Source: a virus. From it: 64,000 nt of DNA. The notes beneath the pieces were generated by a model that worked only from the letters and a program-made list of their open reading frames with translations, was not told where the DNA came from and ran no database searches. Below are positions 1-64,000 of the stretch, one piece after another. The stretch lies in the IMG/VR virus record IMGVR_UViG_3300009059_000716, positions 1 through 64,000 of that record. One strand, written 5' to 3'. A program made the translations under genes and the position numbers. The number at the start of each line of letters is the position of its first letter. The stretch's first letter is position 1.

Positions 1-1521
1 TATATGTGGAAGGGTTGGTTGAACTTAGCTTCACCGGTACTTTCTAATACCGGTACAGATAAAGGATTACCAATCTCTTGTTTCGGTATAGACACCCCTG
101 ATTCTATTAGAGGTATTGGATTAACTAATGCCGAACTCATGAGATTGACATCCCTTGGAGGAGGAGTAGGAATTGGACTTTCAAGAGTAAGAGGAAGAGG
201 AGGAAAAATTGGTAAAGATGATATGGGTCAATCTGAAGGGATTGTGCCTTGGGCAAAAATTTATGATTCTACTATTATTGCTACCAATCAAGGAGCAGTA
301 AGAAGAGGAGCAGCATCTGTAAACCTAGATATTAATCACCCAGACATTAAAGAGTTCCTACAGATTAGAAGACCTAAAGGAGACCCTAATAGACAGTGTC
401 TAAACCTACATCAGTGTGTTGTAGTGGATGATAACTTTATGGAGAAACTCGACAGGAGAGTACCGGAGGCTATGGAGACATGGGTGGAAATACTTAAGTC
501 AAGAGTTGAAACAGGAGAACCTTATATTATGTTTAAGGATAACGTTAATAACGCAAATCCTCCTGCTTATACAAGAAACAACCTAGATGTAACAATGACC
601 AATATCTGTTCAGAGATTACACTACACACAGATGAGGAACATTCATTTATTTGCTGTCTATCTTCAGTAAACCTTACTAAATACCACGAGTGGAAAAACT
701 CGGATTTAATTGAAACTTCAATTTATTTCTTAGATGGTGTAATGGAAGAGTTTTTAGTAAAAACTAACGGTAAAGAATCTTTGGTTAGATCACACAGATC
801 AGCTAAAAAAGGTAGAGCGATTGGACTAGGGGTACTAGGATGGCATACATTTTTACAAAACGAAAGAATCCCTTTTAACTCTATTGCAGCTACATCTTAT
901 ACACACCAGATTTTCTCTAAAATTAAAAATGAAGCAGAGGCAGCTTCAAGAAAATTAGCAGAAGAGTACGGGGAACCGCTATGGTGTAAAGGAACTGGTA
1001 TGAGAAATACACACCTACTTGCTATTGCACCAACAGTATCTAATAGTACGATTTCAGGAGGAGTATCAGCAGGTATTGAACCAATCCCGGCTAACGTTTA
1101 TACTTTTAACTCGGCAAAAGGTACTTTTATTAGAAAGAACCCGGCCCTAGAGTCATACTTAGAGGATAAAGGACATAACACAGATGAGGTTTGGGATCAA
1201 ATTATGAAAGATAGAGGATCTGTAGCAAACCTACCAGAAGATATCATGCCAGTAGATGATAAAGAGATATTCTTAACATTTGCCGAAATAAACCAACTTG
1301 CTCTAGTAGAACAAGCTTCTGTTAGGCAGAAATATATTGATCAAACACAATCTCTAAACTTAGCGTTCGATCCAACAGATAGCCCTAAATTTATCAACTT
1401 AGTTCACCAAACTGCTTGGAAATTAGGAATAAAAACACTATATTACCTAAGAACAGATTCAGTTATAAACGGAGATATAGGTTCAAGAACTTCAGAAGAC
1501 TGTTTATCCTGTGACGGATAA
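1..1521 (+). CDS. nrdA: Class I ribonucleoside-diphosphate reductase large subunit, 5'-truncated by the window
   Basis: Makes deoxyribonucleotides from ribonucleotides for phage replication. The reading frame is open at the left edge, and about 200 N-terminal residues (ATP cone and start of the barrel) are probably missing. Counting from the first Met at base 4, the redox Cys lies in GLPISCF (C26). The active-site Cys and Glu lie in TNICSEI (C202), and the partner Cys is in CCLSS (217-218). The radical-relay tyrosines are in TLYYLR, and the protein ends in a CLSC pair (C500, C503) that thioredoxin or glutaredoxin would re-reduce. A thioredoxin gene lies at 6271. The small subunit is not in the window. 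The spacing between the catalytic cysteines is shorter than in E. coli NrdA, so this is a compact phage form. Confidence 0.93.
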   Translation, partial: YMWKGWLNLASPVLSNTGTDKGLPISCFGIDTPDSIRGIGLTNAELMRLTSLGGGVGIGLSRVRGRGGKIGKDDMGQSEGIVPWAKIYDSTIIATNQGAVRRGAASVNLDINHPDIKEFLQIRRPKGDPNRQCLNLHQCVVVDDNFMEKLDRRVPEAMETWVEILKSRVETGEPYIMFKDNVNNANPPAYTRNNLDVTMTNICSEITLHTDEEHSFICCLSSVNLTKYHEWKNSDLIETSIYFLDGVMEEFLVKTNGKESLVRSHRSAKKGRAIGLGVLGWHTFLQNERIPFNSIAATSYTHQIFSKIKNEAEAASRKLAEEYGEPLWCKGTGMRNTHLLAIAPTVSNSTISGGVSAGIEPIPANVYTFNSAKGTFIRKNPALESYLEDKGHNTDEVWDQIMKDRGSVANLPEDIMPVDDKEIFLTFAEINQLALVEQASVRQKYIDQTQSLNLAFDPTDSPKFINLVHQTAWKLGIKTLYYLRTDSVINGDIGSRTSEDCLSCDG

Positions 1522-1536
1522 AAAAGTTGAAATGTT

Positions 1537-3039
1537 ATGAATAAATTAGAAGAAATTTTTAAAGCTTGGAATATTGCCTTTAATCCAGATAATAAACAAT
1601 CTGAATTAGCATCCCAAAGAATAAAAATTTGCAATGCCTGTGAGCATAAGAAAACAGATTTAGGTATTAACAGATGTGGAGTATGTGGATGTGCACTTAA
1701 AGGTAAAGTTTTTTCTCCTGTTATTGGAGCCTGCCCAGAAGGTAAGTGGGATAAAATAGATAAAGAAATTATGCAAAAAGAAGATCCAATTACAGCAGAA
1801 GATACAATATTTGTACAAATAGCATCTTATAGAGATCCACAATTAGTTCCAACGTTGAATGATCTATTTGAGAAAGCAGATTTTCCTGATAATTTAAGAG
1901 TAACGGTAGTTTGGCAAACTTCCAAAGAAGACCAGTGGGATAATTTAGACCAATACAAAGATGATAGTAGGGTTAATGTAGTAGAGGTCCCATATCAAGA
2001 GTCTAAAGGGGCTTGTTGGGCAAGAAATTTAATACAGCAACACTACAAAGGAGAGAAGTATACTTTTCAACTAGACTCCCATCATAGATTTATTGAAGGG
2101 TGGGATAGTATCTTAATTAATATGTTGAGGTCTCTACAACAAGAAGGGTTCAAAAAACCACTTCTTACAAGTTACATATCTTCTTTTGACCCCGATAATG
2201 ACCCAGAAGGAAGAGTACAAGTTCCCTGGAAAATGGACTTCGATAGGTTTACCCCAGAAGGAGTTGTGTTCTTTCTACCTTCGACTATAGAAAATCACCA
2301 ATATCTATCTAAACCAATAAGCGCTAGATTTTACTCTGCTCACTTTGCTTTTACAGTTGGGGAATTCGCTAAAGAAGTACAGCACGATCCAGAATTCTAT
2401 TTTCATGGAGAAGAAATTAGCATAGCAGTAAGAGCGTATACACATGGGTATGATTTATTTCACCCTCACAAGGTAGTAGCATGGCATGAATATACTAGAA
2501 AAGGCCGGACTAAACACTGGGATGATAGCAAAACATGGTCACAGACTAATACGTATACACACAAAAGGGTAAGACAGTTATTAGGTACCGATGGGGAAGA
2601 AATGACTAATGATTTTGGAATATATGGATTAGGTACTGAACGTTCGTTAAGTGATTATCAAAGATACGCTGGTATCAGATTTAGAGATAGAGGAGTGCAG
2701 AAATACACTACCGGAAACTTTCTTGCCCCTAACCCTCCAGTAGACGATTATGAAAATTCATTCTTTAGTATATTTAAACATTGTATAAATGTACATAGAA
2801 ATTCTTTACCGGAGACAGATTACGATTTACTGGTAGTAGCTTTCTTAGATGAGAATGGAGCTGATCTTTATAGAAAAGACGCAGAAAAAACAGAAATGGA
2901 TCGTATTTTTAGCGCTGATGGTGAATGGTTAAATATTTGGAGAGAATACACCGGACCACTTCCTCATAAATGGTTAGTATGGCCACATTCGGTTTCTAAA
3001 GGTTGGTGTGATAGAATAGAAGGTAATTTAGGTAACTAA
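1537..3039 (+). CDS. GlcNAc-type glycosyltransferase with N-terminal zinc-ribbon-like segment
   Basis: The body (about residue 88 onward) resembles the GlcNAc glycosyltransferase family (Skp1-type UDP-GlcNAc transferase, PF11397): it opens with FVQIASYRDPQLVPTL and has QLDSHHRFIEGWD, where a DxD-like motif would bind the nucleotide sugar and metal. Residues 30-70 carry paired cysteines (CNAC, CGVCGC, then a lone Cys), a zinc-ribbon-like appendage. It starts 15 bases after nrdA and is followed one base later by another sugar-enzyme gene, so the three genes up to 5588 look like one unit. The acceptor is unknown; virion protein, host glycan or modified DNA are all possible. Confidence 0.7.
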   Translation: MNKLEEIFKAWNIAFNPDNKQSELASQRIKICNACEHKKTDLGINRCGVCGCALKGKVFSPVIGACPEGKWDKIDKEIMQKEDPITAEDTIFVQIASYRDPQLVPTLNDLFEKADFPDNLRVTVVWQTSKEDQWDNLDQYKDDSRVNVVEVPYQESKGACWARNLIQQHYKGEKYTFQLDSHHRFIEGWDSILINMLRSLQQEGFKKPLLTSYISSFDPDNDPEGRVQVPWKMDFDRFTPEGVVFFLPSTIENHQYLSKPISARFYSAHFAFTVGEFAKEVQHDPEFYFHGEEISIAVRAYTHGYDLFHPHKVVAWHEYTRKGRTKHWDDSKTWSQTNTYTHKRVRQLLGTDGEEMTNDFGIYGLGTERSLSDYQRYAGIRFRDRGVQKYTTGNFLAPNPPVDDYENSFFSIFKHCINVHRNSLPETDYDLLVVAFLDENGADLYRKDAEKTEMDRIFSADGEWLNIWREYTGPLPHKWLVWPHSVSKGWCDRIEGNLGN

Positions 3040-3040
3040 C

Positions 3041-3952
3041 ATGAATACACTTGTAACTGCAATTTATAACCACAGCCCTCATTCAAGAATAGGTGGAAGA
3101 GGTTATAGATGGGAAGATTATGTCGCCCCGTTTGAAAACCTACTACATTTAGGTTGTAATATTGTAGTCTATACTCAAGACGACCTAGTACAGGTTATTC
3201 AAGATTACTTTACCAAAAAAGCGTTCTTTAATTACAAAGTAATACCCTATAATCTCAACAACTATAAACACTCAGACAGTATATATAAACTTAAGGAGCT
3301 TTATAACATAATTGATAAAAACGGATTAGCTGAAGGTCGTTCAATTGTGGATAATGATAGAAATTACCATTTATGTTTATCCAAAACATACTTTGTTTCT
3401 GAGGTTATAAAAAATAACTACTTCGAATCAGAAAGGTACTATTGGATAGATGGAGGTCTATTTCATCATGGTCTATTTCCGGAAAGTTTAGGAGGGATAG
3501 AAAGAAGAACAGTACCTAATCCTGACAACTATTGGCCACAGAATAAAAAAAGTTTATGTAACCCCTTATTTTTTGAAAAACTCAATACAAAAGTAAAAGA
3601 TAAACTACTGTTTATAGGAATAGACAGTTACTACAGCCGTCATTTTTCACTAATTAAGAGTAATTTAGCTGGCCCTGATAAAATTACCCATGTAGTAGGA
3701 GGATTGTTTGGAGGAGATAAAAATAAAGTCTTAGAACTATGTGAAAAGTTTGATGATAAAATTTCACAAGTTATTTCAGCAAAAATACTCACACTAGAGG
3801 AAGAGATACTATCTATAGTATATGAAGAAAACTTCTTAGACCAAGATTATATTAAATTCTCAGACTGGGGTCATGATATACCTACCGAACGAAACTATTT
3901 AGGGGTCCAACCAGGATCAAATTCTTTCTACAAAATTTTTAAAGATGAGTAA
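3041..3952 (+). CDS. HtrL/YibB (WlaTC)-like putative glycosyltransferase
   Basis: A 303-residue protein with the architecture of the HtrL/YibB/WlaTC family: an N-terminal strand (LVTAIYNHSP), a central LSKTYFVSEV segment and YYWIDGGLFHHG, where the acidic pair after the aromatic run would be the metal/nucleotide-sugar site. The next gene begins with a related domain (YWIDAGL), so the two look like diverged duplicates. The family is linked to lipooligosaccharide decoration, but its chemistry is poorly known. It overlaps the following gene by 8 bases. The acceptor cannot be read from sequence. Confidence 0.5.
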   Translation: MNTLVTAIYNHSPHSRIGGRGYRWEDYVAPFENLLHLGCNIVVYTQDDLVQVIQDYFTKKAFFNYKVIPYNLNNYKHSDSIYKLKELYNIIDKNGLAEGRSIVDNDRNYHLCLSKTYFVSEVIKNNYFESERYYWIDGGLFHHGLFPESLGGIERRTVPNPDNYWPQNKKSLCNPLFFEKLNTKVKDKLLFIGIDSYYSRHFSLIKSNLAGPDKITHVVGGLFGGDKNKVLELCEKFDDKISQVISAKILTLEEEILSIVYEENFLDQDYIKFSDWGHDIPTERNYLGVQPGSNSFYKIFKDE

Positions 3953-5588
3953 AGTTACTTTAGTTACCGGATTATGGGATATCAGTAGATCCGAATTATC
4001 AGAAGGTTGGGGAAGATCGTTTGAAGACCACTATATACCTAAGTTTAAAGAACTTTTAGAGGTACCGCATAACTTAATAATATTCGGTGAAGAGTCTTTG
4101 AGAGAAACGGTGTTTAGTATTAGATCTAAAGAAAATACACAGTTTATCGTAAGAGATAAGACTTGGTTTAATAACGAATTTTTTAATAAAATTCAAGAAA
4201 TAAGAAAAAACCCGGATTGGTACAATTTAGCTGGATGGTTAAAAGAATCTACACAAGCTAGTTTAGAGTACTATAATCCGTTAGTAATGTCCAAAATGTT
4301 CTTACTCAATGACGCAAGAATAATGGATACTTTTGATTCAGATCAAATGTACTGGATTGATGCCGGACTAACAAACACTGTTCATAAAGGGTACTTTACA
4401 TCGGACTTAGTTATAGATAAAATTAGTAAACAAGTTACTAACTTTAATTTTGTTTGTTTCCCCTACCAAGCTGAAAATGAAATACATGGTTTTAAATTTA
4501 AAGAATTATGTAATTTAGCTGGTAAAAAAGTAGAATTAGTAGCTAGAGGTGGATTTTTTGGAGGACCAAAAGACTCTATAGAACAAACAGTAAATATATA
4601 CTATTCCCTACTTAGTGAAACTTTAGGAAATAGTTTAATGGGAACAGAAGAATCTCTATTTTCCATAATGGTATATAAATACCCAGATTTATTTTCATAT
4701 AGTAAAATAGAATCCAATGGGTTGATGAGTTACTTCTTTGAAAAAGTCAAAAATAGTAAAGTTATATTTGAGAACGTTAGAGGAAAAGCTCCGGTTGATT
4801 ACAAAAGGGTTGGATTATATGTCATAACTTACAATTCACCTACTCAATTTGAAACTCTTTGTAAATCTTTTGAACAATACGATCAACATTACCTGGACTT
4901 ACCTAAAAAAGTACTCCTTAACAACTCTATAGATAGAACTACAGATATAAAGTATAAGGAGCTATGTGAAAAGTACGGATTTGAGGAAATAAAAAAAGAC
5001 AACATAGGGATATGCGGCGGCCGTCAATTTGTAGCTGAACATTTTGACCAAGACACTACTACAGATTACTGTTTATTTTTTGAAGACGATATGTTCTTTT
5101 ATAACGGTCAAGATGAAAGTTGTAGAAATGGTTTTTTAAGGAAAGTATCCGGTCTATATAAAAAATCTTTAGAGATAGCCCATAAAGAAGATTTTGATTA
5201 CCTTAAGATGAACTTTACTGAATTCTACGGAGATAATACCCGTCAATGGAGCTGGTATAATGTACCGCAACATGTTAAAGATGAATTATTTTCAGACAGT
5301 AAAACAGAAGCCCCATTCTTAAAATTTAAAAACATAAAATCCTATAGAGGGCTACCTTACGCTACCGGTGATATCTACTATTGTAACTGGCCTCAAATAG
5401 TTTCTAAAAAAGGAAATAAAAAAATGTTTTTGAATACTAAATGGGACCACCCATACGAACAGACCTGGATGTCACATATATACCAAGAGACAGTCAAGGA
5501 AAATATAGAAACAGGTATACTATTGTTAACACCTACTGAACATGATAGGTTTGAATTCTACCCAAAAGAAGAAAGACGGGAAAATTAA
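3945..5588 (+). CDS. Two-domain glycosyltransferase: HtrL/YibB-like N-terminus plus GT2-like C-terminus
   Basis: Residues 1-270 repeat the HtrL/YibB pattern of the preceding gene (VTLVTGLWDISRSE, later MYWIDAGL and RGGFFGGPKD). From about residue 285 a GT-A domain begins (GLYVITYNSPTQFETL), with FFEDDMFFY as the likely DxD-type metal site and a downstream YATGDIYYCNW segment. A fusion of two sugar-transfer domains suggests two successive transfers onto one acceptor. It closes the first glycosyltransferase block and is followed by about 300 bases without a substantial gene. Confidence 0.55.
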   Translation: MSKVTLVTGLWDISRSELSEGWGRSFEDHYIPKFKELLEVPHNLIIFGEESLRETVFSIRSKENTQFIVRDKTWFNNEFFNKIQEIRKNPDWYNLAGWLKESTQASLEYYNPLVMSKMFLLNDARIMDTFDSDQMYWIDAGLTNTVHKGYFTSDLVIDKISKQVTNFNFVCFPYQAENEIHGFKFKELCNLAGKKVELVARGGFFGGPKDSIEQTVNIYYSLLSETLGNSLMGTEESLFSIMVYKYPDLFSYSKIESNGLMSYFFEKVKNSKVIFENVRGKAPVDYKRVGLYVITYNSPTQFETLCKSFEQYDQHYLDLPKKVLLNNSIDRTTDIKYKELCEKYGFEEIKKDNIGICGGRQFVAEHFDQDTTTDYCLFFEDDMFFYNGQDESCRNGFLRKVSGLYKKSLEIAHKEDFDYLKMNFTEFYGDNTRQWSWYNVPQHVKDELFSDSKTEAPFLKFKNIKSYRGLPYATGDIYYCNWPQIVSKKGNKKMFLNTKWDHPYEQTWMSHIYQETVKENIETGILLLTPTEHDRFEFYPKEERREN

Positions 5589-5657
5589 CCCTATTTATAT
5601 TAAATAAGTTTTATACCAATCGTTTTTTAATATTTATACGCAAAACGTTTCTACAAT

Positions 5658-5714
5658 ATGAAATTTATATTATTTATAGTAGGTTTTATAGTTACTATGT
5701 CAGCTATTGGGTAG
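5658..5714 (+). CDS. Possible 18-residue hydrophobic peptide
   Basis: A short ORF (MKFILFIVGFIVTMSAIG) that would be a single membrane helix. It ends inside the 5' arm of a terminator-like hairpin. There is no homology or start-site evidence beyond an A-rich upstream stretch, so it may be chance. Confidence 0.22.
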   Translation: MKFILFIVGFIVTMSAIG

Positions 5715-5738
5715 GTAAATTACCGCCCAAATTTTTTT
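5707..5738 (+). terminator. Intrinsic terminator candidate
   Basis: An imperfect inverted repeat (TTGGG...GGT / ACC.GCCCAA) is followed by a run of seven T. It would end transcription from the glycosyltransferase block. Confidence 0.55.
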
Positions 5739-5740
5739 CA

Positions 5741-5800
5741 TCACCGATGTACGGAGATAAAACCCACTTCTCCGGTACCGTAGTCCCTTATAGGTTTTTC
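5741..5800 (+). other. Structured intergenic element, possible RNA
   Basis: This sits in the 300-base gap between 5588 and 5888. GTACGGAGA (5749-5757) pairs with TCTCCG plus TAC (5769-5778) around an 11-base loop, with one bulged G, in a stretch richer in G+C than its surroundings. No T-run follows, so it is not a classic terminator. It does not fit a preQ1 riboswitch pattern that I can see. The rest of the gap (5801-5887) is AT-rich with no clear signal. Confidence 0.35.
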
Positions 5801-5887
5801 CAATTTTACCCCCTTTGTAGTTTATATTTCAAAAATAAGTTCATATATTAAGTTATATGTTATGTAGTATGAATTAACGAATAAATT

Positions 5888-6073
5888 ATGAATGAACAAA
5901 CATGTAATTTACCTGAAGTAGAACAATTAAAAACATTACTAAAAGAAGAAAAGAATATAGTCTGGTACATGAGATGCCCAATCGTAGAAGGATCACCAGC
6001 AGCCAAAAGATACTTAAAACAACAGATTAAAAAATTTAGATCAAAACAAAAAGAAAAATATGGAGGATTGTAG
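5888..6073 (+). CDS. Small basic protein of unknown function
   Basis: 61 residues, not recognised. The N-terminal half is helical and acidic (EVEQLKTLLKEEKN), and the C-terminus is strongly basic (KQQIKKFRSKQKEKYG), which would suit nucleic-acid or ribosome contact. A promoter follows immediately, so it ends a transcription unit. Confidence 0.5.
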   Translation: MNEQTCNLPEVEQLKTLLKEEKNIVWYMRCPIVEGSPAAKRYLKQQIKKFRSKQKEKYGGL

Positions 6074-6104
6074 TTGGAATAACGAAAGATTCTTCTTATA
6101 TTTA
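6074..6104 (+). promoter_or_regulatory. Promoter P1 (Bacteroidota-like)
   Basis: TTG at 6074, a 20-base spacer, TATATTTA at 6097-6104, then a 20-base A-rich leader ending GTTAT before the ATG at 6125. Confidence 0.7.
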
Positions 6105-6124
6105 TAGAAATAAAACAGTTATAT

Positions 6125-6271
6125 ATGTCAAAAACATCAGCAAAACAACGCTACACTCAGTTAATGGAATGGTTACCTACAGTTAAACAAGGTAAAGCAT
6201 CAACACCAGGATCTAAAGCTCCTGCACGTACTTTTTCAAAAGCAGACACTTATAATAGAGACAAAAGATAA
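6125..6271 (+). CDS. Small basic protein, unknown
   Basis: 48 residues (MSKTSAKQRYTQL...RDKR), not recognised. It starts 20 bases after a good promoter with the usual GTTATATATG start context. Its stop codon shares a base with the ATG of the thioredoxin gene (TAATG), which suggests translational coupling and supports it as real. Confidence 0.55.
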   Translation: MSKTSAKQRYTQLMEWLPTVKQGKASTPGSKAPARTFSKADTYNRDKR

Positions 6272-6531
6272 TGAAAAAAATAATTAAATTTTATGCCGAT
6301 TGGTGCGGTCCTTGTAAGGTATACGGGAAGTCTTGGGATAAGGTAGCAAAAAAGTATGACGGTCAAGTAGAATTTGTTAGTATAAACATTGAAGAAGATA
6401 CTACAGGCTTAGCTGCACAATACAAAGTAAAGAGTATCCCACATACGGTCCTAATTAAAGAAGACGGAACCGAAGTTACAAAAAGTGGTAGAATATCACA
6501 AGAAGAGTTAGAAGAATTAGTTTTATCTTAA
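6271..6531 (+). CDS. Thioredoxin-like protein
   Basis: 86 residues with the redox-active WCGPC motif near residue 11 and the cis-Pro loop (SIPHTVLI) near residue 58, so a minimal complete thioredoxin fold. It probably re-reduces the C-terminal CLSC pair of the phage ribonucleotide reductase in the cytoplasm. There is no signal peptide. It shares a base with the preceding stop codon, so the two are one operon under P1. Confidence 0.9.
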   Translation: MKKIIKFYADWCGPCKVYGKSWDKVAKKYDGQVEFVSINIEEDTTGLAAQYKVKSIPHTVLIKEDGTEVTKSGRISQEELEELVLS

Positions 6532-6543
6532 AAATCAAAATAA

Positions 6544-6852
6544 ATGTTACGCAAACCAGATTCAATCCCAGCAGGGGATACAGTTATTACAGACCCAGTA
6601 ATGGAACCGTTTTTTATCTCTAAATCTCAATCAGGCGGTTATACCGTTTACGAAAGAGTAATTAAAGGTAATAACGATACAGAGTATATTAAAACAGTAT
6701 CTTATCCAGCTTCATTTAATGGAGCATTAAAAAGAGTAGCAAATGAAAAACTCAATAATGGTGAAAGTAAAGTATATTCTCTTAATGAGTATGTCACTCG
6801 TTGGGAAAATATTCAAAAAGAAATGTTGTCAATAACTTCAATTGAGTTGTAG
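6544..6852 (+). CDS. Hypothetical phage protein
   Basis: 102 residues, not recognised. The sequence is mostly beta-like in the middle (GGYTVYERVIKGNN...YIKTVSYPASF) with a helical C-terminus. It sits 12 bases after thioredoxin in the same operon. Confidence is that the ORF is coding, not in any function. Confidence 0.6.
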   Translation: MLRKPDSIPAGDTVITDPVMEPFFISKSQSGGYTVYERVIKGNNDTEYIKTVSYPASFNGALKRVANEKLNNGESKVYSLNEYVTRWENIQKEMLSITSIEL

Positions 6853-6854
6853 AC

Positions 6855-6995
6855 ATGTTAGAAACGGTTATGCACGCCTTAGGAATATGTGGGGATGTTC
6901 ATCCTAAATTAGTTGACACTATCCCTTTTATTCACTATCTTAATAATTCAGCGTTTGCCTATACGCTTAAGAATACCTGGCAAAATTTAATATAA
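6855..6995 (+). CDS. Small hypothetical protein upstream of queC
   Basis: 46 residues (MLETVMHALGICGD...), below usual ORF cut-offs. It begins 2 bases after the previous stop and ends 5 bases before queC, which fits the tight packing here. Not recognised. Confidence 0.45.
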   Translation: MLETVMHALGICGDVHPKLVDTIPFIHYLNNSAFAYTLKNTWQNLI

Positions 6996-7000
6996 TTACA

Positions 7001-7795
7001 ATGGCAAAAAATGTTGTAGTATCCTTATCAGGAGGGATGGATTCCTCTACTCTATTATTACGTGCTCTTTCTACGTATGACACAGTAACAGCTTTATCTT
7101 TTAACTATGGTCAGAAACATAGTGTTGAACTTCAAAGAGCTCAAGCACTTGTTGACTACCTTAAGTCTAAAGGTCAAAATGTTACTTACCAATTAATTGA
7201 ACTAAATGGATTAGTTAACCTATTAGACTCAGCTTTAGTATCAGGCGGAGATGATGTACCGGAAGGTCATTATGAGCAAGATAATATGAAAGCTACTGTA
7301 GTACCTAACCGAAACAAAATCTTTAGCTCTATCACACAAGCTGTAGCTTTATCAGTAGCAAATAGAACTGGTAATAATACAGATATTGCTTTAGGTATTC
7401 ATGCCGGAGATCATGCCGTATATCCAGACTGTAGACAAGAGTTTAGAGATGCAGATGATGAGGCATTTAGACAAGGAAATTGGGATGCTGATAAGGTTGG
7501 GTTTTTTACACCATATTTATTAACTGATAAGTTCGGTATTTTACAAGATGGTTTAATTTTATGTGATCTGTTAGATTTAGACTTCGATGAAGTTTACAAA
7601 AGAACTAACACCTCATACAAACCTTATCCATCAGGTAACTCAGATTACAAATCAGCATCTTCAGTAGAACGTATTGAAGCGTTTATTAAACTTGGTCGTA
7701 AAGACCCAGTTCAATATGAAGATGAAACTGGCCCAGTAAGCTGGGAAGTAGCTAAGTCTGCAGTTGAGAAGGTATTAGCCGATCACGCAGGTTAA
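7001..7795 (+). CDS. queC: 7-cyano-7-deazaguanine (preQ0) synthase, zinc-cysteine-less form
   Basis: Converts 7-carboxy-7-deazaguanine plus ammonia and ATP into preQ0. The ATP-pyrophosphatase loop is intact (VVVSLSGGMDSSTLLL, residues 5-20), followed by SFNYGQKHSVEL, VPNRNKIF and GIHAGDHAVYPDCR, all typical of QueC. The odd point is the C-terminal zinc site. Cellular QueC has four cysteines in the pattern C..(8)..CGxCxxC before VER. Here that stretch reads TNTSYKPY then SDYKSASSVERIEAF, with no cysteine. Either the phage enzyme does not need the structural zinc or it is a divergent subfamily. It pairs with queD, queE, folE, queF and dpdA downstream. Confidence 0.93.
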   Translation: MAKNVVVSLSGGMDSSTLLLRALSTYDTVTALSFNYGQKHSVELQRAQALVDYLKSKGQNVTYQLIELNGLVNLLDSALVSGGDDVPEGHYEQDNMKATVVPNRNKIFSSITQAVALSVANRTGNNTDIALGIHAGDHAVYPDCRQEFRDADDEAFRQGNWDADKVGFFTPYLLTDKFGILQDGLILCDLLDLDFDEVYKRTNTSYKPYPSGNSDYKSASSVERIEAFIKLGRKDPVQYEDETGPVSWEVAKSAVEKVLADHAG

Positions 7796-7802
7796 AAGGA
7801 TT

Positions 7803-7875
7803 GCCTCCGTAGCTCAGTTGGTAGAGCAGCTGATTTGTAATCAGCAGGTCATCGGTTCGAATCCGGTTGGAGGCT
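7803..7875 (+). tRNA. tRNA-Thr (UGU)
   Basis: A full cloverleaf: acceptor GCCTCCG/TGGAGGC, GGTTCGAATCC T-arm, anticodon loop TTTGTAA. No CCA is encoded. Confidence 0.92.
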
Positions 7876-7882
7876 CAAGATT

Positions 7883-7966
7883 GCTCGAGTGGTGGAATTG
7901 GTAGACACGTTGGACTTAAAATCCAATGGACATTAGTCCGTGCGGGTTCAAGTCCCGCCTCGAGTA
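7883..7966 (+). tRNA. tRNA-Leu (UAA)
   Basis: Acceptor GCTCGAG/CTCGAGT (first pair G-U), a long variable arm as in class II tRNAs, anticodon loop CTTAAAA. Confidence 0.92.
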
Positions 7967-7972
7967 CAAATA

Positions 7973-8057
7973 GGAAGATTGGCAGAGTGGTCGAATGCGG
8001 CAGTCTTGAAAACTGTTGACTGTAACAGGTCCGGGGGTTCGAATCCCTCATCTTCCG
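7973..8057 (+). tRNA. tRNA-Ser (UGA)
   Basis: Acceptor GGAAGAT/ATCTTCC, class II variable arm, anticodon loop CTTGAAA, G discriminator as expected for serine. Confidence 0.92.
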
Positions 8058-8064
8058 CAATATT

Positions 8065-8138
8065 GGTCTGGTAGTTCAGTTGGTTAGAATACCTGCCTGT
8101 CACGCAGGGGGTCGCGAGTTCGAGTCTCGTCCAGACCG
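8065..8138 (+). tRNA. tRNA-Asp (GUC)
   Basis: Acceptor GGTCTGG/CCAGACC, anticodon stem CCTGC/GCAGG, loop CTGTCAC, G73 discriminator. The GUN anticodon would be a queuosine target in the host. Confidence 0.92.
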
Positions 8139-8152
8139 CAAAATAAATTAAT

Positions 8153-8226
8153 GGGGGATTAGCTCAGCTGGCTAGAGCGCCTGCCTTGCACGCAGGAGGT
8201 CATCGGTTCGACTCCGATATTCTCCA
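8153..8226 (+). tRNA. tRNA-Ala (UGC)
   Basis: Acceptor GGGGGAT/ATTCTCC with two G-U pairs, anticodon stem CCTGC/GCAGG, loop CTTGCAC. Confidence 0.9.
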
Positions 8227-8232
8227 CTTATT

Positions 8233-8304
8233 GGCCCGTTCGTCTAGGGGTTAGGACGCCAGGTTTTCATCCTGGTAACAGGGGTTCGATTCCCCTACGG
8301 GCTA
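8233..8304 (+). tRNA. tRNA-Glu (UUC)
   Basis: Acceptor GGCCCGT/ACGGGCT, anticodon stem CCAGG/CCTGG, loop TTTTCAT. Confidence 0.92.
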
Positions 8305-8313
8305 CAAAATGAC

Positions 8314-8385
8314 TGGTCTATGGTGTAATTGGCAACACAGCTGGTTTTGGTCCAGTCGTTCTAGGTTCGAGTCCTAGTAGACCAA
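8314..8385 (+). tRNA. tRNA-Gln (UUG)
   Basis: Acceptor TGGTCTA/TAGACCA, anticodon loop TTTTGGT. It is the last of seven tRNAs packed at 7-14 base spacing between queC and a radical SAM gene. Confidence 0.9.
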
Positions 8386-8397
8386 CTAAACACAGGT

Positions 8398-9456
8398 ATG
8401 AAAGAAAACTACATATGCTCAGTTCCGTTTACTTCGTTTGAAATTCAGGATAAAGAGAATTACCTGTGCTGTGCCTCTTGGCTTACTAAGTCTATTCCTA
8501 AAAGTGAATCTATAAAAAATTCATGGAATTCTATTGAAGCTAATGAAATAAGGGAATCTATTTTAGACGGATCCTATAAATACTGCGATGAAAATCAATG
8601 TCCTTTTTTAAATCAAGTACAGAAATTCGGTAGTATAGGAAAAGTAGAACCACTGTACTTAAAAGAACAACTACCTAGAGCACTAAAGCAGCAAATAAGT
8701 AACTTTGAGAATAAAAAATTAGAACCTCAAGTAATTCAGTTTTCTTTTGATAGAAGTTGCAACCTTGAATGCCCTACTTGCAGAATAGGAATTATTACTG
8801 CTAATAGTAAAAAAATTAAAGAAGTAGAAGCCACAATACAGGAAATAGAGGATACCTATTCAAATTCTATAACTATTCTTTACATAACCGGTTCCGGTGA
8901 TCCTTTTATATCAGTAGGATTTAGAAATTTTTTACGGAATTTTAATAAAGAGAAGTATCCTAATTTAAAACAAATACATCTACATACAAACGCTACAAAG
9001 TGGAATAAGAAAATGTGGAATTCTATGAAGAATATACATCCATATGTTAAAAGTTGTGAAATCTCTATTGATGCAGGAACAAAAGATACCTATGAAAATA
9101 TAACCCGTATAGGAGGTAAATGGAATGAATTGATAGACAATTTAAAATTTATTTCTACAATACCTACACTCAAAAGAATTAAACCTTCTTTTGTTGTGCA
9201 AAAAGGAAACTATAGGGAAATGAAAATATTTTACGAATTAATGGTAAGTGTATTTGGCAATAAAGCAAATATATTCTACGGTAAAGTTAACAATTGGGGA
9301 ACCTTTTCTGAAGAGGAGTTTAACAAAATAAAAGTATGGGACAAAAAACACCCAGAATACAATAATTTTCTAAACGAAGTAAATAATACCCTACCTGCAA
9401 AAAATGCATGGAGTAATTTACAAGAATTTATAACTCCAACTAAGTATAACATATAA
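8398..9456 (+). CDS. Radical SAM protein, twitch/SPASM-like
   Basis: 352 residues. The SAM-binding cluster motif CNLECPTC (C121, C125, C128) is clear, followed by a GSGDP turn replacing the usual GGEP and a SIDAGTKDTY strand typical of the barrel. The N-terminal 100 residues hold further cysteines (YICSVPF, YLCCASW, then C.....CPF) that could bind an auxiliary cluster, as in twitch-domain phage radical SAM proteins. It is followed 7 bases later by a carbamoyltransferase, and the two may act in one modification pathway. The substrate (sugar, nucleobase or peptide) is unknown. It would need reduced ferredoxin, and a ferredoxin gene lies at 13070. Confidence 0.85.
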   Translation: MKENYICSVPFTSFEIQDKENYLCCASWLTKSIPKSESIKNSWNSIEANEIRESILDGSYKYCDENQCPFLNQVQKFGSIGKVEPLYLKEQLPRALKQQISNFENKKLEPQVIQFSFDRSCNLECPTCRIGIITANSKKIKEVEATIQEIEDTYSNSITILYITGSGDPFISVGFRNFLRNFNKEKYPNLKQIHLHTNATKWNKKMWNSMKNIHPYVKSCEISIDAGTKDTYENITRIGGKWNELIDNLKFISTIPTLKRIKPSFVVQKGNYREMKIFYELMVSVFGNKANIFYGKVNNWGTFSEEEFNKIKVWDKKHPEYNNFLNEVNNTLPAKNAWSNLQEFITPTKYNI

Positions 9457-9463
9457 GAACGTT

Positions 9464-11119
9464 ATGATACAATTAGGAATAGCAGCATTCTACCACGATT
9501 CAGCAGCATGTATCGTCAAAGACGGTAAAGTAATAGCCGCAGTAGAAGAAGAAAGATTTACAGAAATTAAACACGATGCTGCATTTCCTGTAAATGCAAT
9601 AAAATGGTGTCTGAAAGAAGCAAGAATTAAAATCACAGACATAGATGAAGTATGTTGGTATGAGAATCCTGAAACTAAAAAAGATAGAGTTAATAAAATC
9701 TTTAATAAAAGACCATTTACTACTTTTTTTCTTCGGAAGAAATTCTTACGGGAGTTTAAAACAAAGAATCCGGCTACGTTATTACAAACTATTGGATACA
9801 CAGGAAGGATATCTTTCGTTGACCATCATATGTCTCATGCTGCTTTTAGTTTTCTTACTAGCCCTTACCAATCTGCCGCGATTCTAACCGTAGACGGTGT
9901 AGGAGAATGGGAAACAGTAGGAATATACAAAGGTTCAGAAAACGGTATAGAGAAGGTGTTATCCATTGATTTCCCCAACTCTCTCGGTATGTTATACTCT
10001 ACGGTAACATCTTATTTAGGGTTTAAACCTAATGAAGGAGAGTACAAGGTAATGGGTCTAGCACCGTATGGAAATGCCTCTAAATACTTCGATAAATTAG
10101 ATAAGATATTTTGTCATTCAGATAATAAATTCTGGATAGATCAAAGATACTTTACTTGGGAGTATTCAGAACGTATAATGTTCAATAAAAAGTTTTGCAA
10201 ATTACTTGGATTACCGCCAAGACTTCCGGAAGATGAATTAACACAAGACCATAAAGATTTAGCAGCAGCTTTACAAAAAATCTACGAAAGAGAATTTGTA
10301 AGACTGGTCAAAAGAGCTAAACTTATGACAAGAGAAGTAAATTTATGCCTAGGAGGCGGATGTGCCTACAACGGTGTAGCAAATTCATTAGCATATGATC
10401 ATTTTGACAGTATTCATATTCCTTTTGCACCTTCCGATGCGGGATCAGCAATAGGAGCTTGTCTATATCAGTATAGAGGAGAAAGACAAGATAATTCATC
10501 ACCATATTTAGGTCCTGAATACACTAATTTCATAGTTCAGAGTACATTACATGGGTATGAAGATAAAGTTCAATGGTTTAAATTAACAGAAGAAAAGTTA
10601 ATTAAAAAAACAGCAGAACTTTTAAGAGGTCAAAATATAATAGCTTGGTTTCAAGGTAGAATGGAGTTTGGAGCAAGAGCTTTAGGAAACCGTTCAATTT
10701 TAGCATCTCCAAAAGATCCTAAAATGAGAGAGAAGCTAAATTACGTAATAAAAAAGAGAGAAGGATTTAGACCATTCGCTCCTTCCGTAACAGAAGAACA
10801 AGCCGATAGATGGTTTTATGTTCAAGAGAATATACCTTATATGAATCAAGTTGTAAACGCCAAAGTAAGAGACTTAGAAGCTGCAACACATGTAGACGGA
10901 TCATGTAGAGTTCATACAGTAACTAAAAAACAAAATCCAAGATATCACGCACTCATTACTGAACTTGGTAGAATAGATGAAAAAGCAGTTGTACTCAACA
11001 CCTCTTTTAATCTTAAAGATCAAACAATCACTATGACTCCAAAACAAGCAATAGAAAGATTTATAAATTCAGAAATAAACTATTTAGTAATCAATAATTT
11101 TTTAATAAGAAAAATATGA
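9464..11119 (+). CDS. Carbamoyltransferase (NodU/CmcH/TobZ family)
   Basis: 551 residues, the full length for the family. The N-terminal Kae1-like domain shows GIAAFYHDSAAC, the metal-ligand motif VDHHMSHAAF near residue 120, and the second acidic motif TVDGVGEW. The C-terminal YrdC-like domain shows RMEFGARALGNRSILA and the late VLNTSFNLKDQTI motif. Family members make carbamoyl-adenylate from carbamoyl phosphate and ATP and transfer the carbamoyl to a hydroxyl. In phages, relatives have been connected with carbamoylated hypermodified bases, and elsewhere with sugars. Here it lies between a radical SAM gene and the queD-queE genes. Its acceptor is inference only. Confidence 0.92.
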   Translation: MIQLGIAAFYHDSAACIVKDGKVIAAVEEERFTEIKHDAAFPVNAIKWCLKEARIKITDIDEVCWYENPETKKDRVNKIFNKRPFTTFFLRKKFLREFKTKNPATLLQTIGYTGRISFVDHHMSHAAFSFLTSPYQSAAILTVDGVGEWETVGIYKGSENGIEKVLSIDFPNSLGMLYSTVTSYLGFKPNEGEYKVMGLAPYGNASKYFDKLDKIFCHSDNKFWIDQRYFTWEYSERIMFNKKFCKLLGLPPRLPEDELTQDHKDLAAALQKIYEREFVRLVKRAKLMTREVNLCLGGGCAYNGVANSLAYDHFDSIHIPFAPSDAGSAIGACLYQYRGERQDNSSPYLGPEYTNFIVQSTLHGYEDKVQWFKLTEEKLIKKTAELLRGQNIIAWFQGRMEFGARALGNRSILASPKDPKMREKLNYVIKKREGFRPFAPSVTEEQADRWFYVQENIPYMNQVVNAKVRDLEAATHVDGSCRVHTVTKKQNPRYHALITELGRIDEKAVVLNTSFNLKDQTITMTPKQAIERFINSEINYLVINNFLIRKI

Positions 11120-11232
11120 AATTAATACAGTGGATTAAAGCCAAAATTTGGGAATATAAAAAAGAAAAAGAGTATAAGAAAAAGATCGCTGAATTAAAAA
11201 AAAGAGATCCTTTTACGTATAAAAACTTCTAA
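11116..11232 (+). CDS. Small basic protein, unknown
   Basis: 38 residues, lysine-rich (MKLIQWIKAKIWEYKKEKEYKKKIAEL...). It overlaps the carbamoyltransferase stop by ATGA, so it is probably translationally coupled. Not recognised. Confidence 0.45.
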   Translation: MKLIQWIKAKIWEYKKEKEYKKKIAELKKRDPFTYKNF

Positions 11233-11238
11233 AAAAGT

Positions 11239-11268
11239 TTGTAGATTAAATTTATATTCTTATCTTAA
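11239..11268 (+). promoter_or_regulatory. Promoter P2
   Basis: TTG at 11239, a 19-base spacer, TATCTTAA at 11261-11268, then a 44-base leader containing a small hairpin (ACGA-TAGTG-TCGT) before the ATG at 11313. It would drive the queD-queE-ferredoxin-nuclease-PRTase genes. Confidence 0.65.
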
Positions 11269-11312
11269 GATATAAGACGATAGTGTCGTAGCACCACTTT
11301 AAAAACACCGGA

Positions 11313-11606
11313 ATGGCAATGTATAGAGCTAACCGCCCAGTAGATTTAAAAACAGGAGAAGATTTAGAACAAGATCTTAACAACCTAAGAGAGCAGATTG
11401 AAAAAGATCTGTACGAAGTCAATCAAAGACAGACTACACAAAAATTAAAGGATATACCAAATCCTAAATTACATCAAATAATCTCATTTGTAAAATCCGC
11501 CATACGAATTGTATTCTCATTTGTAGGTATAATAGGATTTTATGAATTGGGATTTTTTGGCTTACTAATAGCCGAAATAGTTGGTATTTACGAAGAATTA
11601 GTTTAA
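11313..11606 (+). CDS. Small membrane protein, unknown
   Basis: 97 residues. The first 55 are charged and helical; from about residue 60 there is one long or two short hydrophobic segments (IRIVFSFVGIIGFYELGFFG). It is the first gene of the queD operon. Not recognised. Confidence 0.6.
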   Translation: MAMYRANRPVDLKTGEDLEQDLNNLREQIEKDLYEVNQRQTTQKLKDIPNPKLHQIISFVKSAIRIVFSFVGIIGFYELGFFGLLIAEIVGIYEELV

Positions 11607-11615
11607 ATTAAAGTT

Positions 11616-12083
11616 ATGGGAAAATTTCAATCAACAAAAGTCTTTGACGGATTCAGTACGGTATTTCGTCAATGGAGGGCAGATGGTACTCACTGCCAAA
11701 AATTACACGGATACGGAGTATCTTTTAAACTATGGTTTGAAGGAGATCTAGATGAAAGAAACTGGGTCTGGGATTTCGGAGGAATGAAAAGAGCTAAAGG
11801 AACAATCGATGGGATGTCTCCTAAAGATTGGATGGACTATATGTTTGACCACACTTTTATCGTAGCCGAAGATGATCCATTCAGAGATTCCTTCTTAAAG
11901 ATGGATGAGGCTGGTGTAGCACAGGTAAGAATAGTACCTGCTACCGGTGCAGAAAGGTTTGCACAATTTGTATACGACAAGGTAGGGCCTTTTATAGAGA
12001 CTGAGACTGAAGGTCGAGTAAAAGTTATAAAAGTAGAATTTAGAGAACACGGTAAAAACTCAGCTATATATGTCCCTAGGTAG
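11616..12083 (+). CDS. queD: 6-carboxytetrahydropterin synthase-like protein
   Basis: Should convert dihydroneopterin triphosphate, the FolE product, into 6-carboxy-tetrahydropterin. The catalytic Cys is in THCQKLHGYG, and the family motifs WVWDFGGMK, the DHTFIV segment and PATGAERFA (active-site Glu) follow in order. It belongs to the divergent branch in which the first zinc His of E. coli QueD (AAHRL) reads TVFRQW, and HGH reads HGY. The zinc ligands must therefore be arranged differently, perhaps using the His next to the Cys. It overlaps queE by 14 bases. Confidence 0.88.
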   Translation: MGKFQSTKVFDGFSTVFRQWRADGTHCQKLHGYGVSFKLWFEGDLDERNWVWDFGGMKRAKGTIDGMSPKDWMDYMFDHTFIVAEDDPFRDSFLKMDEAGVAQVRIVPATGAERFAQFVYDKVGPFIETETEGRVKVIKVEFREHGKNSAIYVPR

Positions 12084-12849
12084 AATAGAAGATTTCGATA
12101 AAAATCTACCTATTGTAGAGATTTATACTGCAGTACAATCAGAAGGTTCAAGAGCCGGGTACCCAACAGTGGTTATTAGAACTACAGGGTGTACCCATAG
12201 ATGTTACTTTGGTGAAGGAGGCTGGTGTGATAGCTGGTATACTTCTATTCATCCAGAAAAAGGTAAATATTCCTTTAATGATATTATAAAAGCATATGAT
12301 GATAATCCTCACATCACTGAAATGATGTTGACAGGAGGTTCACCTTCTATGCATGGAAAATTAGTTAACGAATTAACACATTTAGCTCATGAGAGAGGCC
12401 TTTTTATTACTATGGAGAATGAAGGCTCCCATTACCTGGAAACTGACTATCCTATCAATTTATTGTCGATATCTCCTAAGTTCAGCAACTCAGTACCTGT
12501 CATCGGTGTTGCGACCCCTCAAGGTGGAATCACGGACGAAAGAATGGTAAAACAGCATAATAAGTTTAGGCTTAATTACGATGCTATTAAAAAAAGCATT
12601 GCTTATCATTCAGACTACCATTTAAAACCGGTATGGGATGGAAAAGATGAAAAGTCTTTACAAGAGATTTTAGACTGTATTAAAACTCTAGACGCACCTC
12701 AAGACAAAGTATGGTTTATGCCAGCAGGAGATACAAGAGAAGCATTACAGAAGTCTTACCCGATTTTATTTGACTGGGTGAGAGATAACGGATACAGGTT
12801 AACATGGAGACCGCATATTATTGCGTTTGAAGATCAAAGAGAAGTTTAA
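12070..12849 (+). CDS. queE: 7-carboxy-7-deazaguanine synthase (radical SAM)
   Basis: Radical SAM ring-contraction enzyme turning 6-carboxytetrahydropterin into 7-carboxy-7-deazaguanine. The N-terminus has EIYTAVQSEGSRAGYPTVVIR, the QueE substrate-binding opening. The cluster cysteines are CTHRCYFGEGGWC: C-x3-C-x7-C instead of the canonical C-x3-C-x2-C, a widened spacing as in other QueE insert variants. The GGEP motif reads TGGSP. Overlap with queD indicates coupling. It needs SAM and low-potential electrons; a ferredoxin gene lies 220 bases downstream and metK is at 26994. Confidence 0.92.
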   Translation: MSLGRIEDFDKNLPIVEIYTAVQSEGSRAGYPTVVIRTTGCTHRCYFGEGGWCDSWYTSIHPEKGKYSFNDIIKAYDDNPHITEMMLTGGSPSMHGKLVNELTHLAHERGLFITMENEGSHYLETDYPINLLSISPKFSNSVPVIGVATPQGGITDERMVKQHNKFRLNYDAIKKSIAYHSDYHLKPVWDGKDEKSLQEILDCIKTLDAPQDKVWFMPAGDTREALQKSYPILFDWVRDNGYRLTWRPHIIAFEDQREV

Positions 12850-12853
12850 AACT

Positions 12854-13066
12854 ATGGCACAATATCAAGTAATTAAAATGCTTCGTAAAATCACAGAAGC
12901 AGACAGAGAAAAAGCACTAATGACATTAGAGCTACTTACACAAAATCCAGCTGGAATTGGAGACCACTCTACAGAAGATTTTTACAATAATGCAATAGAA
13001 GCAATTAAAGCATTGGCTGAAGCCGATGATGTATTGGAAACTATAGAACGTTATTATCCTAACTAA
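12854..13066 (+). CDS. Small helical protein, unknown
   Basis: 70 residues from ATG at 12854; this start gives a 4-base gap from queE, while an upstream in-frame Met would overlap it. The protein is predicted all-helical and acidic (EKALMTLELLTQNP, AIEAIKALAEADDVLETIERYY). It lies between queE and ferredoxin. Not recognised. Confidence 0.6.
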   Translation: MAQYQVIKMLRKITEADREKALMTLELLTQNPAGIGDHSTEDFYNNAIEAIKALAEADDVLETIERYYPN

Positions 13067-13069
13067 GAT

Positions 13070-13381
13070 ATGAGTTATATAATTGGATCACCTTGTGTTA
13101 GTACCTGCGATACTGCCTGTGTTGATGTCTGCCCTGTAGACTGTATTCACGGCCCTATAGACGTAACAGGTGCAGGAGCAGAAGTAGCCGGAATGACCAA
13201 AGAGGAGATAGAAGGAAAAATGCTATATATTAACCCTGACGAATGTATTGACTGCGGAGCTTGCCTACCAGAATGCCCGGTAAAAGCAATCTTTGATTCA
13301 GAACAAGATGCAATTGAAGCAGGAGAAGAAGAGTACGTTCATAAGAACTACGAGTTTTTTGGACTTAAATTTATCAACTAA
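13070..13381 (+). CDS. Ferredoxin, FdxA-like with two Fe-S cluster motifs
   Basis: 103 residues. The first motif is [18 protein letters not shown], near residues 9-26. The second is [16 protein letters not shown], near residues 63-78, a canonical CxxCxxCxxxCP [4Fe-4S] site. The first fits a 7Fe/8Fe-type site with a short insert. A phage-encoded low-potential carrier next to queE probably feeds electrons to QueE and perhaps to the radical SAM protein at 8398. The reductase at 62802 could reduce it. This role is inferred from context. Confidence 0.9.
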
Positions 13382-13385
13382 CATA

Positions 13386-13970
13386 ATGAGAGTAAAACTA
13401 AGCCTAACCCTTATACTATTAATTCAGGTAGTATTCGCACAAAAAAGACATAGGGTAGAATTCCAAGTAGATGATCTATATAAAGGTATTTATTCTGAAG
13501 TTTATGAACAACCACTGTATGTGGAATATACTGTTAAATGTCCCAACGGACAAGCATCTAGATCTGGAATGGATTTTTATACCGATAAAGATATACATAC
13601 TTCTGACAATTTAGATTACGTAGATAATGTTTGGGACAAAGGACACTTAGCCCCTGCTGCCTCTTTTTCTTGTGATGTAAAGACACTTAAAAAAACATTT
13701 AGCTACCTTAATTCAGCACTCCAGCATCAAAACTTAAATAGAGGACAGTGGAGCCAATTAGAATCTTTTGAAAGAGATTTAGCAAACTTTTTTGAGGTTA
13801 AGGTTAGAATAGAAGTATTGTTTGAAGGAAAATTAACAGTTTTACCATCAGGAGCGACAGTACCATCCGGGTTCGTAAAAACTATAGAGTTTGACGGGAG
13901 AAAGGTTATTTTTAAATTTCCTAATAACGGAACGCATATTTCAAATTGGATAGAATATAGAACAAACTAA
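13386..13970 (+). CDS. Secreted DNA/RNA non-specific endonuclease (NucA/EndA family)
   Basis: 194 residues from ATG at 13386; the upstream in-frame start would overlap ferredoxin and lose the signal peptide. Residues 1-18 are a classical signal peptide (VKLSLTLILLIQVVFAQ). The catalytic motif appears as WDKGHLAPAASF (H87; the family usually has DRGH). YLNSALQHQN, followed by W..LE, supplies the metal-binding Asn region. It would act in the periplasm or outside the cell on nucleic acid. Its place between ferredoxin and a PRTase inside the deazaguanine operon is unexpected. Roles could be digesting incoming DNA or scavenging. Confidence 0.85.
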   Translation: MRVKLSLTLILLIQVVFAQKRHRVEFQVDDLYKGIYSEVYEQPLYVEYTVKCPNGQASRSGMDFYTDKDIHTSDNLDYVDNVWDKGHLAPAASFSCDVKTLKKTFSYLNSALQHQNLNRGQWSQLESFERDLANFFEVKVRIEVLFEGKLTVLPSGATVPSGFVKTIEFDGRKVIFKFPNNGTHISNWIEYRTN

Positions 13971-13973
13971 GAT

Positions 13974-14393
13974 ATGACAGAAAAGGTTTTTTTTAATTGG
14001 GATTGGGTTAATTTACAATTAGCTCTAATTCACCAACAGGTTTCAAAAGTAAAATACAACATCAGGCACGTAAGTGGAATTCCAAGAGGAGGTTTAATTC
14101 CGGCAGTTCTATTCTCACATAGGTATGGTTTTAAATTTATGGAGTTAGAACAGGCTAAAAATCTAACTACAGCAGCTAGAAAACAAGTCTTAGTATTTGA
14201 CGATATAGCAGATACTGGAATTACACTTTCAGAATTAGAAGGGTATGCGTTTAGAACAGCAACACTTGCTACAAGAGAGGGAAGTAAAATCATACCTACA
14301 TTCACCGGAGAATTAATTACCAACGATGATTGGTTAGTATTCCCCTGGGAAGAAAAAGATTCAAAAACAATTCAAGATTATCTTGTCAAATAG
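13974..14393 (+). CDS. Purine phosphoribosyltransferase-like protein
   Basis: 139 residues with the type I PRTase features: VSGIPRGGLIPAVLFSHR near residue 32 (PPi loop) and the PRPP-binding signature VLVFDDIADTGITL near residue 70. A C-terminal DWLVFPWE segment resembles Gpt/HGPRT base-binding regions. It probably salvages guanine, hypoxanthine or xanthine, or handles guanine released by the transglycosylase. The last is inference from position within the dpd region. A second PRTase (APRT) is at 25970. Confidence 0.82.
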   Translation: MTEKVFFNWDWVNLQLALIHQQVSKVKYNIRHVSGIPRGGLIPAVLFSHRYGFKFMELEQAKNLTTAARKQVLVFDDIADTGITLSELEGYAFRTATLATREGSKIIPTFTGELITNDDWLVFPWEEKDSKTIQDYLVK

Positions 14394-14413
14394 AAAGATA
14401 TTTCTTATATTTA
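14383..14413 (+). promoter_or_regulatory. Promoter P3
   Basis: TTG at 14383 (inside the end of the PRTase gene), a 20-base spacer, TATATTTA at 14406-14413, then a 21-base leader with GTTATAG before the folE ATG. Confidence 0.72.
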
Positions 14414-14434
14414 AGTATACAAAAACAGTTATAG

Positions 14435-15142
14435 ATGGCTAAAAAATTTATTAAAGGAACCGAATTGGTTCAAGCAGGTTTTGCAAATGGTATTTCTACT
14501 CAATTAGCTCAAAAGCAGGCTAAAGATGGACCCGAAGCTAGACTTACCGAAATGGAGAAAAATGAAATCATTTTAAATGCTTCTAATGCATTTGCAGATT
14601 TCTTAACAGCTTTAGGAGTAGATTACAAATCAGATCCTAACTCATCAGAAACTCCAACTAGAGTAGCTAAAGCATATGTTAACGACTTATGGGCAGGAAG
14701 GTATTCTCCTTTAGATAGAGTTACAGCTTTCCCTTCAGATGGGTATGATGGTATCGTACAAGAAAGCAGAATACCTGTTATCTCTATGTGTTCTCATCAC
14801 CATCAGCAAATTAGAGGAGAAGTAAGCATTGCTTATATTGCCTCAGAAAATGGTAAAGTAGTAGGATTATCCAAACTAAACAGAATTGTAGAACAATTTG
14901 GAAGAAGAGGAGCAATTCAAGAGCAATTAACTGTTGCAATCCATAATGCAGTAGATAAAATCTGTGAAGGAAACCAAGGAGTAGCCGTAATGATAAATGC
15001 TACACATGCTTGTGTATCCTGTAGAGGAGTTAAGCATCAAGGTGCAGCTATGCAGACTGCAAAATTAACAGGAGCATTTTTACACGAAGATTCAGCTAAA
15101 GCAGAGTTCTACAAAAATATAGAATTATCAATTAGAAACTAA
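14435..15142 (+). CDS. folE: GTP cyclohydrolase I
   Basis: Opens GTP to dihydroneopterin triphosphate, the first step of 7-deazaguanine (and folate) synthesis. Zinc ligands are present in MCSHHHQQIRG (Cys plus His) and in ACVSCRGVKH, and the core motifs ETPTRVAKAY and LSKLNRIVEQFGRR are intact. 235 residues is normal for the family. It has its own promoter just upstream, so the pathway entry step may be timed separately from queD-queE. Confidence 0.96.
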   Translation: MAKKFIKGTELVQAGFANGISTQLAQKQAKDGPEARLTEMEKNEIILNASNAFADFLTALGVDYKSDPNSSETPTRVAKAYVNDLWAGRYSPLDRVTAFPSDGYDGIVQESRIPVISMCSHHHQQIRGEVSIAYIASENGKVVGLSKLNRIVEQFGRRGAIQEQLTVAIHNAVDKICEGNQGVAVMINATHACVSCRGVKHQGAAMQTAKLTGAFLHEDSAKAEFYKNIELSIRN

Positions 15143-15152
15143 AATTAATTTT

Positions 15153-15368
15153 ATGAGCATAATACCCGCAGAATTATATTACTGGCAAGTCACAGTAGAA
15201 TTCAAAAGAGAGAACGATAGAGGTCGAATTCAAAAAGTAAAAGAAATTTACTTAGTAGATGCTATGACCGGAACAGAAGCAGAAGCTAAAACCTACAAAG
15301 AGTTAGAAGGAGAATCAGACTTTAAGGTAGTAAGCCTGACACAATCAAGAATTATAAAAGTTTATTAG
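15153..15368 (+). CDS. DUF4494-like small protein
   Basis: 71 residues. The pattern YYWQVTVEFKRE, then KVKEIYLVDAMTGTEAEAKTY, then FKVVSLTQSRIIKV matches the DUF4494 layout, a family seen in Bacteroidota and their phages. Its function is unknown. It follows folE by 10 bases and ends just before a terminator. Confidence 0.6.
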   Translation: MSIIPAELYYWQVTVEFKRENDRGRIQKVKEIYLVDAMTGTEAEAKTYKELEGESDFKVVSLTQSRIIKVY

Positions 15369-15371
15369 AAT

Positions 15372-15402
15372 TTGGTCCTTCGGGACCTTTTTCTTATCTT
15401 TA
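15372..15402 (+). promoter_or_regulatory. Promoter P4, overlapping a terminator
   Basis: TTG at 15372, a 20-base spacer that contains a complete terminator hairpin, TATCTTTA at 15395-15402, and a 22-base leader ending AAAAGTT before the ATG at 15425. Confidence 0.7.
15374..15392 (+). terminator. Intrinsic terminator with UUCG tetraloop
   Basis: GGTCC-TTCG-GGACC followed by five T. It ends the folE unit while its DNA forms the spacer of the next promoter. Confidence 0.8.
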
Positions 15403-15424
15403 TATTATATAAAAAATAAAAGTT

Positions 15425-15928
15425 ATGCAATTATCATTATTTGAAGAAGAAGGGTATATACCTTTTGTATCTGAAGTAGAAACATTTAACGCAACCTTTG
15501 GTAAACCAAACAATTATGTTCCAACCATACCTGAAAAGAAAGAATGGCAGTTCGTCTATGATTTTATCCTCGAAGAACTTGAAGAATATAGACAAGCTTG
15601 TGAAAATGGAGACATCGTGGAAGTTTTGGACGCTCTTTGCGATATTACTTATGTTTCCCTTGGGAACGGTGCTATGTTACATGGTCTTAAAGCAAAGATA
15701 TGGCCAGCCTATCAAGAAGTCCAAGCAAGTAATATGTCAAAAGCTTGTAAAACTGAAGCAGAAGCCATACTTACCGTCAGCAAAAGAAGTGAAGAGCAAG
15801 GTGAGGCCTGCCATTTTGAAAAGATTGCAGAAGGAAGATATATTGTGTACCGTACTAGAGACCGAAAAGTAATGAAATCTGTTAACTACTTCAGACCAGA
15901 CTTAAAACAATTTTTTGATGGCAATTAA
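15425..15928 (+). CDS. MazG-like nucleotide pyrophosphohydrolase
   Basis: 167 residues of the all-alpha NTP pyrophosphohydrolase type. The metal site is ILEELEEY near residue 50 and EVLDALCDITYV near residue 66 (EExxE...ExxD), and the EVQASNMSK segment near residue 100 matches the phosphoribosyl-ATP-hydrolase-like branch. It could hydrolyse (d)NTPs, perhaps dGTP competitors or alarmones; the substrate is not readable. A 124-residue ORF in another frame inside it is a shadow. Confidence 0.8.
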   Translation: MQLSLFEEEGYIPFVSEVETFNATFGKPNNYVPTIPEKKEWQFVYDFILEELEEYRQACENGDIVEVLDALCDITYVSLGNGAMLHGLKAKIWPAYQEVQASNMSKACKTEAEAILTVSKRSEEQGEACHFEKIAEGRYIVYRTRDRKVMKSVNYFRPDLKQFFDGN

Positions 15929-16115
15929 TTTAGAAGAACATAAAGTTTATGTAGAGAGTCATAAAATGGAAATGGTTCCCCTTTCTATTGCAATAGCAGC
16001 TATTGAACAAGCTAGCAATTTACAAGCCTATCAAGCTAAGTTAGATGAAGCAATGAAAATGATGAATGATGCTTTTAAAGATATTAATAATACAGTAGAA
16101 GAAATAGATGATTAA
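15918..16115 (+). CDS. Small helical protein upstream of dpdA
   Basis: 65 residues from ATG at 15918, overlapping the MazG-like gene by 11 bases and dpdA by 8. All-helical; no known domain. Confidence 0.6.
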   Translation: MAINLEEHKVYVESHKMEMVPLSIAIAAIEQASNLQAYQAKLDEAMKMMNDAFKDINNTVEEIDD

Positions 16116-16908
16116 AATAGCACACGAAAGCCCTAAAAGTATATTTACAGATGTACAAAAAGTTACCGATTATGATTATGCTTTAGTACATTTATTTGAA
16201 GAAGATGAAGAGTACTTAGAACAGTTTAAAGTAGCTTTAAGAAAAGGTAGAGAGGTTATACTAGATAACTCTATCTTTGAATTAGAAGAAGCTTTTGATG
16301 CTGAAAAGTTTGCCGGATGGGTTGAAAGATTAAGACCTACCTGGTATATAGTACCAGATGCCTTAGAGAATGTTAAAAAGACTATGTCTCAAATGGCTGA
16401 ATGGAATTTTAGATATAAAGACCTGCCAGGCAAGAAGATAGGGGTAGTTCAAGGGAAGTCATATGAAGAGATAAAAGCTTGTTACATTTATATGAATGAG
16501 TTAGCTGATGTTGATATGATAGCGATATCCTTTGACTACTCGTACTATACTAAGTCTGTCCCACATCCTAACAAATATGTAAGTTGGATGCTTGGAAGGG
16601 TTAAACTCTTAGGAGACTTAATGAAAGACGGTGTAATCAATGAGAGTAAACCTCATCACCTATTAGGATGTGGTCTACCTCAAGAATTCTCCTTCTACTC
16701 ACAGTATCCCTGGATCTACTCATTAGATACTTCTAACCCAGTAGTACATGGTATAAAAGGAATCGAGTACGGAGAAGACGGCTTATGGTCTAAAGAGTCT
16801 CAAAAGTTATTTGAACTTATTAATTACGAAGTAGAAGATACAAATACGATCTTATACAATATTAATAAATTTAGATGGTTTACAAATGGCGAAAAGAAAA
16901 CGGTATAA
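16108..16908 (+). CDS. dpdA: DpdA-type DNA guanine transglycosylase (TGT-like)
   Basis: 266 residues resembling phage DpdA proteins, relatives of tRNA-guanine transglycosylase that swap guanine in DNA for a 7-deazaguanine. Visible landmarks are ILDNSIFEL with D53, WYIVPDAL with D84 (candidate catalytic aspartates), GVVQGKSYEE (G112-G116, the TGT QG loop), MIAISFDY, and HLLGCGLPQEF at H184 followed by LDTSNPVVHG. No tRNA-TGT zinc site is visible. Neighbours on both sides (folE, formyltransferase, queF) make the DNA-modification role likely. Which DpdA subfamily it belongs to, and whether guanine is replaced partly or fully, cannot be read. Confidence 0.8.
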   Translation: MIKIAHESPKSIFTDVQKVTDYDYALVHLFEEDEEYLEQFKVALRKGREVILDNSIFELEEAFDAEKFAGWVERLRPTWYIVPDALENVKKTMSQMAEWNFRYKDLPGKKIGVVQGKSYEEIKACYIYMNELADVDMIAISFDYSYYTKSVPHPNKYVSWMLGRVKLLGDLMKDGVINESKPHHLLGCGLPQEFSFYSQYPWIYSLDTSNPVVHGIKGIEYGEDGLWSKESQKLFELINYEVEDTNTILYNINKFRWFTNGEKKTV

Positions 16909-17056
16909 AATAGGAGAGTTTGTAGAGTTTGCTTTTGCAGGTAGCACTGAAAAAGGAAAAGTTACACATATTAATGAAGCCGGAAGACTAACTGTCGATG
17001 ATGGAAAGTATACCTACCCTGTAGATGTTGAACAAGTAATAAATGTTATAAAATGA
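16886..17056 (+). CDS. Small SH3/KOW-like protein between dpdA and the formyltransferase
   Basis: 56 residues. The pattern YKIGEFVEFAFAGSTEKGKVT, then LTVDDGKYTYPVDVEQV, is that of a small SH3-like barrel (KOW/Tudor type). It overlaps the dpdA end by 23 bases and the next start by ATGA, so it is translationally locked into the modification operon. It could be a nucleic-acid-binding accessory; this is inference. Confidence 0.55.
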   Translation: MAKRKRYKIGEFVEFAFAGSTEKGKVTHINEAGRLTVDDGKYTYPVDVEQVINVIK

Positions 17057-17628
17057 ATAAACCTTGGATTTGTTTTTTCTCACAAACTGGAACTGAGATA
17101 GTAGATTTAGTAGAGAGACTCGGAAGACTCCCAGATAGAATTATTACTAACGAAAGACCTGAAAATCTCAGACAGATTAATAAACAGATCCTTTCTTGGG
17201 GTAACATAGAAGAGATTCTATACTATACTCCGAATAAACCTACTGTAGAAGATTATGAAAGACTTCTAAGTAAGTTTGATAATCCGGTTATAACTCTACA
17301 TGGCTGGCTAAGAGTGATACCTCCAGAACTTTGTGAAAAGTATACAATGTTTAATGGTCACCCTGGTCTCATTACAGACTATCCTGAACTTAAAGGTAAA
17401 GATCCTCAAGTAAGAACTTGGGATGGAATTAAGAAAGATATCTACCCTACAGCAGGATGTGTTATTCATAGAGTTACAGCTGGAGTAGATGAAGGAAAGG
17501 TTTTATCTTTTGAAAGATTTTCTACTTGGGATATAGCCACTCTTGATGAATTATTTGACACCTTAAGAGACAGGAGTCTCTACTTATGGGTAAATTTACT
17601 TAAGGGAATAGTTGTAGAAAAGAAATAG
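17053..17628 (+). CDS. dpdN: PurN-like formyltransferase, candidate dPreQ1 formyltransferase
   Basis: 191 residues with the 10-formyl-THF formyltransferase core. The catalytic triad of PurN is conserved at almost the same numbers: N101 and H103 in FNGHPGLI, and D146 in GVDEGK after GCVIHRVTA. The flanking sequence is not that of a GAR transformylase (HGWLRVIPPELC, RTWDGIKKDIYP). A phage enzyme class called DpdN has been proposed to formylate dPreQ1 in DNA. Co-localisation with dpdA and queF in 3 kb fits that assignment, which remains a prediction. Alternatives are formylation of a sugar amine or another small molecule. Confidence 0.68.
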   Translation: MNKPWICFFSQTGTEIVDLVERLGRLPDRIITNERPENLRQINKQILSWGNIEEILYYTPNKPTVEDYERLLSKFDNPVITLHGWLRVIPPELCEKYTMFNGHPGLITDYPELKGKDPQVRTWDGIKKDIYPTAGCVIHRVTAGVDEGKVLSFERFSTWDIATLDELFDTLRDRSLYLWVNLLKGIVVEKK

Positions 17629-17642
17629 TCTTCTTATCTTTA
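17612..17642 (+). promoter_or_regulatory. Promoter P5
   Basis: TTG at 17612, a 20-base spacer, TATCTTTA at 17635-17642, then a 19-base leader ending AGGTTAT before the ATG at 17662. Confidence 0.72.
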
Positions 17643-17661
17643 TAGAAATAAAATAGGTTAT

Positions 17662-18180
17662 ATGATCAAAAGAATCGCATTAGTAGGAGCTAGTAGTACA
17701 GGTAAGACTACTGTTTACGAATTACTTAAAAACAAAATACCTAAATACGAATTTATAAACGAATCTACCCGTAGTGTAGCTAAATATGGTTTTCCTATAA
17801 ATGAACTAGGAACATCAGAAACACAGCTTGCTATTAGTAGTTTTCATTTAGAAGCGTTACTATCAGGTAACAATACCCTACTAGATAGATGTTATATGGA
17901 TTTAGCTGTATATTCATCATTCATGCCTAATATCTCTACAGAAGCATTTAGCTATATTATGGATACTTGGGAGAGAGTAAAAAACGAATATACCCATTAT
18001 GTTTATTTTCCTATCGAATTTCAATCAGTTGATGATGGAGTTAGAAGTGTAAATGAAGAATGGAGAAAAGATATTGACTTACAATTTCAAAATCTACTAG
18101 AAGGAGTAAGACAGCCCTACCTAACTGTAACAGGGTCACCATTGCAGAGAGTTGAACAAATATTAGAATTTATTAGTTAA
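17662..18180 (+). CDS. P-loop kinase-like ATPase (NadR/AAA_28 type)
   Basis: 172 residues with a Walker A GASSTGKTT (residues 9-17), NESTRSVAKYGFP (lid-like region) and LLDRCYMDLAVYS (Walker B-like D plus R). This layout is that of NadR-type and deoxynucleotide-kinase-like P-loop proteins. It lies between the formyltransferase and queF, 2 bases from queF. It may phosphorylate a nucleoside or modification intermediate. No substrate can be assigned. Confidence 0.7.
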   Translation: MIKRIALVGASSTGKTTVYELLKNKIPKYEFINESTRSVAKYGFPINELGTSETQLAISSFHLEALLSGNNTLLDRCYMDLAVYSSFMPNISTEAFSYIMDTWERVKNEYTHYVYFPIEFQSVDDGVRSVNEEWRKDIDLQFQNLLEGVRQPYLTVTGSPLQRVEQILEFIS

Positions 18181-18182
18181 TT

Positions 18183-19091
18183 ATGTCAGACGTTAAAAAT
18201 TACGAAGAAGTAGTAAAAATTGCTGGAAAGCATTTAGGTAAAGTAGGTGGTGATGGTTATTCAGACCAGTATAACCCAGAATTGTTAGTAAAGGTACCGA
18301 GATACCTTAATCGTGAAGCATACGGCATCGATGATAACAACCTTCCATTTGTAGGTGTAGATACTTGGAATGCATATGAAGTATCAGCTATTACAACTAA
18401 AGGACAACCGGTTGCCGGAATGCTTAAAATTGTTTGTCCTGCCGATTCATCTCATCACGTTGAATCCAAATCAATTAAGTTATATTTGAATTCATTTAAT
18501 ATGACCCGCATTGGTGAATCAGCCAGAGAATGTATTTTAGGAATTGAAGCAAGAGTTAAAAGAGATTTAGATGAATTATTAGAAACTAACACAACTGTTT
18601 CTTTTTATCAATCAGAAAATGAAGTTCCAGCTATAGGATTTGTATATAAAGATTTATCTGAATATACAGACTTAGATGCAATTGACTTTACAGCTTTTAA
18701 ATCAGATTCTTCACAGTTAGAGGCAGAAGATGGAAATGGTTTTCATAAGGAGTACAGATCAAACTTATTAAGATCTAACTGTAGAGTTACAAACCAACCG
18801 GACTGGGGGGATGTATTTATTAATATTAAAGGTGAAAAAGTTCCAACAGCTGAATCATTAGCCAAATATATTGTATCTCACAGAACTGTATCCCACTTCC
18901 ATGAAGAGATTTGTGAAATGATTTATATGCACTTAAAAGAAGCTTTTGATCCTGAAGAATTAATGGTAACTTGTTTGTATACCCGTAGAGGAGGATTAGA
19001 TATTAATCCAATTAGGGCTTCACATTCAATGTTGATACCTGAATTCTTTACCTCTCCAGATTATAGAATCGCTAAAACTTTAAGACAGTAA
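18183..19091 (+). CDS. queF: NADPH-dependent preQ0 reductase, bimodular
   Basis: Reduces the nitrile of preQ0 to the aminomethyl group of preQ1. At 302 residues it is the long bimodular type (E. coli-like). Key motifs are HHVESKSIKLYLNSFN (NADPH site), LRSNCRVTNQPDWGDV with the thioimide-forming Cys C200, and TRRGGLDINPIR at the C-terminus. Its presence shows the phage goes beyond preQ0, which is required if DNA carries preQ1 or a formylated preQ1. It shares its last base with the next start codon. Confidence 0.96.
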   Translation: MSDVKNYEEVVKIAGKHLGKVGGDGYSDQYNPELLVKVPRYLNREAYGIDDNNLPFVGVDTWNAYEVSAITTKGQPVAGMLKIVCPADSSHHVESKSIKLYLNSFNMTRIGESARECILGIEARVKRDLDELLETNTTVSFYQSENEVPAIGFVYKDLSEYTDLDAIDFTAFKSDSSQLEAEDGNGFHKEYRSNLLRSNCRVTNQPDWGDVFINIKGEKVPTAESLAKYIVSHRTVSHFHEEICEMIYMHLKEAFDPEELMVTCLYTRRGGLDINPIRASHSMLIPEFFTSPDYRIAKTLRQ

Positions 19092-19351
19092 TGGCTGAGA
19101 AAGTAATCGAAGAACAACTAGAGTTGATTGCAACCAGAGTACCCCCTGGAGATAATTGGGAACTGACCATCGATAAAGAAAATATTATCGAAGGGTTGGT
19201 TCCAACTCTTACTACGTACTTAAGGAAAACTAAATTCAAAGGAGACTACAGATTAGCTCCATTAAGAGGAAAGTTATACGCAATCGTAGAAAAAGAAATA
19301 TTTATAGAAGAACCCGAACCAGAAAAGTTTGATCTGTACGGAGAACTATAA
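19091..19351 (+). CDS. Hypothetical protein
   Basis: 86 residues, acidic, mixed alpha/beta, starting on the last base of the queF stop codon (TAATG). Not recognised. Confidence 0.6.
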   Translation: MAEKVIEEQLELIATRVPPGDNWELTIDKENIIEGLVPTLTTYLRKTKFKGDYRLAPLRGKLYAIVEKEIFIEEPEPEKFDLYGEL

Positions 19352-19936
19352 ATGTCTAGATACCTCAAGAAAATATCCCATAAGTATGAATTCCTCAAAT
19401 TAGAACTTGAAGAGACTGAAGAAGAACTCGAAAGCTACCTAAGTGAATGGAGTAAACTGTTTGGAAAATATTTTGTTCAAAAGGAATCTGAAATGTGGGT
19501 TAATGAAGAGACCGGAGAGATGAGAAAAGATCCTCCAGGCAAAGAAGAGGAAAAACCTACAAAGAAACAAAAACCGGAAAAACTTAAAAAACTGTATAAA
19601 AAGTTATCTACTTACACCCATCCTGATAAAGGAGGAAAGGTAGATGACTTTAATGCGGTAAAAGAAGCTTATCAGAAGGAGAATCTACTAGAACTACTTA
19701 AGTTTGCCGGTCTCTACGACTTGGACTTTGAACTTGAAGAGGAAGATGAAACTCTAGTTAATAAAACGTTTACAAACATTCAAGAAGAAATACAAGGTCA
19801 CAAAGGTTCAATGGCCTGGGCGTACGGCAAAGGAGATAAAGCAGCAAAATTAGCTGTAATAAAGAACCTAGAAAATCATTTAGGTATAATAATAAAAAAA
19901 GAAGATTACCCAAAAGAGTTGTTGGATCTTATATAA
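19352..19936 (+). CDS. J-domain (DnaJ-like) protein with N-terminal coiled coil
   Basis: 194 residues. Residues 8-45 are a charged coiled coil (LELEETEEELESYL). Residues 85-120 carry the J-domain signature LKKLYKKLSTYTHPDKGGKVDDFNAVKEAY with the obligatory HPD. The C-terminal 70 residues are unassigned. J domains stimulate an Hsp70 (DnaK); no dnaK is in the window, so it may recruit the host DnaK to a phage complex, as with viral J proteins. It immediately precedes the DNA polymerase promoter. Confidence 0.78.
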   Translation: MSRYLKKISHKYEFLKLELEETEEELESYLSEWSKLFGKYFVQKESEMWVNEETGEMRKDPPGKEEEKPTKKQKPEKLKKLYKKLSTYTHPDKGGKVDDFNAVKEAYQKENLLELLKFAGLYDLDFELEEEDETLVNKTFTNIQEEIQGHKGSMAWAYGKGDKAAKLAVIKNLENHLGIIIKKEDYPKELLDLI

Positions 19937-19952
19937 AGTATTCGTATCTTTA
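19922..19952 (+). promoter_or_regulatory. Promoter P6
   Basis: TTG at 19922, a 20-base spacer, TATCTTTA at 19945-19952, then a 22-base leader with GGTTATAA before the polymerase ATG. Confidence 0.7.
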
Positions 19953-19974
19953 TATTAAATAAAAATGGTTATAA

Positions 19975-22338
19975 ATGCAGTTAGAAAAGAAGTACTACAC
20001 CGTTCAAGATAGTGAAACGTTAAAACTACTACACCAACACATCCTAGACTCAGATGTAATAGCAGTCGATACAGAGACGACTGGTCTAAACCCCAGAAAA
20101 GATAAAATTATCGGATGGTCAGTATCCGGAGATGAAGGTATTGGGTTCTATCTTCCTACTTTAGTATGGGATTATCATAGAGAAGAGTTAATCTTACAAG
20201 AGATTGATGAGACCTCTACCGAGCTTTTAAGTAGAAATTTACTTAAGCTTTTGAAAGGAAAGAAATTAGTATTTCACAATGCTTCCTTTGACGTTCAATT
20301 TATTAAAAATTACTACGGTGTTGACTTATTAGAAGACATCTGGGTAGATACTGGACTCTTAGTTCATACTGTTTATGAGGAAGGAGCTTTTGGCTTTGGT
20401 AATCCTTTTGGACTGAAATCTATAGCTATTATGAATCAGGAGGCTCTTGGCCTGAACGTAGAAGAAGCTGCTAACCAGGAGCAAATTGAACTTAAAGAAT
20501 CTATTAAGAAAAATGGTGGCTCTGTTACTAAAGAAAGCTTTGAAATCTACAAGGCTGATCTTGACATCCTTAGCAAGTATGCTAGTGCTGATACTGACCT
20601 TACCCTTCGCATTTGTAATCTATATTTGGATAAATTACGAGATGAAGGTTTGGAGAAATTCTTCTTTGAAGATGAAGTAATGCCTGTTTATAGAGAGGTA
20701 ACTGTACCGATGGAATCATACGGTGTAGAACTCGATATGGACTTAATAGAGCAAACACACAAAGAGATCTCAGAAGATCTTGAAGATAATAAAGATATTG
20801 TAATGAAATCCTTATTAGAGACCTCAGAAGCGAAATCATGGGTAGTTAAGACTGCATTAGATAACTACCCAGTATCACCAAAAGGTAACTGGGCACAGAA
20901 TATTGTTGCAAGATACTCTATTCCTTTACCTAAATCAGAAAAAACAGGTAAGTATTCACTTACCCAGAAAAATATAGAAGCATTTGAACCCTCTAGTGAA
21001 AAAGAAGAGAAAGTAAAGCAGTTCCTATTAACCGGAGACGAGACCCTTATCGATGAGGTAGAAAGATACCGAATCTCGATGGCAATGTGGAGGGAATCAA
21101 ACGACGGAGATCTTATTAATATCCAGTCTAAAAAACACTTGGGTGAGATCGTCTTCGGTTATATGGGAATTGAACCTCTTAAAGCAGCAGGGCAGACTAA
21201 ATCAGGTAGAGCTCAATTCGATATGGATATGATCGAAGAGTTATCTAAAACTTATACTTGGGCTGAAAACCTAAGAGTATATAACAAGTTACTTAAAATT
21301 AAATCTACCTACGTAGACAGGTTCAGAGACAGAGCCGAAGACGGTAAATACTATTTCTACTTCAAACAGAATGGTACTGTATCAGGACGCTATGGATCAG
21401 ATGCACAGCAGCTTCCTAAACCCAAAGAGGAAGGAGAAGATGCTCCGATTATTGTTAAGTATACCAATATCGTGAGAAAGTTTATGATTGCCGGAGAAGG
21501 TAGAAAAGTAATCGATGCCGATTACGAATCATTAGAACCTCATTGCTTTGCATCTGTAACAGGCGATACTGCTTTACAGGAAATCTTTAACAAAGGCTGG
21601 GACTTCTACTCTACAGTTGCTATTAAAACTGAAAGATTAGATCAGGATCGTAAAAGATTCCCTAACGGAGTCTCAGCAGACAAGAAAGCACCCAACTACC
21701 TTAAGAACTTAGATGCTCCTGCTCGTAATAAAGCAAAAGCTTATTCATTAGGTATTGCATACGGTATGGAAGCTTATGCTCTTAAAATGACTTTAGGTAT
21801 TGATCAGAAGAAAGCTGAAGAATTAGTTCAAGGTTATTTAGATGGATTTCCTCAGCTTAAAGAATGGAGAGAGAATTCTAGACTTCAAGTCAAAGCTCAC
21901 GGTTACATTAAAAACTATGTAGGACGAGTTAGACACTTACCTAAAGTTCAGAAGACTTATATGAAGTTTCAAGACCGTATGATGGATTGGAGATTTAGAA
22001 AAGAGTTAGAAGCTAAATACGGTAAAGAAGTAGTAATACAAGCTTATAGAGATTACCGAAACGGACTTAATAACTGCCTTAACTTCCAACTTCAATCATT
22101 AGCAGCTGCAGTAGTAAACCGTGCAGCGGTACAGATTAATAGAAAAGCTATAGAGTTAGGAATAGATGCTAAATGTCAGGCACAGGTCCATGATCAACTT
22201 ATTGTGAATGTATCAGAAAAAGATGCAGAAATGTTTGCACCTCATGTACAGCATATAATGGAAACTACGACTGTACTACCAGGAGTAACCCTAAAAGCAC
22301 CACCAGAAATTGCAAATAACTGGGCGGATGGACATTAA
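19975..22338 (+). CDS. polA: DNA polymerase I family (family A) with 3'-5' exonuclease
   Basis: The replicative candidate, 787 residues. The exonuclease domain opens with AVDTETTGLNP (residues ~34-44) and FHNASFDVQF, and has YASADTDLTLRI, giving the DxE/D residues. The polymerase domain has motif A DADYESLEPH (catalytic D516), motif B R584...K588...L592...Y596G, and motif C VHDQL with D740. Two points stand out: the position equal to E. coli Phe762 is Leu, a known variant in viral PolA, and the motif C Glu (HDE) is Gln. No 5'-nuclease domain is present, as usual for phage PolA. Confidence 0.96.
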   Translation: MQLEKKYYTVQDSETLKLLHQHILDSDVIAVDTETTGLNPRKDKIIGWSVSGDEGIGFYLPTLVWDYHREELILQEIDETSTELLSRNLLKLLKGKKLVFHNASFDVQFIKNYYGVDLLEDIWVDTGLLVHTVYEEGAFGFGNPFGLKSIAIMNQEALGLNVEEAANQEQIELKESIKKNGGSVTKESFEIYKADLDILSKYASADTDLTLRICNLYLDKLRDEGLEKFFFEDEVMPVYREVTVPMESYGVELDMDLIEQTHKEISEDLEDNKDIVMKSLLETSEAKSWVVKTALDNYPVSPKGNWAQNIVARYSIPLPKSEKTGKYSLTQKNIEAFEPSSEKEEKVKQFLLTGDETLIDEVERYRISMAMWRESNDGDLINIQSKKHLGEIVFGYMGIEPLKAAGQTKSGRAQFDMDMIEELSKTYTWAENLRVYNKLLKIKSTYVDRFRDRAEDGKYYFYFKQNGTVSGRYGSDAQQLPKPKEEGEDAPIIVKYTNIVRKFMIAGEGRKVIDADYESLEPHCFASVTGDTALQEIFNKGWDFYSTVAIKTERLDQDRKRFPNGVSADKKAPNYLKNLDAPARNKAKAYSLGIAYGMEAYALKMTLGIDQKKAEELVQGYLDGFPQLKEWRENSRLQVKAHGYIKNYVGRVRHLPKVQKTYMKFQDRMMDWRFRKELEAKYGKEVVIQAYRDYRNGLNNCLNFQLQSLAAAVVNRAAVQINRKAIELGIDAKCQAQVHDQLIVNVSEKDAEMFAPHVQHIMETTTVLPGVTLKAPPEIANNWADGH

Positions 22339-22437
22339 AAATTAAAATCAAGTATATTTATATTAAAGAAGATTGACCCTAGAGCTTTCAACTTTTAAAT
22401 TAACCGGAGATCTTAGGACTCCACAAATTACATCATT

Positions 22438-22851
22438 ATGAGTAACATTTTTTTACATGAACGAAATCCGTTCGACATTTTAGTCCGCAATTTTTTGCAA
22501 ACAGCCAATGGTTACGCACCACTAGCAGAATCCAAACTTCCTCACCCAGTAGACATTTACGAGACAGAGACACATCTAGTGTTCGACATCGCTTGTACAG
22601 GAGTTTCTCAAGAAGAGCTCGAGGTACAGACTCAAAATAATACATTACGGGTAAATTACAATAAAGTAGATAAAGACGACGAGGCAAAATATATCCACAG
22701 AGGTATAGCCAAACGTTCGTTTAATTTAGGATGGAAAATCGATAGTAAATTTGATTTAAGTAAAGCTGATGCTGAATTTAAATACGGATTACTAAAGATT
22801 GCAATTCCATACGCTAAAGGGTCAGAAGTAAAGACTCTTAAAATAAAATAG
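22438..22851 (+). CDS. Small heat-shock protein (Hsp20/IbpA-like)
   Basis: 137 residues with an alpha-crystallin domain from about residue 38 (VDIYETETHLVFDIACTGVS) to the end, including RGIAKRSFNLGWKIDS, KYGLLKIAIPY and a C-terminal KTLKIK in place of the I-x-I tail. It is a cytoplasmic holdase, common in large T4-like and other phages. The 99-base gap upstream is AT-rich with TATATTTA at about 22356 but no convincing TTG. Confidence 0.92.
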   Translation: MSNIFLHERNPFDILVRNFLQTANGYAPLAESKLPHPVDIYETETHLVFDIACTGVSQEELEVQTQNNTLRVNYNKVDKDDEAKYIHRGIAKRSFNLGWKIDSKFDLSKADAEFKYGLLKIAIPYAKGSEVKTLKIK

Positions 22852-22870
22852 ATTAATTCCGCTCTAGGGT

Positions 22871-22900
22871 TTGATCTTTAAATAAATCTTCATATATTAA
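22871..22900 (+). promoter_or_regulatory. Promoter P7, leaderless type
   Basis: TTTG ending at 22873, a 19-base spacer, TATATTAA at 22893-22900. The ATG at 22905 is only 4 bases further, so the transcript would start at or next to the start codon. Confidence 0.62.
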
Positions 22901-22904
22901 TATA

Positions 22905-23099
22905 ATGAACAAAGAGGTTATAGAAGTTCGAGGAAACTTGTATCAAGTAGTTAGAAAAATTAAAGAGTCTCAAGTTAACGGTAACGTAGACGGATTAAAG
23001 GCTTGGAGAGAACTTCTTCACTGTGATACAATGTTTAACTCGAATGGAGTATACTACCTAGTAAAAGAAATAACAGACGTAAATATAAACAATGAGTAA
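22905..23099 (+). CDS. Small hypothetical protein before groES
   Basis: 64 residues (NLYQVVRKIKESQVNGNVDGLKAWRELLHCDTMF), possibly a small DNA- or protein-binding fold. It overlaps groES by 8 bases. Not recognised. Confidence 0.6.
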   Translation: MNKEVIEVRGNLYQVVRKIKESQVNGNVDGLKAWRELLHCDTMFNSNGVYYLVKEITDVNINNE

Positions 23100-23400
23100 A
23101 AAGTTACAACCAACAAACGACAGAATCCTCATCAAACCTATTGATGAAGGAGAACAGACTTACGGTTCAATCGTAATTCCAGATTTAGGAAAAGAGAAAC
23201 CAGAAATGGGAGAAGTATTAGCAGTAGGTCCAGGGCGTCAGTCGGAACTTGACCCTTCTAAACTTATTACAGTTAGATCCTGTAAAGTAGGAGATGTAGT
23301 CCTTGTACCTAAAATCGGAACATTAAGAATTGATTTCGAAGGTGAAGAGTATTATATCGCACAAGATAGAGAAATTTTAGCAGTTGTAAAAGAAGCATAG
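23092..23400 (+). CDS. groS: GroES co-chaperonin
   Basis: 102 residues, full-length Cpn10: LQPTNDRILIKPIDEGEQ at the N-terminus, a mobile-loop equivalent TYGSIVIPDLGKEKP, GEVLAVGPGR, and YYIAQDREILAVV at the end. It is followed 2 bases later by groEL. The mobile loop differs from the usual GGIVL sequence, consistent with pairing to its own GroEL. Confidence 0.95.
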   Translation: MSKKLQPTNDRILIKPIDEGEQTYGSIVIPDLGKEKPEMGEVLAVGPGRQSELDPSKLITVRSCKVGDVVLVPKIGTLRIDFEGEEYYIAQDREILAVVKEA

Positions 23401-23402
23401 AT

Positions 23403-25049
23403 ATGAGTAAGAAAATTACATTTTCAAATGACGCTAGAAATAAACTAGCTGACGGAGTAGATAAATTAGCAAATGCAGTTACAGCAACATTAGGTCCATC
23501 AGGCCGTAATGTTATCATCGAACAAGATATGGGTAATCCAGTATCTACGAAAGATGGTGTAACAGTAGCTAAATCTATTGTACTAAAAGATAAAGTAGAG
23601 AATTTAGGAGCACAGATTGTTAAACAAGCTTCTATTAAGACGGCAGAACAGGCAGGTGATGGTACAACAACATCTACCTTACTTGCACAAACTATTCTTA
23701 ATGACGGTATTGATTCTTTAGATGCAGGATCAAATGCAGTAGACGTTAAGAGAGGTATTGATAAAGCAGTAAAAGAAGTAGTTAAGTTTTTAGAAACTGA
23801 TTACTCAAAAGAAATAACGGATGAAGAACAGCTAAAACAAGTCGCTACAATTTCAGCCAACAACGATACAGAAGTTGGAGAATTGATCTCTACTGCTATG
23901 GATAAAGTAGGAAGAGATGGTGTTGTTACAATCGAAGAATCCAAAACAGGAGAAACATATCTCGAAACAGTCGAAGGTATGCAATTCAATCGCGGTTATA
24001 AGTCTCCATACTTCGTTACGGATAACTCTACCATGACTGCTGTTCTTCAAAAACCGTTGATTTTAATTACCGACAAGAGGTTAAATGCAATCAAAGAGTT
24101 ACTTCCAATCCTAGAAAGTGTCTCACAGCAGAACAGATCTTTATTAATAATTGCTGAAGACCTAGATGGAGAAGCTTTATCGACACTAGTAGTTAACAAA
24201 ATGAGAGGAATCTTATCTGTAGCTGCAGTTAAAGCTCCTGACTTTGGAGATAGAAGAAAAGCAGTCCTAGAAGATATCGCAATCTTAACCGGGGGTCAAG
24301 TAATCTCATCAGAGAAAGGAATGAGATTTGAGAAGTTTGACACTAATTGGTTAGGTTCAGCTAATAAAGTTACAGTAGGTAAAGATACTACTACCATCAT
24401 TGACGCTAAAGGAGATGAAGAGAAGATTACCCAAAGAGTAGAAGAGATTAAAAATCAAATTGATGATACTAAATCTCCATACGAAAAAGAAAATCTTCAA
24501 GATAGATTAGCTAAATTCATCGGCGGTATTGCAATCGTTCACGTAGGAGGAATGACAGAAGTAGAGATGAAAGAGAAGAAAGATAGAGTTGACGATGCAC
24601 TACATGCAACCAAAGCAGCTTTAGAAGAAGGAATCTTACCTGGAGGAGGAATTGCATTACTAAATGCAGCCACAATGCTAGAAAGTAGATTAGACTCAAT
24701 TGAATCTAAAGATGAATACAAAGGATATCAAATTGTATTGAATGCATGCGAAGCTCCTTTCAGAAAAATCTTATTAAACGCAGGTTTTACTTCAGATAAG
24801 ATAGGAGAAATTGATACAGAGTTACAAAACTCTAAAGATAAATGGTTAGGTTTTAACCCAAGAGCTGACAAAACAGTTAATATGTTTGAAGCAGGAATTA
24901 TTGATCCAACCAAAGTTACAAGATTAGCACTAGAAAATGCAGCATCGGTTGCTGGTACGATGTTGATTACAGAGGCAGTAGTCTCTAACTTACCAGAGAA
25001 AAACAAAAAAGAAAGTAATGGTATGGATCCAAACATGCTATTAGGATAA
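23403..25049 (+). CDS. groL: GroEL chaperonin
   Basis: 548 residues, full length. The ATP site is complete: [22 protein letters not shown], and the [13 protein letters not shown] loop with the catalytic-type Asp. The apical, intermediate and C-terminal ATP segments follow ([35 protein letters not shown]). The tail ends [10 protein letters not shown] without a GGM repeat. A phage-encoded full GroEL/ES pair suggests folding of a large or difficult phage protein, or dependence on its own chamber. The several - strand ORFs across this gene are shadows. Confidence 0.97.
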
Positions 25050-25071
25050 ATTAAATTTTAAAATTAAGATT

Positions 25072-25242
25072 ATGTCAAAAAAACAAGAATTATTCGAAGC
25101 AATTGAAGCTAACTTTACAGAGTTAGCAGAAAACAATGCAGGAACTACTAAAGCATCTCAACAGAGAGCTCGTAAGGCAGCAGGAGAGATCAAGAAATTG
25201 ATTACCGACTACCGTAAAGCTTCCGTAGAAGAGTCTAAGTAA
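25072..25242 (+). CDS. Histone H1/Hc1-like small basic protein
   Basis: 56 residues. KASQQRARKAAGEIKKLITDYRKAS resembles the conserved half of Bacteroidota Hc1/H1-like DNA-binding proteins (RKA...L..L...YRK). It is preceded by the usual GATTATG context, 22 bases after groEL. It could compact or coat DNA, but with only one short block to go on, this is a moderate call. Confidence 0.6.
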   Translation: MSKKQELFEAIEANFTELAENNAGTTKASQQRARKAAGEIKKLITDYRKASVEESK

Positions 25243-25245
25243 TCC

Positions 25246-25300
25246 GAGGGGCGGGGGCGTTTCTCTCTCCCGCACCGAAGGTGCCACGCGCATTTTTAAC
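25246..25300 (+). other. GC-rich double-hairpin element
   Basis: An unusually G+C-rich island in an AT-rich genome. GCGGG (25251-25255) can pair with CCCGC (25269-25273), and GCACC-GAA-GGTGC (25272-25284) is a perfect short hairpin. GCGC and five T follow (25288-25296). It could be a processed or terminating RNA element after groEL and the H1-like gene. Confidence 0.45.
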
Positions 25301-25301
25301 T

Positions 25302-25330
25302 AACCCTACCCTCAACCGGTGGGGTTTTTT
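25302..25330 (+). terminator. Intrinsic terminator
   Basis: CCCTACC and GGTGGGG form a 7-bp stem (one T-G pair) around CTCAACC, followed by six T. Confidence 0.78.
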
Positions 25331-25342
25331 ATTGCCATATAG

Positions 25343-25373
25343 TTGCCATCCTGCTAAAATTGTGTTATCTTAG
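25343..25373 (+). promoter_or_regulatory. Promoter P8
   Basis: TTG at 25343, a 20-base spacer, TATCTTAG at 25366-25373. The longest leader in the set (67 bases) leads to the ATG at 25441 and includes a tandem repeat. Confidence 0.58.
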
Positions 25374-25377
25374 TTTA

Positions 25378-25399
25378 AGAGAAGTTCAAGAGAAGTTCA
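25378..25399 (+). repeat. 11-bp tandem direct repeat in a 5' leader
   Basis: AGAGAAGTTCA occurs twice head to tail just downstream of P8. It is in the untranslated leader and could be an operator or RNA-binding site. Confidence 0.5.
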
Positions 25400-25440
25400 A
25401 TTTTGGACTATTTATTAACATAACCCCTAAACACCGGCAT

Positions 25441-25746
25441 ATGAAAAAGATCTTATTTGCATTAGCAATGCTTGTATCTGCCATAGGACTTGCACAGGAA
25501 AAGACCTATAAAGTAGTAAATGAAAATACCGTAGCAGTCACCATTAAATTTGATGGAGCACCGACACAAAAAGGTATCTATACAAAGGTAGATGGAGTGT
25601 TTAAACCCCACGGTATATGGACACAATATGACGAGAATAATCGCGTTACCCTGCGGGTGATGTATCTGGAAGGTAAAAAAGTCTGGGTCGAGAAAGATTT
25701 TGGTGCAACACAGGTTGTAATAAATTATAAAGAAGGGGCTATTTAG
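25441..25746 (+). CDS. Small secreted protein, Bacteroidota-type
   Basis: 101 residues from ATG at 25441; an upstream in-frame Met lies before the promoter leader and would lose the signal peptide. Residues 1-19 are a signal peptide (MKKILFALAMLVSAIGLAQ). The mature part is beta-rich (GIYTKVDGVFKPHGIWTQYD, VTLRVMYLEGKKVWVEKDF), resembling small host-like exported proteins with a GxW toxin-antitoxin-type repeat. It is transcribed alone between two terminators, like a moron gene. Function unknown; a host-envelope role such as superinfection exclusion is speculation. Confidence 0.65.
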   Translation: MKKILFALAMLVSAIGLAQEKTYKVVNENTVAVTIKFDGAPTQKGIYTKVDGVFKPHGIWTQYDENNRVTLRVMYLEGKKVWVEKDFGATQVVINYKEGAI

Positions 25747-25759
25747 CCTCTTTTTTTTT
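25735..25759 (+). terminator. Intrinsic terminator overlapping the stop codon
   Basis: GGGGCT-ATTT-AGCCTC followed by nine T. The last T's and G then serve as the TTG of the next promoter. Confidence 0.78.
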
Positions 25760-25787
25760 GTTTAGAAGAAAAGATTTCTTATATTTA
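25758..25787 (+). promoter_or_regulatory. Promoter P9, leaderless type
   Basis: TTG at 25758 directly from the terminator T-run, a 19-base spacer, TATATTTA at 25780-25787; the ATG at 25793 is 5 bases away. Confidence 0.65.
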
Positions 25788-25792
25788 TTAAT

Positions 25793-25969
25793 ATGCAAGA
25801 CTTTATATTTTTCGAGGAATCGTGGAATGATAACCAAAACATAAATCAAATGAGTTCTAAATTTTTTGGCAACAGCCTAACACCCAGTACAAGTAAAAGT
25901 AAAGTTAAAAACAGCAAAGGAAAAAATGTTGTTAAACAAGTTGTAAAAAAAGCCGGAAGAGGTAAATAA
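25793..25969 (+). CDS. Small lysine-rich protein, unknown
   Basis: 58 residues: an acidic aromatic start (MQDFIFFEESWND) then a strongly basic tail (KSKVKNSKGKNVVKQVVKKAGRGK). It ends directly against the APRT start codon. The tail suggests nucleic-acid contact. Confidence 0.5.
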   Translation: MQDFIFFEESWNDNQNINQMSSKFFGNSLTPSTSKSKVKNSKGKNVVKQVVKKAGRGK

Positions 25970-26461
25970 ATGGATTTTAAAAGTTATATCAAAGAGGTTC
26001 CAAACTTTCCTAAAGAAGGTATTTTATACCGAGACATCCAACCCCTATTACAAGATTCAGTAGCATTCTATGATGCAATATATGCGATGGGAGAACTCAT
26101 TGATATGGATAAAGTAGATTACTTTGTTGGAATCGAATCAAGAGGATTTATATTTGCAGCTGCTTTAGCAGCAATCAACCTGAAAGGATTTAAAATGATT
26201 CGTAAAGCAGGTAAACTTCCCGATAGAGGAGCAGCCCTATGTAGAACTGAATATGATCTTGAATACGGTTCAGATATAATTGAAATGGAAAGCGGCTGGG
26301 GTAATGTTGTCTTAGTAGATGATGTTTACGCTACAGGAGGGACAATGAAAGCAGCAGAAGAACTAGCAGATTTTGCCGGATATCAAGTAATCGATTCTCT
26401 ATGTTTATTGGATATAGGAATCGTAAAAGACCATAAAACAAAATGCGTAATATCTTATTAG
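25970..26461 (+). CDS. apt: Adenine phosphoribosyltransferase
   Basis: 163 residues. VPNFPKEGILYRDIQPLL at the start, GIESRGFIFAAAL, and the PRPP loop VVLVDDVYATGGTM are all diagnostic of APRT. It recycles adenine with PRPP to AMP. It overlaps the following nucleosidase by 19 bases, and that gene overlaps metK by 4, forming a tight adenine/SAM unit. Confidence 0.93.
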   Translation: MDFKSYIKEVPNFPKEGILYRDIQPLLQDSVAFYDAIYAMGELIDMDKVDYFVGIESRGFIFAAALAAINLKGFKMIRKAGKLPDRGAALCRTEYDLEYGSDIIEMESGWGNVVLVDDVYATGGTMKAAEELADFAGYQVIDSLCLLDIGIVKDHKTKCVISY

Positions 26462-26997
26462 TATCAGCAACCAAACTCGAACATCATGATAGAGAGTTAT
26501 TTGGTATTCCAATTCATATTATAGGAGTTGGAAAAGTAGAAGCAGCTTTAAATACAAAAAAGCTTATAGAGAATCATAAACTGGCCCACGGTGGTGGAAA
26601 ACCTTCCCGTGTAATTAATTTCGGTTCTTGCGGTAATCTTAAAAATCATAAAAGAGGTGAAGTTCTAGAAATAGGAACCGTATATGATGACTTCTATGGA
26701 TGTGTAGTTCCTGAACACGACCCTATAGAGATTACAAATTCACCTTACAAACTTTTCACTACAGATACTTTCTATGATACATCAGAAGTCTACAGTAAAA
26801 GTTATGTAGAAAATATAAAAAAATGTGATGTTGTAGATATGGAAGGATATTCCATAGCAAAAGTTTGTCAGAACGAAAGAATTTCCTTATCTTTGTATAA
26901 GTGGGTTAGTGATGATGGCTCAACAGAAGACTGGCAAGCAAACGCAGCAGCAGGTTATAACAACTTTAAAAAGTTATTCAAAGAAAAGTATTTATGA
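26443..26997 (+). CDS. Nucleoside phosphorylase / MTA-SAH nucleosidase-like protein
   Basis: 184 residues, shorter than typical MtnN (about 230). The PNP/UDP fold motifs are present: IIGVGKVEAALNT, RVINFGSCGNL, and the substrate Met-Glu in VVDMEGYSIAKVC, then YKWVSDDGS with the catalytic-type Asp. Between APRT and MetK it most likely cleaves methylthioadenosine, SAH or 5'-deoxyadenosine to free adenine. That specificity is inferred from context. Confidence 0.8.
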   Translation: MRNILLVSATKLEHHDRELFGIPIHIIGVGKVEAALNTKKLIENHKLAHGGGKPSRVINFGSCGNLKNHKRGEVLEIGTVYDDFYGCVVPEHDPIEITNSPYKLFTTDTFYDTSEVYSKSYVENIKKCDVVDMEGYSIAKVCQNERISLSLYKWVSDDGSTEDWQANAAAGYNNFKKLFKEKYL

Positions 26998-27950
26998 AAA
27001 TTAGAACAGCAGAATTCGTATCACCAAGACACCCAGACAAATTATGTGATGGAGTATCAGACGCAATCTTAGACGCTTATTTAGCCGGTGATCCAGATTC
27101 TAGATGTGCAATCGAAACCATGGGAGGTCATGGTAAAGTATTTATTACAGGAGAGGTTACATCTAAAACTAAAGTAAATGACTCTACTATTAAAGCTTAT
27201 GTAGCTAACCTAACAGGTATCACAGACGTAACTATTAACCTAGTTATTCAATCACCAGAAATAGCCCAAGGGGTAGATACCGGAGGAGCTGGTGATCAGG
27301 GTATTATGATAGGTTATGCTTGTAACGATAACAACGAACAGGTACCTCAAGAGTACTACCTTGCTAGAAAATTAAACAGAGAGATATACAGAAAGTATCC
27401 ATTCGATGGAAAGACACAAGTTACATTAAGCGGTAAGAGTGTTAGGGTTGTAGCGTCATTTCAAAATGCTCCAAAAGCAGACTTAGAAACTATGTGTACA
27501 GATTTTTTCAAAAGAGAAAAATACACAATTAAAGAACTTCACTGTAATCCAGCCGGAGATTGGAAACAAGGAGGTTTTGATGCAGATGCAGGAGTTACTG
27601 GAAGAAAATTAGCCGTTGATAATTACGGACCTAGAGTGCCAATCGGAGGAGGAGCTTTCTCAGGTAAAGATGCAACTAAAGTAGATAGATCGGCAGCCTA
27701 TATGGCAAGACGTGTTGCTGTAGACTACCTCAAAAAGTATAAAGCAAGTGAAGTTATCGTTCAGCTATCTTATGCTATTGGGTATGATCAACCTTTACAG
27801 GCATTAGCACAGGTAGACGGTAAAGATATACAAATTAAAGATTACGATTTATCTCCAAAAGGAATCATAGAGTTTCTAGATTTAAAGAAACCAATGTTCT
27901 TTGAAACTTCAAAATGGGGAGCGATGGGTAACAATTTTAACTGGAAATAA
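26994..27950 (+). CDS. metK: S-adenosylmethionine synthetase, compact form
   Basis: 318 residues, compared with about 385 in bacteria. FVSPRHPDKLCDGVSDAI (ATP/HPDK motif), GGHGKVFITGEVTS, GAGDQGIMIGYAC and the loop GGGAFSGKDATKVDRSAAY are all kept, so the active site looks intact and the shortening is in connecting regions. It makes SAM from methionine and ATP. The window has at least two SAM users (radical SAM at 8398 and QueE) but no obvious DNA methyltransferase. Confidence 0.95.
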   Translation: MKIRTAEFVSPRHPDKLCDGVSDAILDAYLAGDPDSRCAIETMGGHGKVFITGEVTSKTKVNDSTIKAYVANLTGITDVTINLVIQSPEIAQGVDTGGAGDQGIMIGYACNDNNEQVPQEYYLARKLNREIYRKYPFDGKTQVTLSGKSVRVVASFQNAPKADLETMCTDFFKREKYTIKELHCNPAGDWKQGGFDADAGVTGRKLAVDNYGPRVPIGGGAFSGKDATKVDRSAAYMARRVAVDYLKKYKASEVIVQLSYAIGYDQPLQALAQVDGKDIQIKDYDLSPKGIIEFLDLKKPMFFETSKWGAMGNNFNWK

Positions 27951-27964
27951 ATAAAATAAATGTT

Positions 27965-28231
27965 ATGAGTGATTCAATTAAAAAGTACGAAGAGTTAGTA
28001 GAAGAAGGTAGAATATCAACCACTGGTCCAAAAACAACCTATATCTATGAATCTCCAGATAAAGGAGAAACTGTCACTAGAAGACCTTTTCTAGGTGACA
28101 TCTCAGATAGAGAGCTAATTAAAAAACCTATCTTAAGTGAAGGAGATAAAAAACTAGCTTACAATATTTTAATTGAATACTCAGAAGCATCTATATTAGA
28201 AGCAGCTAGAATTTTACAGAGTGGAAGATAA
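27965..28231 (+). CDS. Hypothetical protein
   Basis: 88 residues; a beta-rich N-terminal part and a helical C-terminus (ILIEYSEASILEAARILQSG). It overlaps the GNAT-like gene by 11 bases. Not recognised. Confidence 0.6.
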   Translation: MSDSIKKYEELVEEGRISTTGPKTTYIYESPDKGETVTRRPFLGDISDRELIKKPILSEGDKKLAYNILIEYSEASILEAARILQSGR

Positions 28232-28658
28232 AATTTGGTACAGTATTGAAAATAGAATGCCGTACGGGGAGGTAAAAGGAGTCGTACAGGTAACCAATTC
28301 TAATTCTTTCAAATTTATTAAGGAAATACAAGAAAGTATAGAAGCTTTCAATAGAGAAATAGAATGGGATCAAATGTGGGATTTAAAAGAAACCCAAAAA
28401 CGGTTCTCTAATAATGAAGTTTTATTTTTACTTCGTGATAAAAAAGGAGCTTTAGGGCATGTATGGTTTGATGAAGACTATCTTTATAATATGTTTGTTA
28501 GTGATAGAAGAGAAGCTGGGATGCCAGTAAAATTTATCCTACATTGCTTCAACTATACACCGTATAAAGAAATCAGACTTTATTGTGATAAGTGGAACTA
28601 TAGGGCACAGAAATTCTTTGAAAAAGTTGGAGCTAAAGAAATTTCTTCTTATCTTTAA
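28221..28658 (+). CDS. GNAT-fold acetyltransferase-like protein
   Basis: 145 residues. The second half has GNAT features: GHVWFDEDYLYNMFVSDRR (strand 4-5 and acetyl-CoA region, though the usual Q/RxxGxG/A loop is not clear) and WNYRAQKFFEKVGA, the typical C-terminal motif. Substrate unknown. The promoter of the next gene lies inside its last codons. Confidence 0.62.
   Translation: MEDKIWYSIENRMPYGEVKGVVQVTNSNSFKFIKEIQESIEAFNREIEWDQMWDLKETQKRFSNNEVLFLLRDKKGALGHVWFDEDYLYNMFVSDRREAGMPVKFILHCFNYTPYKEIRLYCDKWNYRAQKFFEKVGAKEISSYL
28627..28657 (+). promoter_or_regulatory. Promoter P10, intragenic and leaderless type
   Basis: TTG at 28627 in the GNAT-like gene, a 20-base spacer, TATCTTTA at 28650-28657, which overlaps its stop codon. 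The next ATG (28661) is 3 bases away. Confidence 0.65.
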
Positions 28659-28660
28659 GT

Positions 28661-29167
28661 ATGAATATAAATCTACCCTATAGTCCGACTACTAGTCTAG
28701 AAGAATTAGAAGATCACCTAACTACTAACTACTTCAAAAAACCTTACGATAGGTTTATGTGGTGGAGAAGTTATACGTTAAAGAATAAACCTCTTACTTC
28801 TAGACATCCATTTAAGGATAGAATACTTAACGGTGATTTCGATATAGGTTCGTTTAAGTATGAAGCCCAAGTTGTAGAACATAGAATGAACGACAAATGG
28901 AGAGAGCTTTATAGGGATACCGGAAGGTATGTAGAAGAGACTTCTTTAGATAGAGCTAGACGTAAAAGACTATTAGAAGACTTTGAAAAGGACGAAGCTA
29001 ATAAACTTCAGGAACTTGAAAGAGGATTCTTACAGACGTTTAAACTTACTAAGGAACAGTACGAAGAAGAGGTAATGAATACCGACTTAGAGCTAATAGA
29101 ATTATACTTTTATATTGAAGAAAAATACGGGACATATTGGAAACCCGCTAAGATTCCTTTAAAATAG
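28661..29167 (+). CDS. Hypothetical helical protein
   Basis: 168 residues, highly charged with a long helical segment (RRKRLLEDFEKDEANKLQEL). It probably starts on a leaderless transcript. Not recognised. Confidence 0.65.
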   Translation: MNINLPYSPTTSLEELEDHLTTNYFKKPYDRFMWWRSYTLKNKPLTSRHPFKDRILNGDFDIGSFKYEAQVVEHRMNDKWRELYRDTGRYVEETSLDRARRKRLLEDFEKDEANKLQELERGFLQTFKLTKEQYEEEVMNTDLELIELYFYIEEKYGTYWKPAKIPLK

Positions 29168-29197
29168 TATATTTATAATAAATACAAATAATCATTT

Positions 29198-29500
29198 ATG
29201 AAAACAATTGGAATAATCCTTTTAATTTTAGTAGTAGTTGCCGGTGGTATTTTCGTAGCAACAAAATTCTTCAAAAAATTTAAAGACGAAGATAATGACG
29301 GTATTCCTGATGCTGTAGAGGATGCAGTAGAAGACGGGAAAGAAATCATTCAAGATGTTAAAGAAAGAGCAAAAAGAGTTAAAGAAGAACTCGGAGATGT
29401 TAAAGATGCAGCTAAAGAGGTAATCAATCAGGCTGGAGATGTAGTAGACGCTGCAAAGAAAAAACCAAGAAGAGGAAGAAAACCAAAACAAACCAAATAA
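29198..29500 (+). CDS. Membrane-anchored helical protein with Ca-binding-like loop
   Basis: 100 residues. Residues 4-24 are one transmembrane helix (IGIILLILVVVAGGIFVA). DEDNDGIPDAVED at 31-43 resembles a thrombospondin type-3 calcium loop. The rest is an amphipathic helix ending in KKPRRGRKPKQTK. It begins a run of small membrane proteins leading to lysis-like genes. Confidence 0.65.
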   Translation: MKTIGIILLILVVVAGGIFVATKFFKKFKDEDNDGIPDAVEDAVEDGKEIIQDVKERAKRVKEELGDVKDAAKEVINQAGDVVDAAKKKPRRGRKPKQTK

Positions 29501-29501
29501 T

Positions 29502-29726
29502 ATGAAATTTATTTTAATCGCCGTAGCTTTAGCAGCAGCAGCATTTTTTATTGCAAAGAAACTTAAAGCTAAAAAAGAAGAAGTAGTAGCGCCTGCTAAA
29601 AAGGTAACACCAAAAGCACCTACTAAAAAGAAAACTAACACTGTTAAACCAGCAGGAGGAGCATCTTTATCAGAATCAAATTCTAATGGAGATTATTATA
29701 GAAAGCCACGTAAGGCAAAGAAATAA
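29502..29726 (+). CDS. Small membrane protein with basic tail
   Basis: 74 residues; one N-terminal hydrophobic helix rich in Ala (ILIAVALAAAAFFIA) and a Lys/Pro-rich tail. It starts 1 base after the previous stop. Its layout is like that of its upstream neighbour, so they may be relatives or partners. Confidence 0.6.
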   Translation: MKFILIAVALAAAAFFIAKKLKAKKEEVVAPAKKVTPKAPTKKKTNTVKPAGGASLSESNSNGDYYRKPRKAKK

Positions 29727-29731
29727 TTAAT

Positions 29732-29959
29732 ATGCAACAAAATTTAAATGTCGACATCAATCAAACGACAGGGGTTACATGTGACGAGTGCGGAAACGGA
29801 TATTTCGAACAACAGCTCGTACTTAGAAAAGCATCAGGACTCCTTACAGGAACAGGTCAACCGGCCTACATCCCAATACCCGTTTTCGCTTGTACAAAAT
29901 GCGGATCCGTCAACGGAGAGTTCTTACCAAAGGAAATTAAAAGCCTCGATGGGAAATAA
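29732..29959 (+). CDS. Small zinc-ribbon protein
   Basis: 75 residues with two CxxC pairs (CDECGNGYF and CTKCGSVNGEF) about 35 residues apart, separated by a GTGQPAYIPIPVF segment. Similar small C4 proteins are common in T4-like marine phages. Function unknown. Confidence 0.68.
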   Translation: MQQNLNVDINQTTGVTCDECGNGYFEQQLVLRKASGLLTGTGQPAYIPIPVFACTKCGSVNGEFLPKEIKSLDGK

Positions 29960-30008
29960 TTACTCCGGATTACAGGAGGATATATACAATACGGAGGACG
30001 ATCTCTAG
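29949..30008 (+). CDS. Possible 19-residue acidic peptide
   Basis: An ORF overlapping the zinc-ribbon gene end (MGNNYSGLQEDIYNTEDDL). Weak evidence; may be chance. Confidence 0.2.
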   Translation: MGNNYSGLQEDIYNTEDDL

Positions 30009-30035
30009 TAATAGATTTCGTTGTAGGAAGCGAGA

Positions 30036-30053
30036 GGGGGTGTAGGAACCCCC
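30036..30053 (+). other. GC-rich hairpin
   Basis: GGGGGT-GTAGGA-ACCCCC, a perfect 6-bp stem in an AT-rich gap. It is not followed by a T-run, so it may be a processing or mRNA-stability element rather than a terminator. Confidence 0.45.
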
Positions 30054-30111
30054 TTCCGCGTACAAAAAAGACTATTTATATAAAAGGAATGTTACACTTA
30101 AAATGTTATTT

Positions 30112-30366
30112 ATGTTAAATTATTTAAAACGTAAATGGATGGCTTTTAGAGATATGTTTAAGGATGAAAACGACATCAACGAAAAAAACGTAGTAGGTTT
30201 TGCATCATTTGCAGTGATGGTTGTATTTGCAATTGCAGATATAGTCTCAGGATTTCTGGGTAAAGATTTAGTAGTAAACGAATTTATTTATAATTCATTT
30301 GTCATAATTACTTTAGGATCATTTGGTATCGCTGAAGCAGGTAAGATATTTGGAAAAAAAGAATAA
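30112..30366 (+). CDS. Holin-like small membrane protein
   Basis: 84 residues from ATG 30112, chosen because GTTATTTATG matches the local start context; 30103 is possible. Two hydrophobic segments (VVGFASFAVMVVFAIADIVSGF and FVIITLGSFGIAEAGKIF), a charged N-terminus and a basic end are typical of small holins. It lies next to another two-helix protein and a lysis-like gene set. Confidence 0.55.
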   Translation: MLNYLKRKWMAFRDMFKDENDINEKNVVGFASFAVMVVFAIADIVSGFLGKDLVVNEFIYNSFVIITLGSFGIAEAGKIFGKKE

Positions 30367-30379
30367 ACAGTAACTACTA

Positions 30380-30586
30380 TTGAAAGACAGGATTGTAAAT
30401 ATACTAGCAATAGGTATTCTAATACTATTAGGTTTTATAGTAGTAGGAGATTTTGCAGTTGCATTAGAGGAAAATAGACCTATTGATGATTCTGTAATAC
30501 ACCTATTACAAATAACAATTACAGGACTTATAGGAATAATAGGAACATACTTCGGTATGAATAATAGTAATAATAATAAAAATTAA
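30380..30586 (+). CDS. Second holin-like small membrane protein
   Basis: 68 residues, apparently starting at TTG 30380 since no ATG is available. Two transmembrane helices (ILAIGILILLGFIVVGDFAVAL and LLQITITGLIGIIGTYFGM) and an Asn/Lys-rich tail. It may be a holin/antiholin partner of the upstream gene. Confidence 0.5.
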   Translation: MKDRIVNILAIGILILLGFIVVGDFAVALEENRPIDDSVIHLLQITITGLIGIIGTYFGMNNSNNNKN

Positions 30587-30600
30587 AAAAAAGAAAGATT

Positions 30601-31422
30601 ATGTCAAATTGGTTTAAAAAAGCTGCAAATAGTATTAAAAAAGAAACTACTAAAGCTGCTAACACGGTTGCAAAAGAAACTACTAAAGCTGCTAACACGG
30701 TTGCAAAAGAAACTACTGATGCAGCTAACACGGTTGCAAAAGAAACTACTAAAGTAGCCAATCAAGTAGCAAAGACAACTACAAACATCTATACTGATTC
30801 TAAAAAAGCAATAGTTCATACAACTAATGTAGTAGCTAAAAATACTGAAGAAGCAGCCAAACAAGGATTAGATGTAGCTTCTGATACCTGGAAAGAAGGA
30901 AGCAAACAGGCAATCGAATTTGCTAAAGATGGACTAGAAGTAGTAGAAGATGTGGCAGAAGATATTAAAGACGCAGCAGAAGATGCTGTTGAATGGTTAG
31001 ACCAAAATGCTTGTTACATTGGATTAAATATGGCATTAACAACTGGATGTGTAATGTATTTCACTCCTAAACCAGCACCAGCTGACCCTGGAACGGTAAC
31101 ATCAACAACTATCAGTGCAACAATGATAACAGCAATGTCCACCATGGGTCAAAAAGCAGCAATGGCGGCAGTATCAACAGTAATTGGTAACCTTTTAGCC
31201 GATGGAATATTCTTAATCCCAGGAGTAAAAGGAGCTTGCAATAAAAAATTACTTACAAAGGTACTTACGAATGTAGTAGGACAAGCAAACCCAATATATG
31301 CAACAGCAGCTTTATCCACACCGGCAGGTGTAGGTTTATTTGTAGGCTCAGTAGTATCTCCAATAGTAGCAACACTTATTTGTGAAGGAGTAGTACCAAA
31401 TGGATTTTCAAAACTAGACTAG
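30601..31422 (+). CDS. LEA-like 11-residue repeat protein with hydrophobic C-terminal domain
   Basis: 273 residues. Residues 15-58 are four copies of an 11-residue unit (KETTKAANTVA and variants) that forms an amphipathic helix, as in LEA proteins. The charged helical part extends to about 130. Residues 136-273 are hydrophobic and Ala/Gly/Thr-rich with several potential membrane segments (ATMITAMSTMGQKAAMAAVS, VGLFVGSVVSPIVATLI). It sits among holin-like, YkuD-like and spanin-like genes, so a membrane-acting role is possible. Not a recognised family. Confidence 0.65.
   Translation: MSNWFKKAANSIKKETTKAANTVAKETTKAANTVAKETTDAANTVAKETTKVANQVAKTTTNIYTDSKKAIVHTTNVVAKNTEEAAKQGLDVASDTWKEGSKQAIEFAKDGLEVVEDVAEDIKDAAEDAVEWLDQNACYIGLNMALTTGCVMYFTPKPAPADPGTVTSTTISATMITAMSTMGQKAAMAAVSTVIGNLLADGIFLIPGVKGACNKKLLTKVLTNVVGQANPIYATAALSTPAGVGLFVGSVVSPIVATLICEGVVPNGFSKLD
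30643..30774 (+). repeat. 33-bp tandem repeat (four copies)
   Basis: Units begin at 30643, 30676, 30709 and 30742. The first two are identical, the third differs slightly, and the fourth is diverged. It is in frame and encodes the 11-residue repeat. Confidence 0.9.
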
Positions 31423-31434
31423 TAAAAGCAGATT

Positions 31435-32040
31435 ATGAAGTTTTCAGCAGAGAAAATAAAAAAAGCAGTTGAATCAAAAGGATATAAATTCTTCGAAGGA
31501 GGAAACTACAACCTTAATATTATAGGAGTTAGAAACTCAGACACTAAAGGTAAAGTTACTAATAGATTTGATGACTTAATTACAGTATCTTACCAAGTAG
31601 ACGGAGTACAGAAGTATCATGAATTCGATGCAACTACCGATCCAGGTTCTCATTGGGAAAGGAATTTACTTAATGAAGACGGAGTAGCAATACTATGCCC
31701 AGGTCAGTATAGAGGTTCCCATACTATTGGAATGCATCAAGGTAAATACGAGGCTCTAAAACAACAGAAACCTGTCAAAGTTTACCGAGATAATAACAAA
31801 GACGGTGATTATGATATGTTAGAAGAAAATATCAAAGAAGGTATTTTTGGAATCAACATTCATAGAGCTACAGCTAAAGAAGGAGGAAAGTCCACTCAAG
31901 TTGACAAATGGTCTGCAGGGTGTCAGGTAATAGCAGCAAATAGTGATTTTAAACTACTTATGGAATTAGCTCACAAAGCAGCAGACTTGTACGGTAAATC
32001 ATTTACCTATACGTTAATTGAATCAAAAGACATCTTATAG
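31435..32040 (+). CDS. YkuD-like peptidoglycan-active candidate
   Basis: 201 residues. The C-terminal part has GINIHRATAKEGG followed by KWSAGCQVIA, matching the HR/SxGC layout of L,D-transpeptidase (YkuD) active sites, with a plausible catalytic Cys. VYRDNNKDGDYDM upstream is a Ca-binding-like loop. It lies between membrane proteins and a spanin-like pair, so it may be an endolysin or a wall-remodelling enzyme. It has no signal peptide. A separate glucosaminidase is at 49871. Confidence 0.58.
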   Translation: MKFSAEKIKKAVESKGYKFFEGGNYNLNIIGVRNSDTKGKVTNRFDDLITVSYQVDGVQKYHEFDATTDPGSHWERNLLNEDGVAILCPGQYRGSHTIGMHQGKYEALKQQKPVKVYRDNNKDGDYDMLEENIKEGIFGINIHRATAKEGGKSTQVDKWSAGCQVIAANSDFKLLMELAHKAADLYGKSFTYTLIESKDIL

Positions 32041-32071
32041 TTGTCTAATAGGAAATAAATACCTATCTTAA
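32041..32071 (+). promoter_or_regulatory. Promoter P11, leaderless type
   Basis: TTG at 32041, a 20-base spacer, TATCTTAA at 32064-32071, ATG 4 bases later at 32076. Confidence 0.62.
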
Positions 32072-32075
32072 AGTT

Positions 32076-32462
32076 ATGAGCACAAGAAATACATTAATAT
32101 TAGGTCTAGCAGGTGTCGCTATATTCTATTTGTTATATAAACAAAAAGAGTTCGATACCTCTTCCTATCTTAATAAGATAGTAGATCTTGAGAAAAAAGT
32201 AGATTCGCTTCATAGTCAAAATAAAACACTTAATGTAGAACTAAAAACTTTAGAAGATGCATTAGCTAGGTATGACAAAGAAGTAGATAGTCTAGAAAAT
32301 AGTATAGTAATAATAAAAAGAAGAACGGATGAAAAACTACGTAATGTTAGTAGTCTTACTCTGTCTGAGCTTCAAAGCTTTTTCACAGAAAGATACAATT
32401 CAAGTAGTACGCCTACAGGAACCAATAGCCCGACTAGTGGTGAAGGATCTGATAATAGGTGA
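32076..32462 (+). CDS. Inner-membrane spanin-like protein (Rz-like)
   Basis: 128 residues. One N-terminal transmembrane helix (TLILGLAGVAIFYLLY) is followed by a long periplasmic coiled coil (DLEKKVDSLHSQNKTLNVELKTLEDAL) and a Ser/Thr/Pro-rich end. This is the i-spanin layout. The next gene starts inside its 3' third in another frame, as in Rz/Rz1 pairs. Confidence 0.6.
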   Translation: MSTRNTLILGLAGVAIFYLLYKQKEFDTSSYLNKIVDLEKKVDSLHSQNKTLNVELKTLEDALARYDKEVDSLENSIVIIKRRTDEKLRNVSSLTLSELQSFFTERYNSSSTPTGTNSPTSGEGSDNR

Positions 32463-32727
32463 TGGCTTACAGAAAGAACTTGCTGTATCTAGATTAGTTA
32501 TAGAAACACTAAAAACTAAATCCATTACTCAAGACAGCATTATATTTAATTTTAAATCTCAAGTACTTAATTTAAATTCAATATTAATTACTAAAGATGA
32601 GCAATTTAAGATACAAGAAAAACTTTCTAAAGACTTACAACAAGCTCTTAAGAAAGAGAAGTTTAAAAATAAGTTATTCTCAATAGGTACACCAGTCTTA
32701 ATTTTAGGCGCATTACTTTTGAAATAA
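32329..32727 (+). CDS. Exported protein overlapping the Rz-like gene, o-spanin candidate
   Basis: 132 residues. A signal peptide (MKNYVMLVVLLCLSFKAFS) and a periplasmic helical region, ending with a hydrophobic segment (LFSIGTPVLILGALLLK). The first 134 bases overlap the upstream gene. It lacks a good lipobox, so it is not a classical Rz1 lipoprotein; the C-terminal hydrophobic end could anchor it instead. Confidence 0.52.
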   Translation: MKNYVMLVVLLCLSFKAFSQKDTIQVVRLQEPIARLVVKDLIIGDGLQKELAVSRLVIETLKTKSITQDSIIFNFKSQVLNLNSILITKDEQFKIQEKLSKDLQQALKKEKFKNKLFSIGTPVLILGALLLK

Positions 32728-33899
32728 TGATTGAAACTATAAAAAGAAATACACTACCTACCATAATTGCGTTAGCAGCACTTTCAGTATCAGCATCAGC
32801 AGCATTTTATTCTGTTAGTGGACTAAGTAAATTATTTGCAGGAGCAGCATTAGAGGTAACAATAATGGCTGGTTCATTAGAGGTAGCTAAGCTTGTTATC
32901 GCTTCACTTCTTTACCAATACTGGGATACATTAAATAAGTACCTTAGAACCTATCTCTCCATTGCAGCCTTTGTACTAGTATTGATTACTAGTATGGGTA
33001 TATATGGATTTTTAAGTGCGGCATATCAAGACACATACAGGCAATTAACAGTTAAAGAGAATCAAACTGCATTCCTAACCCAAAAGAAAGATTTCTATGA
33101 AAAAGATGTTATCAGATATGATGGCGAACTTGAAAGAATCTCTAGCAATATTTCTACTCTCAGTAACGCAAAATCTACCGCAATCCAAATTAAGGACACA
33201 TCGGTGGTTGGAGGCGTTAGAACCACCATCTCTACTGCAGAGCTTAGACTTGCCCAGCAGCGTATCGGAGTTGAAGAGGAGAATAGAAAACAAGTACAAG
33301 CTAAAAGAGAAATAGCAGCAGATAGCTTACAAAAATACCAACTTCAGATATTAGATTTAGATAACAATACAGAAGTAGCCGGAGAATTAGGACCATTACA
33401 GTACCTTTCCGGACTTACAGGAGCTCCGATGGATAAGATTATAAACATCTTACTCCTTGTAATCATATTTGTATTTGATCCTTTAGCTATATCACTTGTA
33501 ATAGCAGCTAACTTCGCTTTTGATCAGGCCAAACCTAAATGGAACCTTTATGGAGAAATAGAAGATGATTTTAGTGAATGGGATGATTTAGATGAAGAAG
33601 AACCTAACGGAGATCTTAAAAGAGCTGCTGAAAAATATAAAGAAATTAGTAGAGATGAATTAGTATCCGAAGAAGAGATAATGGAAGACCTTGACCCTAA
33701 AGAAATAGAAGTCATAGATCCAGAAACCGTTACAGGAGAAGAAGAATGGAGAACATTGAATGAGGACGATACTGAAATAAAAGAAAAAAAAGTAACCCGT
33801 ATACTTCAAAAAACTCCTTCTAAAAGAAGAGTAGAATTCTCTGATGGCACCCAAGGATGGGTTGATAAAGGAGATGAGGATAAGATAATCTATATGTAA
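32727..33899 (+). CDS. Multi-pass membrane protein with periplasmic coiled coil
   Basis: 390 residues. Three N-terminal helices by eye (TIIALAALSVSASAAFYSV, ITIMAGSLEVAKL region, IAAFVLVLITSMGIYGFL), a long coiled-coil stretch at about 110-210, a further hydrophobic hairpin (IINILLLVIIFVFDPLAISLVIAANF), then an acidic cytoplasmic tail ending in VEFSDGTQGWVDKGD. Similar membrane proteins occur in large tailed phages, but the function is unknown. It starts on the last base of the previous stop codon. Confidence 0.65.
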   Translation: MIETIKRNTLPTIIALAALSVSASAAFYSVSGLSKLFAGAALEVTIMAGSLEVAKLVIASLLYQYWDTLNKYLRTYLSIAAFVLVLITSMGIYGFLSAAYQDTYRQLTVKENQTAFLTQKKDFYEKDVIRYDGELERISSNISTLSNAKSTAIQIKDTSVVGGVRTTISTAELRLAQQRIGVEEENRKQVQAKREIAADSLQKYQLQILDLDNNTEVAGELGPLQYLSGLTGAPMDKIINILLLVIIFVFDPLAISLVIAANFAFDQAKPKWNLYGEIEDDFSEWDDLDEEEPNGDLKRAAEKYKEISRDELVSEEEIMEDLDPKEIEVIDPETVTGEEEWRTLNEDDTEIKEKKVTRILQKTPSKRRVEFSDGTQGWVDKGDEDKIIYM

Positions 33900-33944
33900 T
33901 ATAACTTTACCAATATTTATTAATAAACATAAAACAATATAACA

Positions 33945-34208
33945 ATGAGTGAAGAATTAAACTTTGAAGAGCAGCCAATCTTTGTACCTCAAGAAGAAGT
34001 ACAGGAAATAGCTGAACAAACTCCTGAAGAAGCTCCTGCACCAGTAGAAGTTAAAAAAGTTAAAGAAGTAAAAAAATCAAACGAGGTGAAGGTAGTTAGA
34101 ATAGTTCAACACTTACCTAGTGGATATAGATTACTTTTAGAAGGAGGAGAAATTGTTAAAGTAAGAAAATCTCAGTTCATACAAGGACAGAAGACAGTAA
34201 AACTTTAA
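33945..34208 (+). CDS. Hypothetical acidic protein related to the tail of the membrane protein
   Basis: 87 residues: an acidic Pro/Glu-rich N-terminus, then VKVVRIVQHLPSGYRLLLEGGEIVKVRKSQF. That segment parallels the C-terminal VTRILQKTPSKRRVEFSDGTQGWV of the preceding gene, so the two may share a small beta domain. Confidence 0.6.
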   Translation: MSEELNFEEQPIFVPQEEVQEIAEQTPEEAPAPVEVKKVKEVKKSNEVKVVRIVQHLPSGYRLLLEGGEIVKVRKSQFIQGQKTVKL

Positions 34209-34233
34209 AACTTTTTTTAAACAAAATATGTAA

Positions 34234-34259
34234 AAGAGTTGTCTAACGACGACTCTTTT
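34234..34259 (+). terminator. Intrinsic terminator, 10-bp stem
   Basis: AAGAGTTGTC-TAAC-GACGACTCTT (one T-G pair) followed by T's. Its 5' arm contains the TTG of promoter P12. Confidence 0.78.
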
Positions 34260-34269
34260 CTTATATTTA
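34239..34269 (+). promoter_or_regulatory. Promoter P12, embedded in a terminator
   Basis: TTG at 34239, a 20-base spacer formed by the terminator, TATATTTA at 34262-34269, a 22-base leader ending TTAGTT before the ATG at 34292. Confidence 0.7.
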
Positions 34270-34291
34270 TAGTATAGATAATTAATTAGTT

Positions 34292-34600
34292 ATGAGTAAA
34301 AATAGCGATATTTACGGAACATGGACAATGGACAGTACAGCAGGGACTGTAAAAACAGATAAGTATGTCCAATCAGTAAAAAAAGCATTTGAACAAAGAT
34401 CTCAAACTGGGATCAAAAAGTACAATACTACTTTAGAAAGAGAAGATCTAAACTTCCTTGATTGGTTACAGCATCTACAAGAAGAATTGATGGATGCTAC
34501 ATTGTATGTTGAACGATTAAAAACAAGTTATGCCGAAGAAGTTACCAAAGTTAGTAAAGGAAGTATGGGAAAGCAAACTAAAGCAGAGCCCAAAGAGTAA
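34292..34600 (+). CDS. Conserved phage protein, MazG-like helical
   Basis: 102 residues. KYNTTLEREDLNFLDWLQHLQEELMDATLYVERL is a pattern common in small phage proteins with an EExxD arrangement like a minimal NTP pyrophosphohydrolase. The rest of that fold is missing, so the function is uncertain. It overlaps the next ORF by 71 bases. Confidence 0.6.
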   Translation: MSKNSDIYGTWTMDSTAGTVKTDKYVQSVKKAFEQRSQTGIKKYNTTLEREDLNFLDWLQHLQEELMDATLYVERLKTSYAEEVTKVSKGSMGKQTKAEPKE

Positions 34601-35468
34601 CAAACACATTTCCTACTCACAGTTAAATTCTTTCGCTTCTTGTCAAAAACAATGGTACTTACAGTACGTTAAGAAATTAGCTCCTTATGAAGGTTCCATT
34701 CATGCTATGTTTGGAACTGCAATGCATGAAACTATTCAGACTTGGTTGACAACTTTGTATTACGATAAAGTTAAAACTGCTAATGAGATGGACTTAGATG
34801 CTTTACTGTATGAGAATATGGTTAAAGCATATAAATCTACTAAAGCACAGAATAGCTTTCAGGAATTTACTTCATTAGAGGAAATGAATATGTTTTACTT
34901 AGACGGCAAACACATCTTAAACTTTTTAAAGAAAAAAAGAGGTGGGTACTTTAGTACTAAGGGAACTTATTTGGCCGGTGTAGAGACGCTACTATACCAA
35001 GAATTACGCCCTGGAGTACAGTTTAAAGGCTTCATCGATTTAGTATTTTATAGTGAAGTATTAGATGAATGGACAATCATTGATATTAAAACCTCCACTT
35101 CAGGATGGAATGATTACGCTAAGAAGGACGATAACAAGATTGCACAAATTCTACTCTATAAAGAGTTCTTTTCCAAGCAGTTTGATATTCCAATTGATAA
35201 AATAAATGTAGAGTACTTTATACTGAAACGTAAGGTACCAAAAGATGCTGAGTTTGCTGCAATGGAACGTAGAGTACAGCAATTTAGACCTCCGTCCGGA
35301 AAGATTAAAAGAGGTCAAGCAGTATCACTAATGAATAATTTTGTAGAGACAGCAGTCGATATAGATGGTGAGTATATTGATAAAGACTATCCAACTTCTC
35401 CTTCGAAAAGTACATGTATGTTTTGTGCTTTTAAGAAAATGAGGATATGTCCTGATGCTGTTTTATAA
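34530..35468 (+). CDS. PD-(D/E)XK nuclease with Fe-S cysteines (Cas4/AddB-like)
   Basis: 312 residues. YSQLNSFASCQKQWYLQYV holds the first Cys; FGTAMHETIQTWL, GFIDLVFY (catalytic Asp), WTIIDIKTSTSGW (catalytic Asp and Lys of the D-x-K motif) and QILLYKEFF follow. CMFCAFKKMRIC completes a four-Cys cluster site of the AddB/Cas4 type. It probably acts on DNA ends in recombination or host-DNA breakdown. The start is uncertain: ATG 34530 is the only early ATG but overlaps the previous gene; a non-ATG start near 34600 is possible. Confidence 0.86.
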   Translation: MPKKLPKLVKEVWESKLKQSPKSNKHISYSQLNSFASCQKQWYLQYVKKLAPYEGSIHAMFGTAMHETIQTWLTTLYYDKVKTANEMDLDALLYENMVKAYKSTKAQNSFQEFTSLEEMNMFYLDGKHILNFLKKKRGGYFSTKGTYLAGVETLLYQELRPGVQFKGFIDLVFYSEVLDEWTIIDIKTSTSGWNDYAKKDDNKIAQILLYKEFFSKQFDIPIDKINVEYFILKRKVPKDAEFAAMERRVQQFRPPSGKIKRGQAVSLMNNFVETAVDIDGEYIDKDYPTSPSKSTCMFCAFKKMRICPDAVL

Positions 35469-35501
35469 TTTATATATATTTATATATAGAACAATTTAGT
35501 T

Positions 35502-35684
35502 ATGAAACAAGACGAAAAACTTACCTCGGTAAAAATCACACAGCCATTATTTGATGAATTCAAGATGGCATCATTACAAAACAACTTTTCATTTAAAAAG
35601 CTTGCAGATCGTGCAATTTATCTTTATCTTACTGATAGAGACTTCCGTGAAAAAGTACACAAACAGAATAACATTAAACTTTAA
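35502..35684 (+). CDS. Ribbon-helix-helix-like small protein
   Basis: 60 residues: LTSVKITQPLFDEFKMASLQ (ribbon and first helix) and SFKKLADRAIYLYLTD (second helix) fit an RHH DNA-binding fold, a candidate transcription regulator. It starts with the TTAGTTATG context. Confidence 0.6.
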   Translation: MKQDEKLTSVKITQPLFDEFKMASLQNNFSFKKLADRAIYLYLTDRDFREKVHKQNNIKL

Positions 35685-35686
35685 TA

Positions 35687-37135
35687 ATGACTGACAAATT
35701 TGGTTATATCCCAAAAGACGAAAGAAAAAACGTCTTACTTTTATGTGATGATATTCGAATGCATTCCGGTATTGCTACTATGGCAAGAGAGTTTGTAGTT
35801 GGAACAGCACAACATTTTAATTGGTTTCAAGTAGGAGCAGCTTTACAGCATCCAGACGCAGGAAAGGTGTTTGACCTGTCAGAAGACATAAATAACCGTA
35901 CCGGTATAAAGGATGCTTCTGTAAAAGTAATGCCTAATAACGGCTATGGAGATGCTACATTGATTAGAAGGTTACTTAAACAAGAAAAACCAGATGCTAT
36001 CTTTATCTTTACGGATCCAAGATACTGGACATGGCTGTTTGAAATCGAAAGAGAGATTAGATCTCAAATTCCAATTATGTGGTTAAACATCTGGGATGAC
36101 TATCCTGCACCGATGTATAATAAAAGCTATTACGACTCAGTAGATGTCTTAATGGCAATCTCTAAACAAACTAAAAATATTAACGAATTAGTTTTAGGAG
36201 AAGAAGCTAAAAATAAACTCATTAAGTATGTACCTCATGGTATTAACAGTAACGACTTCTTTCCTATCACAAAAGATCATAAATTATATCCAGACTTAGT
36301 TAAGTTTAAACAAGATACTATTCCAAATAAGGATGTAGAGTTTGTAGTTTACTTTAACTCAAGAAACATTAACAGAAAGAGACCAGGAGACGTAATTCTA
36401 TCTTATAAATTCTTCTGTGACAGAATAGGAAAAGAAGCAGCTAAGAAATGTGCTTTAGTGATGCATACAGCAGCAGTAGATCAAAATGGAACTGATCTAA
36501 GAGCTGTAAAAGAAGCATTAACAGATCCAGAATATGTTAACATTTATTTCTCTCAGGCTAAGATTAATACAGCCCAGATGAATATGATGTACAACATGGC
36601 TGATGTTACTATGTTAATCTCATCTAATGAAGGATGGGGATTATCTTTGACAGAATCTATGATGGCAGGTACAATGATAGTTGGTGCTGTTACAGGAGGA
36701 ATGCAAGATCAAATGAGATTCGAAGACGGTAATGGTAACTGGGTTGATTTTAGTTCTGACTTTCCTTCCAATCATAGAGGTACAATTAAACAATGCGGAG
36801 ATTGGGTTGAACCAGTCTTCCCATCAAACATCTCATTAACAGGTTCACCTTCTACTCCATATATTTTTGACGACAGAGTTTCATCAGAAGATGTAGCCAT
36901 AGCTTTAGAGAAAGTATATAACTTATCTACAGAAGAGAGAATCAAAAACGGACTGAAAGGTAGAGAATGGGTTACTTCAGACGAATCTCAAATGTCAGCC
37001 GATACAATGTGTAAGAACATTATAGAGGTTATGGATGAAGGATTCAAAACATTTAAACCTAGACCAAGTTTTGAAATTCATAAAGCTGGTCCAAGACCAT
37101 TAAAGAAAGTTACACATAAATTAACAGGTTATTAA
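35687..37135 (+). CDS. Glycosyltransferase family 4-like protein
   Basis: 482 residues, GT-B fold. VLLLCDDIRMHSGIATMAREF is the N-terminal acceptor domain. KYVPHGINSNDFFPI joins the domains. LISSNEGWGLSLTESMMAGTMIVGAVTGGMQDQ is the C-terminal nucleotide-sugar site with the E-x7-E pattern. First gene of the long glycan cassette; the next gene is a second GT4. Donor and acceptor unknown. Confidence 0.88.
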   Translation: MTDKFGYIPKDERKNVLLLCDDIRMHSGIATMAREFVVGTAQHFNWFQVGAALQHPDAGKVFDLSEDINNRTGIKDASVKVMPNNGYGDATLIRRLLKQEKPDAIFIFTDPRYWTWLFEIEREIRSQIPIMWLNIWDDYPAPMYNKSYYDSVDVLMAISKQTKNINELVLGEEAKNKLIKYVPHGINSNDFFPITKDHKLYPDLVKFKQDTIPNKDVEFVVYFNSRNINRKRPGDVILSYKFFCDRIGKEAAKKCALVMHTAAVDQNGTDLRAVKEALTDPEYVNIYFSQAKINTAQMNMMYNMADVTMLISSNEGWGLSLTESMMAGTMIVGAVTGGMQDQMRFEDGNGNWVDFSSDFPSNHRGTIKQCGDWVEPVFPSNISLTGSPSTPYIFDDRVSSEDVAIALEKVYNLSTEERIKNGLKGREWVTSDESQMSADTMCKNIIEVMDEGFKTFKPRPSFEIHKAGPRPLKKVTHKLTGY

Positions 37136-37136
37136 G

Positions 37137-38396
37137 ATGAGTAAACCATTAGCAGTAGTAAGCTGCCCTATAGACACATATTCAGGATACGGAGCAAGAG
37201 CAAGAGACTTTGTAAAAGCTTTGATCGATTTAGATAAGTACGACGTAAAGGTTTTATCTCAAAGATGGGGTAACACTAGATTTGGTTATTTAGAAGATCA
37301 TAATGAAGATGATTTAAGTTCTAGAATTATACCTAACATGACTGTTAAACCAGACTTATGGGTACAGATTACAGTACCGAATGAGTTTCAAAAAGTAGGT
37401 AAGTTTAACCTAGGAGTTACCGCTGGAATGGAAACTACATTAGTTCATAATACTTGGATTGAAGGATGTAATAGAATGGATCTAAACCTAGTATCATCAG
37501 AACATAGTAAAAAGACTTTTTTAGATACTGTGTATATTAAAGAGGATACTAAAACAAAACAACCTACTGGAGAATTAAGATTAACATCTCCTATGGAGGT
37601 TTTATTAGAAGGAGCTGATTTAACTAAATACTTTCCGACTACAAGTTCATTAGACTTATCTCCTATAAAAGAATCATTTTGTTTCTTATTTGTAGGTCAT
37701 TGGTTAAATGGTGACTTTGGTCAAGATAGAAAAAATGTAGGGTATATGATTAAATCTTTCTTAGAGACATTTAAGAATAAAAAAGATGCACCTGCTTTGA
37801 TTCTAAAGACTAGTCAAGTTACTACTTCTATTACGGATAGAGAAGCAGTATTAGATAAGATAGAACAAATTAGACAATCAGTTAAAGGTACCTTACCAAA
37901 CATCTATCTCTTCCATGGAGATGTAAGTGATTCGGAAATGAATGAACTTTACAATCATCCAAAAGTAAAAGCGATGATTTCGTTTACTAAAGGAGAAGGA
38001 TTTGGAAGACCGTTATTGGAATTCAGCCTTGTTAATAAACCTATCATAGCTTCAGGTTGGTCTGGACATGTAGACTTTTTAGATAAAGAATTTACAAACC
38101 TAGTAAGCGGGGAGTTAACACCAGTACATCCATCAGCAGCATCTAAGGATATGATACTTACCGAAGCTAAATGGTTTAGTGCAGATGAAGCAGCAGTAGG
38201 AAGAATTTTAAAAACAGTACACAAAGACTACAAAAAGTTCTTATCTTTATCTAAGAGACAAGGACATAAAAGTAGAACAGAGTTTAGTTACGAAAAGATG
38301 GTAGAAGTATTAGGTAGAACATTAGACCAATACGTTCCAGAATTTACTAAACAGATAGAATTAAATTTACCAAAATTAGATTTACCAAAATTATAG
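37137..38396 (+). CDS. Glycosyltransferase family 4-like protein
   Basis: 419 residues. VVSCPIDTYSGYGARARDF at the N-terminus, SSEHSKKTF, LLEGADLTKYFP, and the donor site MISFTKGEGFGRPLLEFSLVNKPIIAS. The tail ends in a short repeat (LNLPKLDLPKL). Paralogous in fold to the previous gene, 1 base away. Confidence 0.85.
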   Translation: MSKPLAVVSCPIDTYSGYGARARDFVKALIDLDKYDVKVLSQRWGNTRFGYLEDHNEDDLSSRIIPNMTVKPDLWVQITVPNEFQKVGKFNLGVTAGMETTLVHNTWIEGCNRMDLNLVSSEHSKKTFLDTVYIKEDTKTKQPTGELRLTSPMEVLLEGADLTKYFPTTSSLDLSPIKESFCFLFVGHWLNGDFGQDRKNVGYMIKSFLETFKNKKDAPALILKTSQVTTSITDREAVLDKIEQIRQSVKGTLPNIYLFHGDVSDSEMNELYNHPKVKAMISFTKGEGFGRPLLEFSLVNKPIIASGWSGHVDFLDKEFTNLVSGELTPVHPSAASKDMILTEAKWFSADEAAVGRILKTVHKDYKKFLSLSKRQGHKSRTEFSYEKMVEVLGRTLDQYVPEFTKQIELNLPKLDLPKL

Positions 38397-38398
38397 TT

Positions 38399-38851
38399 AT
38401 GAAAGATCAATTAGTAGACTGTAAACGATGCGGAGGAAACGCATGTTACGAACAGCACATAGACGAATCAACAACTACCTGGTTATGTATGGGGTGCGGG
38501 TTTACAACCTCAACTCTAATGAATGAAGGAGGAAAAGTAGTAGGGGACTTAATAGAAACTTCTCCAACTCTTTACAAAGATCTACTCTTCACAGACGATA
38601 CTAAAAAAGTATGGGCTCCAGCAACAATGACATTACCAGAAAAAGGAATGGTATTCTTAGATGGTACATCAGAAAAGGAATGGAAATGGGCTGCAGTAAA
38701 AGCTATTAAGATTACAGAGGAGGAAAGAAAAGTAAAAAACTTCCCTAACGATCAGACATATAAAATGGATATGGCTGGCATTAAACATTACGGTCAAAGA
38801 GAGTTTATGGATGCTTTAGAGTTAATTGGTTTCTACGAAATAGGAGAGTAA
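38399..38851 (+). CDS. Zinc-ribbon protein within the glycan cassette
   Basis: 150 residues with CKRCGGNACY and CMGCGF, four cysteines for zinc, followed by an unassigned C-terminal region (WKWAAVKAIKI, YKMDMAGIKHYG). Unusual for a glycan operon; perhaps a virion or regulatory protein. Confidence 0.62.
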   Translation: MKDQLVDCKRCGGNACYEQHIDESTTTWLCMGCGFTTSTLMNEGGKVVGDLIETSPTLYKDLLFTDDTKKVWAPATMTLPEKGMVFLDGTSEKEWKWAAVKAIKITEEERKVKNFPNDQTYKMDMAGIKHYGQREFMDALELIGFYEIGE

Positions 38852-39475
38852 ATGAAAATTAGTTACGCAATAACAGTATGTAATGAGTTTGTAGAAATAC
38901 AAAAGCTTGTTAACTTTCTTAGAGAGAATAAAAGAACTCAAGATGAGATTGTTATACTCTTTGATCAGAAGAACGGTGACCAAGAAGTAGCCAACTGGTT
39001 AACTAAACAAAGTAAATACCCAAATGTTCAGTTCTGGAGAGGATTCTTTGATGGCCATTTCGCTGATTGGAAAAATAAATTGACAGAATACTGTGAAGGA
39101 GATTATATCTTTCAGATTGATGCCGATGAATTGCCTAATAAAATTCTCATTGATAACCTACCTAATATACTAGAGGCTAACCCTACAGTTGATATGTTAA
39201 GAGTTTCTAGAATTAATACTGTTGAAGGATTAACAGAAGAGCATATTAAGAAATGGGGATGGACGGTAAATGAAAAAGGTTGGGTTAACTGGGCAGACTG
39301 GCAAATGAGAATCTATAGAAGACATCCTGATATTAAGTGGAAAAATAAAGTTCATGAAGTATTGGATGGATTTAAAATACACGGGATGTTACCAATGGAG
39401 GAAGAGTATGCTCTATACCATCCAAAAGATATAGAAAGACAAGAAAAACAAAACGCATACTACGATACATTATGA
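38852..39475 (+). CDS. Glycosyltransferase family 2-like protein
   Basis: 207 residues. ISYAITVCNEFVEIQKLVNFL, then the DxD motif in FQIDADELPN, then WADWQMRIYRRHPDIKWKNKVHE, a typical GT2 C-terminal pattern. Overlaps the HAD gene by 4 bases. Confidence 0.85.
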   Translation: MKISYAITVCNEFVEIQKLVNFLRENKRTQDEIVILFDQKNGDQEVANWLTKQSKYPNVQFWRGFFDGHFADWKNKLTEYCEGDYIFQIDADELPNKILIDNLPNILEANPTVDMLRVSRINTVEGLTEEHIKKWGWTVNEKGWVNWADWQMRIYRRHPDIKWKNKVHEVLDGFKIHGMLPMEEEYALYHPKDIERQEKQNAYYDTL

Positions 39476-39786
39476 AACCAAAAAGTAATATATACGTAGA
39501 TATAGATGAAACTATCTGTGATTATGAGTACAGAGAAGATAAGTTTAACTACAACTTAGCAAGACCTATACAAATTAATATAGATAAAATTAATAGACTC
39601 TATATTCAGGGACATTTAATTACATACTGGACTGCTAGAGGTTCAAGAACTGGGGAAGACTGGTACGAAGTTACTAAAAATCAATTAGAGGAATGGGGAT
39701 GTAAGTACCACTTCTTAAGTGTAGGAGAAAAACCTGCATATGATTTACTGATATGTGATAAATCTAGAAGGATAGAGGAGATATGA
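39472..39786 (+). CDS. HAD-family phosphatase
   Basis: 104 residues. The nucleophile motif is IYVDIDETICDY (DxD), motif II is ITYWTARGSRTG, and the acidic motif is LLICDKSRRIEE. Size and pattern fit capsule-type HAD phosphatases. In this cassette it could remove phosphate from a nonulosonate phosphate intermediate, by inference. Overlaps neuB by 4 bases. Confidence 0.8.
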   Translation: MKPKSNIYVDIDETICDYEYREDKFNYNLARPIQINIDKINRLYIQGHLITYWTARGSRTGEDWYEVTKNQLEEWGCKYHFLSVGEKPAYDLLICDKSRRIEEI

Positions 39787-40634
39787 AAAAAACCTATATA
39801 ATAGCTGAAATCGGAATTAACCATCAGGGTGATATTAATATTGCAAAACGGTTAATAGATATTGCAGCAGCAGCTGGATGTGATGCAGTAAAGTTTCAAA
39901 AACGTAACCCCGATATAGCAGTCCCTGCAGCACAAAAAAATAAACCTCGTAGATGGCAAGGTCAAGATATGACCTATCTTGAATATAAGTATAAGGTTGA
40001 ATTCGGTAAAGAAGAATACGACGAAATCGATCGATACTGTAAGCAGCAAAACATTACTTGGTCAGCTTCACCATGGGATTATGATTCGGTTGAATTTTTA
40101 AAACAGTATGATTTACCGTTTATAAAAGTACCTTCTGCTATGTTAACAAATCATAAACTGCTTACTTCATGTATGAAGAGTAGTATGAGAGTAATACTTT
40201 CAACAGGAATGTCCACTGAAGAAGAAATAGATGAAGCAGTTAATGTATTAAGAAAAGCTAAACATTTTTTTAGAAACCCTCATCCAATAGGATTACTACA
40301 TTGTAATTCTTCCTACCCTGCTCCTGTAGAAGAACTTAACTTATCCGCTATAAAGACCTTAACCGAAAAATACCCTGATTGTGAAATAGGATACTCAGGA
40401 CATGAGATATTACTAGGTACGACAGTAGCGTCAGTACTACTAGGAGCGTCAATTGTAGAGAGACATGTTACACTAGATAGGAATATGGAGGGATCGGATC
40501 ATGCATGCTCTGTTACTCCACATGGTCTTTTTAAACTAGTTTCAGGAATAAGAGATTTAGAAAAAGCATATGGGGATGGACAAATCAAAGTAACTGAAAC
40601 TGAAAAAGCTGTTAAAGAAAAACTTAGAGGATGA
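39783..40634 (+). CDS. neuB: Sialic/nonulosonic acid synthase, lacking the SAF domain
   Basis: 283 residues. AEIGINHQGDINIAKRLID, CDAVKFQKRNP, ASPWDYDSVEFL, KVPSAMLTNHKLL, LLHCNSSYPAPVEELNL, IGYSGHE and VERHVTLDRNMEGSDHACS are the NeuB barrel motifs in order. It condenses a 2-acetamido sugar (ManNAc or a relative) with PEP. The C-terminal antifreeze-like SAF domain of bacterial NeuB (about 60 residues more) is absent. Overlaps the cytidylyltransferase by 4 bases. Confidence 0.93.
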   Translation: MKKTYIIAEIGINHQGDINIAKRLIDIAAAAGCDAVKFQKRNPDIAVPAAQKNKPRRWQGQDMTYLEYKYKVEFGKEEYDEIDRYCKQQNITWSASPWDYDSVEFLKQYDLPFIKVPSAMLTNHKLLTSCMKSSMRVILSTGMSTEEEIDEAVNVLRKAKHFFRNPHPIGLLHCNSSYPAPVEELNLSAIKTLTEKYPDCEIGYSGHEILLGTTVASVLLGASIVERHVTLDRNMEGSDHACSVTPHGLFKLVSGIRDLEKAYGDGQIKVTETEKAVKEKLRG

Positions 40635-41314
40635 AAAACTTAAATGAAATAGCATTTGTAGTTCAGGCAAGACTTAATAGTAAAAGGGTACCTCAAAAGA
40701 TGATTCGTCCATTTGCTGGTGATACGTTATTTGGTATAGTATTAGACAAGCTATTGGACTGCAAAAATATACCTAACGAAAATATATTTGCTTCTATATA
40801 CGAAGACGAGCTTATAGAGATTGTAGATAATAAACCAATCAGTTATTTTGTTAGAAGTAAAGAATCAGCCGAAGAAGAGGACAATTTACAATTAATATAC
40901 GAATGGCATGATAAGCTTCCAGCTAAGTACAAGTACGTAGTTCTAATTTCTGGTTGTAATCCATTACTTCAAATAAATACGATTGATAGGTTTATAGAAA
41001 AGTTCGTAAACCAACAGGAAGAAAATCTATTTGCAGTCATAGAAAAAAGACAGTACTTCTGGAATAAACAAGGTAAGATGATTAATGATTGGCCGGTAGG
41101 TGAAACAATAATGAATACGAAAGTCATTGAACCTACATATGAAGCAGCACATTGTCTCTACGCTTCTAGATTAGATACTATAAAAAATAATAAATTTATG
41201 GTAGATTTTTCAAAAGAAAACCTTACCTTATATACTATACCAGAACTAGAGTCATTTGATATCGATTACGAATGGCAATTTAAAACAGCTGAACTGTTGT
41301 ATGAAAAAATTTAA
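40631..41314 (+). CDS. Cytidylyltransferase, NeuA/SpsF-like
   Basis: 227 residues. AFVVQARLNSKRVPQKMIRPFAGDTL is the nucleotide-binding opening of CMP-sugar synthases. YVVLISGCNPLLQINTIDRFI matches the acidic/product loop region, with SGCNPL in place of the usual TSP. It probably activates the NeuB product with CTP. Overlaps the dehydrogenase by 14 bases. Confidence 0.8.
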   Translation: MKNLNEIAFVVQARLNSKRVPQKMIRPFAGDTLFGIVLDKLLDCKNIPNENIFASIYEDELIEIVDNKPISYFVRSKESAEEEDNLQLIYEWHDKLPAKYKYVVLISGCNPLLQINTIDRFIEKFVNQQEENLFAVIEKRQYFWNKQGKMINDWPVGETIMNTKVIEPTYEAAHCLYASRLDTIKNNKFMVDFSKENLTLYTIPELESFDIDYEWQFKTAELLYEKI

Positions 41315-42128
41315 AGTAGGAGTATTAGGAAACGGATTCGTAGGAGAGAGTCAAGCATTTGCTTTCTCACCAACTACCGATTTAAGAATTTATGATGTAG
41401 ATCCATTAAAAGCTACTCATACAAAAGAACAAGTAGACGAATGTGATTTTATATTTGTTTGTGTTCCAACACCAATGTATAAAGATGGTTCACAAGATCT
41501 ATCTTATATTGAAAAAGTATTTGAAGAGGCAGTAGAAGGGCCAATCTATATTATCAAATCTACAGTGCTACCCGGTACCACAAAAGAACTCTCTGAGAAA
41601 TATAATAAGATTAATATAGTATTTAGTCCTGAGTTTTTAACTGAGAGAACCGCTAAGTTAGATATGTTAACACAAGCAAGAATTATCTTTGGAGGACCAA
41701 GACAGCATACTAGAAAAGTAAGAGATTTGTTTGAGCAAAGATTCATGAATAGAAATATAATTGAAACAGACTCTACAACTGCTGAGTTAATCAAATATAT
41801 GAACAATACTTTCTTTGCAACCAAAGTATCTATCATGAATGAATTCAAAAGACTTTCAGATGCAATAGGAACTGATTGGGAGACAGCTTTATATGGATTT
41901 GCTTCTGACGGAAGGATAGGAGATAGCCACTTACATGTCCCTGGACCAGACGGTAGAATGGGATACGGAGGAACTTGTTTTCCTAAAGATGTTAACGCTA
42001 TTATAAAATACGGAGAAAAATATGGAACTCCTATGAATACTATAGCTGCAGGTTGGAAGACCAACCTAGAGGTTAGACCAGAAAAAGATTGGGAAAAAGA
42101 TAAAGGTAGAGCAGTAAGCGATGATTAA
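41301..42128 (+). CDS. UDP-sugar dehydrogenase-like protein lacking the C-terminal domain
   Basis: 275 residues from ATG 41301, chosen because the Rossmann start (KVGVLGNGFVGESQAFAF) follows immediately. The middle domain has STVLPGTTKELSEKY, FSPEFLTERTAKLD, a NNTFFATKVSIMNEF helix and the catalytic Cys in YGGTCFPKDV. The family is normally about 430 residues with a C-terminal UDP-binding domain, and here the protein stops shortly after the catalytic loop. It may use a different substrate or need a partner. It overlaps the next gene by 8 bases. Confidence 0.85.
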   Translation: MKKFKVGVLGNGFVGESQAFAFSPTTDLRIYDVDPLKATHTKEQVDECDFIFVCVPTPMYKDGSQDLSYIEKVFEEAVEGPIYIIKSTVLPGTTKELSEKYNKINIVFSPEFLTERTAKLDMLTQARIIFGGPRQHTRKVRDLFEQRFMNRNIIETDSTTAELIKYMNNTFFATKVSIMNEFKRLSDAIGTDWETALYGFASDGRIGDSHLHVPGPDGRMGYGGTCFPKDVNAIIKYGEKYGTPMNTIAAGWKTNLEVRPEKDWEKDKGRAVSDD

Positions 42129-42807
42129 AAATAGTTTTAGGGAAGATATAGAGTTCATTTTTACTAAACTAAAAAATAAAGAGAAGTTTAGTTTTAGTAA
42201 ATACGCTGATGGAGAGTTCGCAATACTAGCTAACCAACGTATAACCAATATCGATAATTGGACTTTTGATCCAACAAAACATTCTGAGATTAGGAATGAA
42301 TTAATAAGATCGTTCCAATTTAAAGATCCTGAATACTACGTAGGAGTTAGCTGTAAGTGCTGCCAACCTGAACAAATAGTAAACTGGATGAGACAAGAAT
42401 CAAAACAAGATGTTCTTACTTGGGCTAACATATTTGTTAATAGTAACTACCCTTACTTCCAAGAGAATTTTATTCCGGAATTTAGTAACCATAAAGTAGT
42501 TTTATTTGCAAGAGAAGATGCTCGTACAAATGAATTACCATTTGAAGTAGAACATATACCTATAACTTCGGAAGCTTTTATAGATAATTTTGATATGGTA
42601 GAAAATTTTCCTATAGAAGAATATAAAGACAAGTTATTTTTATTCTGTGCTGGACCATTAGGTAACATGTTAGCAGCTAAATTTTGGGAAAAGAATAAAG
42701 AGAATACATATCTTGATATAGGTTCAACATTAAACGGATACTTAACTGAAACTAATAGAGGGTACCTTAAAGGAGGTAACACAGCACTAAAAACTTGTAT
42801 ATGGTAA
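42121..42807 (+). CDS. Putative GT-D-type glycosyltransferase
   Basis: 228 residues. FSFSKYADGEFAILANQR resembles the opening of GT-D (DUF1792) enzymes (RYGDGE), and TYLDIGSTLNGYLTE near the end resembles their D-x-G motif. Moderate evidence; otherwise unknown. Embedded in the glycan cassette with overlaps on both sides. Confidence 0.5.
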   Translation: MIKNSFREDIEFIFTKLKNKEKFSFSKYADGEFAILANQRITNIDNWTFDPTKHSEIRNELIRSFQFKDPEYYVGVSCKCCQPEQIVNWMRQESKQDVLTWANIFVNSNYPYFQENFIPEFSNHKVVLFAREDARTNELPFEVEHIPITSEAFIDNFDMVENFPIEEYKDKLFLFCAGPLGNMLAAKFWEKNKENTYLDIGSTLNGYLTETNRGYLKGGNTALKTCIW

Positions 42808-43781
42808 ATAAAGTCTTAATTTGTTTTGGAACAAGACCTGAATGGTTGAAAGTAAAACCTTTAGTTGAGACTTTAGATAACTGTCAACTACTCTTTACCG
42901 GTCAACATAAAGACTTACTTGCTGATATAAAAGTAGACTATAGAATAGAAATAGGAGATCAAACAAATAGACTTGATCAAATCATAAGTGACTGCTTACT
43001 TCAATTCCCAGAAGGAGACTTCGATACAGTCTTAGTTCACGGCGATACAGTTTCAGCTCTTGCTTGTGCTCTAGCAGCATTTAGTAGAAAGAAAAAAATC
43101 ATTCACCTTGAAGCAGGTTTAAGATCTCATGATTTGACTCAACCTTACCCGGAAGAAGGGTACAGACAAATGATATCTAGAATAGCAGATATAAACTTTG
43201 CTCCAACTGAACTGTCAGCTGAGAATTTAAAACAAGAAAGAGTTTTAGGAACAACACACATTGTAGGTAATTCAGTTTTAGATAACTTACTGCCATTAAA
43301 AGATGAAGCAGTATATGGAGACAAAGTTCTAGTCACCTTACATAGATGGGAGAATCATATTTGGATGGATAAATGGTTTAAAGAAGTAAACCAACTAGCG
43401 ATTGATAACCCTACCTTAGAGTTTATCATTCCTCTACACCATCATCCCGAAGTACAAAAACATAGAGAATTACTAACACATGTTAATGTAGTTCCGTCTT
43501 TACCTCATACTGAACTTTTAGATATAATGTTACAATCTAAACTCATCATATCAGATAGCGGAGGACTTCAGGAAGAAGGAACATTCTTTAATAAGAAAGT
43601 AATTGTATGTAGAGATGTAACTGAAAGACCAGAAGGTATAGAAACAGGACATTTACATTTATGTCATTACCCAGAACAGATATCTGATATCTTTTATAAG
43701 ATTTTAAATAATTACGAAATAGATACAAAATGTCCATACGGTGAAGGTAATACAGCCAAACTAGTTAAAGATTTACTATGA
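42801..43781 (+). CDS. UDP-N-acetylglucosamine 2-epimerase (WecB/NeuC family)
   Basis: 326 residues from ATG 42801. LICFGTRPEWLKVKPLVE, LLFTGQHKDL, VLVHGDTVSALACALAA, IHLEAGLRSHDLTQPYPEEGYR, the histidine-rich IPLHHHPEV, and IISDSGGLQEEG are the family motifs. It gives ManNAc or UDP-ManNAc, the natural NeuB precursor. NeuC versus WecB cannot be separated by eye. Confidence 0.92.
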   Translation: MVNKVLICFGTRPEWLKVKPLVETLDNCQLLFTGQHKDLLADIKVDYRIEIGDQTNRLDQIISDCLLQFPEGDFDTVLVHGDTVSALACALAAFSRKKKIIHLEAGLRSHDLTQPYPEEGYRQMISRIADINFAPTELSAENLKQERVLGTTHIVGNSVLDNLLPLKDEAVYGDKVLVTLHRWENHIWMDKWFKEVNQLAIDNPTLEFIIPLHHHPEVQKHRELLTHVNVVPSLPHTELLDIMLQSKLIISDSGGLQEEGTFFNKKVIVCRDVTERPEGIETGHLHLCHYPEQISDIFYKILNNYEIDTKCPYGEGNTAKLVKDLL

Positions 43782-44494
43782 TAACAGTTGTACTAAATAG
43801 CTACAAAAGAGCACAATACCTACCTGAACAGATAAAAGCCATTAGGGAACAATCTATTCCTGTAGACGAAATAATGGTATGGTCAAACAAACCAGAAGAA
43901 GGGTTACAGTACAATATAGATAATTTAGGAGTTAAGGTAGCTTATGCAAATCATAATTTCAAGTTTCATGGTAGATTTGCTTTTGGTTTATTAGCTAGAA
44001 GCGAGTATGTAGCTTTTTTTGATGACGATACAATACCTGGACCTAAATGGTTTGAATCTTGTTTAAAATACTCAGAGGAAAATATTATACTAGGTTCAAC
44101 AGGAGTTAAGTATTTAGGAGATGCTTATGACCCGCATGAAAAGTATGGCTGGAATGGAATAAAAAGTAATAAACTAGAAGATGTTGACTTAGTTGGACAT
44201 TCATGGTTTATGAAAAGATCTACTTTAAAGTACTTATGGGAAGAAGATCCCATCTCTTGGGAGAACGGAGAAGATATTCAACTGTCTGGTTTTGCTTATA
44301 AATACGGAAACATAAGAACAGCAGTACCCCCTCACACTCTAGATAATAGAGAGGAATGGGGAAGTATAAAAGGAGACGTATACGGAAATGATGAAAATGC
44401 TTCTCATTGGAAAGGTAATCATTCACCGTTACGTAATCAGATTTCTAAAACATTAATGGAACAAGGATACAAAAAAGTAATAGATAGAATATGA
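43778..44494 (+). CDS. Glycosyltransferase family 2-like protein
   Basis: 238 residues. TVVLNSYKRAQYLPEQIKAI, the DxD in YVAFFDDDTIPGPKWF, and the WENGEDIQLSGFAYKYG active-site ED motif. Overlaps neighbours by 4 bases at each end. Confidence 0.87.
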   Translation: MITVVLNSYKRAQYLPEQIKAIREQSIPVDEIMVWSNKPEEGLQYNIDNLGVKVAYANHNFKFHGRFAFGLLARSEYVAFFDDDTIPGPKWFESCLKYSEENIILGSTGVKYLGDAYDPHEKYGWNGIKSNKLEDVDLVGHSWFMKRSTLKYLWEEDPISWENGEDIQLSGFAYKYGNIRTAVPPHTLDNREEWGSIKGDVYGNDENASHWKGNHSPLRNQISKTLMEQGYKKVIDRI

Positions 44495-45339
44495 AAGTAC
44501 TAGTAACAGGCGGAGCTGGTTTTATCGGAACAAATATTGTTAATAAACTTCTTAAAGAGGGGCATGAAGTTATGTCTTTAGATAATTACGATAGTGGCCT
44601 TAAAGAGAATGAACTACCTGGATGTATATACAAAGAAGGAGAGTTAGAGTTCTTAAAGTACTTTAATGGAAACGGATTTGATATAGTTTACCATCTAGCA
44701 GCTTTATCTAGAATACAGCCTTCATTTGAAAATCCATTAGAAACTTTCAGAGTAAATACCGAAGGAAGTTTAATTGTAGCTGATTGGGCTAAAAAGTACA
44801 ACGTAAAGGTTGTTTATGCCGGTTCATCTTCAAGATGGCATGATCCATTACAATCACCTTACGCAGCTTTTAAACATATGGGAGAAGAAATCTTTAAAAT
44901 GTATAGAAAGGTATACGGGTTAAATGTAGAAATAGCTAGATTCTATAATGTATATGGACCGAAAGAAATAGTAGATGGAGATTGGGCAGCAGTTATAGGA
45001 ATATGGAGACGTCAAGTTAGAGATGGAGAACGTATTACAATAGTAGGTGATGGAGAACAGAGAAGAGACTTTACTCATGTTCACGACATAGTAGACGCTT
45101 TATATAAAATTGGTATTGGAAAAGAATCACACGAAGATGCTTGGGAATTAGGAACAGGAGTCAACTACTCTATCAACGAAGTATTTGATATGTTTAAAAG
45201 TAGGTTTAATGTTGAAGCAGTATACTTACCAGACCAGAAAGGAAACTATAGAAAGACTTTAAGAGAGAATGATGATAGTTTATTACGTTTAGGTTGGAAA
45301 CCTGAAGATCAATTACTATCTTATATAAACAGCTTATGA
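44491..45339 (+). CDS. NAD-dependent sugar epimerase/dehydratase (extended SDR)
   Basis: 282 residues. VTGGAGFIGTNIVNKLL is the nucleotide site, VYHLAALSRIQPS follows, the catalytic YAAFK comes after a SSSRW stretch, and RFYNVYGP and RRDFTHVHDIVDAL follow. It resembles UDP-glucose 4-epimerase-type enzymes. It probably supplies a nucleotide sugar for the nearby transferases. Confidence 0.9.
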   Translation: MKVLVTGGAGFIGTNIVNKLLKEGHEVMSLDNYDSGLKENELPGCIYKEGELEFLKYFNGNGFDIVYHLAALSRIQPSFENPLETFRVNTEGSLIVADWAKKYNVKVVYAGSSSRWHDPLQSPYAAFKHMGEEIFKMYRKVYGLNVEIARFYNVYGPKEIVDGDWAAVIGIWRRQVRDGERITIVGDGEQRRDFTHVHDIVDALYKIGIGKESHEDAWELGTGVNYSINEVFDMFKSRFNVEAVYLPDQKGNYRKTLRENDDSLLRLGWKPEDQLLSYINSL

Positions 45340-46085
45340 AATTAGTAGTATATACAGCCCTATTTGCAGACGAATCTCTACCTTTAGAAGATGTAGGAAG
45401 GTTTTTTCCATTCACTCATGACAAAGGAGGTGTAGAGTACATAGCGTTTACAAATAGAGAAGACCTAAAATCAGACTTTTGGGATGTAAGAGGTATAGAA
45501 AAAGAAGGGGATAAGTCATTTAGAATGATGTCTAGGTTCTTAAAATGGAACCCAACAAAAGCTAATCTTCCGGAACATACTCATTCATTATGGATGGACT
45601 CACAATGTTATTTCCAATACGAACCTACAGCTATTGTTGATGGATACTTGAAAGACAAATACCATACAGCTATGCATCATCATACAGACCTACAAAGTAT
45701 CTATGTAGAAGGAATGGTAACATCGTATGTTTACTTTAATGACAAACCTTCTATTGTTAATAGACAATTAGAAAGATACTTCGAAGAAGGGCATCCTTAT
45801 CAATATGATCATTACGAAACTGGAATACTTATTAGAAAGAACTGTAAGGAAGCTAATGAACTTGGAGAGACTGTTTATAATGAACTCTCCAACGGAAGTA
45901 TTAGAGATCAACTATGTACACCATATGTAGTTAAAAAGAGGAGAGACAAAGGAGATGAAGGTATACTAACAATACAAGAATCTTTCACAGGACATAGAGG
46001 ACAGCTACCTCTACCTAAATCAAAAATATTTTTTACAGAACCAAAACCAAGCGAAAAGCTTAAAGAAGATTTAACAAAGAGATGA
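45336..46085 (+). CDS. DUF616-like glycosyltransferase
   Basis: 249 residues. VVYTALFADES, YIAFTNREDLKSDFWDVR, SRFLKWNP and HSLWMDSQCYF fit the DUF616 (TOD1/MUCI70) pattern, in which the W-D-x-S segment would be the sugar/metal site. Last gene of the glycan cassette. Confidence 0.65.
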   Translation: MKLVVYTALFADESLPLEDVGRFFPFTHDKGGVEYIAFTNREDLKSDFWDVRGIEKEGDKSFRMMSRFLKWNPTKANLPEHTHSLWMDSQCYFQYEPTAIVDGYLKDKYHTAMHHHTDLQSIYVEGMVTSYVYFNDKPSIVNRQLERYFEEGHPYQYDHYETGILIRKNCKEANELGETVYNELSNGSIRDQLCTPYVVKKRRDKGDEGILTIQESFTGHRGQLPLPKSKIFFTEPKPSEKLKEDLTKR

Positions 46086-46255
46086 AAAAGTACATTGTAG
46101 AGTTTACGTATCTAGACGGAACAAAAGAAGAAGTAGAGTTTTTAACCGATAGAATTGATTGGACTATAAACCAATACTGCCGTAATAGAATGATAGCTAA
46201 TTCACAAGTTTTAACAGAAGGATCATCAAATAGTAAAAAAATGTTATTAGGTTAA
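46082..46255 (+). CDS. Small hypothetical protein
   Basis: 57 residues (MKKYIVEFTYLDGTKEEVEF...), with a beta-hairpin-like start. Overlaps the previous gene by ATGA. Not recognised. Confidence 0.5.
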   Translation: MKKYIVEFTYLDGTKEEVEFLTDRIDWTINQYCRNRMIANSQVLTEGSSNSKKMLLG

Positions 46256-46263
46256 CTATTTAT

Positions 46264-46294
46264 TTGTATACCCGAAAAAGATTTCTTATATTTA
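46264..46294 (+). promoter_or_regulatory. Promoter P13, leaderless type
   Basis: TTTG (TTG at 46264), a 20-base spacer, TATATTTA at 46287-46294; the ATG at 46299 is 4 bases away. One of the best matches to the Bacteroidota consensus. Confidence 0.72.
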
Positions 46295-46298
46295 AGAT

Positions 46299-46676
46299 AT
46301 GAAACAATTAGAAAAATTAGTAAAAGAAGTTATAACTGAAGCAGCTAAAATTAACTTTGCTGGACATTCATTTATGCTTAAGGTTGACACTAATGAGGAT
46401 CCTCAGAAGAAAGGTGTAAAGGTTCAATTTATTCCAACACAGTTTGGACAAATGACTCCAACCGAACAAAATGATATTGCAATCGAATTGGAAACTAGAC
46501 TTGAAAAAGGATTAGGTCAGTTTGATATGAGAGTAGAAAGAGACAGAAACTTAAAGGATAAAACTATTATAGGTTTCTTTATCTATATTGAATATTTCGA
46601 TAGAATTATTCGTAAGGCTCTAGCAGGAGAGAATCCTGATCAAGGAGACGCTGGTGCAGAACCAGAACAAGTGTAA
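46299..46676 (+). CDS. Conserved hypothetical protein
   Basis: 125 residues; a helical N-terminus (LEKLVKEVITEAAK) and a beta-rich centre (VKVQFIPTQFG, IIGFFIYIEYF), acidic tail. It may be a structural or assembly protein. Not recognised. Confidence 0.6.
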   Translation: MKQLEKLVKEVITEAAKINFAGHSFMLKVDTNEDPQKKGVKVQFIPTQFGQMTPTEQNDIAIELETRLEKGLGQFDMRVERDRNLKDKTIIGFFIYIEYFDRIIRKALAGENPDQGDAGAEPEQV

Positions 46677-46694
46677 CTTAAAACCAGTTTACAG

Positions 46695-46853
46695 ATGAAT
46701 GGGTATCGATTTTACAGTAAAGAAGACCCTGAAAAAGAAACTATTATGGCCTGGCCTTCTAGTTCTTTTGAAACGGCAGTAGAAAGATTTGCACAAATTA
46801 AGAATCTTCCAGTAGAAGATTTTACTAAACTATTTGAAGTAGAAAGATTATGA
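46695..46853 (+). CDS. Small hypothetical protein
   Basis: 52 residues (MNGYRFYSKEDPEKETIMAWPSS...). Overlaps the next gene by ATGA, which supports expression. Not recognised. Confidence 0.5.
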   Translation: MNGYRFYSKEDPEKETIMAWPSSSFETAVERFAQIKNLPVEDFTKLFEVERL

Positions 46854-47257
46854 TTGAACCTAGAAAAAAAGTCAGACAAGTCCTATTTTCTATTCATCAA
46901 TTATCTTACCGCATCAAAGAAAAATCCCCAAGTAACGAGCATATGAATAAAAAAATATTCATAGAGGTTTTAGAACAATTAAAGTTAATCGAAGAGCGTA
47001 GGGATTTTATGGAAGAAGAAATAGGAATGGATATGACACAGTACGAAGATCAATTCTTCTCAGTCATTGAGAACCTATTTAAATTAGCTTTCAATAAACA
47101 GCAACTTGGACTCATTCAATTATACCTCTATCAGTTAGTACCGGACAAAGAATGGGACGGAACAATCACAATAGAATTAGGTAAAGAAGAAAAGGTAGTA
47201 AATTTTAAAACACCTGAAGATGTTTGGAATACTATAAACTTATTTACAAATGGTTAA
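46850..47257 (+). CDS. Hypothetical helical protein
   Basis: 135 residues, mostly helical (MNKKIFIEVLEQLKLIEERRDFMEEE), with a short beta end. Overlaps the A-type carrier gene by 8 bases. Not recognised. Confidence 0.6.
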   Translation: MIEPRKKVRQVLFSIHQLSYRIKEKSPSNEHMNKKIFIEVLEQLKLIEERRDFMEEEIGMDMTQYEDQFFSVIENLFKLAFNKQQLGLIQLYLYQLVPDKEWDGTITIELGKEEKVVNFKTPEDVWNTINLFTNG

Positions 47258-47579
47258 CGTAAGTGATACAGCAGCACAGCAGCTACTAAATATATTTATA
47301 GAAGAGAATAAAGACCCAAAAGAAAACTACGTAAGAGTAGGAGTTAAATCAGGAGGATGTTCCGGTTTATCTTACATATTAGACTTTGAGGATAAAGCTT
47401 CGGAAGACGATAAAGTAGTAGAATCAAATGGAGTAAATCTTCTTATAGATAAAAAGAGTCTTTTATACCTTATCGGGACTACATTAGAATATTCTTCCGG
47501 ACTAAACGGTAAAGGATTTCATTGGACTAATCCAAACGCACAAAGAAGTTGCGGATGTGGAGAAAGTTTTTCACTATAA
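47250..47579 (+). CDS. A-type iron-sulfur carrier (IscA/ErpA-like)
   Basis: 109 residues with the three family cysteines: VKSGGCSGLSYIL and, near the end, RSCGCGESFS. Overall length and the FHWTNPNAQRS lead-in match IscA/SufA/ErpA. It delivers Fe-S clusters to client proteins; candidates here are QueE, the other radical SAM protein, ferredoxin and the Fe-S nuclease at 34530. Confidence 0.92.
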   Translation: MVNVSDTAAQQLLNIFIEENKDPKENYVRVGVKSGGCSGLSYILDFEDKASEDDKVVESNGVNLLIDKKSLLYLIGTTLEYSSGLNGKGFHWTNPNAQRSCGCGESFSL

Positions 47580-47581
47580 AG

Positions 47582-47612
47582 TTGCTAGATTAAATTATTA
47601 TTCTTATATTTA
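47582..47612 (+). promoter_or_regulatory. Promoter P14
   Basis: TTG at 47582, a 20-base spacer, TATATTTA at 47605-47612, a 27-base leader ending AAAGGTTATAT before the ATG at 47640. Confidence 0.74.
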
Positions 47613-47639
47613 GTATTATTAATTAACTAAAGGTTATAT

Positions 47640-48023
47640 ATGCAATTAGAAATGATTGAGTGCCCTAAATGCGGCAACGACTTCCCATTAAAAAGAAAAG
47701 AGTTAGGTTACCATGTATGTGTTAACTGTTCGACAACTAAAGCAGTAGTAGGCGTTACTACAGTAGAAGGAAGTGGAGACCATACTTACAATGATCTTAT
47801 TATTATGGATCAAGATCAATACCTTTCTATTAAAAGAAAAGAAGCTGAACTATCAGGTAAGAAATCAGACTTATTAGAAATTCTAGACTTAGACAGAGAC
47901 GAAAACGAAGTAAGCCAATCAGTAAAAGAACAAGTCAACGTAATATTAGATGACGACTTGGAAGCAGAGGAAGACGAACAAGACGTTGACAGAACAGGTC
48001 AAATAGAAGGAATAGATTACTAG
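47640..48023 (+). CDS. C4 zinc-finger protein with acidic tail
   Basis: 127 residues. ECPKCGNDFP and HVCVNCST give a four-Cys zinc site; KRKELGYHVC is reminiscent of DksA/TraR fingers. The C-terminal 50 residues are very acidic (DDDLEAEEDEQD). Possible transcription-related regulator. Confidence 0.58.
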   Translation: MQLEMIECPKCGNDFPLKRKELGYHVCVNCSTTKAVVGVTTVEGSGDHTYNDLIIMDQDQYLSIKRKEAELSGKKSDLLEILDLDRDENEVSQSVKEQVNVILDDDLEAEEDEQDVDRTGQIEGIDY

Positions 48024-48024
48024 T

Positions 48025-49020
48025 ATGGATTTTGAAAATTACTTTAGAGACATAGGAAGGAAAGTTATATACAAAGCTGTAAACGGTGAGTACGACAAAG
48101 GTATAGATATGTTTAGTTATAATGCTAAAGGAATAGATAACCATAAAAATCTCTATAAGTCTATACCTAATTTTAAAACTCAAGAGGATTTATGGGAGTT
48201 CTTATTAACTCACTTACCGGATGGGTATAAAGTTGGCACTTTTAACTTACCTCCTGAAGATATATACTCTGTATTTAGCCCAATCGACCTAGTACATCAA
48301 GCTATTGAGTTTTTGGAACTATACAAGGAAGGTAGTGATTGGAAAGCTTTGATTAGCGATCTAGAATTTAAAAATGGTAAAACACTACTCTTACCTGTAT
48401 ACACACACTATTTTAAATTATCTCAATTAGCACGTATCTACATAAAGGCTGGTCTAAATTTTACATACCCTCCAACTGCAAATAAAATTTTAAACTTACC
48501 TAAATACTTCTTACACCCAGGAGGTTTTAGACAGTTAATCTACCAAGTATTTTCACCTGATAAAAATATAGAAGTGCTTGGGCTAGCAGCTAAAGATGTT
48601 GAAGTAGTTAAAGAATTTAACAGTACTGAGAGTATATTAGAGTATTTTAAACTTAATACAGAAACAGCAGAATTAGATATTACCTTACATGGTTTCGAAA
48701 ATTTACTCCTGCCTCAATTTGCTTTCGGCTATACAGACTACCACAAAGGACTAAAATCAGAGTTTATAAACTTTCTCAAATTTTTTGATTCTGTAAACAT
48801 ATTTACCAACTTTATGTTTACTCATAAGAGTATAGATCAAAGTAAAGTAAAAACTGATTACTTTATAGAATTAGAAGATAAGGAAGATCCAATAATAATA
48901 CTAAAAGTATTTCTTCTACTACCTTTTTTAGAAACTAAAGATAGACACTATTTTGAGGAAATCCCAGGTGTAGTAGTAAGAGAATTAAAACCGATTAAGA
49001 TTACTAAAACTAACAACTAA
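48025..49020 (+). CDS. Hypothetical protein
   Basis: 331 residues, not recognised. Mixed alpha/beta with many aromatic residues; no signal peptide or clear membrane helix. It starts 1 base after the previous stop. Confidence 0.65.
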   Translation: MDFENYFRDIGRKVIYKAVNGEYDKGIDMFSYNAKGIDNHKNLYKSIPNFKTQEDLWEFLLTHLPDGYKVGTFNLPPEDIYSVFSPIDLVHQAIEFLELYKEGSDWKALISDLEFKNGKTLLLPVYTHYFKLSQLARIYIKAGLNFTYPPTANKILNLPKYFLHPGGFRQLIYQVFSPDKNIEVLGLAAKDVEVVKEFNSTESILEYFKLNTETAELDITLHGFENLLLPQFAFGYTDYHKGLKSEFINFLKFFDSVNIFTNFMFTHKSIDQSKVKTDYFIELEDKEDPIIILKVFLLLPFLETKDRHYFEEIPGVVVRELKPIKITKTNN

Positions 49021-49023
49021 AAA

Positions 49024-49656
49024 TTGCCTAGAGCTCCAAAAATATTAACCAAAGAAGATATACAAAGAGCACAATTAAGAACTCGTTCTAATTTAGCAGC
49101 AGCAAGATATCTTCATGTTTCCTACCCACACTATAGGAAGTATGCTTTGTTATTTAAAAACGAAGACGGAGTTACTTTATTTGAAGCTCATAAAAATCAA
49201 GAGGGTAAAGGTATAGCCAAATTTAATCCTAACGGAATAAATGAACCTCCTCTATTAGATATCTTAGAAGGTAGAGTACCTTTAGAACATTTTGACTCAA
49301 AAAGAATCAAAGAGAGAATAATCTTTGAAGCTCTAATAGAAGAGAAATGTGCCCATTGCGGATTCTCAGAGAAGAGAGTACATGATACTAAAGTACCTAT
49401 CATCTTAAACCATAAGGACGGTAATAGGAAGAACTGGCTTGTCGAGAATTTAGAATTCTTATGTTACAATTGTGCATTTTTGTACGCTACTTCTCCTATT
49501 ACCGACAATCAGGTAGATAGAATGGAAGATTATGTAGATAAATCTGATGAAGAGTTTACTTGGGAGATGGATGAAGCTACAGTAGAACATCTTAAGAACT
49601 TAGGACTGTACGAAGAAGAGAAGAGACCTGGAGATGAGTACATCTCTAGACTTTAA
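49024..49656 (+). CDS. HNH endonuclease-like protein with N-terminal DNA-binding region
   Basis: 210 residues from TTG 49024, the only plausible early start. Residues 12-40 look like a helix-turn-helix (AQLRTRSNLAAARYLHVSY). The nuclease part has CAHCGFSE, ILNHKDGNRKNWLVENLEFLCYNC: paired zinc cysteines around H-x-D/N-x-N, a standard HNH pattern. It could be a free-standing homing endonuclease or a packaging/host-DNA nuclease. Confidence 0.8.
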   Translation: MPRAPKILTKEDIQRAQLRTRSNLAAARYLHVSYPHYRKYALLFKNEDGVTLFEAHKNQEGKGIAKFNPNGINEPPLLDILEGRVPLEHFDSKRIKERIIFEALIEEKCAHCGFSEKRVHDTKVPIILNHKDGNRKNWLVENLEFLCYNCAFLYATSPITDNQVDRMEDYVDKSDEEFTWEMDEATVEHLKNLGLYEEEKRPGDEYISRL

Positions 49657-49669
49657 TCTATTTATTATT

Positions 49670-49819
49670 ATGACAAAGAAGAAAACTAGTAAGCTTTCTA
49701 CCTTTAAAAAGAATAAACCTCTCGAAAGAAAAGTAGCCGATGACTTAGTAAGGCTACATGAACGTAATGAAAAGTTACGTGAAAAAGAGATAGGAACTTC
49801 CTTTTTAGACCTATTTTAG
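49670..49819 (+). CDS. Small basic protein
   Basis: 49 residues from ATG 49670 (MTKKKTSKLSTFKKNKPLE...). Lys-rich start and helical end. Not recognised. Confidence 0.45.
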   Translation: MTKKKTSKLSTFKKNKPLERKVADDLVRLHERNEKLREKEIGTSFLDLF

Positions 49820-49850
49820 TTGGTCGTTATCTTTTTTTTCCTTATCTTTA
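49820..49850 (+). promoter_or_regulatory. Promoter P15
   Basis: TTG at 49820, a 20-base T-rich spacer, TATCTTTA at 49843-49850, a 20-base leader before the ATG at 49871. It drives the glucosaminidase. Confidence 0.66.
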
Positions 49851-49870
49851 ATTAACTTAAAAAACCTATT

Positions 49871-50434
49871 ATGATGTATAGATATGACAGAGTAACTTTG
49901 GAATTTAAAAAAATTAAGTATAGTGAAATTTTCTTTAAAACTATATTAGCAACTGTAGTTCTATTTACTCTTTTTAGTTTAACCTATAAATTAGATAGAA
50001 CTAAAATAGATCAACTCACCGACGAAGAGAAACTAATAATTATCTCAGACTATAATGAATTTTCGGAAGAAAAACTTGTTGCTAAGATTAAGGAATTGAA
50101 CTTTAGATACCCACATATTGTATTAGCACAAGCAAAACTAGAAACAGGTTACTTTAAATCAGAAAGTTTTACTTACGCTAATAACTTATTTGGTATGAAA
50201 CAAGCTAAAGCAAGAGCAAATACTGCTGTTGGAACTTCAAGAGGTCATGCTCGTTACGATAGTTGGATTGAAAGTCTATATGACTATGCTCTTTTCCATA
50301 ACGCTTATTTAAATAAGTTAAGAACTGAAGCACTCTACTACGCCTACTTAGGTCAAAATTATGCTGAAGATCCTAAATATGTCGATAAATTAAAAGCTAT
50401 AGTAGAAAAACAAGAATTAAAAAATAAATTCTAA
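49871..50434 (+). CDS. Membrane-anchored glucosaminidase, endolysin candidate
   Basis: 187 residues. A hydrophobic signal-anchor at about 22-42 (FFKTILATVVLFTLFSLTY), then a FlgJ/Bax-type glucosaminidase domain: LAQAKLETGYFKS with the catalytic-type Glu, NNLFGMKQA, GHARYDSWIESLYDYALF and YAEDPKYVDKLKAI. It would cleave peptidoglycan glycan strands from the periplasmic side. Signal-anchor delivery fits a SAR-type endolysin or a wall enzyme used at infection. Confidence 0.85.
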   Translation: MMYRYDRVTLEFKKIKYSEIFFKTILATVVLFTLFSLTYKLDRTKIDQLTDEEKLIIISDYNEFSEEKLVAKIKELNFRYPHIVLAQAKLETGYFKSESFTYANNLFGMKQAKARANTAVGTSRGHARYDSWIESLYDYALFHNAYLNKLRTEALYYAYLGQNYAEDPKYVDKLKAIVEKQELKNKF

Positions 50435-50440
50435 AAAGTT

Positions 50441-50809
50441 ATGAATTTACTATTTCCAAAGTATAAATTATCAGACAAAGAAATACAAATTAAACATATT
50501 ATTGAAAACCTAATTAATGACCCTGTTACTGTTAAGTTAATGGATCCAATTACATCTCATTATTACTTAGATAACAAAAAGTTGGGATACTTTATTCTCA
50601 TTAGTTACAGTATTATAAAAATTACAAATCATAAATTCTACTATACAGAAAATATTAGCAGTAGATTTAGCAGTGAAATTGAAAAATCAATCCAGGTAGC
50701 AATAAGTAAAGATAGAAGAAGAATTGAAGACGAAATGTTTAAAAACGAATCTGATCTTTTGACAAATATTCTTAAAAAAGTCACAGTTCCTAGTTTGAAA
50801 TCTGAATAA
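50441..50809 (+). CDS. Hypothetical protein
   Basis: 122 residues, helical with an aromatic centre (LGYFILISYSIIKITN). It follows the glucosaminidase by 6 bases. Not recognised; a lysis accessory is possible. Confidence 0.55.
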   Translation: MNLLFPKYKLSDKEIQIKHIIENLINDPVTVKLMDPITSHYYLDNKKLGYFILISYSIIKITNHKFYYTENISSRFSSEIEKSIQVAISKDRRRIEDEMFKNESDLLTNILKKVTVPSLKSE

Positions 50810-50824
50810 TATTTCTTATCTTTA
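50795..50824 (+). promoter_or_regulatory. Promoter P16
   Basis: TTTG (TTG at 50795), a 19-base spacer, TATCTTTA at 50817-50824, a 19-base leader ending ATAGGTT before the ATG at 50844. Confidence 0.7.
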
Positions 50825-50843
50825 TGTATATAAAAAATAGGTT

Positions 50844-51161
50844 ATGGCAGAAAAGAGGGGTGAAATTGAGAAAATTATAAATGATTTCAACACAGCTGGT
50901 AGTTTAGAGATAAACCATCCTGTAGTAGGTTGGCATAGAGTTACAGCTAAAGACTTCAGATCATTTGATGGCGAAAGAAGAATTACCGAGCCTGAATATA
51001 CCAGACTTAGTACGGTTGAAGTTCCTATGAAGACAGTAGAGTACTTTGGCCCTGTATACTATTGGGGAACTAATAAAGAAGTACGTCCTACTAATTCAGG
51101 AAAGATAATTGATAGCCCTATACAGGCAAAGTTAAACAGAATCTCAGGAAGTAAAGGTTAA
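50844..51161 (+). CDS. Hypothetical protein
   Basis: 105 residues, beta-rich (LEINHPVVGWHRVTAKDFRSF, VEYFGPVYYWGTNK). First of a run of eight small genes under P16. Not recognised. Confidence 0.55.
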   Translation: MAEKRGEIEKIINDFNTAGSLEINHPVVGWHRVTAKDFRSFDGERRITEPEYTRLSTVEVPMKTVEYFGPVYYWGTNKEVRPTNSGKIIDSPIQAKLNRISGSKG

Positions 51162-51165
51162 TATA

Positions 51166-51459
51166 GTGAAGTTACATTTCGAAAATACACACGAGTTTGA
51201 AGTCCTATTCAAAAATAAATCAATAGAAGTTACAAATGCTATCTACTTAGGTATTGAAAAAGCAATGCAGGATGGTAAAAAGACTGCTATGTTATTTGAG
51301 ATTACTTTCGAAGAAGCAGAAAGAGCATTTGAAATATCTCTTCCCCGATCTCAATGGGTACAGGCATTAGAGTCCTGTCTTAAACATTTTCACGAACTTG
51401 AAATGTCAAATGAAGCAATAGATTGCTGGAAACTATTAGAAGCAGCAAAAGTCTGGTAA
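51166..51459 (+). CDS. Conserved small phage-type protein, GTG start
   Basis: 97 residues from GTG 51166 (MKLHFENTHEFEVLFKNKS...). Helical, with a TFEEAERAFEISLPRSQW region. Similar small proteins occur in large phages; function unknown. Confidence 0.58.
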   Translation: MKLHFENTHEFEVLFKNKSIEVTNAIYLGIEKAMQDGKKTAMLFEITFEEAERAFEISLPRSQWVQALESCLKHFHELEMSNEAIDCWKLLEAAKVW

Positions 51460-51476
51460 AAATAAAAAGTAAAGTT

Positions 51477-51737
51477 ATGCCAATAAAAAAAGTATCAGTT
51501 ACAAAGACATCACAGTATTATGTAGATGGGGAAGGTACAGTAGATAGAGATCGAATAGTTACTCTATCTCATGATTGGACTGAAAGAGACATAACCCTCT
51601 TTAAGAAACTAGCCAAACAAGGCGGTACCTGTAGACTTCAGGGGCTTAAGTATACAATCATACCAGGAGAAAAAATAACAACATCCAAAGGATGGGCGGA
51701 TGCTGGAGCAGCTCCAATGCCTGGACCAGAAAATTAA
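51477..51737 (+). CDS. Hypothetical protein
   Basis: 86 residues from ATG 51477, chosen for its AAAGTTATG context. Beta-rich, Gly/Pro-rich end. Not recognised. Confidence 0.55.
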   Translation: MPIKKVSVTKTSQYYVDGEGTVDRDRIVTLSHDWTERDITLFKKLAKQGGTCRLQGLKYTIIPGEKITTSKGWADAGAAPMPGPEN

Positions 51738-51742
51738 TAGTT

Positions 51743-51991
51743 ATGAAAGAACAAGACTTAATTGATCTAGGATTTATAAAGAATGATGTATCAGCAGAAG
51801 AATCAGGAGATATTTCATTCTACTACTATACTTATGATATTACAGATGAGTTGTGTTTGATATCAAGTGATGATGGAGAGGCTAAAAAAGATGGATGGTC
51901 TGTAGAGATGTTTGATTACGATGGTATTAAGTTTACTAATGTAGAAGACTTAAAAACTCTTATTGATGTTATAGAAAGGAATAAGTTATGA
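51743..51991 (+). CDS. Small acidic hypothetical protein
   Basis: 82 residues from ATG 51743 (ATAGTTATG context). The pattern LGFIKND...YYTYDITDELCLIS...VEDLKTLIDVIERN resembles small phage proteins of unknown function. Confidence 0.6.
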   Translation: MKEQDLIDLGFIKNDVSAEESGDISFYYYTYDITDELCLISSDDGEAKKDGWSVEMFDYDGIKFTNVEDLKTLIDVIERNKL

Positions 51992-52635
51992 AAAATAGGT
52001 TCGAACTAAAAGATACCCGAACATTTGGACAAAAGGTAAAATCCTTTCTTCAATCACTTTTATTTTGGAAAGGTAGAAAGAAAGGAATGATTCACACTCG
52101 TAATTTAGAGTGGGGTGATTTTCGTTATATCTTTTTTCCTAAAAAGTTAGAAAAGTTTGGGTATTTAGGAATCACATTCTACAAAGAAGATAGTCCTTAC
52201 TTTAAAGCAATCTATCCATTAGTTCTTGCAATGGATTATGAAGCAAAACCAAAATGGTGTCCAAGATGGTTTCTTCGTTTTCTTCATGTCTTCGGTGATG
52301 ATAAAAGTTTGGTAAGAGTTAGAAACCATAAGTTGAGTAATCTACATAGAAGATTAACCAAAGGAATTCAGTTCTGGGATTGGAAAACAAAATGGACTGA
52401 TTATGACCTTCGTATTTCCATAAGTGGACCAGAACATCTACAAAATCTTGCTGATAATATAGAACGAGGGTATTATAGTAGAGGTAGACAAAAAGAGTTG
52501 GTAGAACAGATTAAAAAATTTGACCCGAGTGCAGGTATTATTTGGGGTAGTGTTAGTAGGTTAGAAGAACAACTTGAAGAACTAGAAAATAAAGAAGATG
52601 AAAGCAATACTAGAATTTCAACTCCCGGAAGATAA
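51988..52635 (+). CDS. Hypothetical protein
   Basis: 215 residues, basic and rich in Trp/Tyr/Phe (LLFWKGRKKGMIHTRNLEWGDF, WCPRWFLRFLHVFG). A coiled-coil tail (LEEQLEELENKEDE). Overlaps the next gene by 38 bases. Not recognised. Confidence 0.55.
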   Translation: MKNRFELKDTRTFGQKVKSFLQSLLFWKGRKKGMIHTRNLEWGDFRYIFFPKKLEKFGYLGITFYKEDSPYFKAIYPLVLAMDYEAKPKWCPRWFLRFLHVFGDDKSLVRVRNHKLSNLHRRLTKGIQFWDWKTKWTDYDLRISISGPEHLQNLADNIERGYYSRGRQKELVEQIKKFDPSAGIIWGSVSRLEEQLEELENKEDESNTRISTPGR

Positions 52636-52831
52636 ACAAGATTTTGATTTCGCAACTCAAGGTTCGGATTGGTGGAATGTTTGTTGGGAAATGGACCAAT
52701 GGCTCAGAGGAGAAATGAAACATCCAGCTGGCGATATGAGCGATGATACTTACGAGGCATTACAAAAATGTAGAGAGAAACTAAGAGAACTGATTGACGA
52801 TAGTAACCTTAATTTAGATAACGTATTATGA
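52598..52831 (+). CDS. Conserved small phage protein
   Basis: 77 residues. MKAILEFQLPEDKQDFDFA and WWNVCWEMDQWLRGEMKH match a small protein often seen in T4-like and other large phages; the function is unknown. Overlaps on both sides. Confidence 0.65.
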   Translation: MKAILEFQLPEDKQDFDFATQGSDWWNVCWEMDQWLRGEMKHPAGDMSDDTYEALQKCREKLRELIDDSNLNLDNVL

Positions 52832-53157
52832 GTAAAGTAGAACAAAGAAAGATACTAATTGATATAATGAAAGCAGACGAAGCTTCTGGTCTATATGAAG
52901 AGTTAAATTGGAAGCTTGTTAGAGAAAGAGATGGACTTACTAAAGAATCAGAAAAGGTTCTATGGATTGAATTTAATGAAGATGGTAGATTTAAAGAGAA
53001 GTTTGATGAGGTAGCAGTAGGAAGATCTCTTCTTATGTCTCCATTCAATCAGTTCTTTACATGGCAGACTACTTCTATAACAGAGATAGTAGAGCAGAAA
53101 GAGGATTACATTAAATTCAAAACACAAAATTCAAACTACGAATTATTTAAGTTATGA
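52828..53157 (+). CDS. Hypothetical protein
   Basis: 109 residues, lipocalin-like beta pattern possible (LNWKLVRERDG, VLWIEFNEDGRF, YIKFKTQNSNYELFKL). Overlaps both neighbours by 4 bases. Not recognised. Confidence 0.55.
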   Translation: MSKVEQRKILIDIMKADEASGLYEELNWKLVRERDGLTKESEKVLWIEFNEDGRFKEKFDEVAVGRSLLMSPFNQFFTWQTTSITEIVEQKEDYIKFKTQNSNYELFKL

Positions 53158-53567
53158 AAGCATATAAAATGACAAACCGATATGGAGATAAATTTACATT
53201 TACTCCTCAAGAAGACGGAACCATATTATGGGAAGGTAATTTTGAATATTGTAGATTTGGTTGGCCTAATGACTACACAAAAGCCTTCTTTGAATATACA
53301 AGAGATACCGGAGGAGGTATTTCATTAGAACAGTTTAGAGAATTAGTTCACGCTTATGATGAGGTAAAAGAATCATATGTATTAGAAGACAATAAATATA
53401 GAGAACTTGTTACATCTAATAAAGCTATTATTAATATGGTAGATCCATCTGGCGGACCATACTTAACTTCCGGAATGGCAGTAGAAAGTATATCTAAAGA
53501 ATTAACTGATATGGAAATAGAGAGATTTGAATCGGTTAAAGAGGGTTGGAAAATATATTTAAGATAG
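53154..53567 (+). CDS. Hypothetical protein
   Basis: 137 residues (KMTNRYGDKFTFTPQEDGTILWEGNFEYCRFGWPNDYTKAF begins a beta-rich half; the second half is helical). Not recognised. Confidence 0.55.
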   Translation: MKAYKMTNRYGDKFTFTPQEDGTILWEGNFEYCRFGWPNDYTKAFFEYTRDTGGGISLEQFRELVHAYDEVKESYVLEDNKYRELVTSNKAIINMVDPSGGPYLTSGMAVESISKELTDMEIERFESVKEGWKIYLR

Positions 53568-53598
53568 TTGTTTATTTGAATTATTCTTCTTATATTAA
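53568..53598 (+). promoter_or_regulatory. Promoter P17
   Basis: TTG at 53568, a 20-base spacer, TATATTAA at 53591-53598, a 29-base leader ending AAAGGTT before the ATG at 53628. Confidence 0.7.
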
Positions 53599-53627
53599 GG
53601 TATAATTAAAAAATGATAATAAAGGTT

Positions 53628-54845
53628 ATGAAAAAAATTATTTTAAGTCTAAGCATTCTTTTTATAGTTAGCTGTACAAAAGATTCATTTACAGATACTG
53701 AACTTGAAAAAGTAATTGACACAGTACCTATCGCAGATAACCCATTTAGTGTAACCTATACACCCGATTATACGAAACCTTCTTACTATACCAGATTGCC
53801 ATTTCCAGAAAATGTAAAAAATGGTACATATAGAGAGTTTAGCAATTGGCACCCTCCTCTAGAAGCTGTAGTTTTAGACTACGATAAAGATGGTTACTTA
53901 GACATTATAGACAATCAATCAGACTACGGGGTATTTAGAAGAAACAGTATACTATTTCTAAAAGGTAATTCTTCTGGTAAGTTAGATATTGATAGGGAGA
54001 ACTCATATAAACATACTGGTCTCATTCATGGGCGGAAAGGTCTTGTAGGTGATTACAATGGAGATGGATGGCCAGATGTATTTTTTATTGGACATGGATA
54101 CGATGTAGTAGACGGAAATCCAAGAGATGAATACCCCATAATGCTCCTTAATAATCAGGGGAAAGATTTTGAATATAGAGCTTTTGAATCAGTAGTTGGT
54201 TTTTTTCATACGGGTGCTAGTGGAGATATAGATAACGATGGAGATTTAGATATACTAGTAATTGACGGTACTAAAGGAGTTAGTAATTCTTATATCTTTA
54301 TCAACGACGGAAGTGGTAACTTTGAAAAGAAAACTTTAGATCAATATTCGTCTATACCTAATAATCTCTATGATTCATTTTTCCAAAAATGGACTGTGGA
54401 ACTAAAAGATATAGACAACAACGGGTACTTAGATATTATAATAGCTGGTGCACCGGATATGTATGATAGTACACCGCCTACTATAATGTTGAATTCTGCA
54501 AATGGATTTACCAGTAAAATTGAACTACCAAGAGAACCTGTATATAAATTAGTTGTAGATATAGACTTTTATGATTTTGATGGTGACGGGATAGATGAGT
54601 TAATACTAAACAGAACACCTTTAAATTATATATCTTATAAAGTTACTATTCATAGTTTAACTAGTGACGAGTACTTAACCACTACCTACTTCAATAACAG
54701 TGAGTATACAGGTCAGACTTCAGATAAATGGATGTATTGGATTTCTATCATTGAAAAAGATGGGGAACTATATTTAAAGGGAGACGATATGTATACTCCA
54801 CATGAATGGATTTTTGAAGATGGAAAGTTTAAAAAAATAAAATAA
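53628..54845 (+). CDS. FG-GAP/VCBS-repeat lipoprotein
   Basis: 405 residues from ATG 53628. A lipoprotein signal peptide ends at Cys16 (LSILFIVSC), and the next residues, TKDS, resemble the K-D export signal that sends lipoproteins to the cell surface in Flavobacteriia. The mature part has at least five Ca-binding FG-GAP/VCBS loops (DYDKDGYLDI, DYNGDGWPDV, DIDNDGDLDI, DIDNNGYLDI, DFDGDGIDEL), indicating an integrin-like beta-propeller. Such a lipoprotein is host-like and rare in phage genomes. It may remodel the cell surface, for instance to block superinfection, but this is inference. Confidence 0.85.
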   Translation: MKKIILSLSILFIVSCTKDSFTDTELEKVIDTVPIADNPFSVTYTPDYTKPSYYTRLPFPENVKNGTYREFSNWHPPLEAVVLDYDKDGYLDIIDNQSDYGVFRRNSILFLKGNSSGKLDIDRENSYKHTGLIHGRKGLVGDYNGDGWPDVFFIGHGYDVVDGNPRDEYPIMLLNNQGKDFEYRAFESVVGFFHTGASGDIDNDGDLDILVIDGTKGVSNSYIFINDGSGNFEKKTLDQYSSIPNNLYDSFFQKWTVELKDIDNNGYLDIIIAGAPDMYDSTPPTIMLNSANGFTSKIELPREPVYKLVVDIDFYDFDGDGIDELILNRTPLNYISYKVTIHSLTSDEYLTTTYFNNSEYTGQTSDKWMYWISIIEKDGELYLKGDDMYTPHEWIFEDGKFKKIK

Positions 54846-55244
54846 ATGATAAAAGGAGTAATTGCCGGAAACTTTGACGTAATGCATCCAGGCTACATAA
54901 AGATGTTTAAAGAAGCAGCAGCAAATTGCGACTGTTTAGTAGTCTTACTTCATACTGACCCTTCTATTGAACGCCCACATAAGCTTAAACCTATTCTATC
55001 TATAGAAGAACGTAAAGAGATGTTGTTTGAATTAAAATCAATATGTGGCATACTTACGTATACTTATGAAGAACAGCTCTTAGACTTACTAAAAATGGGG
55101 GAGTTTGATGTAAGGTTCCTTGGAGATGATTATAAAGGTAAGCCTTTTACTGGAGACTATCTAAACATTCCTATTTATTATTTGAATAGGGATCACGGGT
55201 GGTCTACTACAAAGTTTAAAAAAATGATAGCTAAAACTGTATGA
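54846..55244 (+). CDS. Cytidylyltransferase-like nucleotidyltransferase (TagD/RfaE type)
   Basis: 132 residues. AGNFDVMHPGYIKMFKEA corresponds to the HxGH motif but reads HPGY, so the second catalytic His is Tyr. PILSIEERKEML and RDHGWSTTKFKKM match the R-T-x-G-I-S-T-T region. It would activate a sugar, polyol or phosphoethanolamine-like phosphate; activity may be altered by the missing His. Confidence 0.8.
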   Translation: MIKGVIAGNFDVMHPGYIKMFKEAAANCDCLVVLLHTDPSIERPHKLKPILSIEERKEMLFELKSICGILTYTYEEQLLDLLKMGEFDVRFLGDDYKGKPFTGDYLNIPIYYLNRDHGWSTTKFKKMIAKTV

Positions 55245-55318
55245 TAATACAGGAAAAGATTTTAACCCCTCACCTAGCTACAGAAGTTACTTCCGGAAAA
55301 CGTTTAGTACTCGTATAA
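55241..55318 (+). CDS. Possible 25-residue peptide
   Basis: Overlaps the nucleotidyltransferase stop by ATGA (MIIQEKILTPHLATEV...). Only the overlap supports it. The region 55319-55430 contains TATATTTATATTAAATAAAG (from 55394) without a clear TTG partner. Confidence 0.25.
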   Translation: MIIQEKILTPHLATEVTSGKRLVLV

Positions 55319-55430
55319 TGTTCTTAAGACAAGAAAACTTACAAATTAAAAGTGGATTAATTTGAATCTTCTTATTAGATTACAAAACATACCTATATTT
55401 ATATTAAATAAAGCTTTATAACTTATAATC

Positions 55431-57635
55431 ATGAAAGGAACCCTTTTTTCAACAGATTTTGTTAAAGACTCTAATGGAAACTTAAGATTGCTTGAAATCA
55501 ATACAGATACTGCTATTGTTTCTTCTGCAATCAAACAATTAGACTTTACAGGATTTAAACAAGTATTAGAAAGTAATTCTATTACAAAAGTAAAGACAAT
55601 CCATAAACTATATCAAGAAGATATCGTAGAAGCATTAAAAGCATACTTAGATGCAAATGTACCTTCAGTAAACTCTTTTGAAAGTATAGTTGAAGATAGC
55701 AACACTATTTATCCTACATCTGTAGAAGATGCAGCAGATACCTTTATCTTAAGGTTAGCTTATGATGAAGCTGCATTATTAGATAGTGAATATGCTAAAA
55801 ACACACACAATATTCTAAAACTATTCAGCGACAATGGGCAAATTAGTTCAACAGTTGGGTATTATTATGCTGGAGGCGGTAGTATAGAAGACCACCTTAC
55901 AAGAGATTTTAATGCTGAAAACGTTCCTGATATTTTAGTTAAAAACTTGAACACTACTTTAGGAGAGCCGATTGAGTTCTTTAAAATAGGTCAATCAAGT
56001 AAGACAGCTGAAGATAGATTTGCTGATGTATTCGATATGTTAGATGATACTAAAATTGCTATGAACTTCTACAACGATGAAGCAGCAGCAAAAGTAGAAT
56101 CTTTTAGAACATTACACATAGTATACGGAAGCGACCTAAACGTTATCGATGTAGCAGGATTTAAATCTTCAGCTATATTAGATAAACCAGCTTCTCTATC
56201 AGTAGTAGATGAAGATATAGTAACGAAAGTAGATGTAAAGCACTACCATGAATTAACTACTACATTACCTAGATTTGGAGTAGGTTCTAACTACGGAGGT
56301 ATCTTTGAAGAAGAGTTTATTGTAAAAGCAGACGGTACGTTAGTACCTATTAAAGACGCTACAGTAGGAGATTCCTTTAAATCATACTTTATTTCAGGTT
56401 CACCCGATACAGACATTGAATCAGAATATCTAGCATGGACTTACCCAGGATCTGAATTACCTAGTGGTTCTTACGCTACAACTTCTACTTTAGTAAACAA
56501 CTTAGAAGTAGGTTTATTCTATAATATGATCTTCCACGTAACTTTACAAGACGGAAGTGATTTTAGAGCAACAGGAAACTCTCACGTATTAGTTTACGAT
56601 GTACAGGCAGACTTATTAAAGTATGTTGCAGTAAACTATCTATCATCAGATAAACATAAATTAATATCTGCAGGAAATGGATTAGTAGATATTACAGGAG
56701 TTGTTTGTGAGATATTAGATGGGGAGTATTCTTCTCATATTCTAGATATGGAAATAGCCGATACATTCTTCATCGGTGATGGACAATTAAGCGTTAAGAT
56801 TGTTGCCCACAACTGCTTCCCAGCTGGTACTAAAATTACAATGGCTGATGGTTCAGTCAAAAACATTGAAGACGTTAAGGCAGGAGATAAACTATTAACT
56901 ATCAACGAAAATACTTTAGAACAATCAGAAGGTAGAGTTGGAGATGTATTAGTTAAGAAAGATAGATTGTTATTCGAATTCAAATTAGAAGACGGAGGAG
57001 TAATCAAATCTACATCTCATCACAGATATTTCGTAAAAGAAAAGTCATGGTTAACTGCTCAAGATATTCAAGTAGGAGACGTATTAGTTAGATCAAACGG
57101 AGATGATGTCAAAGTAGAATCAATTGAACAGCACGAAGGTGAGTTTGAAGTATTCCATATTATTGATGTAAAAGATAACCATACTTACTACGCAGAAGAT
57201 ATTTTAGTTCATAACTATAAAGCTTGTTTCATCGCTGGAACAGAGATTACTTTAGCGAATGGAGATGTTAAAAATATCGAAGATGTAGCAGTAGGAGAAG
57301 AAGTTCTTACTTACAACGAAGATAAAAAAGAAACAGAAGCAGGAGTAGTAGGAGACTTGAAGAAACATGAAGTTCAATCTGTAATCAGATTAACTCTTGA
57401 TAATGAGAATGTAATCGTAACAACTGAAGAACATCCTTTCTATGTAGTAGATGCAGGATGGGTAAAAGCAGGAGAATTACAACCATTAGATGTTTGTTTA
57501 AAAGAAGACGGTAAAGAATCTCTAATCTCTTCAGTAGAGGTATTAGAAGAGAAACATGAAGTATTTAACTTACTAAGCGTTTCTGAAAACCATAACTTCT
57601 TCGCTAACGGAATATTAGTTCACAATAAAAAATAA
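55431..57635 (+). CDS. Protein with three tandem Hint (intein-like/BIL) domains and an ATP-grasp-like N-terminus
   Basis: 734 residues. The N-terminus (FVKDSNGNLRLLEINTDTAI) looks like the end of an ATP-grasp fold with an E-x-N motif. Residues ~293-461 form a degenerate Hint domain: the start reads GIFEEEF where a Cys is expected, but it ends VAHN before a Cys. The second Hint starts at C462 (CFPAGTKITMADGSVKNIED), has STSHHRYF (block B) and ends VHN at 594-595. The third starts at C599 (CFIAGTEITLANGDVKNIED), has TTEEHPFYV and ends VHN at 731-732, two residues from the C-terminus. This looks like bacterial-intein-like domains that cleave or ligate the protein, with no homing endonuclease. 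It may be a virion or secreted protein. Confidence 0.85.
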   Translation: MKGTLFSTDFVKDSNGNLRLLEINTDTAIVSSAIKQLDFTGFKQVLESNSITKVKTIHKLYQEDIVEALKAYLDANVPSVNSFESIVEDSNTIYPTSVEDAADTFILRLAYDEAALLDSEYAKNTHNILKLFSDNGQISSTVGYYYAGGGSIEDHLTRDFNAENVPDILVKNLNTTLGEPIEFFKIGQSSKTAEDRFADVFDMLDDTKIAMNFYNDEAAAKVESFRTLHIVYGSDLNVIDVAGFKSSAILDKPASLSVVDEDIVTKVDVKHYHELTTTLPRFGVGSNYGGIFEEEFIVKADGTLVPIKDATVGDSFKSYFISGSPDTDIESEYLAWTYPGSELPSGSYATTSTLVNNLEVGLFYNMIFHVTLQDGSDFRATGNSHVLVYDVQADLLKYVAVNYLSSDKHKLISAGNGLVDITGVVCEILDGEYSSHILDMEIADTFFIGDGQLSVKIVAHNCFPAGTKITMADGSVKNIEDVKAGDKLLTINENTLEQSEGRVGDVLVKKDRLLFEFKLEDGGVIKSTSHHRYFVKEKSWLTAQDIQVGDVLVRSNGDDVKVESIEQHEGEFEVFHIIDVKDNHTYYAEDILVHNYKACFIAGTEITLANGDVKNIEDVAVGEEVLTYNEDKKETEAGVVGDLKKHEVQSVIRLTLDNENVIVTTEEHPFYVVDAGWVKAGELQPLDVCLKEDGKESLISSVEVLEEKHEVFNLLSVSENHNFFANGILVHNKK

Positions 57636-57640
57636 GAATC

Positions 57641-57781
57641 ATGCCAGTAGTATATAAATCATTTGATTACCAAACAGAAGCAAGAGACAAAGCAGTAGAA
57701 GCAGCAGATGTAACTACAAAACAGCAAATGAATGACATCGTTGCAAGCTTTGTAAATTTATTTAAAGCTAAACACCTATAG
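57641..57781 (+). CDS. Small helical protein after the Hint gene
   Basis: 46 residues (MPVVYKSFDYQTEARDKAVEAADVTTKQQM...), amphipathic helix. 5 bases after the Hint gene and 14 before the first oxygenase. Not recognised. Confidence 0.5.
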   Translation: MPVVYKSFDYQTEARDKAVEAADVTTKQQMNDIVASFVNLFKAKHL

Positions 57782-57795
57782 TATACAGCTTTAAA

Positions 57796-58323
57796 ATGGT
57801 TACTGAAAAAACGTTATTCTCACAACAAGATTGCGAATACATTAAATCATTTTATGATGTAGCAATTGAGAAGAACGAAAAAGGTTTCAAAATAAACTCA
57901 GACAAATACCCACAAGGTATAGCAATAAAAGACGGTTCAGCAGTATCATGGAATGAAATCCAAAACGATACTCTGGACCGTTTCTTGTTAAGTAAGCTTA
58001 TAGAGTTAGAAATAACTTCACTCCCTTATCTTAAGCTAATGAAGTACGGAGTCGGAAATGAAATGAAACCTCATAGAGATTTTCAGGCATATGATACAAG
58101 TACAATCTATAGATCAACAACAATACAGCTAACCAGTCCGGAAGATTATAAAGGAGGAGAGTTATATGTAGAAGGAGTAAAAGCTAGTAATATACAAGGA
58201 ACTGCAATTATGTTTAACCCCTATCAAACACATTGGGTTACAGAGATTACTGAAGGAGAAAGATGGGTTATAGTAGCTTTTTTAGAAGAGTTTCATTTTA
58301 ATACTAAGAAAAGTTTATTATGA
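57796..58323 (+). CDS. 2-oxoglutarate/Fe(II) oxygenase, prolyl-4-hydroxylase-like (1 of 3)
   Basis: 175 residues, double-stranded beta-helix. Iron ligands HxD in MKPHRDFQ and the distal His in QTHWVTEI; the 2OG-binding Arg in GERWVIVAF; YKGGELYV is the usual GGE strand. All ligands are present, so it is probably active. Overlaps the next oxygenase by 4 bases. The substrate could be protein, glycan or DNA. Confidence 0.87.
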   Translation: MVTEKTLFSQQDCEYIKSFYDVAIEKNEKGFKINSDKYPQGIAIKDGSAVSWNEIQNDTLDRFLLSKLIELEITSLPYLKLMKYGVGNEMKPHRDFQAYDTSTIYRSTTIQLTSPEDYKGGELYVEGVKASNIQGTAIMFNPYQTHWVTEITEGERWVIVAFLEEFHFNTKKSLL

Positions 58324-58829
58324 TTGATCAAAAAGTATTATTTACAGCAGAAGAATGTGAGTGGTTGAAATCCGCACAATCAACTATATACCCACCAGTA
58401 GAAGATACTAAATGGTGGGAGTCACATCGTATAAATTATAGATTTAAAAATATACAAGAAAGAGAAGTATTTGAACAGTCACGTTTAGATTTTGTTGCTA
58501 GTAGAGTTAAACAATTAGGAGTGAAATCTGTTCCTACATATAAAATTATACATTACGGTAAAGGTGGATTCTTCGCCCCTCACATAGATTCAGGGAGAAA
58601 CCATCCAATTAGAAGAAAAACATTATTAGTGCAGCTATCCTCTAAAGAAGATTATTCTGGAGGTGATATGTATGTTAAGGGTGTACTTTTTGAAAAGACA
58701 ATAGGCAATACAATATTATTTGATTCGTCATTAACTCATGAACTAAAATTAATAGAAGGAGGAAATAGATTAGTTATGGTCACATGGTTATCTATTTATA
58801 ACCTTGAGAATCCTAAAACTTTACTATGA
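58320..58829 (+). CDS. 2-oxoglutarate/Fe(II) oxygenase, prolyl-4-hydroxylase-like (2 of 3)
   Basis: 169 residues, clearly related to the preceding gene (both end KT/S-LL; same motif order). HxD in FAPHIDSGR, distal His in LTHELKLI, Arg in GNRLVMVTW, and YSGGDMYV. ATGA overlaps at both ends. Confidence 0.86.
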   Translation: MIDQKVLFTAEECEWLKSAQSTIYPPVEDTKWWESHRINYRFKNIQEREVFEQSRLDFVASRVKQLGVKSVPTYKIIHYGKGGFFAPHIDSGRNHPIRRKTLLVQLSSKEDYSGGDMYVKGVLFEKTIGNTILFDSSLTHELKLIEGGNRLVMVTWLSIYNLENPKTLL

Positions 58830-59350
58830 TAACAGTTAAACATAACGTACTGTCGGATAGAGAGGTAAACAAGCTACTCACTTTATGGTATGATACAAAA
58901 CCTAACCATATTATAACAGACGGCTATAAGTATAATATTGAAGCAGTAGAGATTTTAGACTACATAGATAAATTAAAACTTTCGTATTCTTTTCCAAAAG
59001 AACACTATAGGGACTTTATACTACAGACAATAGATGAAACACATAGCAAAGCTCCTAATCATGACAAATATCACCGACATGAAAATGAATGGACATATGT
59101 TATGTACTTAAATGATAACTATCAAGGAGGAGAAATAGAGTTTACTAATGGAACTATCATTAAACCACAAGTAGGAGATGTTATATACTTTTCACCTGAA
59201 GAAGGACATAGAGTTAAACCCCCATATGATTTTACCGAACAGTATTTTAAACACAACGGTAAGAGTATTCTTATGAATAAAAGATGGTCACTTGTCGGAT
59301 TCATGAATTCTGACATTATAAACGAGAATAAAAAAACATGCTTAATTTAA
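58826..59350 (+). CDS. 2-oxoglutarate/Fe(II) oxygenase-like (3 of 3), altered metal site
   Basis: 174 residues. YVMYLNDNYQGGEIEF, GDVIYFSPEEGHRV and KRWSLVGFMN are the expected strands, with distal His and an Arg. The first motif reads YHRHENEW, where HxD would be expected, so one ligand may be Glu or differently placed. It belongs to the P4H fold but is more distant from the other two. It overlaps the glycosyltransferase by 13 bases. Confidence 0.75.
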   Translation: MITVKHNVLSDREVNKLLTLWYDTKPNHIITDGYKYNIEAVEILDYIDKLKLSYSFPKEHYRDFILQTIDETHSKAPNHDKYHRHENEWTYVMYLNDNYQGGEIEFTNGTIIKPQVGDVIYFSPEEGHRVKPPYDFTEQYFKHNGKSILMNKRWSLVGFMNSDIINENKKTCLI

Positions 59351-60042
59351 TTTATACCTATTCAATCAAACTTAGCGGTAACAGTATAGAAAAATACGTT
59401 AAACTCCTAAATAAAGCATACCTACATAACAGTAAGTACCATTCTATAGTACTATATACCGATAGGGAGACATTACCGTATGTAGAAGATATTTTTCCGG
59501 AGATAAGATTAGTAGAAATAGACAATCTTCAATTTATGGATGATATAAAAATGAAGATTATAGATAAACTTGAAAGCAATAGTATACTTACAGATTACGA
59601 TATCTTTTTAAACTCACCTTTAATACTTCCAGACAATTTTGATGTGTATGTAGATAGAAGAGGTAAGGTAAAAGAGTTAGTACTGTACAGCCATTTGTTT
59701 GAACATTTAAGACATGAAGGTTATGGTATTTTTACTAAAGATGTAAATACCTATTTGAATGTAGGTATATTAAAAATCAACAGTGAACATAAAATAAAAG
59801 CTATTAAAGACGCATATTACGCTTTAAGAAATTGGTATGTGGATAATAAAATAGAAGAAAGAACTCAATTTACATACCATACAGGAGTATGCCCTTCTAT
59901 AGCAGCTTTACAGTACAATTTAGATAAAATAGCTACTATAAGTAACTGGAAAGTATGTGAGATGAAAAAATACAACAACTACCATCATTTAGTTGGAGAA
60001 GATAAATTTAAAGAAATAAGCACAAAAAATACTGTGATTTAG
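59338..60042 (+). CDS. Putative glycosyltransferase, DUF6734-like
   Basis: 234 residues. LIYTYSIKLSG, then HSIVLYTDRETLPYV, DYDIFLNSPLILP in the place of a DxD, and a YLNVGILKIN product-side motif. It resembles the gene at 60296 in its order of motifs. Follows the oxygenases directly, which suggests hydroxylation followed by glycosylation of the same target (inference). Confidence 0.55.
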   Translation: MLNLIYTYSIKLSGNSIEKYVKLLNKAYLHNSKYHSIVLYTDRETLPYVEDIFPEIRLVEIDNLQFMDDIKMKIIDKLESNSILTDYDIFLNSPLILPDNFDVYVDRRGKVKELVLYSHLFEHLRHEGYGIFTKDVNTYLNVGILKINSEHKIKAIKDAYYALRNWYVDNKIEERTQFTYHTGVCPSIAALQYNLDKIATISNWKVCEMKKYNNYHHLVGEDKFKEISTKNTVI

Positions 60043-60073
60043 TTGTCAAAACAGTATATTTTTCATATATTTA
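60043..60073 (+). promoter_or_regulatory. Promoter P18
   Basis: TTG at 60043, a 20-base spacer, TATATTTA at 60066-60073, a 29-base leader before the ATG at 60103. Confidence 0.7.
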
Positions 60074-60102
60074 GATATATTAATCTATTAAAGACAAATG
60101 TT

Positions 60103-60291
60103 ATGAACAAATTATTTTTTGTACCTTCAACCAAAATTAACGCAAGAATTGCCGACACTGTTGTTACAGGACAGCATATTACAGTAGAAGGGTTAACTTA
60201 CCAAATGGTATCAAAAAGACCACTTGGAAGAAGAGTACTAAGACGTCTAATTAACGAATCTACAAATACAAAAATTGTAATCTATTCATAA
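60103..60291 (+). CDS. Small basic hypothetical protein
   Basis: 62 residues from ATG 60103 (AAATGTTATG context). A longer TTG-start reading would run through the promoter. Sequence MNKLFFVPSTKINARIAD then KRPLGRRVLRRLIN. Not recognised. Confidence 0.58.
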   Translation: MNKLFFVPSTKINARIADTVVTGQHITVEGLTYQMVSKRPLGRRVLRRLINESTNTKIVIYS

Positions 60292-60295
60292 CCAA

Positions 60296-61084
60296 ATGAA
60301 AGCAATATATAGCTACAAAATATTCTCAGACCAACGTAAACCTTTAGATAAAACGTTTTGGAAACTAGCTGCATATAGTGTTAAGTCTGCTTCTAAGTAT
60401 TATAGAACAGTTCTGTACTCCGATGAAGAAAGTGGAAAGCTATTTGATAGACACGGAATTTATTTTGATGAGTATCATATTCTTCCTGAAATAGAAAATT
60501 ATAAAGGAAGGGTTTATAGTGTACCAAAAATATATGCAATGATTGCTGAGAAAGAGCCATATATTCATTTAGACTTTGACTCTGTAATACTGGAAGAGAT
60601 TATATCTACACACACTATTACATACGCATATACAGAAGTTGATTTAATAAATCTAGCAGGGTATGCTAGAATAGATTACGTATTTGGAGGATATGTAAGA
60701 CCTTATCGAGACTTGTTGGTTGATATATTTAAGGATGATATAATATATCCTGATTTTAATATAGTACCTAACCATTCTTTTCTGATGGTAAAAAATCCAA
60801 CTATTGTTAGAGAGATTTACAAAAGAATACTCAGTAAAATACCAGCGGACATATTAGAAGAAGTAAGCCCTACATTATTAGAGCAATGTCTACTTTACCT
60901 ATACTTAAAAGAAAATCAAACAGATATAGGATACTTAAGTTGGTATTCAGCAGAGAAGTTTTTAGAACGTGAGTTCGGTTCTTATAAATTTATACATTTA
61001 CCATTTTACAACGAACCGGAAAAGAAAGAAGAAGTAGAGTTTGTTCTTAAAAAACTTGAAGAACAATTCGGCCCAATCGAATAA
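60296..61084 (+). CDS. Putative glycosyltransferase, DUF6734-like
   Basis: 262 residues. IYSYKIFSDQRKPL, TVLYSDEESGKLFDRHGI, VPKIYAMIAEKEPYIHLDFDSVI with a clear DxD, and NHSFLMVKNPTIVREIY. This order matches DUF6734-type putative transferases of Bacteroidota. Ends with a charged coiled-coil-like tail. Confidence 0.65.
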   Translation: MKAIYSYKIFSDQRKPLDKTFWKLAAYSVKSASKYYRTVLYSDEESGKLFDRHGIYFDEYHILPEIENYKGRVYSVPKIYAMIAEKEPYIHLDFDSVILEEIISTHTITYAYTEVDLINLAGYARIDYVFGGYVRPYRDLLVDIFKDDIIYPDFNIVPNHSFLMVKNPTIVREIYKRILSKIPADILEEVSPTLLEQCLLYLYLKENQTDIGYLSWYSAEKFLEREFGSYKFIHLPFYNEPEKKEEVEFVLKKLEEQFGPIE

Positions 61085-61099
61085 CAGTTATACCTTATT

Positions 61100-61450
61100 A
61101 TGAAAATTAAAGAGCTACTTTTAGGAGCCGTGTTATTTACTCTCGGACAGAGCATAGCCTGGTACCAGACTAATGGGCAATTTATAAGTAGTTGGATAAA
61201 AGAACATCCGTTACTTATGTCGGCAATAGTTGGAGTACCTGTTGGGATGTGTTATATTTACGGAACAACGTACACAGTAAGTGCTTTTGAAGGAGAATTA
61301 TGGCCGGCAAGAATTATAGGATTTACAACTGGTATATTTTCCTTTACAGTTCTTACTACACTACACTTAAATCAGACAATCGACCTTAAGACAGGTGTCA
61401 TACTTAGTCTTGCAATTATAATTATTTTACTACAAGCTTTTTGGAAATGA
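61100..61450 (+). CDS. Four-helix membrane protein
   Basis: 116 residues with about four hydrophobic helices (LLLGAVLFTLGQSIAWY, LMSAIVGVPVGMCYIYG, IIGFTTGIFSFTVLTTL, GVILSLAIIIILLQAF). Overlaps thyA by 4 bases. Similar small membrane proteins are known in large phages; function unknown. Confidence 0.62.
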   Translation: MKIKELLLGAVLFTLGQSIAWYQTNGQFISSWIKEHPLLMSAIVGVPVGMCYIYGTTYTVSAFEGELWPARIIGFTTGIFSFTVLTTLHLNQTIDLKTGVILSLAIIIILLQAFWK

Positions 61451-62331
61451 ATTTTTTAGATAGTCAATATCAAGACCTCCTCAAATACATTATTGAGAAA
61501 GGTCAAATAAAAGAAGATAGAACCGGAACCGGAACATTATCAGTATTTGGTAGACAATTTAGACATGAGATGTCATTAGGCTTTCCTCTCCTAACAACAA
61601 AGAAGATAGCAGTCAAAACTATGATGACTGAACTGAAATGGTTTCTAAAAGGAGATACTAATATCAAGTATTTAGTTGATAACGGTTGTAATATTTGGAA
61701 TGGTGATGCTTATAAGAATTATAGAAATAAGTTTGAACCAGCCCCTTATCAATTTACTCCAGATACAATGGAAGAGTTCATCAACAAAATCAAAACCGAT
61801 GATGAGTTCGCAGAGGAGTGGGGTGAGTTAGGTCCAATATATGGAAAGCAATGGACTGATTGGAATGGTATAGACCAGATATTAAATCTTCTTAACTCAA
61901 TAAAGAAGAACCCAAATAGTAGAAGATTGATGGTATCGGCTTGGAATGTAGGTGAATTACATGAGATGACATTACCTCCTTGTCATTACGGATTCCAGAT
62001 AAATGTTAGAGGAGAGTATTTAGACCTAATGTGGAATCAAAGAAGTGTAGATACATTTTTAGGAGTACCTTTTAATATAGCCTCATATGGTCTGCTACTT
62101 AGTCTAATAGCGTATGAGACAGGTTATAAGCCTGGTTCTCTCATAGGATCTCTAGGAGATACACATCTATACACAAACCATATAGAACAGGCGAAGGAAC
62201 AGATAAAAAGAACTTCATTTGATCTTCCTACTCTTAAGATTATTTCATCTGATATTCTAAATGGAGAGTTTGAAGTAGAGTTTGAGAACTATATTTCACA
62301 TCCTGCAATAAAAGCACCTTTATCAAATTAA
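61447..62331 (+). CDS. thyA: Thymidylate synthase
   Basis: 294 residues from ATG 61447; an in-frame TTG 6 bases upstream is less likely. EDRTGTGTLSVFGRQFRHEM, the insertion-bearing small domain, catalytic C179 in LPPCHYGFQ, WNQRSVDTFLGVPFNIASY and GDTHLYTNH are all canonical ThyA motifs. It makes dTMP from dUMP with methylene-THF. It shares folate cofactors with the formyltransferase at 17053. Confidence 0.96.
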   Translation: MNFLDSQYQDLLKYIIEKGQIKEDRTGTGTLSVFGRQFRHEMSLGFPLLTTKKIAVKTMMTELKWFLKGDTNIKYLVDNGCNIWNGDAYKNYRNKFEPAPYQFTPDTMEEFINKIKTDDEFAEEWGELGPIYGKQWTDWNGIDQILNLLNSIKKNPNSRRLMVSAWNVGELHEMTLPPCHYGFQINVRGEYLDLMWNQRSVDTFLGVPFNIASYGLLLSLIAYETGYKPGSLIGSLGDTHLYTNHIEQAKEQIKRTSFDLPTLKIISSDILNGEFEVEFENYISHPAIKAPLSN

Positions 62332-62334
62332 AGT

Positions 62335-62364
62335 TTGTAGTCTGAATTATTCTTCTTATATTAA
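62335..62364 (+). promoter_or_regulatory. Promoter P19
   Basis: TTTG (TTG at 62335), a 19-base spacer, TATATTAA at 62357-62364, a 23-base leader ending AAAGGTT before the ATG at 62388. Confidence 0.7.
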
Positions 62365-62387
62365 GGTAGTTAAAAAAAGAAAAGGTT

Positions 62388-62753
62388 ATGCATTTAAGAA
62401 CTACAAGAAGATTAGCTGAGAAGTATTTAAACAATTGTGAGAAAGTTTACGGATTAAGTAAGTTTCATGATAGCACTCCTTACATAGAGTTTCAACCTTA
62501 TGTTCATTCTGTTTACACAGAAGATGATAATCCAATTGCAGAGTATATCTTTGACTATAATACTATTGTAATATACTATAAGAATATTCACAGTGCAGAA
62601 GATTTAGCTCAAACTATCGTTCATGAATACCAACACTACTTACAATCACCAAGCTGGATGACTAGATACTATAATATGGGCTTCTGTTATTCAGACCATC
62701 CATATGAAATAGCAGCATTTAATGAAGAGAAAAATTGGAAATTAGTTGCTTAG
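62388..62753 (+). CDS. Putative zinc metallopeptidase-like protein
   Basis: 121 residues. TIVHEYQHYLQS contains HExxH (H-E-Y-Q-H), and DHPYEIAAFNEEKNW downstream supplies a possible third ligand Glu. The pattern resembles small gluzincin-like or SprT-like phage proteins. No signal peptide, so it acts in the cytoplasm or the virion. Confidence 0.68.
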   Translation: MHLRTTRRLAEKYLNNCEKVYGLSKFHDSTPYIEFQPYVHSVYTEDDNPIAEYIFDYNTIVIYYKNIHSAEDLAQTIVHEYQHYLQSPSWMTRYYNMGFCYSDHPYEIAAFNEEKNWKLVA

Positions 62754-62801
62754 TTAAAGTACATTTCACTATTTATTAAGAACTAAACTAAACTAGAATA
62801 T

Positions 62802-63614
62802 ATGGCATGTGGTTGTGGAAGATCTCCAGACGGATGTAGAGGCTGGCACTCTTTAACAGAAGAAGAATTCAAAGTAGAATATGATGCGTTTCTAAAAGAA
62901 AAAGATGGTATCTTAAGAGTAAAAGAGGTAGAACATTATACCGATACTCTATTCAAATTCAAGTTAACTAAAACAGACGAATATAAATTTAAGGCCGGAC
63001 AGTTTACAATGTTAAATGTAGACGGTGCACCAAAAAGAGCTTATAGCTATACAAGTGGTCCGGAAGATGATTTTATAGAGTTCTATAGTATAAAGGTACC
63101 AAATGGACCTCTTACAAGTAAGCTTCAGAAGATACAAGTAGGAGACTTTGTAAATGTTTCTCCAAAAGCTACTGGAACACTCATAGTAGATAATCTTACA
63201 GAAGGAGACGATTTATGGTTACTTGCTACAGGAACTGGAATTGCACCATTCATTAGTATGTTATGTGATCCTTTAACTTACGACAGATTTAAAAACATTC
63301 ATGTTGTATGGTCGGTAAGAGTAAAAGAAGAACTAGACGCTTTTCATGATTGGTTAGGAAGTATAGGAATAGATTATATTCCAATTGTTACTCGAGATGA
63401 TAGATGGGAAGGAGAGAAAGAAAGAATAACAACTCTTATTCAAAGAGGAGACATAATGAAAGATAGTACTCCAGATAATGATAAAGTAATGCTATGCGGT
63501 AATATGGACTTCAACAAAGAGATAAAAAATCTACTTGTTGACGAAAGAGGATGGGTAGAAGGTAATAGTAGACAAGCAGGATCATTTGCTTTAGAGAAAG
63601 CTTTTGTTGGATAA
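62802..63614 (+). CDS. Ferredoxin-NADP reductase-like flavoprotein with Cys-rich N-terminus
   Basis: 270 residues. Residues 1-25 form a cysteine-rich module (MACGCGRSPDGCRGWHSL) that exists as a separate small protein in some large phages. The FNR core follows: RAYSYTSGPE (FAD), the LATGTGIAPFISML NADP loop, and a C-terminal VMLCGNMDFNKEI segment with the family Cys-Gly. The end GSFALEKAFVG resembles the aromatic C-terminus of Fpr. It probably moves electrons from NADPH to the phage ferredoxin (13070). Confidence 0.9.
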   Translation: MACGCGRSPDGCRGWHSLTEEEFKVEYDAFLKEKDGILRVKEVEHYTDTLFKFKLTKTDEYKFKAGQFTMLNVDGAPKRAYSYTSGPEDDFIEFYSIKVPNGPLTSKLQKIQVGDFVNVSPKATGTLIVDNLTEGDDLWLLATGTGIAPFISMLCDPLTYDRFKNIHVVWSVRVKEELDAFHDWLGSIGIDYIPIVTRDDRWEGEKERITTLIQRGDIMKDSTPDNDKVMLCGNMDFNKEIKNLLVDERGWVEGNSRQAGSFALEKAFVG

Positions 63615-63618
63615 AAAG

Positions 63619-63649
63619 TTGCTGCAATGGACTATTATTCTTATATTAA
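63619..63649 (+). promoter_or_regulatory. Promoter P20
   Basis: TTG at 63619, a 20-base spacer, TATATTAA at 63642-63649, a 25-base leader ending AGAGTT before the ATG at 63675. Confidence 0.7.
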
Positions 63650-63674
63650 GGTATAATTAAAAATAGTAAGAGTT

Positions 63675-64000
63675 ATGACAACAGCAAAACTTTATTTAGT
63701 TACTTTTGAGTATGAAGGTACAAAATTTTTCAAAGTAGGTATTACAGAAAAAGGAGATGTAATGGATAGGTTTAAGTACTCTATACTTAAATATAAACTA
63801 ATGAACTTTAAAATACATAAGTCCTCTTGGTTTAAATCTTTGGAAGCAGCAGAGAAAGCTGAACAAAAATGCTTTGCAGACATTAAACAAACCTTTCCAG
63901 AAAATAACTATGTTGATGCTCAAGGGAACCACTACTTCCATAATAAGTGGTTAGATGAAAAGATAAATGGTATAACTGAAATCAGAGTATACAATGGAGA
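63675..64000 (+). CDS. GIY-YIG-like protein, 3'-truncated by the window
   Basis: At least 108 residues, running off the right edge. KLYLVTFEYEGTKFFKVGITEKGDVMDRF resembles the opening of T5orf172/Mug113-type GIY-YIG domains (K-x-G-x-T followed by R-F). SLEAAEKAEQKCFADI fits the next helix. A nuclease role is plausible but the domain is incomplete here. Confidence 0.5.
   Translation, partial: MTTAKLYLVTFEYEGTKFFKVGITEKGDVMDRFKYSILKYKLMNFKIHKSSWFKSLEAAEKAEQKCFADIKQTFPENNYVDAQGNHYFHNKWLDEKINGITEIRVYNG

Follow-up and report, generated by a model that had tools for sequence, protein, structure and literature searches.

A phage ATP-grasp protein with tandem BIL-like Hint domains as a putative auto-processing precursor

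BIL domains act through a thioester at the Hint cysteine and cyclization of the asparagine in a His-Asn (HN) pair (PMC7664689, PMC7765530, PMC4031507), and the absence of Cys, Ser or Thr at position +1 is their hallmark (PMC7664689). The A-type BIL domain of C. thermocellum (PDB 2lwy), about 135 amino acids long and free of an endonuclease, begins with Cys1, carries a TxxH block B and ends in His-Asn with no Cys, Ser or Thr at +1. In Tetrahymena, the BIL2 domain of BUBL1 (6y75, 6tmm) lies within a multi-domain precursor, and a Lys isopeptide on a ubiquitin-like domain has been reported for it (PMC8616854). We analysed a 64,000-nucleotide stretch (the window) of a 94,822-base virus record, IMGVR_UViG_3300009059_000716, in which one gene encodes a protein that resembles both systems. 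Its two canonical Hint domains, Hint2 and Hint3, share the listed features of 2lwy, which is their best structural match, and Hint3 is also near BIL2 in sequence and fold. Unlike 2lwy, the window Hints are phage-borne, arranged in tandem (up to three in the family) and placed at the very end of a protein that starts with an ATP-grasp domain and a dead Hint. BUBL1 differs in being eukaryotic, in processing ubiquitin-like domains and in lacking an ATP-grasp domain of the phage type.

The open reading frame at 55431-57635 on the + strand encodes 734 amino acids. Its ATG at 55431 is the sole start in the frame, which a stop closes a few codons upstream, and full-length homologs begin at the same motif, M(K/Q/N)GT..S.D. 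The parts of the protein are as follows.

55431..56279, + strand: N-terminal domain, residues 1-283, with a GSP-synthetase/glutathione-synthetase-like ATP-grasp fold (Foldseek, hhalign, conserved residues)
56298..56813, + strand: Hint1, residues 290-461, a degenerate Hint that keeps His460-Asn461 (hhalign, PDB 2lwy, Foldseek)
56814..57215, + strand: Hint2, residues 462-595, BIL-A-like, with C462, T528/H531, H594-N595 and Tyr at +1 (Pfam PT-HINT/Intein_splicing)
57216..57224, + strand: three-residue linker Tyr-Lys-Ala between Hint2 and Hint3 (translation)
57225..57626, + strand: Hint3, residues 599-732, BIL-A-like, with C599, T665/H668 and H731-N732 (PT-HINT, best stretch 613-732; 6tmm; Foldseek)
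57627..57632, + strand: C-terminal Lys733-Lys734, past the last Asn

Hint2 and Hint3 match PT-HINT (E 4.5e-29), Intein_splicing (6e-21), intein_Nterm (6e-12) and intein_Cterm (2.8e-7) in Pfam and NCBIfam, and a phmmer search of the PDB retrieves 2lwy at 1e-14 and 6tmm at 2.4e-11. The nearest solved folds to the window Hints, by PDB sequence and fold searches, are thus BIL domains. The two Hints align to each other with a score of 277, against a shuffle mean of 33. Each has the N-terminal Cys and block B of an A-type BIL domain (C462 with T528SHH531; C599 with T665EEH668), and each closes with His-Asn before a non-nucleophilic residue (HN594-595 then Tyr; HN731-732 then Lys). A preliminary description made from the letters alone had proposed three tandem C-terminal Hints, the second and third beginning CFPAG and CFIAG, with TxxH block B motifs and VHN ends, a three-residue linker after Hint2 and a last HN two residues from the end. 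The database matches of Hint2 and Hint3, the profile and fold of Hint1 and the translated junctions (IVAHN461-C462FPAG, ILVHN595-YKA-C599FIAG and ILVHN732-KK*) bear this out. Because they are only 134 amino acids each, Hint2 and Hint3 leave no room for a homing endonuclease, as had been noted. An intein with such an endonuclease was rejected on this length and the lack of an insert between blocks B and F, and a class 1 intein on the Tyr and Lys at +1 and a C-extein of just one or two residues.

Conservation of these residues extends far into the family. Across a 45-member homolog set with identities of about 30-50%, the Hint2 catalytic residues remain invariant or nearly so (C462 in 39/39, T528 in 37/38, H531 in 39/39, HN in 38/38). 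Cys, Ser or Thr was never found at +1 after the His-Asn of a canonical Hint in the family homologs: the residue following the Hint2 HN is R, K, F, Y, W, L, I or E, and that following the last HN is Lys in 28 of the 29 clusters whose last Hint has an HN, and Arg in one. In six further clusters the last Hint lacks an HN. Members with such a last Hint include L037, L038, L043, L051, L090, L200 and L205; it stands where other members have their HN-ending Hint, and those that were read end in ...VSGLGD.. and a short tail, resembling B-type BIL or Hedgehog Hints. Likeness to the Hedgehog autoprocessing domain or B-type BIL is limited to these six clusters, several with VSGLGDN; the last Hint of the window protein, in contrast, keeps its HN, and no sterol-binding region was seen in the family.

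Hint1 has no Pfam match in the window protein, and its single-sequence similarity to Hint2 is not significant (Z 2.2). A profile of 45 homologs, in contrast, aligns with the Hint2 profile over its whole length (hhalign probability 96.8, E 2.6e-10) and finds 2lwy at 1.9e-4. Structure prediction had been named in the preliminary description as a check on the Hint folds; an AlphaFold model of residues 1-461 (pLDDT 85.8, pTM 0.77) returned 2lwy in Foldseek at E 3.5e-9 and TM 0.81. These results confirm that Hint1 is a Hint fold, recognizable by profile and fold but too degenerate in single sequence, so that all three units belong to the Hint superfamily by profile, fold or both. The tandem Hint span given earlier, residues 293-734, holds except for its start, as Hint1 begins near residue 290. 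Consistent with the earlier claim that Hint1 has lost its N-terminal Cys while ending in HN before a Cys, 41 of 45 homologs have Gly where Cys1 would be; the block-B Thr and His are absent as well, and the block-F His position is Asp444 in 45/45. In the aligned homologs H460 is kept in 44/45 and N461 in 45/45, while a few members of a wider family set have AN, YN or SN instead. A class 3 intein (WCT block-F Cys) was rejected for Hint1: its only Cys, C426, is not conserved in homologs, and Asp444 holds the block-F His position. Asparagine cyclization is the sole BIL reaction conceivable for Hint1, and the Asp in place of the block-F His makes even that doubtful. That the HN is almost invariant despite this substitution suggests that Hint1 may have a further role.

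Residues 1-283 resemble, in the predicted model, an ATP-grasp fold of the glutathione-synthetase/GSP-synthetase type. Foldseek with the 1-461 model finds YjfC (7uk6, E 8.6e-7), YgiC (7uk8, 6.6e-6) and GSS-like 5oev/5oet (about 7e-5). The domain shares with E. coli YjfC/YgiC and GSP synthetase the ATP-grasp fold, the DF..D..G..(K/R)LLE.N.DT motif and a sequential structural match over about 320 columns; its own motif, DFVKDSNGNLRLLEINTDTA, aligns to a 20-residue counterpart in YgiC. In contrast to YjfC/YgiC, the phage domain lacks about 90 N-terminal residues, falls below the Pfam cut-off and is fused to Hints, and its ligase activity is only putative. No member of the 45 reached the PF03738 (GSP_synth) cut-off (best E 0.12), one of 16 records gave a PF03738 match (E 0.002, 12.6 bits), and a sequence search of the PDB with the domain returned only weak thioredoxin noise. 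The family assignment rests mainly on fold, since the hhalign match to YgiC/YjfC is weak (E 9e-5, probability only 59). E22, N24, R108, K171, K185 and R226 are invariant or nearly so, which suggests a predicted active nucleotide site; of the conserved residues, the profile places only E22 and N24 on YgiC. A circularly permuted ATP-grasp, an idea drawn from motif order, was dropped, as the YjfC match is sequential with the N-terminal part missing.

Scans of viral contigs gave up to 112 matching loci in a single scan, of which the best 80 were kept. All scans together yielded 83 distinct proteins, and the parsed proteins fall into 39 clusters at 60% N-domain identity. A conserved core of ATP-grasp domain and Hint1 precedes the canonical Hints throughout the family (the Hint1 region is present in 45/45 aligned members), and the number of canonical Hints varies: none in 4 clusters, one in 15, two in 19 and three in one. 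A genome contig scan with the N domain found no relatives in bacterial or archaeal genomes, on which ground a bacterial origin was rejected, and residues 1-456 gave no match among INPHARED isolated phages even at E 1. The gene family thus appears to be phage-only among the genomes searched. Intein_splicing matches in the window genome all fall inside the Hint gene, and in related records with a PT-HINT match, PT-HINT falls in the same gene family only. In phage NCTB (L093, 2224-9483), three tail-region proteins end in Hint-like domains, one of them an almost stand-alone Hint. Like the window protein, these proteins (SBV38301, SBV38304 and SBV38305) have a Hint whose HN is followed by just a few residues; they differ in having tail-fibre-like N-terminal parts, one Hint each and no shared ATP-grasp domain. 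We regard their Hint tails as analogous; the N-terminal parts are not homologous to the window protein.

Core and canonical Hints differ in composition. Across 40 Hint-bearing proteins, Ser falls from 10.7% (N domain) and 13.8% (Hint1) to 5.3% past the Hint1 HN/Cys boundary, and the Lys content goes from 4.9% and 3.7% up to 7.4% (Wilcoxon p < 1e-10); in the window protein the break is located at Asn461/Cys462. It may merely mirror two unrelated domain families. Hint-less members terminate 5-10 residues past the Hint1 HN, so residues 1-461 are able to stand without the Hints. The composition break and these ends together indicate that 1-461 behaves as one unit and the canonical Hints as an add-on. 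In a comparison with an ortholog (L006), 24.5% of amino acids differ in the N domain, 12.9% in Hint1, 3.7% in Hint2 and 6.7% in Hint3, at fourfold-site divergences of 0.34, 0.38, 0.33 and 0.23. Because fourfold divergence is alike in the N domain, Hint1 and Hint2 and lower in Hint3, these comparisons point clearly to strong purifying selection on Hint2, and probably on Hint3, where recombination may contribute to the low divergence. In another contig (L005, 988-3192), the Hint3 DNA is identical to window positions 57225-57626 while the N domains differ by 14%, which suggests recent recombination inside the gene. Exchange of the last Hint between phages is possible; slower Hint evolution accounts for part of the pattern.

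We favour, at a probability of roughly 60%, the reading that the protein is an auto-processing precursor, in which BIL-type Hints process the C-terminal tail of a core formed by the ATP-grasp domain and the dead Hint. The mature core would be residues 1-461, a GSP-synthetase-type ATP-grasp domain with the catalytically disabled Hint1, and Hint2 and Hint3 would be BIL-A-type self-processing domains within a short C-terminal tail. Cys462 and Cys599 would form thioesters with the preceding residue, and Asn595 and Asn732 would cyclize, cutting the chain after themselves. The Asn461 thioester would then react with water, with an amine from the short tail, the conserved Lys being one candidate, or with some other amine, yielding the free core, the core with a rejoined tail (...HN-YKA-KK) or the core attached to something else. 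Autoprocessing, already suggested in the preliminary description, is the likely role because the catalytic residues are kept in distant homologs and purifying selection is strong. The ATP-grasp domain and the family with 0-3 canonical Hints were absent from that description, and they change what the Hints would release. A point against this reading is that the protein has two Hints although one would suffice, and removal of the Hints by cleavage alone leaves the retention of Lys at the last +1 without explanation. That nearly fixed Lys and the resemblance between native tails and those that splicing would make are leads away from plain cleavage. In being Ser-rich and low in Lys, the core is similar to tail proteins encoded by the same genome, a likeness that is only suggestive of virion placement; the Hint gene of the window record is not adjacent to tail genes, and the contractile-tail baseplate genes of the record lie outside the window.

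A possible but doubtful alternative is that the canonical Hints are inteins that excise themselves from the short C-terminal tail, whose rejoined ends would restore a basic sequence such as HN-YKA-KK. BIL domains without a +1 nucleophile can still splice at some level, and without Cys, Ser or Thr at +1, ligation would proceed as in BIL domains, an amine attacking directly. A short tail with K or R within four residues of the Hint1 HN is seen in L157 (FKKVQ) and in each of the eight distinct Hint-less proteins (AKGYGFI, RKGFI, AKIEPPK, PPAKIEPPK and NVFREEPDQK), and virtual splicing of Hint-bearing proteins yields similar tails (AKGQV, FKYGGGFK, YKAKK, APRESLPCK, ITKNFT). These tails, however, are very short and variable, their resemblance was judged partly by eye, and in several one-Hint members no basic residue appears before position 6. 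After Hint2, zero-linker proteins mostly have aromatic/aliphatic-Lys and AP-linker proteins mostly Arg, as if the flanks were joined, although shared ancestry of related proteins means that this correlation is not independent. Cleavage, moreover, predominates in BIL domains (PMC7664689). The earlier view that this is not ordinary splicing holds as regards the missing +1 nucleophile, but the short restorable tails and the Lys at +1 still admit a splicing outcome. For the linker after Hint2, the preliminary description had offered excision and joining alike.

The same Lys bears on a second, unlikely alternative, that the Hints are a conjugation device in which a polyamine or the side chain of a Lys would attack the thioester at Asn461 (or Ala598), so that the core becomes linked to another molecule. 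BIL2 (6y75/6tmm), which makes a Lys isopeptide bond (PMC8616854), is among the top Hint3 matches; Lys is the near-universal residue at the last +1; and the N domain is similar to enzymes that carry a peptide-spermidine ligase annotation. The conserved Lys could nevertheless serve local chemistry only, the acceptor is hypothetical, and the last Hints of six clusters lack HN and Lys. We consider it improbable that cleavage is minor and that the Hints are kept as stable structural or regulatory domains of the virion or enzyme. Hint1 does persist in the family without catalytic Cys and His, but canonical Hint2 never loses these residues, most clusters keep the HN in the last Hint, and some members lack canonical Hints altogether. 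A reading of the canonical Hints as selfish or mobile inteins, with no lasting function for the phage, is very improbable: their number ranges from 0 to 3 and some last-Hint pairs are far more alike than the N domains (L061/L088, 73% versus 34%), but slower Hint evolution also gives higher Hint identity, and the Hints have no endonuclease and sit at a single fixed place in one gene family, with no other Hint gene in the genomes searched.

The genes found around the Hint gene at different loci are for the most part 2OG-Fe(II) oxygenases and sulfotransferase-like, SET-like and GDSL-like genes; SGNH-like and DUF932 genes were also examined. They suggest a modification-rich region and name no pathway. 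The 2OG-Fe(II) oxygenase family occurs near the Hint gene in 43 loci, and in the window three consecutive genes of this family (57796-59350) lie directly downstream. A carbamoyltransferase gene lies at 9464-11119, and in other contigs ORFs of a family judged similar by eye (cluster c61) lie upstream of the Hint gene. Pfam matches to QueC (7001-7795), a PTPS-type, QueD-like protein (11616-12083) and GTP cyclohydrolase I (14435-15142) point to a 7-deazaguanine (preQ0) pathway, perhaps used in DNA modification. NeuB, CMP-sugar cytidylyltransferase and UDP-GlcNAc 2-epimerase family genes among glycosyltransferase-like ORFs (39783-43781) form a predicted phage-encoded pathway for a sialic-acid-like sugar. 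The window also holds a GroES-like ORF (by eye) followed by a Cpn60/GroEL gene (23092-25049) and a row of seven tRNA genes (7803-8386).

A full-text search of openly licensed literature found no paper naming both an ATP-grasp and a Hint domain, nor did the literature searched describe the phage-wide combination of BIL-type processing domains with an ATP-grasp domain and a dead Hint that is retained. As a long shot, the protein could be a phage-specific protein-conjugation device, in which tandem BIL domains would activate the C terminus of the peptide-amine-ligase-like ATP-grasp domain itself as a thioester to be joined to Lys or a polyamine, making ligase and substrate one self-processing chain. 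The chemistry of BIL domains is known and few of their jobs are; here a family in large phages, widespread in IMG/VR, carries 0-3 BIL-like domains at one fixed place, and it offers natural comparisons with and without the Hints.
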